Shown: in pieces, positions 1-28,456 of the stretch | Layout of the letters: each line of letters opens with the position of its first letter | How positions within the stretch are numbered: position 1 is the first letter of the stretch | Virus record (IMG/VR): IMGVR_UViG_3300031578_000261 | Span: 1-28,456 of that record | DNA from: a virus | Strand: one strand, 5' to 3' | DNA: 28,456 nucleotides | Notes under the pieces: generated by a model | What the model was told of the DNA's origin: nothing | Databases searched by the model: none | The model's input: the letters and a program-made list of their open reading frames with translations, nothing else | Position numbers and translations under genes: made by a program

Positions 1-147
1 CGGGCAGTGGTTGGGACACAATGCACTGAGATGGCGCTGTGAGGGGGCTGTGCGGGGGCCTGTGAGGCTCTTGGCGCTGCAACGCAGACACGGCGCGGCA
101 GAGGCGCGTGCGCGCGTGGCATGAGATGGGCTATCATTCTACCCCAA

Positions 148-170
148 TTGCAAATGAGAATCATTCGCAA
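148..170. promoter_or_regulatory. Fur/Mur-box-like palindrome, copy 1
   Basis: The core at 155-169 reads TGAGAATCATTCGCA, a 7-1-7 inverted repeat with one mismatched pair. It resembles the Fur-family consensus TGATAATNATTATCA. The flanking TTGCA on the left and CGCAA on the right extend the dyad, as in alphaproteobacterial Fur/Mur sites. Bases 148-166 form a perfect 19-bp inverted repeat with 312-330. A bacterial metal-sensing regulator binding here is inference from sequence similarity only. Confidence 0.45.
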
Positions 171-237
171 CTAGCGTGCTGCAACGCAGAAATACTGCGC
201 AAAATGCAACCTAAAAGCATCGTAATTTGCTAAGGCA

Positions 238-266
238 TTGATAATGCACAATATGTTTATTAACAT
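238..266 (+). promoter_or_regulatory. Candidate sigma70-type promoter for the structural operon
   Basis: TTGATA at 238-243 (5 of 6 match to the -35 consensus) is followed after exactly 17 bases by TAACAT at 261-266 (4 of 6 match to the -10 consensus), within an AT-rich island in otherwise GC-rich DNA. It points toward the terminase genes, about 230 bases upstream of the first start codon. The second Fur-like box would lie about 40 bases downstream of the predicted transcription start. This is a consensus match by eye and needs experimental support. Confidence 0.3.
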
Positions 267-308
267 AATGCACATTATATGCACTACGGGGTATCGCGGC
301 GCGCCAAT

Positions 309-323
309 TGAGAATGATTCTCA
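309..323. promoter_or_regulatory. Fur-box-like palindrome, copy 2
   Basis: TGAGAATGATTCTCA is a perfect 7-1-7 palindrome centred on G316. It differs from the Fur consensus TGATAATNATTATCA only at one symmetric pair of positions. It continues rightward as TTTGCAA, so that 312-330 is the exact reverse complement of 148-166. It lies between the candidate promoter and the terminase genes, where a bound repressor could block transcription. The binding protein is not encoded in the window; if functional it would be a host regulator. Confidence 0.5.
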
Positions 324-491
324 TTTGCAACTGGGCAGGCTGGCAGGATCGGCTGAAACCCCCCCCCACGGGGCGGTCGGCGGCGGCGGGCGTGTATATA
401 TACAAAATCACATACACGAAGCCCCCCCCCCGGCCCCCTTGCTAAAAAACCAAACATGCCATAAAATTTTTGAAAATTAACAGGAGATAAG

Positions 492-992
492 ATGGCTGGA
501 AAAGCGCTGAAGCGCAGAATCCTTGCGGATGTCGCTGCTAATGGCGGCGCTGACTGGTTGTATGATCAGATTGCCAGCGGTGTCACTGTGGCTGAGTTGG
601 CGCGGGCTTATGGTTGTTCGCGGAGTTATATCAGCCGCTCGATCAACAGTGTTCCTGAATACAAGGTTGCTTTGGACAGCGCGCGCGAGGAGGCGGCTGA
701 CGCGCTTGTTGAGCAGGGTCTTGAAATGGTTGATAGCCTCAACGGCGAAAGCAGCACCAATGAGATTGCTGCCACTCGTGAAAAGGTGAATTTTCGCAAG
801 TTTATGGCTGGTAGCATGAACCAGGCCAAGTATGGGACGCGGCCCCAGAGCAATGTCACGATCAGCATTGGTGATATGCACTTGGACGCCCTGCGGAAGG
901 TGAATAGCGAGGTGGCGGCTATTGAGGCTGAGGATCGGGAGCGTGAGGCGCAATTGATTGATGCTGACTATAAGGATGTCAGCGATGACTGA
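492..992 (+). CDS. terS: Terminase small subunit (DNA recognition)
   Basis: A 166-residue protein placed directly before the large terminase. Small terminase subunits form rings that recognise the viral packaging site and hand DNA to the large subunit. Residues about 28-52 (SGVTVAELARAYGCSRSYIS) look like a helix-turn-helix of the type found at the N-terminus of small terminases, followed by a helical, charged middle region and an acidic tail that could contact the motor. The start is supported by AGGAGA seven bases upstream. The stop overlaps the next gene by 8 nt. The family assignment rests on the HTH, the size and the position, so it is likely but not certain. Confidence 0.72.
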   Translation: MAGKALKRRILADVAANGGADWLYDQIASGVTVAELARAYGCSRSYISRSINSVPEYKVALDSAREEAADALVEQGLEMVDSLNGESSTNEIAATREKVNFRKFMAGSMNQAKYGTRPQSNVTISIGDMHLDALRKVNSEVAAIEAEDREREAQLIDADYKDVSDD

Positions 993-1197
993 CGAGAATG
1001 ATATTCTTGGTCGGCCCCCGGCGCGCAAGCCTCCCGTGGAGGATGACGTGATAAGCGGCCCCAGTTTTGAGGAGTTGTGCAGGCCCGTGAGTGCGAAGGT
1101 GATCACGGGGGCGCGCATGGCGCTTACGAGCGAGTTGGGTGCGATACAGCAGCAACGCAGGAATATAAAGATTCCGAAGGTGAGGAATAAGTGGTGA
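985..1197 (+). CDS. Small hypothetical protein between the terminase subunits
   Basis: A 70-residue protein that I do not recognise. I place the start at the ATG overlapping the end of the small terminase (stop at 990-992); an ATG at 958 is in frame but lies deeper inside the upstream gene. The N-terminal third is acidic and proline-rich and the C-terminus is basic (ends IPKVRNKW). It overlaps the large terminase start by 7 nt, so the three genes are probably translationally coupled. The position suggests a packaging accessory role, which is inference. Confidence 0.55.
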   Translation: MTDENDILGRPPARKPPVEDDVISGPSFEELCRPVSAKVITGARMALTSELGAIQQQRRNIKIPKVRNKW

Positions 1198-2594
1198 GCC
1201 AGCCCAACCCGTTTGAGGAGTTTGTCAGCGAGTATCGCGATGATCCTGTGAAGTTTGTGGTTGAGGTTTTGGGTGCGACGCCCTTGCCGTATCAGGCGGA
1301 GTTTTTGCAGGCGATTGCTGACGGCGAGCGCAAGATGTCGGTTCGGTCTGGACACGGGACGGGGAAGTCCACGTCTGCGAGCTGGGCGATGCTGTGGTAT
1401 GTGTTGCTGCGGTTTCCGAATAAGGTTGTGGTGACGGCGCCAACGAGCGGGCAGTTGTTTGATGCTTTGTTTGCGGAGTTGAAGCGGTGGATCAATGAGT
1501 TACCGAAGCAATTGCAGCCGATGCTGACTGTCAAGTCTGACCGCGTTGAGCTTGCGGCTGCGCCGTCTGAGGCGTTTATCTCGGCCAGAACGAGCCGCGC
1601 CGAGACGCCAGAAGCCCTTGCGGGTGTTCACAGCGAGAACGTGCTTCTGGTGGTGGACGAGGCGTCAGGCGTGCCTGAGAAGGTGTTTGAGGCTGCTGCG
1701 GGGTCCATGTCGGGCCACAGCGCCACGACGATCCTCTTGAGCAACCCCACACGCTCCAGCGGCACGTTCTACGAGAGCCAGACGCGCCTGGCGGGTAGCT
1801 GGTGGACGCGGCGGTGGTCGTGCGTTGACAGCCCCCTTGTGAGCGACGAGTTTGTTGACGAGATGCGGATGCGGTATGGGGAGGACAGCAACGCTTTTAG
1901 GATTCGGGTTCTTGGTGAGTTTCCGTTGGCGGATGATGACACGATCATACCGTTTCATTTGGTTGAGAGCGCAATGCACCGTGACATTGAGACAGACGAG
2001 AATGCGACGACTGTGTGGGGGTTGGATGTGGCGCGGTTTGGTTCGGACAAGACTGCGCTGGCGAAGAAGAAGGGCAGCGTTATTACTGAGGTCACTAGTT
2101 GGCAGGGTCTTGACTTGATGCAGACTGTTGGCCGGGTGAAGGCTGAGTATGACGGGCTTCCGATCAGCTTGCGGCCTGTTGAGATACTGGTTGACGTGAT
2201 TGGGATGGGCGGCGGTGTGGTGGATCGCCTGCGCGAGCTTGGTGTTCCGGTGCGGGGGATCAACGTGGGGGAAAGCCCGTCGATGGGCGACACTTATGTG
2301 AATTTGCGGGCTGAGTTGTGGTTTAAAATGCGGGGATGGCTGGAGCAGCGCGGGGCCAAGTTGCCGAAAAACGATCAACTTATTGCGGAATTGACTTCAA
2401 TCAGGTATAGTTTTGTGAGCAGCGGCAAGATGAAGGCTGAGAGCAAGGACGAGATGCGCAAGCGTGGTTTATCATCGCCGGACCTTGCTGATGCTGTCTG
2501 CCTCACGTTGGCGTCTGACGCGGCGACCGCGATGGGCGGCAAGGGTTCAAGGTGGGGTCAGCCGCTGCGGCGAAAATTAAAGGGGATTGCCTGA
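1191..2594 (+). CDS. terL: Terminase large subunit (packaging ATPase and nuclease)
   Basis: A 467-residue DNA packaging motor protein. It pumps viral DNA into the procapsid through the portal using ATP, and its nuclease domain cuts the concatemer. The Walker A motif is SGHGTGKST (residues 53-61), Walker B is VLLVVDEASG with D156 and E157, and SNPT (184-187) fits the coupling motif. The RNase H-like nuclease acidic residues are D279 (WGLDVARFG), D335 (ILVDVIG) and D431/D434 (SPDLADAV). The length is normal for the family. The start is GTG at 1191 (a second GTG follows at 1194), because the first in-frame ATG codes for residue 49, just before Walker A. GAGG lies a few bases upstream. Confidence 0.95.
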   Translation: MVSQPNPFEEFVSEYRDDPVKFVVEVLGATPLPYQAEFLQAIADGERKMSVRSGHGTGKSTSASWAMLWYVLLRFPNKVVVTAPTSGQLFDALFAELKRWINELPKQLQPMLTVKSDRVELAAAPSEAFISARTSRAETPEALAGVHSENVLLVVDEASGVPEKVFEAAAGSMSGHSATTILLSNPTRSSGTFYESQTRLAGSWWTRRWSCVDSPLVSDEFVDEMRMRYGEDSNAFRIRVLGEFPLADDDTIIPFHLVESAMHRDIETDENATTVWGLDVARFGSDKTALAKKKGSVITEVTSWQGLDLMQTVGRVKAEYDGLPISLRPVEILVDVIGMGGGVVDRLRELGVPVRGINVGESPSMGDTYVNLRAELWFKMRGWLEQRGAKLPKNDQLIAELTSIRYSFVSSGKMKAESKDEMRKRGLSSPDLADAVCLTLASDAATAMGGKGSRWGQPLRRKLKGIA

Positions 2595-3127
2595 TGGCGG
2601 AACGTAAGTTTTTAGATTTTCTTGATATGTTTGACGGCGGCGGCGCTGGTCAGATGGGCGACAAGTTCGAGGGCGGTGGGCTTATCTCCGCACTGGGCAA
2701 CTTGGTGGCATCGCCCTACGGCTCACAGGACGAAGAGCGTAAGAAGGCCCGCATGGCGTTCTACGGTCCTAGCGTGCAGCCCACGTTGTCCACGCAGTCC
2801 GTCAATGGCACTCCTCAGCGCAACTACGACGGGTCAGGCATGACCCCCGCGACTGCTTACGTTGGCACTCCTCAGCGCAACTACGACGGGTCAGGCATGA
2901 CCCCCGCGACTGCTTACGTTGGCCCGATGCCGCCCGTCAACGCCACTTCCCAGCGCAACATCGTGGGGTCAGGCATGAACCCCCTGAATGCTTACGTTGA
3001 CCCGATGCAGCGCTTTGCGGAGGACTTGATTGAGATGTATGGGCCGGACACTGCCAACATGGTTCTGAATAGTGGGATAGCCGATCAGGCTTTCCGATCC
3101 TACGTTGAGCGCGGGTATAAGTTTTGA
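2594..3127 (+). CDS. Hypothetical protein with tandem 19-residue repeats
   Basis: A 177-residue protein of unknown function. The start is the ATG in the TGATG junction with the large terminase, with AAGGGG 10-15 bases upstream; an earlier in-frame codon at 2552 lies inside the terminase. The middle holds two identical 19-residue repeats (GTPQRNYDGSGMTPATAYV) and a third, diverged copy (ATSQRNIVGSGMNPLNAYV). The C-terminal 40 residues look like a compact helical segment (EDLIEMYGPDTANMVLNSG). Glycine-rich, low-complexity N-terminus. It sits between packaging and head-tail genes, so a minor virion role is possible but unproven. Confidence 0.7.
   Translation: MAERKFLDFLDMFDGGGAGQMGDKFEGGGLISALGNLVASPYGSQDEERKKARMAFYGPSVQPTLSTQSVNGTPQRNYDGSGMTPATAYVGTPQRNYDGSGMTPATAYVGPMPPVNATSQRNIVGSGMNPLNAYVDPMQRFAEDLIEMYGPDTANMVLNSGIADQAFRSYVERGYKF
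2807..2998 (+). repeat. 57-bp tandem coding repeat
   Basis: The first two units, 2807-2863 and 2864-2920, are identical over 57 bp and directly abutting. A diverged third unit lies at 2942-2998 after a 21-bp spacer. Each encodes 19 residues around SQRN/PQRN...GSGM.P..AYV and keeps the frame. Perfect identity of the first two units points to recent duplication or gene conversion. Confidence 0.9.
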
Positions 3128-3140
3128 AAAGGATGTTTTG

Positions 3141-3233
3141 ATGAAAGCACCAGTGTTCAAGACCTGCAAGGGCTGCCCAACCCCCGCCGCGTGCAAGCGC
3201 GCTGGCAAGTGCTTGGGTAAGAGGCGCAAGTAG
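3141..3233 (+). CDS. Tiny Cys/Lys-rich protein (30 aa)
   Basis: A 30-residue reading frame. It has AAAGGA upstream of its ATG and starts 13 nt after the previous stop. The product has four cysteines (C9, C12, C18, C24) with a CxGC pair near the start (TCKGCPTPAACK) and ends in a very basic tail GKRRK. This could be a small zinc-binding or nucleic-acid-binding protein, but the spacing matches no family I can name. Its TAG stop shares one G with the GTG start of the next gene. Tiny basic proteins at this place are common in marine phages. Confidence 0.6.
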   Translation: MKAPVFKTCKGCPTPAACKRAGKCLGKRRK

Positions 3234-3385
3234 TGGGCCTGTATAGCAACATTGCCGCCAAGAAAAAGCGCATTGCCGCTGGGTCTGGCGAGAAGATGCG
3301 TAAGGTCGGCAGCAAGGGCGCTCCGACTGCTAAAGCGTTCAAGCAGGCCGCCAAGACAGCGAAGAAGCCGAAGGACAAAAAGTAG
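3233..3385 (+). CDS. Tiny lysine-rich conserved phage protein (50 aa)
   Basis: A 50-residue, strongly basic protein starting at a GTG that overlaps the preceding TAG stop (TAGTG). The core motif KRIAAGSGEKMRK followed by GAPTAKAFKQAAKTAKK resembles a short conserved protein I recognise from many marine podovirus genomes, usually left unannotated. It has no hydrophobic core, so it is probably a flexible, nucleic-acid-associated or internal virion peptide; this is inference. It ends in another TAGTG overlap with the next gene. Confidence 0.65.
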   Translation: MGLYSNIAAKKKRIAAGSGEKMRKVGSKGAPTAKAFKQAAKTAKKPKDKK

Positions 3386-3738
3386 TGGGCGTATTGGATT
3401 TCTTTGGCCGCGAGGCTGGTCAGCGTCGGCGCGCTGCGCTTGACGAATTTGGCCGTGACATTGAATATTACGTCCCGTCTGGGCTTCGGCCAGCTGTGGG
3501 CTTGCTTGCTGAGATGACGCCGAACCGCGCCAATGAGCGCGCCGCTATGGCATCCGACCGCATGTTTCAGCCTGACCGCACTGTTGGGCAGCGTGTCGGC
3601 GATTTCGGAGAGATGGTGTCTGAGGTCGCTGCCGGGGCTGCGGCCATGCTTGGCGTTAGCGCGCTGGATGTGGAATCGGCTATGGCCCAAGGGCACCAGC
3701 CACCACAACCTCAGGGCCTATTAGGAGGCGTTCAGTAA
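3385..3738 (+). CDS. Hypothetical virion-associated protein
   Basis: A 117-residue protein starting at a GTG that overlaps the preceding TAG. The N-terminus MGVLDFFGREAGQRRRAALDE is amphipathic and basic; the centre (residues about 35-75) carries LLAEMTPNRANERAAMASDR; a hydrophobic, alanine-rich helix (VSEVAAGAAAMLGVSALDV) follows, then a proline/glutamine tail. I do not recognise a named family, though similar proteins occur in this place in marine phages. Its stop overlaps the adaptor gene by 1 nt (TAATG), with AGGAGG upstream. A minor structural or ejection role is possible but not shown. Confidence 0.6.
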   Translation: MGVLDFFGREAGQRRRAALDEFGRDIEYYVPSGLRPAVGLLAEMTPNRANERAAMASDRMFQPDRTVGQRVGDFGEMVSEVAAGAAAMLGVSALDVESAMAQGHQPPQPQGLLGGVQ

Positions 3739-4361
3739 TGCCGATCACAACATACACAGAGCTGAAGGCGGCTATTGCGGATTTCCTCAACCGCGATGAC
3801 CTATCGGCGGTAGTGCCGACATTCATTTCGCTGGCAGAGGCGGACATTCAGCGCCGCGTGCGCCACTGGCGCATGGAAAAGCGCAGCGCGGCTGAGTTGG
3901 ACACGCAGTATAGCGCCATCCCCGCTGACTTCGTTGAGGTGATCCGGTTTTACGTTACATCTGGTGACACAAAGCCTCTGGAGTTGATTAGCCAGGGCGA
4001 GTTGCTGGATCGCAAGCGCAAGAGCCTCAACACAAGCGGATCGCCATCGTATTACGCCCTGACGGCGGGGGAGTTGGAAATCTACCCCGTGCCGGATGGC
4101 ACATACAACGTCGAGCTTTATTACATCTCGCGCATCCCATCGCTGAGTGACAGCAACGCCTCAAACTGGCTGCTGGATCAGTATCAGGACGCCTACCTTT
4201 ACGGCGCGCTGGTTCACTCGGCCCCCTACCTCAAGGATGACGCCCGCGCCACTGTGTGGGCGGCTTTGTATCAGAGCGCCATTGATGCTATAAATACTGA
4301 AAGCGAAAAGAGCAAATATGGTGGCTCTGGTCGCCGAATGAAAATTAGGGGGCTATCATGA
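3738..4361 (+). CDS. Head-tail adaptor (connector) protein
   Basis: A 207-residue protein resembling phage adaptor proteins that form a ring beneath the portal and join it to the tail. The N-terminal helical segment (ELKAAIADFLNRDDLSAVVPTFISLAEADIQRRVRHWRME) is characteristic of this group, as are the central stretch IPADFVEVIRFYV and the later LEIYPVPDGTYNVELYYI and YLYGALVHSAPYLKDD. It starts in a TAATG junction with AGGAGG 10 bases upstream and ends in an ATGA overlap with the next gene. The family assignment is from remembered sequence pattern plus position, with no single diagnostic motif. Confidence 0.72.
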   Translation: MPITTYTELKAAIADFLNRDDLSAVVPTFISLAEADIQRRVRHWRMEKRSAAELDTQYSAIPADFVEVIRFYVTSGDTKPLELISQGELLDRKRKSLNTSGSPSYYALTAGELEIYPVPDGTYNVELYYISRIPSLSDSNASNWLLDQYQDAYLYGALVHSAPYLKDDARATVWAALYQSAIDAINTESEKSKYGGSGRRMKIRGLS

Positions 4362-4744
4362 GCTTTTCAAACACATTTGAAACCCGCATCCTGACTTGGT
4401 TGCTTACCGGGGACAGTGCCACGCGCCCCACGGCGTGGCATCTCGCGCTCTTTACGTCGAATCCTGACGAAGACGGCAGCGGCACAGAAGTCAGCACGTC
4501 TGGCACGGCATACGCTCGCCAGGCTGCCGCGTTCACTGTTTCGGGCAACACAGCCTCAAACAGCGCCGCAATTGAGTTTCCGACAGCCACGGCGTCTTAC
4601 GGCACTGTCAGCCACGTGGGTGTCTACGATGCGTCTACTGGCGGCAACCTGATCGCCTATGCGGCTCTGACGGCATCTAAGGCCATCGACACGGGTGACG
4701 TTCTCCGCGTTCCAGCAGGCGACCTAGACATCACATTGGATTGA
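4358..4744 (+). CDS. Tail/fibre-associated structural protein (Gp80-like)
   Basis: A 128-residue beta-rich protein resembling small phage tail-fibre or appendage proteins. The pattern is a short N-terminal helix (FSNTFETRILTWLL), then WHLALFTSNPDEDGSG, YARQAAAF and SHVGVYDASTGGNLIAYAAL, ending in a strand-rich tail (GDVLRVPAGDLDITLD). The order of an N-terminal linker followed by LALFTS and VGVYDA is typical of this group. It overlaps the adaptor stop (ATGA) and is followed four bases later by the first fibre gene. It is probably an attachment or joining protein of the tail, by context. Confidence 0.6.
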   Translation: MSFSNTFETRILTWLLTGDSATRPTAWHLALFTSNPDEDGSGTEVSTSGTAYARQAAAFTVSGNTASNSAAIEFPTATASYGTVSHVGVYDASTGGNLIAYAALTASKAIDTGDVLRVPAGDLDITLD

Positions 4745-4747
4745 TAG

Positions 4748-5653
4748 ATGACCAGCATCACGACCCGCTCCGGCAAAGGTTCACCTCTCACGCACGACGA
4801 GGTGGACGCGAACTTTACCAACCTGAACGCGGACAAGCTGGAGATTTCCGGCGGCACCGTCACGGGCAACCTGGGCGTCACGGGCAACCTCACCGTGGAC
4901 ACCAACACGCTGTTGGTAAATGCGGCGACTAATCGGGTGGGGATTGGGGTGAGTAGTCCTGCGGTTTTGTTGGACGTTTTGGGCGATGGCCTCATCCAGA
5001 GGCTGAGAAGCACGACTTCCACCGCCGCATACCTTCGCTTCGACGGGACGGGGACAAGTTTTCCCTACGTTGGCCTGCTTAACGGCATTGGGACATTCGG
5101 GAACACTGACGCAAGCCCAATCCGCTTCATGACCAACAGCTCCGAGCGTATGCGCATCACCTCCACAGGATCGGTGGGGATTGGGACGAGTAGTCCTGCT
5201 GCAACGCTTGACGTGGCTGGCACAGGCGCTGTTAAGGTTCCTGTCGGCACAGACGCGCAAAGACCATCCGCCGTTACTGGACTGTTTCGATTTAACACAA
5301 CGTCTGGAGCCTTTGAGGGCTATGACGGCAGTGCTTGGGGAAGCATTGGCGGTGGCGGCGCTGGTGCTAAGGCGTGGGTGAACTTAAATGGCACAGGGAC
5401 GGTTGCCATTCGCGAGAGTTTTAACGTGTCCAGCATCACGGACAACGGGGCGGGGAATTATACGGTTAATTTTGCTACTGCGATGGATGACGCCAACTAC
5501 GTTGTGGCTGGTAGCGCAGGTGCCACCATTGCTCAGCTGATCATGAGTCCCACAAGCATTGCAACCCAGCTTGCGGGTTCAGCGGGGATCATTATTAGTA
5601 ACACAGCAACCCTTGCTGATAACCCGTTAGTTAATGTAGTCATCACCCGCTAA
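4748..5653 (+). CDS. Tail fibre / receptor-binding protein 1
   Basis: A 301-residue protein with fibre-like composition (G, S, T, N and V rich). Residues about 1-30 (TRSGKGSPLTHDEVDANFTNLNADK) form the typical attachment-end motif of phage fibres in which DEVDxNFTNLN precedes the shaft. Two shaft motifs of the type VGIGxSSPxxxLDV occur around residues 65 and 142, a pattern seen in trimeric beta-structured fibres. The C-terminal 110 residues (after a glycine stretch GGGGAGAK) form a beta-rich domain, possibly the receptor-binding head. No S74 chaperone is present in this protein. The DNA around 4921-4990 is unusually G/T-rich compared with flanking parts of the gene, suggesting mosaic origin. 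Confidence 0.75.
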   Translation: MTSITTRSGKGSPLTHDEVDANFTNLNADKLEISGGTVTGNLGVTGNLTVDTNTLLVNAATNRVGIGVSSPAVLLDVLGDGLIQRLRSTTSTAAYLRFDGTGTSFPYVGLLNGIGTFGNTDASPIRFMTNSSERMRITSTGSVGIGTSSPAATLDVAGTGAVKVPVGTDAQRPSAVTGLFRFNTTSGAFEGYDGSAWGSIGGGGAGAKAWVNLNGTGTVAIRESFNVSSITDNGAGNYTVNFATAMDDANYVVAGSAGATIAQLIMSPTSIATQLAGSAGIIISNTATLADNPLVNVVITR

Positions 5654-5666
5654 AGGGGCAGCCAAA

Positions 5667-6134
5667 ATGATCAAACGCATGATCAACTACAGCCAACACA
5701 AACTCTGGGAACGCGAGATGATCTTCAAGGATCAGCACAAGGACTTGCCGCAGGGCAATTACGCGATCCTGTGGGAAGACCCTGCCGCCCCTGACGAACC
5801 CGCCAAGGTAACTCGTCCAAGTCCAACATGGCTGGCTATGGCAATGCACGGTGGCATCCTGCCGCCTGTCGAGGTCTACCACGCGCTGCGCGAGGACGAG
5901 GAGCGCGATGGTTTTATCCGCCACACTCGCGGCCACTCGCTGCACGAGACGCCGCCTGTCCCGGCCATGACTGAGGAAGAGGCGATGGAGTATCTGATTA
6001 CGAAGGACATCCCGCCACGGGTGTGGCGCGACTATCAGGGTAACCGTAGTATTTTGCGAATTGTTCCTGTAGAATTGGTGCCGACTGATAAATCGTATCG
6101 TAACGCTTGGAAAATCAATCAGGAGGCCGCGTAA
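5667..6134 (+). CDS. Fibre-cluster protein with a FRxAW-type end motif
   Basis: A 155-residue, hydrophilic protein between fibre genes. No catalytic motif is visible. The last 20 residues (VPTDKSYRNAWKINQEAA) match the P-x-D-[RK]-x-[FY]-R-x-A-W motif that also opens the next protein (VPQDRTFRGAWQFN), so the two adjacent genes share a short element. AAAGGGG precedes the start. It may be a fibre assembly factor or an appendage protein; I infer this from the neighbours. The stop overlaps the next start by 1 nt (TAATG). Confidence 0.6.
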   Translation: MIKRMINYSQHKLWEREMIFKDQHKDLPQGNYAILWEDPAAPDEPAKVTRPSPTWLAMAMHGGILPPVEVYHALREDEERDGFIRHTRGHSLHETPPVPAMTEEEAMEYLITKDIPPRVWRDYQGNRSILRIVPVELVPTDKSYRNAWKINQEAA

Positions 6135-6487
6135 TGGCTCAGACGCTCATCAACATTAACGGCGACGTTCGTGACCCCGCCTCTCTGACCGTGCCGCAGG
6201 ACCGCACGTTTCGGGGCGCTTGGCAGTTTAACGGCAGTGCAGTGGAAGTTGACATGGCTGCTGCTCGTGACATTCACCGCGACAACCTTCGTGCAGAGCG
6301 CGCGCCCCGCTTGGAGGCGTTGGATGTTGACTACATGAAGGCGCTCGAAGACGCGGACACGGCTGCGCAGCAAGGGATTGCGAGCGTTAAGCAATCGCTT
6401 CGCAACGTAACTTCGGACGCGCGCATTGAGGCTGCTTCAACGCCGGAAGAGTTGACCGCTCTGACGCTTGATGTGCTTCTGGGGTAA
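6134..6487 (+). CDS. Tail fibre assembly-type protein
   Basis: A 117-residue protein. I choose the ATG in the TAATG junction rather than an in-frame codon at 6107 inside the previous gene. It carries VPQDRTFRGAWQFNG at residues about 18-32 and then a helical stretch AARDIHRDNLRAERAPRLEALDVDYMKALEDADT, a pattern I associate with small proteins encoded beside phage tail fibres, some annotated as fibre assembly proteins. The C-terminus (DARIEAASTPEELTAL) is likewise typical. The role as a chaperone or small fibre component is inferred. Confidence 0.62.
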   Translation: MAQTLININGDVRDPASLTVPQDRTFRGAWQFNGSAVEVDMAAARDIHRDNLRAERAPRLEALDVDYMKALEDADTAAQQGIASVKQSLRNVTSDARIEAASTPEELTALTLDVLLG

Positions 6488-6496
6488 GGCATCCAG

Positions 6497-7087
6497 ATGG
6501 TAGCGCCGTATTACGTTGAACCTGATTACTGGCTTGAGGGCTACGCGGTTGGCGACGCCCTTTCTGCGTCGTGTCAGATTGACGCGGCTGCCACGGCTGA
6601 AGCTGACACCATCAATATCCGCAGCGTGGACGCTACAGCGTCAGCAATGCTCACCCCGACGCCTAGCGCTCTACGCATACGCCTCGGCTCTGGTGCGGCC
6701 TCTCCGTCGCTATCAGTGGCTTCATCGGCTGCGCGGGTGAGTCAGGCATCAGCAGCGACATCCGCAGCGCTCACGACATCAGCTACAGCTTTGGCAGTCT
6801 ACGAGATACACGTTGCGGCAGCCGCAACGTCATCGGTGTCTTTAAGCTGCGTCAGGGTGAGGCTAGGTAGCGTTTCGATTGCCTCTGCTCTGACGTTCAC
6901 AGGCAGCGCCATTGAAAAGTGGGAGCCGCTTCCGCCGAATTCAGAAATATGGACCGAAGCGGGCGGCGCGGCGGGCACCTGGATCCCAGCGGGCGATTCT
7001 GGCGGGGCTTGGGTGGCGGCGAGCAACGCAACGGGCATCTGGACGCCCGTTGCCTCAATCGGCAAAACGTGGCAAGATGCGCTTTAA
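6497..7087 (+). CDS. Fibre-like Ala/Ser-rich protein with tryptophan repeats
   Basis: A 196-residue protein, low in charge and rich in A, S and T, which suits an extended beta-structured appendage. It opens with VAPYYVEPDYWLEGYAVGD. The last third contains a loose repeat around W: EIWTEAG, GTWIPAG, GAWVAAS, GIWTPVA and KTWQDAL, spaced 9-11 residues apart. I see no enzyme motif. A short GGGGTAAGG lies about 10 bases upstream of the ATG. It sits between fibre genes and is probably part of the adsorption apparatus. Confidence 0.6.
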   Translation: MVAPYYVEPDYWLEGYAVGDALSASCQIDAAATAEADTINIRSVDATASAMLTPTPSALRIRLGSGAASPSLSVASSAARVSQASAATSAALTTSATALAVYEIHVAAAATSSVSLSCVRVRLGSVSIASALTFTGSAIEKWEPLPPNSEIWTEAGGAAGTWIPAGDSGGAWVAASNATGIWTPVASIGKTWQDAL

Positions 7088-7131
7088 ATTAAGCGCTCTC
7101 TGAGCCACACTGACAACGGATTGGAAGCGAA

Positions 7132-7896
7132 ATGGCCGACACGACCACAACCACATACAGCCTCGTCAAGCCAGAAGTCGGCGCATCCGCTGACACATGG
7201 GGCACGAAGCTCAACACAAACCTCGACAGCCTCGACAATCTGCTGGACGGCACGACGGCGATCTCTCCAAACCTCACCGCCCTCAAGATCGGTGGGGTCA
7301 ACGTAACTGCATCAGTCGCGGAACTCAATCTGCTGGACGGCGTCACGGCCAGCACGGCAGAGTTGAACATCCTCGACGGGGTGACCGCCACGGCTGCCGA
7401 GATCAACATCCTCGACGGGGTGACCGCCACGACTGCGGAGATCAACATCCTCGACGGGGTGACCGCCACGACTGCGGAGATCAACTACGTTGACGGCGTG
7501 ACATCCAGCATCCAGACACAGCTAAATGGCAAGGCGTCCACAGCAACGCAGGCTGAAGCGGCTTGGGAGGCTGGCACTAGCACGACAGAGAGCCTTGTGT
7601 CTCCGGCTAAAGTGAATGCTGCTATTGATACACTCGCTCTCGGTGTTGGTCAGACATGGCAAACCCCCAGCCGAGTTACTGGAGTCTCCTACCAGAACAC
7701 GACAGGGAAGCCCATTCAGGTGACTACTACATTGAGCGACACAGGCCAATTCCAAGTGTCGGTTGACAACTCAACATGGATTATTGTTGCTGCGGCATCG
7801 CCGGGATTTAACGGCGGCAACTCCTCGGCTATTGTGCCTGATCAATGGTATTACCGAGGGGCAGGGCCTGTTACATACAGGGCGGAGTTGAGATGA
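7132..7896 (+). CDS. Tail fibre protein 2 with 13-residue tandem repeats
   Basis: A 254-residue fibre protein. The N-terminus ([35 protein letters not shown]) is the standard phage fibre attachment segment, in which SADTWG is diagnostic. Residues about 60-124 hold five repeats of [13 protein letters not shown], probably forming a triple-stranded shaft. They are followed by [12 protein letters not shown], also common in fibres. The C-terminal 100 residues (from about [11 protein letters not shown]) form a small beta domain resembling fibre tips. GGAAGCGAA precedes the ATG. It probably binds the host surface. Confidence 0.85.
7309..7503 (+). repeat. Five tandem 39-bp units in the fibre shaft
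   Basis: Units lie at 7309-7347, 7348-7386, 7387-7425, 7426-7464 and 7465-7503, each coding 13 residues. The third and fourth units are nearly identical in DNA (they share GAGATCAACATCCTCGACGG), whereas the first and last are diverged. That gradient is usual for repeats that expand and contract by recombination in the middle. Confidence 0.9.
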
Positions 7897-7916
7897 CGAT
7901 AGGTAAGGGGTAGGGT

Positions 7917-9392
7917 ATGCCCCTGATCCCGCTCCAAATCCCCGCAGGTGTTTACCGAAACGGGACTGACTTTCAGGGCAGCAACCGCTGGCGCGATGCC
8001 AACCTTGTGCGTTGGGTGGACAGCACCATGCGCCCCGTGGGCGGGTGGGAAAGCCGCGTGTCGCTCGGCACGACTGCGCCAAGAGCCGCTATAGCGTGGC
8101 AGGACACTACTTCAGACCGCTGGTTTGCCGCTGGCTTCCACGACAAGCTGGTGGTTTCTACTGAGAGCAACATTACCACCGACATCACGCCCGCAGACTT
8201 AACGGCTGGCACGCTGGATGCCGCTACTAACATCGGTTTCGGTGGCGGCTTCTACGGCCTCGGCTTCTACGGCACAGAGCGCGCCGACACTGGCAACTAC
8301 GCAGAGGCAACCACATGGTCCCTAGACAATTGGGGTGAATACCTTGTCGCTTGCTCAACGGCTGACGGACGCCTCCTTGAGTGGCAACTAAACACAGGCG
8401 CAGACGCCGCAGCCATCGCCAACGCACCGACTGATAACCTTGGCTTATTAGTAACTGAGGAGCGTTTCTTGTTTGCCCTTGGCGCTGGCGGCAACCCACG
8501 CCTCGTGCAGTGGTGTGATCGTGAGGACAACACGCTGTGGACCGCAGCCGCGACAAACGAGGCTGGCGACTTGGAGCTTCAGACATCAGGCCAGATCATG
8601 CAGGGCGTCAGGACGCGCGGCCAGTCGCTAATTATTACAGACATCGACGCCCACAGCGCCACATATATTGGCGGCCAGTTTGTCTACGGCTTCCAGCGCG
8701 TCGGCTCATCCTGCGGCGCGATCAGTCGCAAGGCGGCGGCAGCGGTTGACGAGGGCGTCTTCTGGATGGGCCAGCGCGGCTTTTTTTCCTACGCAGGTGG
8801 GGCCGTGCAGGACATCCCCTGCGAGGTTGCGGATTATGTCTTCAACGACATGAACACGGCACAAGGCTCAAAGATTTGGGCTGTGACCAATCAGCAGTAT
8901 AACGAAATCTGGTGGTGGTATCCGTCGGAAGGCTCCAACGAGATCGACCGCTACGTCAGCTACAACTACAAGGAGGGCCACTGGTCTATCGGTCAGTTGT
9001 CACGCACGGCAGGCGTTGATCGCGGCGTGTTCCGCCGCCCGATCTGGTTCAAGACTGACGGCGACGCATACAATCACGACACTGGCCTCAACTACGAGGG
9101 CGCAGACGTTTTCGCAGAGAGTGGCCCAATCAGCCTCGGCGCTGGCGATAACGTCATGTCGGCCACGATGCTCATTCCCGACGAGAATACCCAGGGCGAT
9201 GTCTCGGCAACCTTCAAGACACGCTTCCACCCCAACGACACTGAGCGCAGCTACGGCCCCTACACTATGGCCAACCCTACATCCGTGCGCTTCACTGGCC
9301 GCCAAGTGCGGATGCGGGTTCAGGGTGAGAGGCTGGCAGGCTGGCGGGTCGGGGTTATGCGGCTTGAGGCTGCGCCTGGGGGCAGGCGATGA
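7917..9392 (+). CDS. Tail accessory / packaged-DNA stabilisation-type protein
   Basis: A 491-residue beta-rich virion protein. The opening (PLQIPAGVYRNGTDFQ, then NRWRDANLVRWVD and MRPVGGWE) is a strongly conserved start that I recognise from podovirus structural proteins related to P22 gp10, the tail accessory factor that plugs the portal after packaging. The middle has blades of the form GTRLEWQLNTG and QWCDREDNTLW, and the end (FTGRQVRMRVQGERLAGWRVG) is also typical. It starts at an ATG preceded by AAGGGG and ends in an ATGA overlap. The gp10-like role is the most likely reading, but a general tail hub or baseplate function is possible. Confidence 0.68.
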   Translation: MPLIPLQIPAGVYRNGTDFQGSNRWRDANLVRWVDSTMRPVGGWESRVSLGTTAPRAAIAWQDTTSDRWFAAGFHDKLVVSTESNITTDITPADLTAGTLDAATNIGFGGGFYGLGFYGTERADTGNYAEATTWSLDNWGEYLVACSTADGRLLEWQLNTGADAAAIANAPTDNLGLLVTEERFLFALGAGGNPRLVQWCDREDNTLWTAAATNEAGDLELQTSGQIMQGVRTRGQSLIITDIDAHSATYIGGQFVYGFQRVGSSCGAISRKAAAAVDEGVFWMGQRGFFSYAGGAVQDIPCEVADYVFNDMNTAQGSKIWAVTNQQYNEIWWWYPSEGSNEIDRYVSYNYKEGHWSIGQLSRTAGVDRGVFRRPIWFKTDGDAYNHDTGLNYEGADVFAESGPISLGAGDNVMSATMLIPDENTQGDVSATFKTRFHPNDTERSYGPYTMANPTSVRFTGRQVRMRVQGERLAGWRVGVMRLEAAPGGRR

Positions 9393-10045
9393 GCGGCGGG
9401 TATACGCCGCCCCCAGTCACGGGCGATCTGAGGGTGTGGTCGCAGAACATTGTGACTTACTTGCAGCGCACGGCGTCGCGGCTGGCGTTTAAGCGTGCCG
9501 ACGCTCGCGCATCAGAAAACGGCGTCATCCTCTGGGATGAGGTAAATGAATACCCCATCGTTTCCAAGAACGGAGAGTGGCGGCAGATCGTGCTTGAGGA
9601 CGGCCAATATTCTGGCGGCATTACGACCAATCAGACGGCGGCCTCCGCCAACACAGCCTACCCGCTCACATACACGGCAGGCATATCTGAGGGCGTCACC
9701 AACGGCACGCCTGCGTCTCGCTTGGTGTTTGAGGAGGCGGGGCAATACATGATCTCGTTCTCGGCGCAAATATCTTCGACATCTGCCAGCACTGTCACCT
9801 TTTGGTTCTGGCCACGGGTGAACGGATCAGACGTGGCGGGGTCCGCGATGGAGAACGCCCTGCACAACAACGGAGCGGTGCTTGTCGTGTCGCGCTCAAG
9901 CATCTTCGAGTTCAGCGCTGGCGACTACCTTGAGGCCATGTGGGCGACAAGCAACACTGCGGGGCATCTTAGCGCCGCCGCAGCCACGGCATTTGCTCCA
10001 GCCGCCCCAGCGTCAACAATAGCAATCACGAGGCTTCATGGGTAG
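9389..10045 (+). CDS. Virion protein with C-terminal C1q/TNF-like domain
   Basis: A 218-residue protein overlapping the previous stop by 4 nt. Residues 1-70 form a helical linker (VWSQNIVTYLQRTASRLAFK) that ends in a short beta segment. Residues about 105-218 have the pattern of a C1q/TNF-like jelly roll (FEEAGQYMISFSAQIS, then FWFWPRVNGSDV, then SSIFEFSAGDYLEAMW), a fold used in phage decoration and receptor-binding proteins. It is probably an outer tail or capsid protein. No catalytic site is visible. The stop overlaps the next gene by 8 nt. Confidence 0.6.
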   Translation: MSGGYTPPPVTGDLRVWSQNIVTYLQRTASRLAFKRADARASENGVILWDEVNEYPIVSKNGEWRQIVLEDGQYSGGITTNQTAASANTAYPLTYTAGISEGVTNGTPASRLVFEEAGQYMISFSAQISSTSASTVTFWFWPRVNGSDVAGSAMENALHNNGAVLVVSRSSIFEFSAGDYLEAMWATSNTAGHLSAAAATAFAPAAPASTIAITRLHG

Positions 10046-10400
10046 TGAGATTGAGAGATGCCGACCGTGGATAGAGGCCGCGCTTGAGTATTCGGGCGGA
10101 ACGCATGAGTTTGGGGATATTGTTGACGGGCTTTGCAAGGGCCACTTGCAGCTATGGCCGACCCCGAAGGGGTGTATTGTCACAGAAATAGTGGTATACC
10201 CAAGGAAGCGAGTGCTTAACGTGTTTCTCGGCGGCGGTGAGTTGGAGCAGATTTTGGATATGCACGGCGATGTGATAGAGTGGGCAAAAGCGCAAGGATG
10301 CAGCGCCCTTACAATGTCTGGCCGCTTCGGCTGGAAGAAACCACTAAAGGCGCACGGCTGGGAATGCCAACACGCATCATACATTAAGGAGATAGGCTGA
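10038..10400 (+). CDS. Conserved phage protein, possibly GNAT-like
   Basis: A 120-residue protein with a mixed alpha/beta sequence: RPWIEAALEYSGGTH, then a DIVDGLCKGHLQLWPTP segment, the strand-like VTEIVVYPRKRVLNVFL, the turn GGGELEQILDMHGDVIEWAKAQGC, and SGRFGWKKPLKAHGW. The later half looks like the acceptor part of a GNAT acetyltransferase fold (strand, loop, helix, then GxxGW), but no complete acetyl-CoA motif is visible. I recognise this sequence type from many phage structural modules, always as a protein of unknown function. It overlaps its neighbours on both sides. Confidence 0.6.
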   Translation: MGSEIERCRPWIEAALEYSGGTHEFGDIVDGLCKGHLQLWPTPKGCIVTEIVVYPRKRVLNVFLGGGELEQILDMHGDVIEWAKAQGCSALTMSGRFGWKKPLKAHGWECQHASYIKEIG

Positions 10401-10894
10401 TGTCAGGCGGCGGAAAAGGTGGATCACAAACGACTCAGGTATCTGTCCCTAAATACATTGAGGACGCGGGCAAGGCAAACTTGGCGAGAGCCGACGAGAT
10501 TGCACTGATTGGATACACACCATATTATGGCCCAGACGTGGCTGCGTTCTCGCCCATGCAAAATGCCTCGTTTCAAAACACAGCCGACGCGGCGAGCGCA
10601 TTCGGCATGGGACCTATGGGGCCACAGGGCAATATGGGCGGAATGCCCGCGCCTACGACATACGCGGGCGGCGTGAGCGGCTACTCATCGGCCCCCATGT
10701 ATGAGCAGGCGTTGATGGAGCTTCAGGCGCAGCGACCGGGGCAATATAATGCGATCATGGCACCATTCATTGACCCCGTGACGGGTCAGCGCCCCGGAGC
10801 GCCGTTTGGTGCGGCCCGCGCGATGGCGCCAGCACCAGACCCCATAAAAAGATATTTGGATAGGATGGGGACAGAAAGAGGGGGACGGGGCTGA
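10400..10894 (+). CDS. Conserved structural protein, Gly/Met/Pro-rich
   Basis: A 164-residue protein starting in a TGATG junction. The N-terminus (GGGKGGSQTTQVSVPKYIEDAGKANLARA) and the segment GYTPYYGPDVAAFSPMQ are a recurring motif of marine phage internal virion proteins; the rest is G, P and M-rich and probably disordered. The same sort of N-terminus is often found fused to S74 or ejection proteins, and the next gene encodes such a protein, so the two may once have been one chain. Structural but otherwise of unknown role. Confidence 0.6.
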   Translation: MSGGGKGGSQTTQVSVPKYIEDAGKANLARADEIALIGYTPYYGPDVAAFSPMQNASFQNTADAASAFGMGPMGPQGNMGGMPAPTTYAGGVSGYSSAPMYEQALMELQAQRPGQYNAIMAPFIDPVTGQRPGAPFGAARAMAPAPDPIKRYLDRMGTERGGRG

Positions 10895-11850
10895 TGGTAA
10901 CTCCAACAATGGCACCTGGCGGTAAGGGCGGCGTTGGCGGCTCCCCGGCACAAGCGGCCCCAACGCAAGGGCAATATGCGCCCCTCGCGCCGCAGGGCAA
11001 CTTCAACGTGAACCAAGCTGCGGCGGGCGGCTTGCAGCAGGCGATGCAGGGCACGCAGCGCGCAATGGCTGGGCCAAACATCGGCCAGTTTATGAACCCA
11101 TACACCAGCATGGTGACAGGGCAGACGCTCAACGACCTTGAGCGCCAGCGCCAGATGGCAGTCAACACAACGGGCGCGCAGGCAACGCAGGCGGGCGCAT
11201 TTGGCGGATCGCGTCACGGCGTTGCGGAGGCCCTCACCAATGAGGGTTTTGCACGCCAAGGCGCGCAGGCGTTCGGCAACTTGCAACAACAGGGCTTCAA
11301 CACGGCACTGGGCGCGGCGCAGGGCCAGCAGCAATTGCAGATGGGCGGCGCGGCGCAACTGGGGCAGCTCGGTCAGCAGGCGTTCAGCACGGGGCAGGCA
11401 ATCAGCCAGCAGCAGATGCAGCAGGGTCTTATGCAGCAAGCGTTGCAGCAGTCTCTTATCGACGCGGCGCGCGGCCAATACGGTGGCTTCACAGGAGCGC
11501 CGCAGCAGGCTCTCAACCTGCCGCTGGCAGCACTTGGCGCGCAGCCTAACCAATCAACGACAACGCAGAGCAAGCAGGCTGGGCTGTTTGACTTCCTGTC
11601 GCTTGGCGCAAGCCTCGCTGCGTCAGACGCTCGCCTCAAGACCAACATCAAGCACCTTGGCAAAGAGAGCGGCGTCAACGTCTATTCGTGGGACTGGAAT
11701 GAGGAAGGCAAGCGCATTGCCGATCCGAAGCAGCCGACAGTCGGCGTCATGGCGCAAGAGCTTTGTGAGACGCACCCACATCTCGTTATGCTTGGCCCAG
11801 ACGGCTTCCTGCGCGTTGACTATGCGGGGCTTGCGGCGGAGTCGGGCTGA
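10894..11850 (+). CDS. Virion protein with C-terminal S74 chaperone domain
   Basis: A 318-residue protein in two parts. Residues 1-235 are Q, G and A-rich with a helical repeat-like pattern (MNPYTSMVTGQTLNDLERQR, then AGAFGGSRHGVAEALTNEGF, then QQQ stretches) resembling phage internal/ejection proteins. Residues about 240-318 fit the Peptidase_S74 intramolecular chaperone, with S244-D-A-R-L-K249 at the start, then WDWNEEGKRI, VGVMAQELCE and VDYAGL. In phage fibres this domain trimerises the chain and removes itself. The S and K catalytic pair is present, so self-cleavage is expected. TGATG junctions on both sides. Confidence 0.75.
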   Translation: MVTPTMAPGGKGGVGGSPAQAAPTQGQYAPLAPQGNFNVNQAAAGGLQQAMQGTQRAMAGPNIGQFMNPYTSMVTGQTLNDLERQRQMAVNTTGAQATQAGAFGGSRHGVAEALTNEGFARQGAQAFGNLQQQGFNTALGAAQGQQQLQMGGAAQLGQLGQQAFSTGQAISQQQMQQGLMQQALQQSLIDAARGQYGGFTGAPQQALNLPLAALGAQPNQSTTTQSKQAGLFDFLSLGASLAASDARLKTNIKHLGKESGVNVYSWDWNEEGKRIADPKQPTVGVMAQELCETHPHLVMLGPDGFLRVDYAGLAAESG

Positions 11851-13529
11851 TGAATCTGAGCGACAGAGAGCTTCTCGCCCGCATGATACAAGCAGAGGCG
11901 GGCAACCAAGGCGAACTTGGGATGCGCGCTGTTGCAGCGGTCATGGACAACAGGCGTCGGGCGCAAGGATACGGCGGCAATACGTTCCGCGATGTTTTGC
12001 TTGCGCCGGGGCAGTTTAGCCCGGCCAATAGCATCACAGGATATGCGGGCGGAGAGCAAGGCGTTGACCTAAACCAGTTGCAGGCAAGCCAGACTGCATA
12101 CGCGGTTGCGGATGCCGTAATGGGCGGTAATCTGGAAGACCCAACTGGCGGCGCGCTTAATTTCTTAAACCCTGATATTTCTCAGCCGTCTTGGCTCTCC
12201 ACAATGGGAAACACAGTAAAGATTGGCGACCACCTATTCGGAACCGCTGGCAGCGGTGAGGGTTCAAGCGGAAGGCCAGGGGGCGCCGCCATGCGGCTTC
12301 TTGGCGGCGGCAATAGCGCCGCAACAGGCGGCGCGGGGAACGACACATTGGGGGGAACAATGCCCATACAAAACCAGCCACAGGGGCTACTTGGCTCTCT
12401 CGGCATTCAAAAACGTGACGAAGCGGCAGGCGGCGAGACGGCACAGCCGTTCTACCAGCGCGACACATTCAAAGACACGGCGGCAGTTCTGGCGCAGGGC
12501 TTTGGGCGCATGGGTATTATGGGCATGGAAGAAATTGCCGATGACATCGCCAAGCAGCGCACGGAGAATAAGGCGCGGAATAAGACGCTAGAATACTTAA
12601 GCAAAATGCCGAACGGCGACCAGCTCGTTGAGCTTGCCGAAGTGGCAGGCCCACGGGCTGTTGCGGAGTTTGTGATGAAGCAGCGGCTCGGCGGAGGTTC
12701 TGAAGACCCCGCTGAAATCAGAACGCTGAAGTACCGCGCGGAAGCTGCGGGACTCACTCCAGGAACGCCAGAGTACCAGAAGTTTATGTTGACGGGTGGC
12801 GGTAGCGAAGGGGGTTCAGGTCCAGCAGCTTACGAAGCTCTGCGCCTCCGTGCTCGGGACGCGGGCCTCGATCCAGGCACACCAGAGTATCAGCAGTTCA
12901 TGCGGACAGGCGGAACGGGCGACACAGTCGCTTCACAAGAGCAAAAAGACGAAGCCAAGCGCACCGCAGATGAGCAGAAAGACCTCGCGTTCTTTGCGGC
13001 GGGAGAGCGGGCGCTGGCGGCTATTAACGAAGACACGTTTGTCCCAGCCACTGGAGTTGTTGCAGACTTCATTAAAGACACCCCGTTCGGCCAAATGCAA
13101 ACCGATGTTGCAGAAAACTTGGCGATCATGGAGTCTCAGATGCAGTTTGAGACCCTCGCAAATCTCAAAGCAGCCAGCCCTAACGGGTCATCTGGTCTCG
13201 GGCAGCTCACCGAGGCGGAGAGACGCGCGCTCGGTAAGCTCTACGCAAACTTTGACAACAGACAAAGTGAACCTGCCGTAGCCCGCGCGATTAACTCTTC
13301 GATGTTGATGCGTGCTTATTTCAAAAACGGCCTTTACGACCCTACGATGGAAACCCCAGGCTATCGTAACGCTACGCCACAAGAGCTAGACCAAATGGCG
13401 CAAGGTATTAACCCTTTCGCAGACCCCAACGGCCCTCAGTTGAAGGGTGTCAAAGGTTTTGACACGCCCACAACTAGCGGCGGTGCGCAGAAAACCAAAA
13501 CTGGTGTCACATACAAGGTGCTCGACTAA
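11850..13529 (+). CDS. Virion protein with N-terminal SleB-type peptidoglycan hydrolase
   Basis: A 559-residue protein. Residues 1-130 match the SleB-like cell wall hydrolase family (Hydrolase_2): LLARMIQAEAGNQGELGMRAVAAVMDNR with candidate catalytic E16, then FSPANS, then LEDPTGGALNFLNPD and IGDHLFG. The domain cuts peptidoglycan, so the virion probably uses it to open a path through the wall during entry. The remainder is Gly/Ala-rich and helical. Residues about 293-351 hold two copies of the motif RAxxAGLxPGTPEYQxFM. No signal peptide, and it is not in the lysis block, so an infection-stage enzyme is more likely than an endolysin. Starts at TGATG, ends at TAATG. Confidence 0.75.
   Translation: MNLSDRELLARMIQAEAGNQGELGMRAVAAVMDNRRRAQGYGGNTFRDVLLAPGQFSPANSITGYAGGEQGVDLNQLQASQTAYAVADAVMGGNLEDPTGGALNFLNPDISQPSWLSTMGNTVKIGDHLFGTAGSGEGSSGRPGGAAMRLLGGGNSAATGGAGNDTLGGTMPIQNQPQGLLGSLGIQKRDEAAGGETAQPFYQRDTFKDTAAVLAQGFGRMGIMGMEEIADDIAKQRTENKARNKTLEYLSKMPNGDQLVELAEVAGPRAVAEFVMKQRLGGGSEDPAEIRTLKYRAEAAGLTPGTPEYQKFMLTGGGSEGGSGPAAYEALRLRARDAGLDPGTPEYQQFMRTGGTGDTVASQEQKDEAKRTADEQKDLAFFAAGERALAAINEDTFVPATGVVADFIKDTPFGQMQTDVAENLAIMESQMQFETLANLKAASPNGSSGLGQLTEAERRALGKLYANFDNRQSEPAVARAINSSMLMRAYFKNGLYDPTMETPGYRNATPQELDQMAQGINPFADPNGPQLKGVKGFDTPTTSGGAQKTKTGVTYKVLD
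12726..12902 (+). repeat. Two 63-bp coding copies of an AGLxPGTPEY motif
   Basis: Copies lie at 12726-12788 and 12840-12902. Each encodes 21 residues around L-x-x-R-A-x-x-A-G-L-x-P-G-T-P-E-Y-Q-x-F-M. The DNA has diverged clearly while the protein is conserved, so selection on the motif, not recent duplication, keeps them alike. The motif recurs in marine phage proteins; its role is unknown to me. Confidence 0.85.
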
Positions 13530-15109
13530 TGGCTACACTTGAAATCAACGGAAAACGTGTAGAGGTAGACGACAGTTTTCGGTCGCTATCCCCCGAAGAG
13601 CAGCAAAGCACGGTTGACGAGATTGCGGCTCAAATGGGGATCGTTGAGCAGTCGTCTCAAGAGCAGGGCGGGTTCCGTCTTGGCGGTCTATACGAGAATA
13701 TCGTAGGTGAGGGCGCTGTAGACACCCCAGGTGAGATGTTTGGCGAAGCCTTGAAGGCGGGCGGCGCAGGGCTTATGCGTGGTATTATCGGCACGGCAGA
13801 GCTTCCTGAAATGGTCGGGAGAGGCGCTATCCGTCTAGGCCAAGAGGCGGGGCAAGCGCTTGGCTACGACCTTCCCGACACAGCCGTGATGGACACGGGC
13901 ACTGGCCGAGCCTTACGCGGCGCTGTCGGTATGGCAGGAATGGGCGACGACCTGAACTTCAAAGGTACATCAACGCCTGCCCAGTACGCTGGGACAGTAG
14001 CCGAGTTTTTGGGCGGCGGCGGCGCGCTAGGCGCTGCGGGCAAAGTCGCGAAGGCGGCTGGGGCGGCGTCAAACCTCGGTAAGCTTCAGAAATTGGGTGC
14101 AGCGGCGGAGCGCATTGGCCTCGGGCGTGAGGCAGTTAAGGGCGCTACCGTGGCAGCGCTAGGCAGCGAGGCTGCTGGGCAGGCGACTGAAGGTACGGCA
14201 TTCGAGCCTGCCGCTCGCTTGATCGGAGCTTTTGCTGCGCCGACAGTGGCCAACAAGACCGTCAACCTGTTCTCAAAGCGAGCCGCGACGCGGCCTTCCG
14301 TGGAGAACTTGCAGTCTTACAAGACCGCTGCCTATAATGCCGCAGACGCGTCAGGCGTTAAGTTTTCGGCTCCCGAGGTAGACGGCCTTATCGCGCGAGC
14401 CACCGCTAAGCTAGACGACTTCAACTTTGACCCAGACGTTGATTTACAGACTAAAGCGGCGCTCAAGTCACTGACCAACAAAGCGGGCAGTGAACTCACG
14501 CTAGGGCAGATCGATAAAATCAGAAAAGGCTTGTCTGCGCGGTATAGCCGCTCGCAGAAAGAGCCAGGTATTCTGGGGCTGATTGACGAGGTTGACGACT
14601 TGATTGACACCAGCCCAATTGGCGGCGAACTAATGACAGCGGCGCGAGCCGTCAACCGCAAGTTCAAAAAAGCCGAGTTGTTGGACCTTGCGTTCACAAA
14701 GGCTGTCGATGACGCAGGCTTGAGCGGCAACGTAGTCGATAACTTTAGACGGGCCGTTAAGAACGTCATTAACAGCCCGCAGGCTCGCTCGTTCTCTCCC
14801 GAAGAGATTGAAGTTATGCGGCGGTTTGTTCGCGGCGACCTTCCTGGAAATGCTATGCGCCTTATCGGGAAGTTGTCGCCCAGCAGCGGCTCGCTTATGG
14901 CGGCCCTAAACATCGGCGCTGTGGCCACTAACCCAGCGATGATAGGTGTTTCACTGTTAGGCGCAGGGGCGAAAGCGGGCGCGGAGCGCTCTGGGCTAAA
15001 AGCTATCGAGCAGATAAAGGATATGGTAGCGAACAGCACCATACCCGAAGCTAAAAAGCTGGTCACAGATCAACAAATTCGTACGCTTCTTGGCCTACAG
15101 GCAGATTAA
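13529..15109 (+). CDS. Large internal virion / ejection-type protein
   Basis: A 526-residue protein with no enzyme motif. The N-terminus (EINGKRVEVDDSFRSLSPEEQQSTVDEIA) is a short module common at the start of phage internal virion proteins. Residues about 80-245 are Gly/Ala-rich with helices that look membrane-interacting (AGGAGLMRGIIG, FLGGGGALGAAGKVAKAAGAA). The C-terminal half is charged and helical. Proteins like this are often ejected with the genome and help DNA cross the envelope. Its place after the SleB protein and before the portal fits that, but the assignment is by composition and context. Confidence 0.6.
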   Translation: MATLEINGKRVEVDDSFRSLSPEEQQSTVDEIAAQMGIVEQSSQEQGGFRLGGLYENIVGEGAVDTPGEMFGEALKAGGAGLMRGIIGTAELPEMVGRGAIRLGQEAGQALGYDLPDTAVMDTGTGRALRGAVGMAGMGDDLNFKGTSTPAQYAGTVAEFLGGGGALGAAGKVAKAAGAASNLGKLQKLGAAAERIGLGREAVKGATVAALGSEAAGQATEGTAFEPAARLIGAFAAPTVANKTVNLFSKRAATRPSVENLQSYKTAAYNAADASGVKFSAPEVDGLIARATAKLDDFNFDPDVDLQTKAALKSLTNKAGSELTLGQIDKIRKGLSARYSRSQKEPGILGLIDEVDDLIDTSPIGGELMTAARAVNRKFKKAELLDLAFTKAVDDAGLSGNVVDNFRRAVKNVINSPQARSFSPEEIEVMRRFVRGDLPGNAMRLIGKLSPSSGSLMAALNIGAVATNPAMIGVSLLGAGAKAGAERSGLKAIEQIKDMVANSTIPEAKKLVTDQQIRTLLGLQAD

Positions 15110-15118
15110 GGAAAACGC

Positions 15119-17290
15119 ATGGAACCCGAAGACATGACAGAAGACGACATCGTAGCGGCCATGCTTGGTGAAGAGCTTGAGATGCTTGAGGCGGACGAGC
15201 CGGAGGACAGCAAATTCAAGCCGAAGTCTGAGCGCGAGATTGAGAGCATCGTTCAGGACGCCATGAAGGACGCCGTGGACTTCATTGAGGGCGAGATCAG
15301 CGAGGACCGCATCAAGGCGCAACGCTATTACGACGGCGAGGTTGATATCGGCCATGAGGATGGGCGCAGTAAGGTTGTGGCGACAAAGGTGCGCGACACA
15401 GTGCGGGCTGTAAAGCCGAGCCTGATGCGGATTTTTCTCAGCACGGCCAAGCCCGTTGAATACACCCCAAAAGGCCCAGAGGACGTGGCAGCCGCCGAGC
15501 AGGCCACATCCTTCATGCACCATGAGTTTACGCGCCTTAACGGCTACCGCGTGCTCAATGACGCCTTCCACGACGCTTTGGTGAAGAAGCAGGGCATCGT
15601 CAAAGCGTATTGGCTGATGACGCCGCACGCAGAGATTTACACGTTCTCAGACCTGTCTGATGACGAATACACCTACCTGCTGGACGATGACACCGTGAGC
15701 GTCATTGAGCATAGCGTTGAATACTCAATGTCCATCAACCCGATGGGCATGGAAGTCGAGATGCCTGTCCACAGCGTTAAGATCAGCCGCCAAGAAGACA
15801 AGGGTGAGATGCGGATCGACAGCGTGCCGCCAGAAGAGTTCTTCATTAACCGCGACGCGCGGAACCTGAAGGATGCCTACATCGTCGCTCACCGCACTGA
15901 GATGCGCGCAGGTGACCTGATTGCGATGGGGTTTGACCCTGAGAAGGTAACGGACCTGGACAGCTTTGATAGCGGCTCAGAGATGACTGAGGCCGAAGTC
16001 TTTGAGCGCCGTGGATATGACGAGGACTTTTCAGACGAGGACACGCAAGACCCCGCCATGAGGAACGTCACCGTGACAGAAGCCTACATGCGGATCGACG
16101 CAGACGGCACGGGTGTGCCTGTCCTGCACAAGGTCACACTCGGCGGCACGGCGTATGAGATGCTTGACTACGAGCCTTGCGATGAAATCCCCTTTGCCAA
16201 GCTAGAGATCGATCCAGAGCCACATGCCTTCTATGGCCGCAGCTTGGCTGAGATCATCATTGACGACCAAGACGCCGCTACATCTATTCTGCGCGGCATC
16301 CTCGACAACGTGGCGATGACCAACAACCCGCGCATGGCAGTGCTAGAATCCCAATGTAACATGGACGATCTTCTCAATAATGAGATCGGGGCGATTGTGC
16401 GTATGCGGCAGCTGGGCGCTGTGCAAGACCTGACAGTTCCATTCGTTGCGGGGCAGACGCTCGGCGCTCTGACCTACCTCGACAGCCTTGTGGAGACGAA
16501 AACAGGCGTCACGCGGGCGTCTATGGGACTTGACCCTGACGCCATGCAGTCAACCACAAAGGCGGCTGTTACAGCCACCGTGCAGGCCGCCGCTGGGCAG
16601 GTTGAGGTTATGGTGCGAAACCTGGCAGACGGCTTGCGTGATCTGTTCGGCATCATGCTGCGCCTCTACTCCAAGAACGTGGACGAGGAGCAGATGATGC
16701 GCCTCAACGGATCGTTCATCCCCGTTGACCCGCGCACATGGAACACGTCTATGGACGTGTCTATCAATGTCGGCCTCGGCACTGGCCGCGAGGAAGAGAA
16801 GATGATGGGCCTGAACCAAGCGCTGCAAATGCAGACGATGGTTTACCAGACCTACGGCCCGATGAACGGGCTTGTTTCTCTGACGAACATCCGCAACACG
16901 CTGGCAGACCTGCTTGCGGCATCTGGCGTTCGCAACGCGGACCGCTACTTCGCGCCGATCACGCCAGAGATTGAAGCCCAGATGTTGCAGATGCAGCAGC
17001 AGGCGCAGGCGGCGCAGGGGCAGGCGTCTGACCCGAATGCGGCTTTCCTGCAAGCGGAGCAGATGAAGGCCCAGAGCAAGATGCAGACGGATATGGCCAA
17101 ATTGCAACTTGACGCCCAGAAAGCGGCTTCCGAAGACGACCTGAAGCGTGATAGGATGGCGCAAGACCTGCTTGTTGATGCTGCCAAGATTTACGGCCAG
17201 TATGGAACGGCTGTGGATGTGGCCAAGGTTCAAGCCGAGCAGGATAAAGTCCGCATGATCAGCGGCATGGCGCAAGGGATGTCGCAGTGA
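15119..17290 (+). CDS. Portal protein (P22-type)
   Basis: A 723-residue protein resembling the large portal family of P22 and related podoviruses. The portal is a dodecameric ring at one capsid vertex through which DNA enters and leaves and to which tail proteins attach. Recognisable stretches are IKAQRYYDGEVD (about residue 61), VRDTVRAVKPSLMRIF (about 91), the later segment SMGLDPDAMQSTTKAAVTATVQAAAGQVE, and a Gln-rich helical tail (EAQMLQMQQQAQAAQGQ) that could form the barrel. Length is typical for P22-like portals. AAGGAAAA precedes the ATG. The stop overlaps the next gene by 4 nt. Confidence 0.9.
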   Translation: MEPEDMTEDDIVAAMLGEELEMLEADEPEDSKFKPKSEREIESIVQDAMKDAVDFIEGEISEDRIKAQRYYDGEVDIGHEDGRSKVVATKVRDTVRAVKPSLMRIFLSTAKPVEYTPKGPEDVAAAEQATSFMHHEFTRLNGYRVLNDAFHDALVKKQGIVKAYWLMTPHAEIYTFSDLSDDEYTYLLDDDTVSVIEHSVEYSMSINPMGMEVEMPVHSVKISRQEDKGEMRIDSVPPEEFFINRDARNLKDAYIVAHRTEMRAGDLIAMGFDPEKVTDLDSFDSGSEMTEAEVFERRGYDEDFSDEDTQDPAMRNVTVTEAYMRIDADGTGVPVLHKVTLGGTAYEMLDYEPCDEIPFAKLEIDPEPHAFYGRSLAEIIIDDQDAATSILRGILDNVAMTNNPRMAVLESQCNMDDLLNNEIGAIVRMRQLGAVQDLTVPFVAGQTLGALTYLDSLVETKTGVTRASMGLDPDAMQSTTKAAVTATVQAAAGQVEVMVRNLADGLRDLFGIMLRLYSKNVDEEQMMRLNGSFIPVDPRTWNTSMDVSINVGLGTGREEEKMMGLNQALQMQTMVYQTYGPMNGLVSLTNIRNTLADLLAASGVRNADRYFAPITPEIEAQMLQMQQQAQAAQGQASDPNAAFLQAEQMKAQSKMQTDMAKLQLDAQKAASEDDLKRDRMAQDLLVDAAKIYGQYGTAVDVAKVQAEQDKVRMISGMAQGMSQ

Positions 17291-17529
17291 CGACAGAGAT
17301 ACGCATAAAGGCAGATGAGGCGCGTCGGTTGAAATCCGACAGCGCGTTTATGTCTTTTGTGCAAGAGGTTCGTGATGACCAGATAAAGGTCTTCACAACA
17401 AGCGCGGCCTCTGACGTAGAGGCCCGCGAAGCGGCGCATGGGATTATCCTTGCGCTTAACCAGATCGAAATGAAACTCAACGCCGCTACTACGGCAGAGA
17501 CATTTTTAGATCGCAAGCAAAGGAAGTAG
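17287..17529 (+). CDS. Small hypothetical protein between portal and scaffold
   Basis: An 80-residue, mostly helical protein starting at a GTG that overlaps the portal stop (GTGA). It opens with IRIKADEARRLKSDSAFMSF and ends in a basic tail (FLDRKQRK). No motif known to me. Its fixed place between portal and scaffold is common in phages of this kind, so it is probably a small assembly factor; this is inferred. Confidence 0.6.
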   Translation: MTTEIRIKADEARRLKSDSAFMSFVQEVRDDQIKVFTTSAASDVEAREAAHGIILALNQIEMKLNAATTAETFLDRKQRK

Positions 17530-17533
17530 CACC

Positions 17534-18523
17534 GTGGAAGCGACTACCCTAGAACAAGCGGCAGAGAGCCTGCTATCGACATCCGACGCACCAGAGGCGC
17601 AGGGTGATAATCTGAGCGAAGCTGTAAACTCAATCACTGAGCCGTCTGATGACGATCAGGGTGAAGAGGTCGAGGCTGTAGCCGAGAGCGAAGATGACAT
17701 CGAGGCATCCGATGAAGCTGACGAAGACAGCGAAGATGACCAAATTGACGACGAAGACCTAGTAGAGGCAGAGGCTGAAGACACCAATCTCATCCCCGTC
17801 AAAGTTGACGGAAAAGAAGAGATGTGGACACTGGATCAGTTGAAGCAATCTGCTGCGGGTCAAGCGGCAATCAACAAGCGGTTCCAAGAGGCTGCCGAGG
17901 CGCGCAAGCAAATCGAGCAGGCAAATGCCGCTTTAGCACAGCAGCAACAGCAACTGGTGCATTTGTATCAGCAGGCGCAGCAAGGTGGTTTGCAAGCCCC
18001 AACCCCACCGTCACGGGAGCTATTCGAAAGTGATCCGATTGGATACATGGAAGAGAAGCTCAAGTATGACGAGGCAAAGGCTGGCTACGACCAAAATCTC
18101 TATCAAATGCAACAAGTGCAGCAGCAGACAGTTCAGCATCAACAGCAGGCGCACCAGTCGTATCTGCAAGAGCAGGCTGAAATTCTGAGACAGCACATTC
18201 CCGAAATTGCTGACCCTGAAAAGGGTGAGAAGTTGAAGGGCGATCTGATGCAGGTCGGCATGGATTACGGCTTCACAGCCGAGGAGATGGCACACGTTTC
18301 AGATGCGCGTTATGTCCGAGCGTTGAACGACGCGCGGAAGTATCGGCAACTGGTGTCCAAGCGCAAACAAGCACAGCAGAAGGGCGAAAAAGCCCGACCT
18401 GTAGTGCGGGCCGGTGCAAAGAAAACGCCTGACGGCCAAGCTGCAACTCGCAAGAAAGCGCAATCGCGCTTGCAGAAAACAGGCTCAATCAATGACGCAT
18501 TGGGCTTGATCCTCAACTCCTAA
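17534..18523 (+). CDS. Scaffolding protein
   Basis: A 329-residue protein directly before the capsid gene. Residues 1-85 are very acidic (DDDQGEEVEAVAESEDDIEASDE region), followed by a folded bit (LIPVKVDGKEEMWTLDQLKQ) and a long Gln-rich coiled-coil (residues about 110-220), then a basic C-terminus (KRKQAQQKGEKARPVVRAGAKK). An acidic, coiled-coil body with a basic tail that binds the capsid protein is the classic scaffold design. The start is GTG with AGGAAG about 10 bases upstream. It is expected to leave the head after assembly. Confidence 0.8.
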   Translation: MEATTLEQAAESLLSTSDAPEAQGDNLSEAVNSITEPSDDDQGEEVEAVAESEDDIEASDEADEDSEDDQIDDEDLVEAEAEDTNLIPVKVDGKEEMWTLDQLKQSAAGQAAINKRFQEAAEARKQIEQANAALAQQQQQLVHLYQQAQQGGLQAPTPPSRELFESDPIGYMEEKLKYDEAKAGYDQNLYQMQQVQQQTVQHQQQAHQSYLQEQAEILRQHIPEIADPEKGEKLKGDLMQVGMDYGFTAEEMAHVSDARYVRALNDARKYRQLVSKRKQAQQKGEKARPVVRAGAKKTPDGQAATRKKAQSRLQKTGSINDALGLILNS

Positions 18524-18544
18524 GTCTTTGAAAGGACTACACAA

Positions 18545-19501
18545 ATGGCACAACCAGCCAACACCTTTGACAGCTACGATGCTGTCGGCATTCGCGAAGA
18601 CCTCAAGGATGTTATCTACAACATCTCCCCTGAGGAAACACCCTTCTATTCGAAGTCGTCCAAGACGTCCGCGAAGAACACTCTCGTTGAGTGGCAGACA
18701 GACAGCCTCCGCGCTTCTGCTGCAAACGCGCACATTGAAGGCGACGCAACTGCTGGCGAGGCTCGTGGCGCAACAACTCGCCTGGGCAACTACACCCAAA
18801 TCTTCAAGAACGCGGTTGTCGTTCCTGACACAGATGAAGGTTTGGACAAAGCTGGCCGCGCAAAAGAGGTTGCATACCAGACTTTGAAGATCGCCAAAGA
18901 GCAGAAGCTGGACATCGAAAAGGCGCTGTTTGACAATAACGCCCGCGTTGCTGGCAACTCCACCACTGCCCGCGAGCTTGCTGGTGCGCCTGCATGGCTG
19001 ACCACAAACACCGACTTCGGCGCAAACGAGGGCGCAGACCCAACTGGCGACGGCACCGACGCACGCACCGACGAAACGACAACTCTGATCGCGTTTTCTC
19101 AGGCGCGTTTTGATGGTGTCATGCAGTCAATCTGGGAAGAAGGCGGCAAGCCAGACACGGTTTACCTCTCAGCCTTCCAGATGAACAAAGCTCTCGACTT
19201 CACTGGTAACAACAACCAGCGTTCAGCCGTGCAAGCTGGCGACGAGCGTGTGATCAAATCGATGGCAATTTACGTCACTCCTTGGGGCACCATAAGCTGG
19301 ATGCCTTCGCGCGAGAATCGTTCGCGCGACGTGCTTATCACGCAAGATAATATGTGGGAGGTCGCAGTCCTGCGTCCAACCAAGAACGTGGCGCTCGCCA
19401 AAACTGGCGACAACACCACGCGCCAGGTTGTCACCGAGCTGACGCTCTGCGCGAAGAACGAGGCGGCCAACGGCGGCATCTTCGACAACACCACGTCCTA
19501 A
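18545..19501 (+). CDS. Major capsid protein (SU10/DUF5309 type)
   Basis: A 318-residue protein with the HK97-like fold expected of SU10-type major capsid proteins. Diagnostic stretches are the N-terminal IREDLKDVIYNISPEETPFYS, then VEWQTDSLRA, YTQIFKNAVVVPDT, EKALFDNNARVAGN, the TVYLSAFQMNKAL segment, and VYVTPWG-like VTPWGTISWMPS near the end. GAAAGGAC lies 13 bases upstream of the ATG, the best spaced ribosome site nearby. It is the most abundant virion protein, and a terminator hairpin directly follows it. Length is normal. Confidence 0.93.
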   Translation: MAQPANTFDSYDAVGIREDLKDVIYNISPEETPFYSKSSKTSAKNTLVEWQTDSLRASAANAHIEGDATAGEARGATTRLGNYTQIFKNAVVVPDTDEGLDKAGRAKEVAYQTLKIAKEQKLDIEKALFDNNARVAGNSTTARELAGAPAWLTTNTDFGANEGADPTGDGTDARTDETTTLIAFSQARFDGVMQSIWEEGGKPDTVYLSAFQMNKALDFTGNNNQRSAVQAGDERVIKSMAIYVTPWGTISWMPSRENRSRDVLITQDNMWEVAVLRPTKNVALAKTGDNTTRQVVTELTLCAKNEAANGGIFDNTTS

Positions 19502-19508
19502 TCGGGCG

Positions 19509-19539
19509 AGAGGGGGCTTCACGGCCCCCTCTACCTTTT
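19509..19539 (+). terminator. Rho-independent terminator after the capsid gene
   Basis: AGAGGGGGC (19509-19517) pairs perfectly with GCCCCCTCT (19524-19532) around a TTCACG loop, followed by ACCTTTT. It lies 8 bases after the capsid stop. The T-run is short, so it may be partial, letting some transcription reach the lysis genes while keeping capsid message high. Confidence 0.7.
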
Positions 19540-19555
19540 CCCAGCGGAGCTTGCC

Positions 19556-19774
19556 ATGAAAGAAGTTATCGTCAATCGCATCAAGATCAAATGCAGCAAG
19601 GGCCGCATTGAAAAGGGCGAAACCGTTATCCTGTCGGACGCAGAGATCGCCAAGATCAAGTCCTTCCGCCCCGACAGCATCACCGTTTTGCGCGAGATTG
19701 TAGAACCCGCAAAGCCTGTTGAAGCCCCAAAGCCACGGAAGTCTCGCAATGCAAAAAGCCGCACATTCAACTAA
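19556..19774 (+). CDS. Small basic protein after the capsid
   Basis: A 72-residue protein. The fold-like N-terminal half (KIKCSKGRIEKGETVILSDAEI) resembles a small beta domain; the C-terminal 25 residues (EAPKPRKSRNAKSRTFN) are basic and disordered. I do not recognise a named family. GGAG lies about 9 bases before the ATG. It is the first gene after the terminator and overlaps the next gene by 26 nt. Confidence 0.6.
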   Translation: MKEVIVNRIKIKCSKGRIEKGETVILSDAEIAKIKSFRPDSITVLREIVEPAKPVEAPKPRKSRNAKSRTFN

Positions 19775-20057
19775 AATCTCCGAAAAGTTCAGCTTTGAAG
19801 ATGACAAGCTGCTGATCAAGAAGACGTTTGACGCGTCCCACATGCTCAACGATGCGAAGCACGCCCGCGAAGTCACGCAGAACAGCTTTGGGTCCGACTA
19901 CAAGCACGTCGGCAACGTGGACCTCGGCTTGCTCGGCGTCTGGCTCAAGGAGGCTGGTGTATCATGGGAAGATACAGAAGCCGTGAAGGACGTCATCAAG
20001 CGCAAGCTGATGTCAAACGAGTTCCAAGCCCTCCGTGTGTGGGAAGGGTCTTACTGA
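19749..20057 (+). CDS. Conserved small phage protein
   Basis: A 102-residue protein, started at the ATG at 19749 (GGAAG eight bases upstream); an in-frame ATG 30 bases earlier lacks a comparable site. Pattern: FSFEDDKLLIKKTFD, then LGLLGVWLKEAGVSWED, then VIKRKLMSNEFQALRVW. I recognise this layout from marine phage capsid-region proteins of unknown function, in which the D-x-L-x-I-K-x-T-F-D start is shared. It overlaps the next gene by 1 nt (TGATG). Confidence 0.65.
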   Translation: MQKAAHSTKISEKFSFEDDKLLIKKTFDASHMLNDAKHAREVTQNSFGSDYKHVGNVDLGLLGVWLKEAGVSWEDTEAVKDVIKRKLMSNEFQALRVWEGSY

Positions 20058-20281
20058 TGGAAACGCTTGACCTCTTCCTCAAGTATATTGTTCTGCCAGT
20101 CGGCGCTTTTGTTTGGATGATCTACACCAAAACCAACAGTCACCATACGGAGATTGAGGTGCTGAAAACGCAGGTTGAGGCCACGCGAATTGCACACGAC
20201 CGTGAGTTCAAAGAGGTCAGATCAAACTTTGCGCGGGTGTTTGAGAAGCTCGACGGTATTGAAGAGGCGCTGAGAAAATGA
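20057..20281 (+). CDS. Holin-like membrane protein (UviB/BhlA type)
   Basis: A 74-residue protein with one membrane segment (residues about 5-22, FLKYIVLPVGAFVWMIY) followed by a charged helix (residues 28-74: HTEIEVLKTQVEATRIAHDREFKEVR, ending in FEKLDGIEEALRK). This matches the UviB/BhlA layout of small lysis-associated membrane proteins, and it lies directly before the amidase with an ATGA overlap. Holins open the inner membrane at the end of infection. The alternative is a membrane-anchored coiled coil with another role. It starts in the TGATG junction with the previous gene. Confidence 0.65.
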   Translation: METLDLFLKYIVLPVGAFVWMIYTKTNSHHTEIEVLKTQVEATRIAHDREFKEVRSNFARVFEKLDGIEEALRK

Positions 20282-20799
20282 GTTACCTTCCAGATAGCAA
20301 GGTCAGATATATAGTGATCCACTATTCGGCCACGCCAATTGAGCGGTCAACGTCATTCGGCGCTATTGAAGCAATGCACCGGAAGCGCGGGTTTCGTATG
20401 GTGGGCTATCACTACTATATTCGCTTGGATGGAACCGTGGTAAAGGGGCGCGACCTTTCTCAGCCGGGACGTTTTGAGGTGGGCGCGCATTCCAAGGGCG
20501 AGAACAATGAAAGCATTGGCATCTGCTATGAGGGCGGCGTGCGCGCGGCTGACGTAAACCGGGGCTTTGATAGCCGCACTCCAGCGCAAACAAAATCCAT
20601 GATTGAGGTGATAAACCGCCTCAAGGACCGCTACCCAAGCGCGATTGTTGAGGGGCACAGAGATATGCCCGGCGCGGCCACGCAATGCCCCGGCTTCAAC
20701 GCCCGCGCGTGGTGGGACGAGGTTGAGCGTCAGCAAAGCATGCCCAAGCCAACTGGCTTCTGGGCTATGCTGATGAAACTGTTTGGAGGCCGCAAATGA
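20278..20799 (+). CDS. Endolysin: N-acetylmuramoyl-L-alanine amidase
   Basis: A 173-residue amidase of the Amidase_2/PGRP family, related to T7 lysozyme, which cuts the bond between the sugar and the peptide of peptidoglycan. H15 (YIVIHYSAT), Y46 or Y44 (GYHYYI), H127 (EGHRDM) and C137 (TQCPGF) fit the zinc ligands and catalytic tyrosine. T135 stands where T7 lysozyme has its lysine. No signal peptide, so export needs a holin; genes for two holin-like proteins lie on either side. The C-terminus (GFWAMLMKLFGGRK) is an amphipathic helix that may help reach the membrane. ATGA junctions. Confidence 0.9.
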   Translation: MSYLPDSKVRYIVIHYSATPIERSTSFGAIEAMHRKRGFRMVGYHYYIRLDGTVVKGRDLSQPGRFEVGAHSKGENNESIGICYEGGVRAADVNRGFDSRTPAQTKSMIEVINRLKDRYPSAIVEGHRDMPGAATQCPGFNARAWWDEVERQQSMPKPTGFWAMLMKLFGGRK

Positions 20800-20993
20800 G
20801 ACTTGTTCCCGACTGGAAGAACGTCTGGCGCTGGCACAGCACTTGGGTAGCTGCGCTCTTGGCCGCTTTGCCTATGGCGTGGCAGTCCATGCCCTCCGAC
20901 CTCAAGGCATATGTGCCGCCTGAGTGGGAGCCAGCGATCCTTGCGCTAATGTTTGTCGCGTTCATCTTTGGGCGGTTGAGGAAGCAGCCATGA
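20796..20993 (+). CDS. Second holin-like membrane protein
   Basis: A 65-residue protein with two hydrophobic segments (residues about 14-31, TWVAALLAALPMAWQSM; and 46-61, PAILALMFVAFIFGRL) separated by a short loop containing PSDLKAYVPPEW. It resembles the DUF7940 group of short phage proteins placed just after endolysin genes. Membrane topology and position fit a holin or antiholin. GGAGG lies seven bases upstream of the ATG. It overlaps both neighbours by 4 nt. Confidence 0.65.
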   Translation: MRLVPDWKNVWRWHSTWVAALLAALPMAWQSMPSDLKAYVPPEWEPAILALMFVAFIFGRLRKQP

Positions 20994-21220
20994 TCGGCGC
21001 GCTTCTAGGCGACCTCTGGCCGTATCTCGCAGCCGCTGGGGCGGCTCTTGTGGCGTTTCTGGGGGCTTACCTCAAGGGGCGGCGCGATGCGTCTCAGAAG
21101 GCCGCTCAGAGGGCGGCTGATAGCTACATCAAAACGAGGAAGCGGGCTGATGAAGAAGATTACATTGACGATGATTTTGGCGTCATTCGTGACAGGCTGC
21201 GTGAGCGTGGCAAGCGATAG
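20990..21220 (+). CDS. Rz: Inner-membrane spanin (Rz-like)
   Basis: A 76-residue protein with one N-terminal membrane segment (residues about 9-28, LWPYLAAAGAALVAFLGAYL) followed by a charged helical periplasmic part (KGRRDASQKAAQRAADSYIKTRKR). Inner spanins have this layout and pair with an outer-membrane lipoprotein to fuse the two membranes in lysis. Starts at an ATGA overlap with GAGGAAG upstream; an ATG at 20924 in frame is not used. The lipoprotein partner begins inside this gene at 21150, as in classical Rz/Rz1 pairs. The family is assigned by layout, since spanins diverge fast. Confidence 0.75.
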   Translation: MIGALLGDLWPYLAAAGAALVAFLGAYLKGRRDASQKAAQRAADSYIKTRKRADEEDYIDDDFGVIRDRLRERGKR

Positions 21221-21347
21221 CGCGATCTGCGATGCGACCGCCTCGGCGGTGACTGAACACGCGGCGGCGCTGGCCGAGGATGGGGGCACTGCGTCTCTGC
21301 AAACAGGTGATAGGCTGATCAGGATGATTGACGCCACCTGCCCGTAG
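21150..21347 (+). CDS. Rz1: Outer-membrane spanin (Rz1-like lipoprotein)
   Basis: A 65-residue lipoprotein. The signal (MKKITLTMILASFVTGC) ends in a lipobox VTGC with C17 as the lipid-carrying residue. The mature part (CVSVASDSAICDATASAVTE, then LQTGDRLIRMID) contains two further cysteines. It starts inside the inner spanin gene in another frame and overlaps it by 71 nt. Such embedded pairs are the hallmark of Rz/Rz1 spanins. AGGA lies 10-13 bases upstream. Confidence 0.8.
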   Translation: MKKITLTMILASFVTGCVSVASDSAICDATASAVTEHAAALAEDGGTASLQTGDRLIRMIDATCP

Positions 21348-21359
21348 GAGGGAACGCCA

Positions 21360-21671
21360 ATGAGACTGCTTGCACTTTGCGCGGCGCTAATTGCGGCGCC
21401 AGCTTATGCTGAGACGCATTGGCGGCTTCATGTGCTGTTCTCTACGCCCCAGCACCCAGAGCCGCATGTGCCAGATGGTTGGTCCTCCGCGCCCGCCGAA
21501 TCCGGCCCCGCCTGCGCCGCTATGGCTATGAACGTGCGGGAGTATCTGGACACCACAACAGACGGCATCCCGCGCGGCGCGCGATACACGGTTTTCTGCG
21601 CGGAGTATACATCACCGGACTATGACGCCGCGCTAAATACCTTCCTGCTTTCCATTGGGAAGGCGCTGTAA
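21360..21671 (+). CDS. Small exported protein of unknown function
   Basis: A 103-residue protein with a clear signal peptide (MRLLALCAALIAAPAYA) cut after AYA. The mature part carries two cysteines about 50 residues apart (PACAAM and TVFCAEY), which could form a disulphide. Strong GGAGG upstream. It follows the spanins and overlaps the phosphoesterase gene by 1 nt (TAATG). A periplasmic role in lysis or in blocking other phages is possible, but the sequence shows only export. Confidence 0.7.
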   Translation: MRLLALCAALIAAPAYAETHWRLHVLFSTPQHPEPHVPDGWSSAPAESGPACAAMAMNVREYLDTTTDGIPRGARYTVFCAEYTSPDYDAALNTFLLSIGKAL

Positions 21672-22804
21672 TGCCAGCAAAGCCACTGAGCGATGAGTTG
21701 GCGCTGGAGGCGCTGCAACTGGTTGATGAGTATGGAAGCGTAGGCAAAGCGTCCCGCGCGGCGGGCTTGCCCCTCGAAACATTGCGGCACAGGCGGAACA
21801 CGGCAATCAAGCGCGGGCTGAACCTTTCGGGCGGCGTGCGCGAAACGATACGCCGCGCAAGCCTAAATCCGACTGAGGCCAAGGGCGGCTGGAAACACAT
21901 CTATGATGACGAGGGTAAAAAGGTTGAGGCTGTCAGGTGGGCGGCGGGCGAGATTGACGCCGAAACCATGCTGGACAAAATCCGCGAGGCCTTTGATGAC
22001 GTGCCAGCCGCGCCATACATCGCCAAGCCGGAAGTCGTGCGCGAGCGCAGCGTTGCATTCCTTCCCCATGCGGATTGGCACCTCGGCAGCGTTGTCACAT
22101 CCGACCATGTGGGACGGGACTACAACCGCAAGATCGCGGTGGAGCGGCTCAAAGACGGCTTTTCGCAGTGCATGGGCGCTATCCCGGCATCAGAGGTGGC
22201 AATCATCCTCAACGCTGGCGACCTGACCCACACGAACAGCGACAGGGATGAGACAGACCGCAGCAAGCACAAGCTGAAAGTTGAGGGCACTCACCACGAC
22301 AATATCAGGTTGGCCATTGAATCAACGATCTGGATGATCGACCGTGCGCGCGAAACGCATGGGGAAGTGATTTACACCGCCCGCCCTGGCAACCACGATG
22401 GACTGACACCGACATTCCTGACGCCCGCGCTTGAGCAGCGATACCGAGACGATCCGCGCGTGACGATTGAGACGGATCAGCGCGAGACGTGGATATGGCA
22501 GCGTGACCGCCTGTTCCTATCGGCGCATCACGGCCACGGCCTCAAGGTGGAGAAGTTTTGCGCAAATATCCCGGCGCGGTTTCCTCGGCAGTTCGGCGTG
22601 TCAGACCATTGGTATTTCTTCACCGGGCATTTGCATCACAGGACCGAGAACACCTATGGCGGGATTACCCATCGCCAGTTACCGCCCGTGTGCAGCATAG
22701 ACGCGCACGGAGATGGCATGGGCTACGCGGACCGCCCCGGCATGTCAGCCATGCGGTTTGATACCGTTGAGGGCCTGCGCAGCGAGTATATTGTCAATCT
22801 TTAG
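21671..22804 (+). CDS. HTH-fused metallophosphoesterase
   Basis: A 377-residue calcineurin-type phosphoesterase with an N-terminal DNA-binding domain. Residues 6-50 are an HTH (ELALEALQLVDEYGSVGKASRAAGLPLETLRHR). Metal-binding motifs are D135-x-H137 (HADWHLG), G183-D184 (NAGDLTH), N241-H242-D243 (RPGNHDG), H286-H289 (AHHGHG) and G319-H-L-H-H (TGHLHH). All conserved positions are present, so it should be active on a phosphodiester or nucleotide. This domain pairing occurs in phages and is often loosely named a phosphoesterase or repair nuclease. The last codons lie in a repeat copied twice downstream. Confidence 0.85.
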   Translation: MPAKPLSDELALEALQLVDEYGSVGKASRAAGLPLETLRHRRNTAIKRGLNLSGGVRETIRRASLNPTEAKGGWKHIYDDEGKKVEAVRWAAGEIDAETMLDKIREAFDDVPAAPYIAKPEVVRERSVAFLPHADWHLGSVVTSDHVGRDYNRKIAVERLKDGFSQCMGAIPASEVAIILNAGDLTHTNSDRDETDRSKHKLKVEGTHHDNIRLAIESTIWMIDRARETHGEVIYTARPGNHDGLTPTFLTPALEQRYRDDPRVTIETDQRETWIWQRDRLFLSAHHGHGLKVEKFCANIPARFPRQFGVSDHWYFFTGHLHHRTENTYGGITHRQLPPVCSIDAHGDGMGYADRPGMSAMRFDTVEGLRSEYIVNL

Positions 22805-23247
22805 TGTCCAGTTTTGAAATCTTATGATACTGCGCTTCGGTTATCGCGCATGTGACATGCGTAAAAGTTAAGATGCGCAGCGAGTATATTGTTAATCTTT
22901 AGTGTGGGCATGGTTACTCGACCTCTTGGGATTCAGTGGGGGCGTTCTGACGACCTCCAAACCCGTCACGGAAAACCCGGCACCCCTCTTACTCTAAAGG
23001 CACCGGATAGGCCATATGGACTTGCAATGCGATCCATATGAACTTATATCATCAGTCAAGCTAGGAATGAGCGCCAACACATGGAAAACTTTGTTCTGGA
23101 ACGTCCTGCGCCGCCCTTGGTTATTACTTGCGGCTGTTTGCTCATCTCACTTCTCCAATCAATTTCTGATACTGCGCTTCGGTTATCGCGCATGTGACAT
23201 GCGTAAAAGTTAAGATGCGCAGCGAGTATATTGTCAATCTTTAGTGT
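22777..23247. repeat. Triplicated gene-end repeat
   Basis: A segment of 81 bp occurs at 22825-22905 and 23167-23247 with a single mismatch. Its right half (GCGCAGCGAGTATATTGT and on through CTTTAG) is the 3' end of the phosphoesterase gene, found a third time in place at 22777-22804. Copies of this right half start at 22777, 22875 and 23217. The spacing is 98 bp and then 342 bp, so the second interval carries about 244 extra bases. The repeat itself can fold: ATAC/GTAT and TGCGC/GCGCA arms with an inner CGCATG/CATGCG hairpin. Confidence 0.9.
22805..23233. other. Rearranged convergent junction without an intact gene
   Basis: This stretch lies between the phosphoesterase (+) and the methyltransferase cassette (-). 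It holds extra copies of the junction repeat, orphan 3' ends of minus-strand reading frames (AITEAQYHKISKLDTKD and AITEAQYQKLIGEVR), and about 244 bp of unrelated DNA between 22906 and 23160. That DNA contains an 8-bp inverted repeat CATATGGA/TCCATATG at 23013-23040. Short frames on both strands exist, for example a 29-codon minus frame at 23056-23145 (starting MSKQPQVITKGG) that overlaps an AITE-type end by ATGA, but none can be supported alone. It reads as a recombination scar. Confidence 0.6.
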
Positions 23248-23329
23248 CCATTTTTGAAAGTTTCTGATACTCAATTTCGGTAATCGCCCCCAGCGCGCGC
23301 AGGGTGGCTAGGGTGTATGGGCGGATCAT
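23234..23329 (-). CDS. 31-residue protein at the end of the methyltransferase cassette
   Basis: A short frame starting at 23329, overlapping the methyltransferase stop by 4 nt (ATGA). The product starts MIRPYTLATLRALGAITE and continues to end KLSKMDTKD. The AITExxYxKL element is also found in two broken copies just downstream, so this is probably the one intact member of a small gene family. Its 3' end lies in a copy of the phosphoesterase gene end. A helix-rich peptide of unknown function. It is supported by the coupled start and by the repeated protein-level pattern. Confidence 0.5.
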   Translation of the reverse strand: MIRPYTLATLRALGAITEIEYQKLSKMDTKD

Positions 23330-24144
23330 TTCTCGGCCTCTGCGGCCAAAATGGCGCGTCCTATCATTTCGGGGATTTGCGGGACGACGGCATTTCCGAG
23401 GGCTTTAAGTCTGTCCACCCTTCGGGGAACCCCATTAGCCACTCGACCCACGTTGGGTTCAGGGAGCCAGTGGAACCGGATCGCATCAACGCGCCCGGAA
23501 GGTAGTCTCTGTCCATCTGTGACGGGGGCTGCGTTGCGTTCTTCGCGTCTTGCAGCGTCGGCGTCGGCCAAAGGGATTGGTGCTTCACTTGCGCTGATAG
23601 CTTCGGCTCCCCCCGGCTGTTCCATTTCCCAGCCTTTCGATCCACATGATCGTCTGACACCGGAGTTTGCCACAATCCAGACCCTATCTCTGCGGTGCGG
23701 TAGGTTCGTGGCGCAAGCTGGAATAACAAACGCCCGGCAGGTGTAGCCTTGTCCTTCCAGGTCAGAAAGCACGTTGTCGAGGCCCATGCTGATGTGCCCA
23801 GCAACATTCTCTCCAATGACCCAAGCGGGCCGCAACTCGTCCACGAGCCGACTAAATTCCGGCCAGAGGTGGCGGTCATCTTCCTTGCCCCTGCGCTTCC
23901 CGGCAGTGGAGAAAGGCTGGCAGGGGTATCCCCCGCAAATAACGTCAACTGGTCCGACATGCTCTGCCCTCAATTTTCTTATGTCTTTGTGGATAGTAAC
24001 ATTTGGCCAGTGCTTTGCCAAAACGCGGCGTGGGAATGACTCAATCTCGCAGAAGGCGGCGGTTTCAAATCCGCCCGTTCGTTCAAGGCCAAGGCTAAAG
24101 CCGCCTATGCCGCTAAACAAGTCAAGAACGCGCAGCTTTTCCAT
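23326..24144 (-). CDS. DNA (cytosine-5) methyltransferase
   Basis: A 272-residue C5 methyltransferase that transfers a methyl group from S-adenosylmethionine to cytosine in a short DNA site. Motif I is DLFSGIGGFSLG (residues 8-19), motif IV GGYPCQPFS with catalytic C75, motif VI GENV (111-114), motif VIII HRRDRVWIVA, and motif X GNAVVP (250-255). The recognition region between motifs VIII and IX (about 160-235) is short. The start is the MEKLRVLDLF codon in a TGATG overlap; an upstream in-frame codon at 24207 lies inside the previous gene. No restriction enzyme gene is seen, so it probably protects phage DNA or changes host sites. Another reading frame lies inside it. Confidence 0.9.
   Translation of the reverse strand: MEKLRVLDLFSGIGGFSLGLERTGGFETAAFCEIESFPRRVLAKHWPNVTIHKDIRKLRAEHVGPVDVICGGYPCQPFSTAGKRRGKEDDRHLWPEFSRLVDELRPAWVIGENVAGHISMGLDNVLSDLEGQGYTCRAFVIPACATNLPHRRDRVWIVANSGVRRSCGSKGWEMEQPGGAEAISASEAPIPLADADAARREERNAAPVTDGQRLPSGRVDAIRFHWLPEPNVGRVANGVPRRVDRLKALGNAVVPQIPEMIGRAILAAEAEK
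23364..23960 (-). CDS. Candidate gene nested inside the methyltransferase (198 codons)
   Basis: A 198-codon open frame lying wholly inside the methyltransferase gene, on the same strand in another frame. Its ATG is preceded by TTGAGGGCAGAGC, a plausible ribosome site. The product looks like a protein and not like a chance shadow: it opens MSDQLTLFAGDTPASLSPLPG, then MTATSGRNL, the segment TTCFLTWKDKATPAGRLLFQL, two copies of LWxTP (SGLWQTP, QSLWPTP), and ends SLNPTWVEWLMGFPEGWTDL. I recognise this order (LTWK, RLLFQL, LWPTP, LNPxWVEWLMGFPxGWT) from proteins found beside C5 methyltransferases in phages and bacteria. It covers residues about 62-260 of the enzyme. A separate function is inferred; conservation forced by the other frame is the alternative. 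Confidence 0.5.
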   Translation of the reverse strand: MSDQLTLFAGDTPASLSPLPGSAGARKMTATSGRNLVGSWTSCGPLGSLERMLLGTSAWASTTCFLTWKDKATPAGRLLFQLAPRTYRTAEIGSGLWQTPVSDDHVDRKAGKWNSRGEPKLSAQVKHQSLWPTPTLQDAKNATQPPSQMDRDYLPGALMRSGSTGSLNPTWVEWLMGFPEGWTDLKPSEMPSSRKSPK

Positions 24145-24281
24145 CACGACAGCCACAACGCCAACAGCGCCCCCACGCAAGCCCAGATGGTCACGCCAAC
24201 AATCCATATGCGAGACGGGCGGCGGGCCATCGGGTCGCGGTCGCGTATGTCAGCGAAACGTGGCATGTCTTTGCGGGTCAT
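24144..24281 (-). CDS. Tiny membrane protein (45 aa) before the methyltransferase
   Basis: A 45-residue protein starting at 24281 with GAGGT seven to eleven bases upstream. The N-terminal half is charged (MTRKDMPRFADIRDRDPMARR) and the C-terminal half is one membrane helix (IWIVGVTIWACVGALLALW). A longer in-frame extension to 24458 runs antisense-like through two coupled genes and has poor protein character. The start overlaps the previous stop (ATGA) and the stop overlaps the methyltransferase start (TGATG). No family known to me. Confidence 0.6.
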   Translation of the reverse strand: MTRKDMPRFADIRDRDPMARRPSRIWIVGVTIWACVGALLALWLS

Positions 24282-24382
24282 CGTGTTACCTCGATCTGCA
24301 CGGCAACGGCTTCTGTCATTGCCTGATATGTGATGTGGCTGGCCCAGAGGGCAGCGGTGAGGGTGAGGGCAAGACGGATCAT
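24278..24382 (-). CDS. Tiny hydrophobic protein (34 aa)
   Basis: A 34-residue frame linked by ATGA overlaps on both sides: its ATG shares bases with the stop of the 90-residue gene, and its stop shares bases with the next tiny gene. The product opens MIRLALTLTAALWASHITYQ, which is a signal or single membrane segment, and ends EAVAVQIEVTR. Together with the following tiny membrane protein it forms a pair that may work as one small membrane unit; this is inferred from the neighbours. Confidence 0.5.
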   Translation of the reverse strand: MIRLALTLTAALWASHITYQAMTEAVAVQIEVTR

Positions 24383-24651
24383 TGCAGCGCCTCCACCAGC
24401 CATTGCGGCATGTCCTGATTGCGGAGCCGCAAACGCTTAGCCACGCAGGCGAAAGCATCTTCGGTCACGTCAATCATCATTCCGGCTTTGCCCTTTGCGC
24501 CCGGCTCTACGCGGAAAACAATGCTTTCATCTCCATCTTCCATGTTCTCAGCAAAGAGATCAACGGCCCCATCGAAATCAAGAGGGTCAGAAGTGCCAAT
24601 GCCAAGGCGGGAAAAGTCAGTGTATGTCATGTAATGTGTGGTCAGTTTCAT
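24379..24651 (-). CDS. Hypothetical protein heading the methyltransferase cassette
   Basis: A 90-residue protein with a good ribosome site (AGAGGAAA eight to ten bases upstream). The N-terminus (KLTTHYMTYTDFSRLG) is followed by an acidic centre (ENMEDGDESIVFRVEPG) and a helical end (VAKRLRLRNQDMPQWLVEAL). No family known to me. It is the first gene of a minus-strand chain of five overlapping genes and its promoter region is shared with the divergent RHH gene, which may control it. Confidence 0.6.
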   Translation of the reverse strand: MKLTTHYMTYTDFSRLGIGTSDPLDFDGAVDLFAENMEDGDESIVFRVEPGAKGKAGMMIDVTEDAFACVAKRLRLRNQDMPQWLVEALQ

Positions 24652-24762
24652 GGTGTTTTCCTCTAAGCGTTATCATTGCATGGACCGTAAAGGGCGGTAA
24701 AGACGATTGCAAGCGAAAATGAGGGGATTGCGTCTTTACTTTTTCTCTGCCATGATGAGCGC
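24652..24762. promoter_or_regulatory. Divergent control region with GTAAAG operator-like boxes
   Basis: This 111-bp gap separates the divergent minus cassette and the RHH gene. It carries GTAAAG at 24697-24702, GTAAAGACG at 24707-24715, and the exact inverse CGTCTTTAC at 24731-24739. The two direct boxes start 10 bp apart, one helical turn, and the third is inverted. RHH proteins usually bind repeats of this sort, so self-control of the neighbouring gene is a sound guess. A weak promoter toward the RHH gene is TTGCGT-N17-CATGAT (24728 to 24756). A five-codon frame ATGATGAGCGCATGA (24752-24766) ends on the RHH start codon. Confidence 0.45.
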
Positions 24763-24918
24763 ATGAAAAAAGCACTCATCAACTTTAAGGCTGACCCGGC
24801 AGATATTGATCGCTGGAAAGCCGCGCTTGAAAGGGATGGCCGCACCATGTCTGAGGTGTGCCGCCAGAGCCTTGACCGCATCGCCAAGCGCATAGAAAAA
24901 CAGGCGGGCCAGCAATGA
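24763..24918 (+). CDS. Ribbon-helix-helix (CopG-type) DNA-binding protein
   Basis: A 51-residue protein on the + strand between minus-strand blocks. The sequence (KKALINFKADPADIDRWKAALERDGRT then MSEVCRQSLDRIAKRIEK) fits an RHH repressor: a short N-terminal strand that enters the DNA groove (ALINFKAD), then two helices joined by a short turn. RHH proteins bind as dimers to repeated operator boxes; three GTAAAG boxes lie just upstream. A strong terminator follows its stop, so it is a single-gene unit. No ribosome site of normal strength is seen, and it may be translated from a very short leader. Confidence 0.75.
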   Translation: MKKALINFKADPADIDRWKAALERDGRTMSEVCRQSLDRIAKRIEKQAGQQ

Positions 24919-24976
24919 CCCGTCAACCGGACCCCTGCCCCTCCTCCCGCTGCGTAAGCGGTGGGCAGGCAACTGC

Positions 24977-25006
24977 GGGCGGGGCTTCGGCCTCGCCCGG
25001 CTTTTT
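24977..25006 (+). terminator. Strong rho-independent terminator with TTCG loop
   Basis: GGGCGGGGC (24977-24985) pairs with GCCTCGCCC (24990-24998) over nine pairs, including one G-T, around a TTCG tetraloop, then GGC and a run of five T. It ends the RHH transcript before the convergent helicase gene. On the other strand no T-run follows the hairpin, so it acts in one direction. Confidence 0.85.
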
Positions 25007-25038
25007 CAGACCTACCTGCCCAGATTGCCCGCCAGCCA

Positions 25039-26379
25039 TTACGGCTTGAGCGCAGTGAGCAGTGATGATTGCGTTGCGTCCTTATCGCGCAGCACAGCGG
25101 CAACGCGCGCGTCAATCGTGTCTGTGCCAAGCAGCCGCACAATGCGCACTGGGCGCCCCTGCCCTTGGCGGTGCAGTCGCGCGTTGAATTGCTGCGTAAG
25201 TTCAAGCGACCAGTTTAACCCAAACCAAACGCAAAGCGCGCCGCCAGATTGCAAATTTAGGCCATGGCCTGCACTCGCGGGATGGGCCAACAGCATCTCG
25301 ATTTCGCCCCTATTCCATCGGTCAATCGTGCTTTGGCTCTTGTCCAAGACAACTGCCTGCGGAAACCGATCTTTCAGCCGCGCCAGATCGCTTTTGAAGT
25401 TATAGGCCACCAGCATTGTCTCGCCCGAGTTGTCATCCACAAGGTCAGACAGGGCGTCCAGCTTTGCGGAGTGAACGGCAGACCACGCGCCGTTGGGGTC
25501 GGTGTAGAGCGCGCCGTTTGAGAATTGCATCAACTTGTTGGCCAGCACAGCCGCCGTCATGGCCTCGACTTCATCGCCGTCATCCAGTTCGGCCAGCGAG
25601 GTGCGCTCAAATTCTTTGTATTGCGCGGTGGCCCTTGGCCCAAGATCAACAGGCACGTCAATCTCAATGCGGTCGGGCAGATCAAGATAGTCATCGCCGC
25701 TCATGTGGATGATTTTATCAGCAACCAGCCCCTCGATCTTTGAGGCGGACCCATCGCGGATCGTGTATTTGTAGCCCATATAATCCTTATCAAAGAACCG
25801 ATCCCGAAAGCCCGTCAGCGTCCTGCCCAGGCGCTCCCCGTAATCTACAAGAAACATCTGCGCCCACAGGTCTTGCAATCCATTCGGGCTGGGCGTTCCT
25901 GTCAGCAAAACCAGTCGCTCGACAAAGGGCAGCGTTTTGCGTAATGCCTTGAAGCGCTTGCTTTGGCTGTTTTTGAATGTGCTGCTTTCGTCAATCACGA
26001 TCATGTCGAATGGCCACTTCTTGCCAAAATGTTCAACGACCCACTGCACGTTCTCTTTGTTCGTCACATAGACGTCAGCCGTTTTGAACAGCGCCGCTGT
26101 GCGCGCCTTGGCGCTGCCAGTGGCCACAGAGACGCGCAGGTGGCGCGTATGTTCCCACTTCTGGGCCTCTTGCGCCCAGACGCTATTGCAGACGCGCAGG
26201 GGCGCTATGATCAGCACCTTTGAGACAACGCCCGCCCCAACCATGTCGCTGATAGCTGTCAGGGTGGAAACGCTTTTCCCAAGGCCCATATCAAGCGCCA
26301 ACATGCAGCGCCCCTTGTCGATGATATAATCAGCCGCGCGGTGTTGGTATTCGTGCAGGTCTTCACGGCTCAAAGGCAT
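25039..26379 (-). CDS. SNF2-type helicase/ATPase
   Basis: A 446-residue superfamily 2 DNA translocase. Motif I is LDMGLGKS with K35, motif Ia IAPLRVC, motif II is DES with D130 and E131 (MIVIDESSTFK), motif III LTGTPSPN, motif V AHPASAGHGLNLQ and motif VI QFNARLHRQGQ. These fit the SNF2 group, which moves along double-stranded DNA; phage members help in replication or recombination. I start at the ATG at 26379 because AAGGA lies eight bases upstream; a TTG at 26400 and ATG at 26388 are also in frame. It overlaps the end of the VRR-NUC gene by 17 nt. Confidence 0.88.
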   Translation of the reverse strand: MPLSREDLHEYQHRAADYIIDKGRCMLALDMGLGKSVSTLTAISDMVGAGVVSKVLIIAPLRVCNSVWAQEAQKWEHTRHLRVSVATGSAKARTAALFKTADVYVTNKENVQWVVEHFGKKWPFDMIVIDESSTFKNSQSKRFKALRKTLPFVERLVLLTGTPSPNGLQDLWAQMFLVDYGERLGRTLTGFRDRFFDKDYMGYKYTIRDGSASKIEGLVADKIIHMSGDDYLDLPDRIEIDVPVDLGPRATAQYKEFERTSLAELDDGDEVEAMTAAVLANKLMQFSNGALYTDPNGAWSAVHSAKLDALSDLVDDNSGETMLVAYNFKSDLARLKDRFPQAVVLDKSQSTIDRWNRGEIEMLLAHPASAGHGLNLQSGGALCVWFGLNWSLELTQQFNARLHRQGQGRPVRIVRLLGTDTIDARVAAVLRDKDATQSSLLTALKP

Positions 26380-26629
26380 TGGCGTCATCCTTGTTATCAA
26401 TCACGCGCACATCGCAGCCCATTGCGCGGCGTCGGGCGTGGTCGCGCGCCTGCAACGGCGTGGGCTTCTTGCCAGGGGCTTTGAGTTCCACGAAAACAAT
26501 CGCGCCGTTGGGCATTGTAATCAGCCGATCAGGCACAGACCGCCGACCGGGCGAGGTGAATTTCTCGCAAGTGCCGCCAAGGCTTTCAACGCGGCGCACA
26601 AGGGCGCGCTCAACATCGCGCTCAAGCAT
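26363..26629 (-). CDS. VRR-NUC domain nuclease
   Basis: An 88-residue protein that consists of a VRR-NUC domain, a PD-(D/E)xK nuclease fold found alone in many phages. The active-site residues are D34 (VPDRLI), E48 and K50 (FVELKAPG), followed by Q60 in PTPLQ. Members are thought to cut branched DNA such as Holliday junctions. The ATG overlaps the end of the polymerase gene by 8 nt, and the end overlaps the helicase start, so the three proteins are probably made together for replication and recombination. Confidence 0.85.
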   Translation of the reverse strand: MLERDVERALVRRVESLGGTCEKFTSPGRRSVPDRLITMPNGAIVFVELKAPGKKPTPLQARDHARRRAMGCDVRVIDNKDDANAFEP

Positions 26630-28394
26630 ACCCGATACCCGCCAAAACTTTCATCGCCATGCCGACATACCTTTCCCGCTCAACGTCCGCCGGGAATGTG
26701 TCTGGCAGGTCCATCAGGGGCCGCGCGCCGTCTGACTTCGGCACCTTGTTGCCGTTGATCTTGTAAAGGATGCCCTGATCCTGATCGACAGCATCGGAAT
26801 AATAAAACCGCACAGACTTGCCAATCGGCTTGCCCTGCCATGTCGCGCCGCCCGTCACTTTGCGAACAGACACAAACTTGCGAATGTCTTGGCAGTTGCG
26901 GATCACGTTGCGGAAGTCGGCCTGCCCCGACACATGCGCAGCGACAGCCTCGGCAACAATTCCAAAGTCGGGGTTCTTGCTCAAGCTGGACGCGCCAAGT
27001 GCGCCCTTGGTTTTGGTAGAGCCATCGGGCTTCACTGCTATATAGCTGTTCACGTCTCGGCTATAGAGCGCGCGGTATTCGGTGCGCTCAAGTTCATATG
27101 ACGTGTCCATCTGCCAATCAAAAGCGGCTTGCTCAATGTCGCCGTTCATCTCTTTAGGCGCAAAGATCACAACCCCGTCAGTGTTGGCGCTCACCACCGT
27201 TGCGCCGATGGCCGTCATCCGCTCGATCAGCATCAATAGGCATAACTGCCCAGTGATGGTTGTCTGGATCAGCAGGGCGGGAGCGTAAAGGTTTGACCAC
27301 TTGCTGCCCAGCTTTCCAAACGACCCGTTCACGACAATCTTCAGCGTGTCGGCAGTCACCTTGTCGCCCGTGTGCTTCGCCTCAAGGCGGCGCGTCACAA
27401 TGCTTTGGTAGGCGGGCAGGAAGTGGCCCCTCATGTTTTCAGGCTCAAGACCCTGCTGCAAGATGATGCTGGGATAATAAGACGCGACATCCAACTCAAA
27501 AAGCATGTGGTCATCGCCAGCGCGGACGCCCTGCCCCTTTTCGGTTGAGTGCAGTCCACCAATACCCATTTGATATGCGCCATCGCCAATCGTTATTTTG
27601 GTGTCGGAAAGCCACTTGGGCATTTTCACAGACCCGTTGCCCGACAGTTCAAAGTCGTGCGCGCAAATGCGCTCAAAAATAGCAGCGATGGCCGGATCGT
27701 CAAAGTTGACAATGCCCGGATCAGTATATCGGACAGTCGCATCGTCATCTATTTTCAGAGGGCGCAGCGTGGTCTTGGATTGCGCCTCAATCTCGGACTT
27801 CAAAACCACCTCGGCAATCTGCGCGTCAGACTTTGACCGCAGGTCAACGCCATACTGCTTGCCCATCTCAACGCGCAGCGCAAGCTGGGGCGCGATGGTG
27901 TCGGCCAGCGCTTTGGTGACGCGCAGGTCATTGACGCAATACGCGCCCACCTCGTCCATCTGCGCAGGTGTCAGCGTTGCCGAATGCTCATAGGGCAAAT
28001 CTTGCAGCCTGGCAGACCCGATCCGCGCGCCGTATATCTTCAGGCTGGCTTGGCCGGGCAGGACTTCAATGATGTCGATGGTATCCCAGCCGCGCGGTTC
28101 GCGGATGCCCTCGTCCTGCGCAACGCGCCAGCTTGGCAGGTTGCTGCGGATGATCTTGTCGGACAGGGTTTTCAGTTCCGCGCAGCTACGATTTTCGAGC
28201 GCGGCGGCAATCATGATCTCGTCATATGACTTATTGTTAAAGCCCAGAAGAGTGTCGCTGCGCATCCGGTGCGCCAGCCTTGCCACATCCAGTTTTCCAT
28301 CGTCGCGCATCTCAACAGACGCGACCTTTCCGGCGGCGTTCATAAACGCGACATGGAAGAAATTTCGATAGCACTCAACGTCAAAAATCAGCAT
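26622..28394 (-). CDS. Family B DNA polymerase with proofreading domain
   Basis: A 590-residue polymerase. The N-terminal exonuclease has Exo I D5/E7 (IFDVEC), Exo II N54-Y57-D58 (FNNKSYDE) and Exo III Y152-x3-D156 (YCVNDL). The polymerase part has motif A D302 (ELDVASYYPSI), motif B K352-N356-G360 (KIVVNGSFG) and motif C (SANTDGVV) with D406. Motif C has N where most family B enzymes have their first D and G where they have S, while the catalytic D is kept. GLHSTEKG (281-288) is typical of short phage members. The start is supported by GAGG five to nine bases upstream, though the same frame stays open to the window edge. Confidence 0.9.
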   Translation of the reverse strand: MLIFDVECYRNFFHVAFMNAAGKVASVEMRDDGKLDVARLAHRMRSDTLLGFNNKSYDEIMIAAALENRSCAELKTLSDKIIRSNLPSWRVAQDEGIREPRGWDTIDIIEVLPGQASLKIYGARIGSARLQDLPYEHSATLTPAQMDEVGAYCVNDLRVTKALADTIAPQLALRVEMGKQYGVDLRSKSDAQIAEVVLKSEIEAQSKTTLRPLKIDDDATVRYTDPGIVNFDDPAIAAIFERICAHDFELSGNGSVKMPKWLSDTKITIGDGAYQMGIGGLHSTEKGQGVRAGDDHMLFELDVASYYPSIILQQGLEPENMRGHFLPAYQSIVTRRLEAKHTGDKVTADTLKIVVNGSFGKLGSKWSNLYAPALLIQTTITGQLCLLMLIERMTAIGATVVSANTDGVVIFAPKEMNGDIEQAAFDWQMDTSYELERTEYRALYSRDVNSYIAVKPDGSTKTKGALGASSLSKNPDFGIVAEAVAAHVSGQADFRNVIRNCQDIRKFVSVRKVTGGATWQGKPIGKSVRFYYSDAVDQDQGILYKINGNKVPKSDGARPLMDLPDTFPADVERERYVGMAMKVLAGIGYA

Positions 28395-28456
28395 AGCAAC
28401 CTCACTGCGGGAGTGGCCCGCACAAATTGAGAAAAAGGGCGGGCCATTACAGCCCG
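28395..28456 (-). other. Upstream edge of the replication block
   Basis: These last 62 bases lie before the polymerase start and hold GGCCCGC at 28415-28421 and its inverse GCGGGCC at 28439-28445, a seven-pair arm with a 17-base loop. It could be a hairpin or an operator. One minus frame (ending AVRLLC and stopping just inside the polymerase gene) and the polymerase frame itself are both open to the window edge, so a preceding gene may end here. Too short to say more. Confidence 0.3.

Follow-up and report, generated by a model that had tools for sequence, protein, structure and literature searches.

Two phage genes that share one stretch of DNA, a C5-cytosine methyltransferase gene (M) and a second gene (N) nested in it, were found to encode what is probably a two-chain C5 methyltransferase (estimated probability 0.87), in which N is most likely the small (beta-like) subunit for motif IX and target recognition; the activity of the pair is predicted. 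Selection acts on both frames, N has its own start signals, the structural model of M has no ordered small domain, and motif IX lies in N.

The window (the whole stretch of DNA analysed) is an entire IMG/VR virus entry of 28,456 bases, whose gene products include a portal protein, an SU10-type adaptor, an endolysin-like protein, a DNA polymerase, a helicase and an endonuclease. M and N are both encoded on the minus strand. M ends with a stop codon at 23326 and has in-frame ATGs at 24144 (272 aa; 23326..24144) and 24207 (293 aa). N, which lies wholly inside M in the +1 frame relative to it, runs from an ATG at 23960 to 23364 (198 codons plus stop), and the Shine-Dalgarno-like sequence GAGGG (23967..23971, minus strand) stands 6 bases before its ATG. 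The motifs TTCFLTWK, GRLLFQL, SGLWQTP, SLWPTPT and SLNPTWVEWLMGFPEGWTDL were found in N, and no stop interrupts the M frame, which contains RRDRVWIVA (motif VIII) and ALGNAVVP (motif X). The original prediction, which named no strand, had given the same coordinates, N motifs, GAGGG and nesting, and had described the methyltransferase as intact across the overlap; the sequence agreed with it on each of these points. An 84-base direct repeat (22822-22905 and 23164-23247, 98% identity, copies 342 bases apart) sits between an exonuclease-like gene and M, and a shifted 72-base pair (22776-22847 and 23216-23287) is 88% identical.

PF00145 matched the M protein at E 1.3e-40, the match being confined to residues 26-181 (numbered on the 293-aa form), and phrog_363 matched it at E 1.5e-86. 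The M model was highly confident for motif X and for the greater part of motifs I-VIII, and aligned with M.HhaI at Z 23.6 and rmsd 2.9, with 200 residues aligned of 327. Residues 1-160 (23665..24144, minus strand) were assigned to the catalytic domain with motifs I-VIII (DLFSGIGG, PCQPFS, ENV, RRDRVWIVA), using the mostly high-confidence model and invariant alignment columns, and the motif X core (LGNAVVP) was placed at 23380..23400 (minus strand), where columns L249-P255 are near-invariant. Residues 167-247 (23404..23646, minus strand) take the place of the small domain of an ordinary C5 methyltransferase, yet their pLDDT was mostly <50 and they formed no ordered small domain; by substitution rates, the N frame is the better conserved of the two in this stretch. 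By the PF00145 match, the conserved motif X columns, the model and the fold match, M is a large (alpha-like) chain that holds motifs I-VIII and X. In an enterobacterial phage subfamily of M (L083, L318-L323), a motif II-III-like stretch precedes motif I, as if permuted, and the nested N is kept.

Relatives were gathered with the M protein as bait alone, so that the +1 frame played no part in their choice. Among the 49 non-redundant loci, the +1 frame was open in all 49, against 1.28 expected from M-synonymous recoding of each gene; before redundancy was removed, it was open over the N stretch in 79 of 80 M-baited loci, and the +2 frame over the same stretch contained many stops. Unlike M, canonical one-chain C5 methyltransferase genes had no open +1 frame (0/25; 13.8 stops observed, 13.5 expected), most of these controls being drawn from genomes that also carry nested loci and having a lower GC, for which the recoding expectation allows. 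An N profile was also run against bacterial and archaeal genomes: all of the 80 top-ranking loci had N nested in M in the +1 frame, and they span Alphaproteobacteria, Bacillota, Bacteroidota, Acidobacteriota and others. Three bacterial families were surveyed as well, with N present in 14/247, 11/250 and 45/248 genomes, and every N locus fetched from these surveys overlapped M in the +1 frame. Damaged or rearranged loci (L153, with one stop in N, and L234, L236 and Ochi17, which are frame-shifted) were left out of this support. In L234, L236 and L084, parts of M and N swap frames; these copies are pseudogenes, assembly errors or rearranged enzymes.

Constraint in each frame, the measurement that the original prediction had proposed, was estimated by pairwise counting, and M-silent change proved to be strongly suppressed in the overlap. 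At unchanged M residues, codon identity in the overlap compared with the part of M before it was 89 vs 75% for close pairs, 80 vs 59% for mid-range pairs and 71 vs 48% for far pairs. Changes silent in M and altering N occurred in the overlap at 0.22, 0.42 and 0.69 per site (close, mid and far) vs 0.53, 1.10 and 2.11 outside it, these rates being counting estimates with a simple correction and some distant pairs being saturated. In the catalytic part of the overlap, both frames are constrained. In the segment of M that separates motif VIII from motif X, more changes per site affect M alone than N alone, and N is therefore the better conserved frame there.

A start codon was present at the N start in 186/193 loci. 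Shine-Dalgarno-like 4-mers preceded the N start in 70% of the 193 loci, whereas among the remaining 2,319 out-of-frame ATGs of these genes the figure was 25%; for 5-mers the corresponding values were 51% and 7%.

For the identity of the N protein, an N profile was compared with 25 ordinary C5 methyltransferases. The best local match was to motif IX, with residues 166-183 of N (23412..23465, minus strand; SLNPTWVEWLMGFPEGWT) aligned to RLTSRMMARIQGFPDTWT at a score of 24.45; reversing the columns gave 10.9, and none of 60 column shuffles exceeded 17.7. The match spans 18 columns, with a single-comparison E of 0.013 and a nominal probability of 3%; because it is so short, the assignment of motif IX to N is of moderate strength. 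This was the sole motif IX-like block found, and the one-chain layout, in which a target-recognition domain and motif IX share a chain with motifs I-VIII and X, was not seen. The first ~90 residues of N are conserved and have no recognised counterpart; between this block and motif IX, the length of N varies widely among relatives. Such variation would suit a target-recognition region, and the variable stretch ahead of motif IX very likely is one. That N reads the target is nevertheless a less secure point than its motif IX, since PMC3404938 puts the predicted target-recognition domain of the two-chain enzyme M.EcoHK31I in the large subunit.

An AlphaFold model of N alone (92 sequences in the alignment) was poor, with mean pLDDT 60 and pTM 0.30, and no structural match to it was found; it was dropped as evidence on the fold. 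Such a poor model is as expected if N needs M to fold, though it is no evidence in itself. Comparison of the N sequence with solved structures gave chance matches only, and no N family was found in Pfam or NCBIfam. N did match PHROG phrog_1008, labelled 'DNA methyltransferase', at E 7.9e-33. This family thus appears to be built of N-frame proteins; its label names the enzyme, and the match is to the nested frame, not the catalytic one.

In two relatives, N sequence occurs outside the usual nesting. In L298 (positions 1308-2622; the genome belongs to the same family as Paenibacillus alvei), M ends directly behind motif VIII, and a single open reading frame, that of N, holds the target region, motif IX and then motif X (GRVPRLKMLGNGVVP), arranged as in an ordinary enzyme. 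A plasmid of Paenibacillus bovis (L087) encodes M and its nested N; immediately downstream of them comes another N-like open reading frame (2947-3411), which overlaps no methyltransferase and is possibly a spare specificity subunit; L286 has an identical second copy, and the two were therefore counted as one case. The many stand-alone relatives announced by the original prediction were largely not borne out: those checked (L086, L088) were loci in which one of two overlapping frames had been annotated, and the plasmid copy is the one clear instance.

On this evidence, N is almost certainly a real nested gene and not a shadow of M. The contrary explanation, that the N frame is untranslated and is conserved only as a by-product of M, through its protein sequence and codon use, had been the second of the two alternatives in the original prediction. 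Long +1 frames can indeed come up by chance in GC-rich genes, and for the gene in this window taken alone the N stretch stayed open in 2% of M-silent recoding trials (the loci in this test had been selected for complete N frames; the 49-locus comparison is its unbiased version). Openness in every one of those 49 loci, the suppression of M-silent change, the enrichment of start codons and Shine-Dalgarno-like sequences, the stand-alone plasmid copy and the rearranged L298 all point to selection on N independent of M, and the by-product explanation was rejected as scarcely credible. The same evidence upholds the first alternative, namely that N is a genuine overlapping gene and its product works together with the enzyme. 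Programmed +1 frameshifting, by which M and N would be joined in one polypeptide instead of two chains, is highly improbable: the relation between the frames is always +1, and indels swap the frames in some loci (L234, L236), but N has its own start codon and Shine-Dalgarno sequence at a conserved position ~100 codons ahead of any useful join, and joining would cost the product motif X, which this window encodes in the M frame.

If N is real, it might still bind or regulate the methyltransferase as a modulator or anti-restriction partner without being its motif IX or small-domain subunit. The shortness of the motif IX match, the conserved N-terminal block with no recognised counterpart and the failure of N alone to give a confident fold would all suit such a role. 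It is nevertheless quite improbable, as the M model lacks an ordered small domain and N supplies a motif IX-like block where one is needed, the N frame of L298 continues into motif X as in an ordinary enzyme, and N is essentially always found with M. The suggestion that N is a partner in, for example, target choice was supported, with a narrower likely role, namely to provide motif IX and probably the target-recognition region absent from M; for the anti-restriction option, nothing was found in its favour over a subunit role.

In the preferred two-subunit explanation, M would act as the catalytic large domain, binding AdoMet and performing the cytosine chemistry with motifs I-VIII and X, and would have no small domain of its own. 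Translation of N would begin at its own ribosome-binding site ~60 codons into M and end just before the end of M, yielding a small-domain piece made up of a variable, putatively target-reading region followed by motif IX. The two chains would then assemble into one active enzyme, as in M.EcoHK31I. In the phage, this enzyme would probably work as an orphan methyltransferase whose marks on the phage DNA might, for instance, protect it from host restriction.

Current annotation captures this arrangement unevenly. The records of phages Tadhana and K1ind3 annotate both frames, the nested gene of K1ind3 being named 'Mte8-like', a name that offers an indirect lead to possible homology with M.EcoHK31I. 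In the Porphyromonas (L086) and Cy-LDV1 (L088) records, the N frame is annotated, in the latter as 'methyltransferase', and the M frame was missed. All seven E. coli RefSeq regions examined annotate only M, with N present in +1. No published survey of the nested N family was found in the open literature searched. Many annotated 'orphan DNA cytosine methyltransferases' of phages and bacteria are probably half an enzyme whose other half was never annotated, and M expressed alone would for that reason be expected to give nothing. What stands out is how widespread the M/N arrangement is and that Pfam, NCBIfam and the E. coli annotation examined all lack it; the nested loci also form a deep, well-conserved natural set for the evolution of two proteins in one DNA stretch. 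A bolder and doubtful proposal is that nested beta subunits of C5 methyltransferases are among the most widespread fully nested same-strand protein genes of bacteria and phages, and that spare stand-alone betas, such as that of Paenibacillus bovis, allow the same catalytic subunit to act on two or more DNA targets.

In M.EcoHK31I, the small gene lies inside the large gene in another frame, and in the window and its relatives a small gene likewise overlaps a large one in another frame. The nested arrangement itself is therefore not new, M.EcoHK31I being a precedent from 1995. According to PMC3404938, M.EcoHK31I (YGGCCR) consists of two polypeptides, of which the small one carries motif IX (Lee, Kam and Shaw, 1995, cited there) and the large one motifs I-VIII and X. 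By that description, the division of motifs is the same as in M and N. Unlike M.EcoHK31I, which belongs to a restriction-modification system, M and N are phage-borne, and none of the neighbouring genes scanned was recognisable as a restriction-enzyme partner; and whereas the large chain of M.EcoHK31I is described there with a predicted target-recognition domain, the M model has no ordered domain at that place. The one-chain enzymes M.HhaI, M.HaeIII and Dcm share the fold of the catalytic domain with M, as the alignment with M.HhaI indicates, but combine it with a target-recognition domain and motif IX in one chain. M.AquI (CYCGRG) is also a two-polypeptide C5 methyltransferase divided after motif VIII, with motifs IX and X in its small chain (PMC3404938). 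The enzyme in this window would be divided at the same point, except that motif X stays in the large chain; in L298, within the same family, the N frame carries both IX and X and the division is AquI-like. In the features tested, M and N fit the M.EcoHK31I pattern.

Follow-up and report, generated by a model that had tools for sequence, protein, structure and literature searches.

Arc, the RHH protein of phage P22, binds between the -35 and -10 elements of the promoter that it represses. A self-repressing RHH protein with its operators is textbook phage biology and represents a known kind of system. In the immI region of P22, ant is controlled by mnt and arc (PMC8022706). The RHH protein RelB of E. 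coli was shown to bind the operator half-site TTGTAATGACAT (PMC2812701). Immunity regions provide a precedent for related phages that carry regulators of differing specificities, with differing operators, at the same place (PMC6550527). The window analysed here, i.e., the whole 28,456-base stretch of virus record IMGVR_UViG_3300031578_000261, carried the gene of a 51-aa RHH protein. The best explanation of this locus, which we regard as probable, is that an Arc/RelB-like RHH autorepressor also represses a divergent operon of four genes, the last of which encodes a C5 methyltransferase.

Like Arc, the protein is a phage RHH of about 50 residues with an Arc-like PHROG match, and Arc was among the structures aligned with its model; its sequence similarity to Arc, however, was faint. 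Unlike the P22 immI region, the window contained neither ant nor mnt, and the RHH gene was located between replication and methyltransferase genes. Its neighbours were a helicase, orf90, orf34, orf45 and the methyltransferase, and an immI-type region in which arc stands with mnt and ant was rejected. The likeness to RelB and its operator relO lay in the best Foldseek match, in RelB being an autoregulating RHH and in the box of a related phage (L018; such loci are given by L numbers), which has ten relO half-site bases (PMC2812701). In contrast to that system, the window had no RelE-like toxin, its RHH protein had no C-terminal toxin-binding tail, and its box letters differed from relO. As for lambda cI/cro and the Cluster A mycobacteriophage repressors, the regulators found at the same place in related phages appear to differ in specificity and operators, whereas here a single small regulator was present and unrelated folds shared one slot, namely the place behind the helicase gene on the opposite strand.

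The first-pass annotation described one + strand RHH gene between minus-strand blocks, and this arrangement was confirmed. The ORF (MKKALINFKADPADIDRWKAALERDGRTMSEVCRQSLDRIAKRIEKQAGQQ; 24763-24918, +) was present, with orf90 starting at 24651 on one side and an SNF2-type helicase gene (25039-26400, -), identified by profile matches and convergent with the RHH gene, on the other. The replication genes VRR-NUC (26363-26629, -) and polymerase (26622-28394, -) were located beyond the helicase, and the virion genes of the window, namely terminase, endolysin, SU10-type portal, scaffold and major head proteins, were on the + strand. The divergent minus-strand operon was opened by orf90 (24379-24651), whose function was unassigned, followed by orf34 (24278-24382), the start of which overlaps the orf90 stop (ATGA), and by orf45 (24144-24281), a predicted small membrane protein with a hydrophobic stretch read by eye, the start of which overlaps the orf34 stop. 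The operon was closed by a C5-cytosine DNA methyltransferase gene (23326-24144; PF00145, E 1.3e-40; phrog_363, E 1.5e-86; TIGR00675, E 3.6e-34). The four genes overlap by stop and start codons, so there is no room for an intergenic promoter among them, and the operon originates in the RHH-orf90 intergenic region. A 44-aa ORF (24915-25049), which overlaps the RHH stop (ATGA) and crosses the terminator hairpin into the helicase antisense strand, is probably non-coding.

The assignment of the 51-aa protein to the RHH family was drawn from several lines. The PHROG Arc-like repressor matched it with an E value of 5.6e-4, the Pfam family RHH_10 was sub-threshold (E 0.019, 15.6 bits versus a cut-off of 27), and the NCBIfam search returned no match. 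The AlphaFold model, for which the input was five related sequences, had a mean pLDDT of 79.5 and two helices (residues 12-25 and 29-49) behind an extended N-terminus; the strand itself was unformed in the monomer model. Foldseek ranked RelB of E. coli first with a weak E value of 1.1, and four of the five PDB chains aligned by VIA-align were RHH proteins (DinJ, RelB, Arc and Rv0298), at low Z values of 2.6-3.8. Moreover, RHH relatives were located behind the same helicase gene in the same orientation (tblastn E down to 3e-10). These lines were individually weak, but because they combine with conserved synteny, the assignment is considered safe enough. Other searches added little: the 51-aa sequence alone found no relatives in IMG/VR, the five-sequence alignment found nothing beyond the loci already reached through the helicase, and no relatives were found in the genome contigs or, by tblastn, in the phage records. 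Searches with the RHH proteins of L026 and L018 returned the same contigs again and no others, and PDB sequence searches matched mostly designed or unrelated proteins.

Promoters of both directions were predicted in the intergenic region with a rough E. coli matrix written for this analysis, which may not be that of the host, and both were weak matches to it. The predicted RHH promoter (TTGCGT-17-CATGAT; 24728-24756, +) was in the top 0.5% of window positions. Its -10 element ends 7 nt ahead of the ATG, so the RHH mRNA is predicted to be leaderless; no Shine-Dalgarno sequence was seen. The predicted divergent promoter of the orf90-methyltransferase operon (TTGCAA-17-TACGGT; 24684-24712, -) was in the top 0.2%. 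Downstream of the RHH gene, the nine-pair TTCG-loop terminator reported earlier was present and strong (24976-25006, +). Its stem (24976-24999) had ten pairs, i.e., nine Watson-Crick pairs and one G-U, with a TTCG loop and the tail GCTTTTT (a T5 tail); the folding z value was -2.8, and none of 200 shuffles was equally stable. A weak terminator-like hairpin of the minus strand was also seen over the RHH stop codon (24905-24922), which could end helicase transcripts; such sites were not above chance frequency in the region.

The three GTAAAG boxes described upstream of the gene, two direct and one inverted, with 9-bp arms, were all in place (24687-24692, +; 24697-24702, +; 24734-24739, -), and they cover the predicted promoters of both directions. 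The exact inverted arms were GTAAAGACG (24697-24705) and CGTCTTTAC (24731-24739), with a spacing of 25 nt. The proximal arm, which is GTAAAGACG inverted (24731-24739, -), is a predicted operator box that spans -32 to -24 relative to the RHH start, and the distal arm (24697-24705, +) is a predicted operator box between the -35 and -10 elements predicted for the divergent promoter. The third hexamer (24687-24692, +), 10 bp from the distal box, overlaps the predicted divergent -10 element and is weak alone. The 28.5 kb record contained no further copy of GTAAAGACG. Of 767 tiles of 111 bp from the window, 13 (about 2%) had exact inverted arms of at least 9 bases, as did 2% of the mononucleotide-shuffled versions of the region. 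The bare hexamer was near chance, with 12 copies in the window against 6.6 expected, a count that 7 of 100 shuffles also reached, and the direct pair with 10-bp spacing was not significant (p 0.82 by shuffling); the third box of the earlier description stands at chance. When the whole of IMG/VR was scanned, the exact box pair turned up in seven stretches, of which none had an RHH gene and most were in coding DNA. The boxes of the window alone are weak evidence, and the statistical weight rests on the relatives.

The relatives were collected by helicase-anchored searches, which gave 61 and then 80 viral loci. RHH genes on the opposite strand behind the helicase were present in two further lineages (L018/L019/L021/L024 and L026-L028), in both of which a DUF6378 gene then follows the RHH gene. 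The slot also held a NikA-like RHH in L034, another small RHH in L031, and HTH-like proteins in L006, L009, L025, L032, L114 and L121, several with weak family matches only. The divergent genes beside the slot varied among phages. A DUF6378-like gene was observed opposite the helicase, with or without a regulator, in L018, L026, L034, L025, L032, L057, L030 and L052; of these, the L018 copy alone has a Pfam score, and the others were judged alike by eye. The window had no such gene, and its RHH gene stands alone. Many relatives had no slot regulator, including the closest one, L007 (helicase about 91-93% identical), so the RHH gene is dispensable. The L007 helicase is broken by an intein-like insertion (5001-7250) that begins CLHPATEVLTERRGW, ends HNS and seems to include an endonuclease-like stretch; no such insertion is present in the window helicase. 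In the same record, at about 7041-9084, the helicase C-terminus and the next genes occur in two copies about 891 bases apart, with pentapeptide-repeat-like ORFs, as either a real duplication or an assembly artefact. In the literature on phage RHHs, divergent promoters and early genes, with few subscription journals covered, no paper described the slot.

Repeated boxes were then compared upstream of these regulators. Against GTAAAGACG at -66/-32 in the window, the boxes were TTGTGTAATGACAGA at -93/-36 in L018 (RHH), TTTGTATTGACA at -69/-34, inverted, in L026 (RHH), AAACAAATTGCGC at -59/-30 in L009 (HTH-like), and GACATTTTGTC-type boxes at -60/-34 in L121 and L114 (HTH-like); none of 400 shuffles reached any of the boxes of the relatives. 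The palindromic boxes GACATTTTGTC / GACAAAATGTC of L114/L121, at -60 and -34, are clear candidates for the operator of a regulator of another type. One box copy was located 22-36 bases (18-30 in one case) ahead of the start in the window and in two RHH and two HTH-like lineages. The gene-nearest copy always lay between -36 and -18, the location of the proximal box of the window, whereas the distal copy varied from -59 to -93 and the box letters differed by lineage. Of the ten slot regulators compared, four (L006, L025, L034 and L031) had no clear box pair.

The predicted -10 elements ended at -7 in the window, -8 in L018 (where a better-scoring promoter match exists further upstream), -7 in L026 and -9 in L009. 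Box and predicted leaderless promoter thus occurred together in four of five cases. Among 655 control ORF starts, such a promoter was found in 14, such a box in 23, and both in 2; this control set includes some slot loci themselves, so the comparison of box plus promoter is conservative. The expectation that boxes are kept where the RHH is kept held for the layout, which was in the same place, but not for the letters, which differed between RHHs only about 31-37% identical; among the relatives found, none had the window box letters beside an RHH. Between the L018 and L026 boxes, a 10-mer agrees at nine of ten bases (0.2% of shuffles), and the predicted recognition strand reads QFRA in the RHHs of these two lineages versus NFKA in the window RHH. 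The covariation of strand residues with box letters over three lineages is suggestive only. The L018 box also includes TGTAATGACA, which reproduces ten bases of the operator half-site bound by RelB; this match came up incidentally and was not set up as a test.

From the gene, boxes, terminator, operon order and recurring layout, we infer that a small RHH repressor would control the back-to-back promoter pair. RHH dimers would bind the boxes. At the proximal box, over the -35 element and spacer of their own leaderless promoter, they would repress their own gene, and binding to the distal box, located between the -35 and -10 elements of the divergent promoter, would repress the orf90-orf34-orf45-methyltransferase operon. 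This operon would be on early after infection and then damped as the RHH protein accumulates, and the terminator would keep RHH transcripts from entering the convergent helicase gene. This core reading, in which the RHH protein controls both its own gene and the divergent operon, is likely, judged by comparison with the relatives. The earlier proposal of self-control is supported by the box over the predicted own promoter and by the recurrence of the layout with other regulators; that of divergent control is supported by boxes over both predicted promoters, with the methyltransferase as fourth gene. The RHH protein is read here as a repressor but may be an activator.

Control might extend to the RHH gene itself only, with the distal box serving self-repression that is cooperative or looped and with something else controlling the methyltransferase operon. 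What stays constant across lineages is indeed the box in the promoter of the regulator itself, the position of the distal box is variable, and the divergent genes differ between phages. However, the distal box of the window falls inside the best predicted divergent promoter, and the overlapping operon genes leave an intergenic promoter no space, and we consider self-control alone unlikely. Far less credible is a chance repeat, with the RHH protein acting elsewhere or not at all: the arms have a probability of about 2% within the window and the box letters are unique to the window phage, but other regulators show the same box position and promoter layout, and only 2 of the 655 control starts combined the two features.

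Two further readings concern the purpose of the gene. The first-pass annotation proposed a switch for the timing of DNA modification, and this was not supported, because C5 methyltransferases were rare among the relatives and absent from the other RHH-bearing records searched. The enzyme was found in 3 of 19 related records (the window, the L007 phage and the L013 phage) and in none of the three other RHH-bearing records searched, which may be fragments. The L007 copy is located between the polymerase and VRR-NUC, with no regulator in the slot. The idea may describe at most the window phage and does not appear to be the purpose of the slot. A dedicated controller of this type would resemble the C proteins of restriction-modification systems, i.e., small autoregulators beside a methyltransferase operon, and the methyltransferase does belong to the divergent operon; yet the fold is RHH, whereas C proteins have an HTH, the scan of the neighbouring proteins recognised no restriction enzyme, the methyltransferase linkage is unconserved, and the gene is only the fourth and last of its operon. 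Such a controller is therefore very improbable. An antitoxin half of a toxin-antitoxin pair would also be autoregulated through boxes, and the nearest structural matches include the antitoxin RHHs DinJ, RelB and Rv0298, while the box of a relative (L018) matches the RelB operator. Nevertheless, no toxin gene adjoins the RHH gene in one operon, as in type II systems; the terminator and the convergent helicase follow it instead. The sole ORF overlapping its stop looks non-coding, the DUF6378 gene that follows in relatives also occurs there without an RHH, and 51 aa leave no toxin-binding tail. There is little chance that the gene is an antitoxin.

The autorepressor controlling a divergent promoter pair is itself a familiar arrangement, and the swapping of regulators with position-matched but differing boxes is the part worth following. 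The slot offers a natural set for studying the joint change of DNA-binding specificity and operators, and annotators may take small opposite-strand ORFs in the helicase slot as likely regulators. No match to the tyrosine integrase family (Phage_integrase, PF00589) was found in 19 records, several of them possibly fragments, and hence a lysogeny role for the slot regulator is not indicated. We tentatively suggest, as a possibility that is still doubtful, that in a broad group of phages without recognisable integrases the helicase slot holds interchangeable small RHH or HTH-like regulators, unrelated in fold, each accompanied by an operator pair of its own that is fixed in position over the regulator's promoter. 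If this is true, even strictly lytic phages would have immunity-like groups, and the early operon of a co-infecting relative could be turned off by the regulator of a resident phage.
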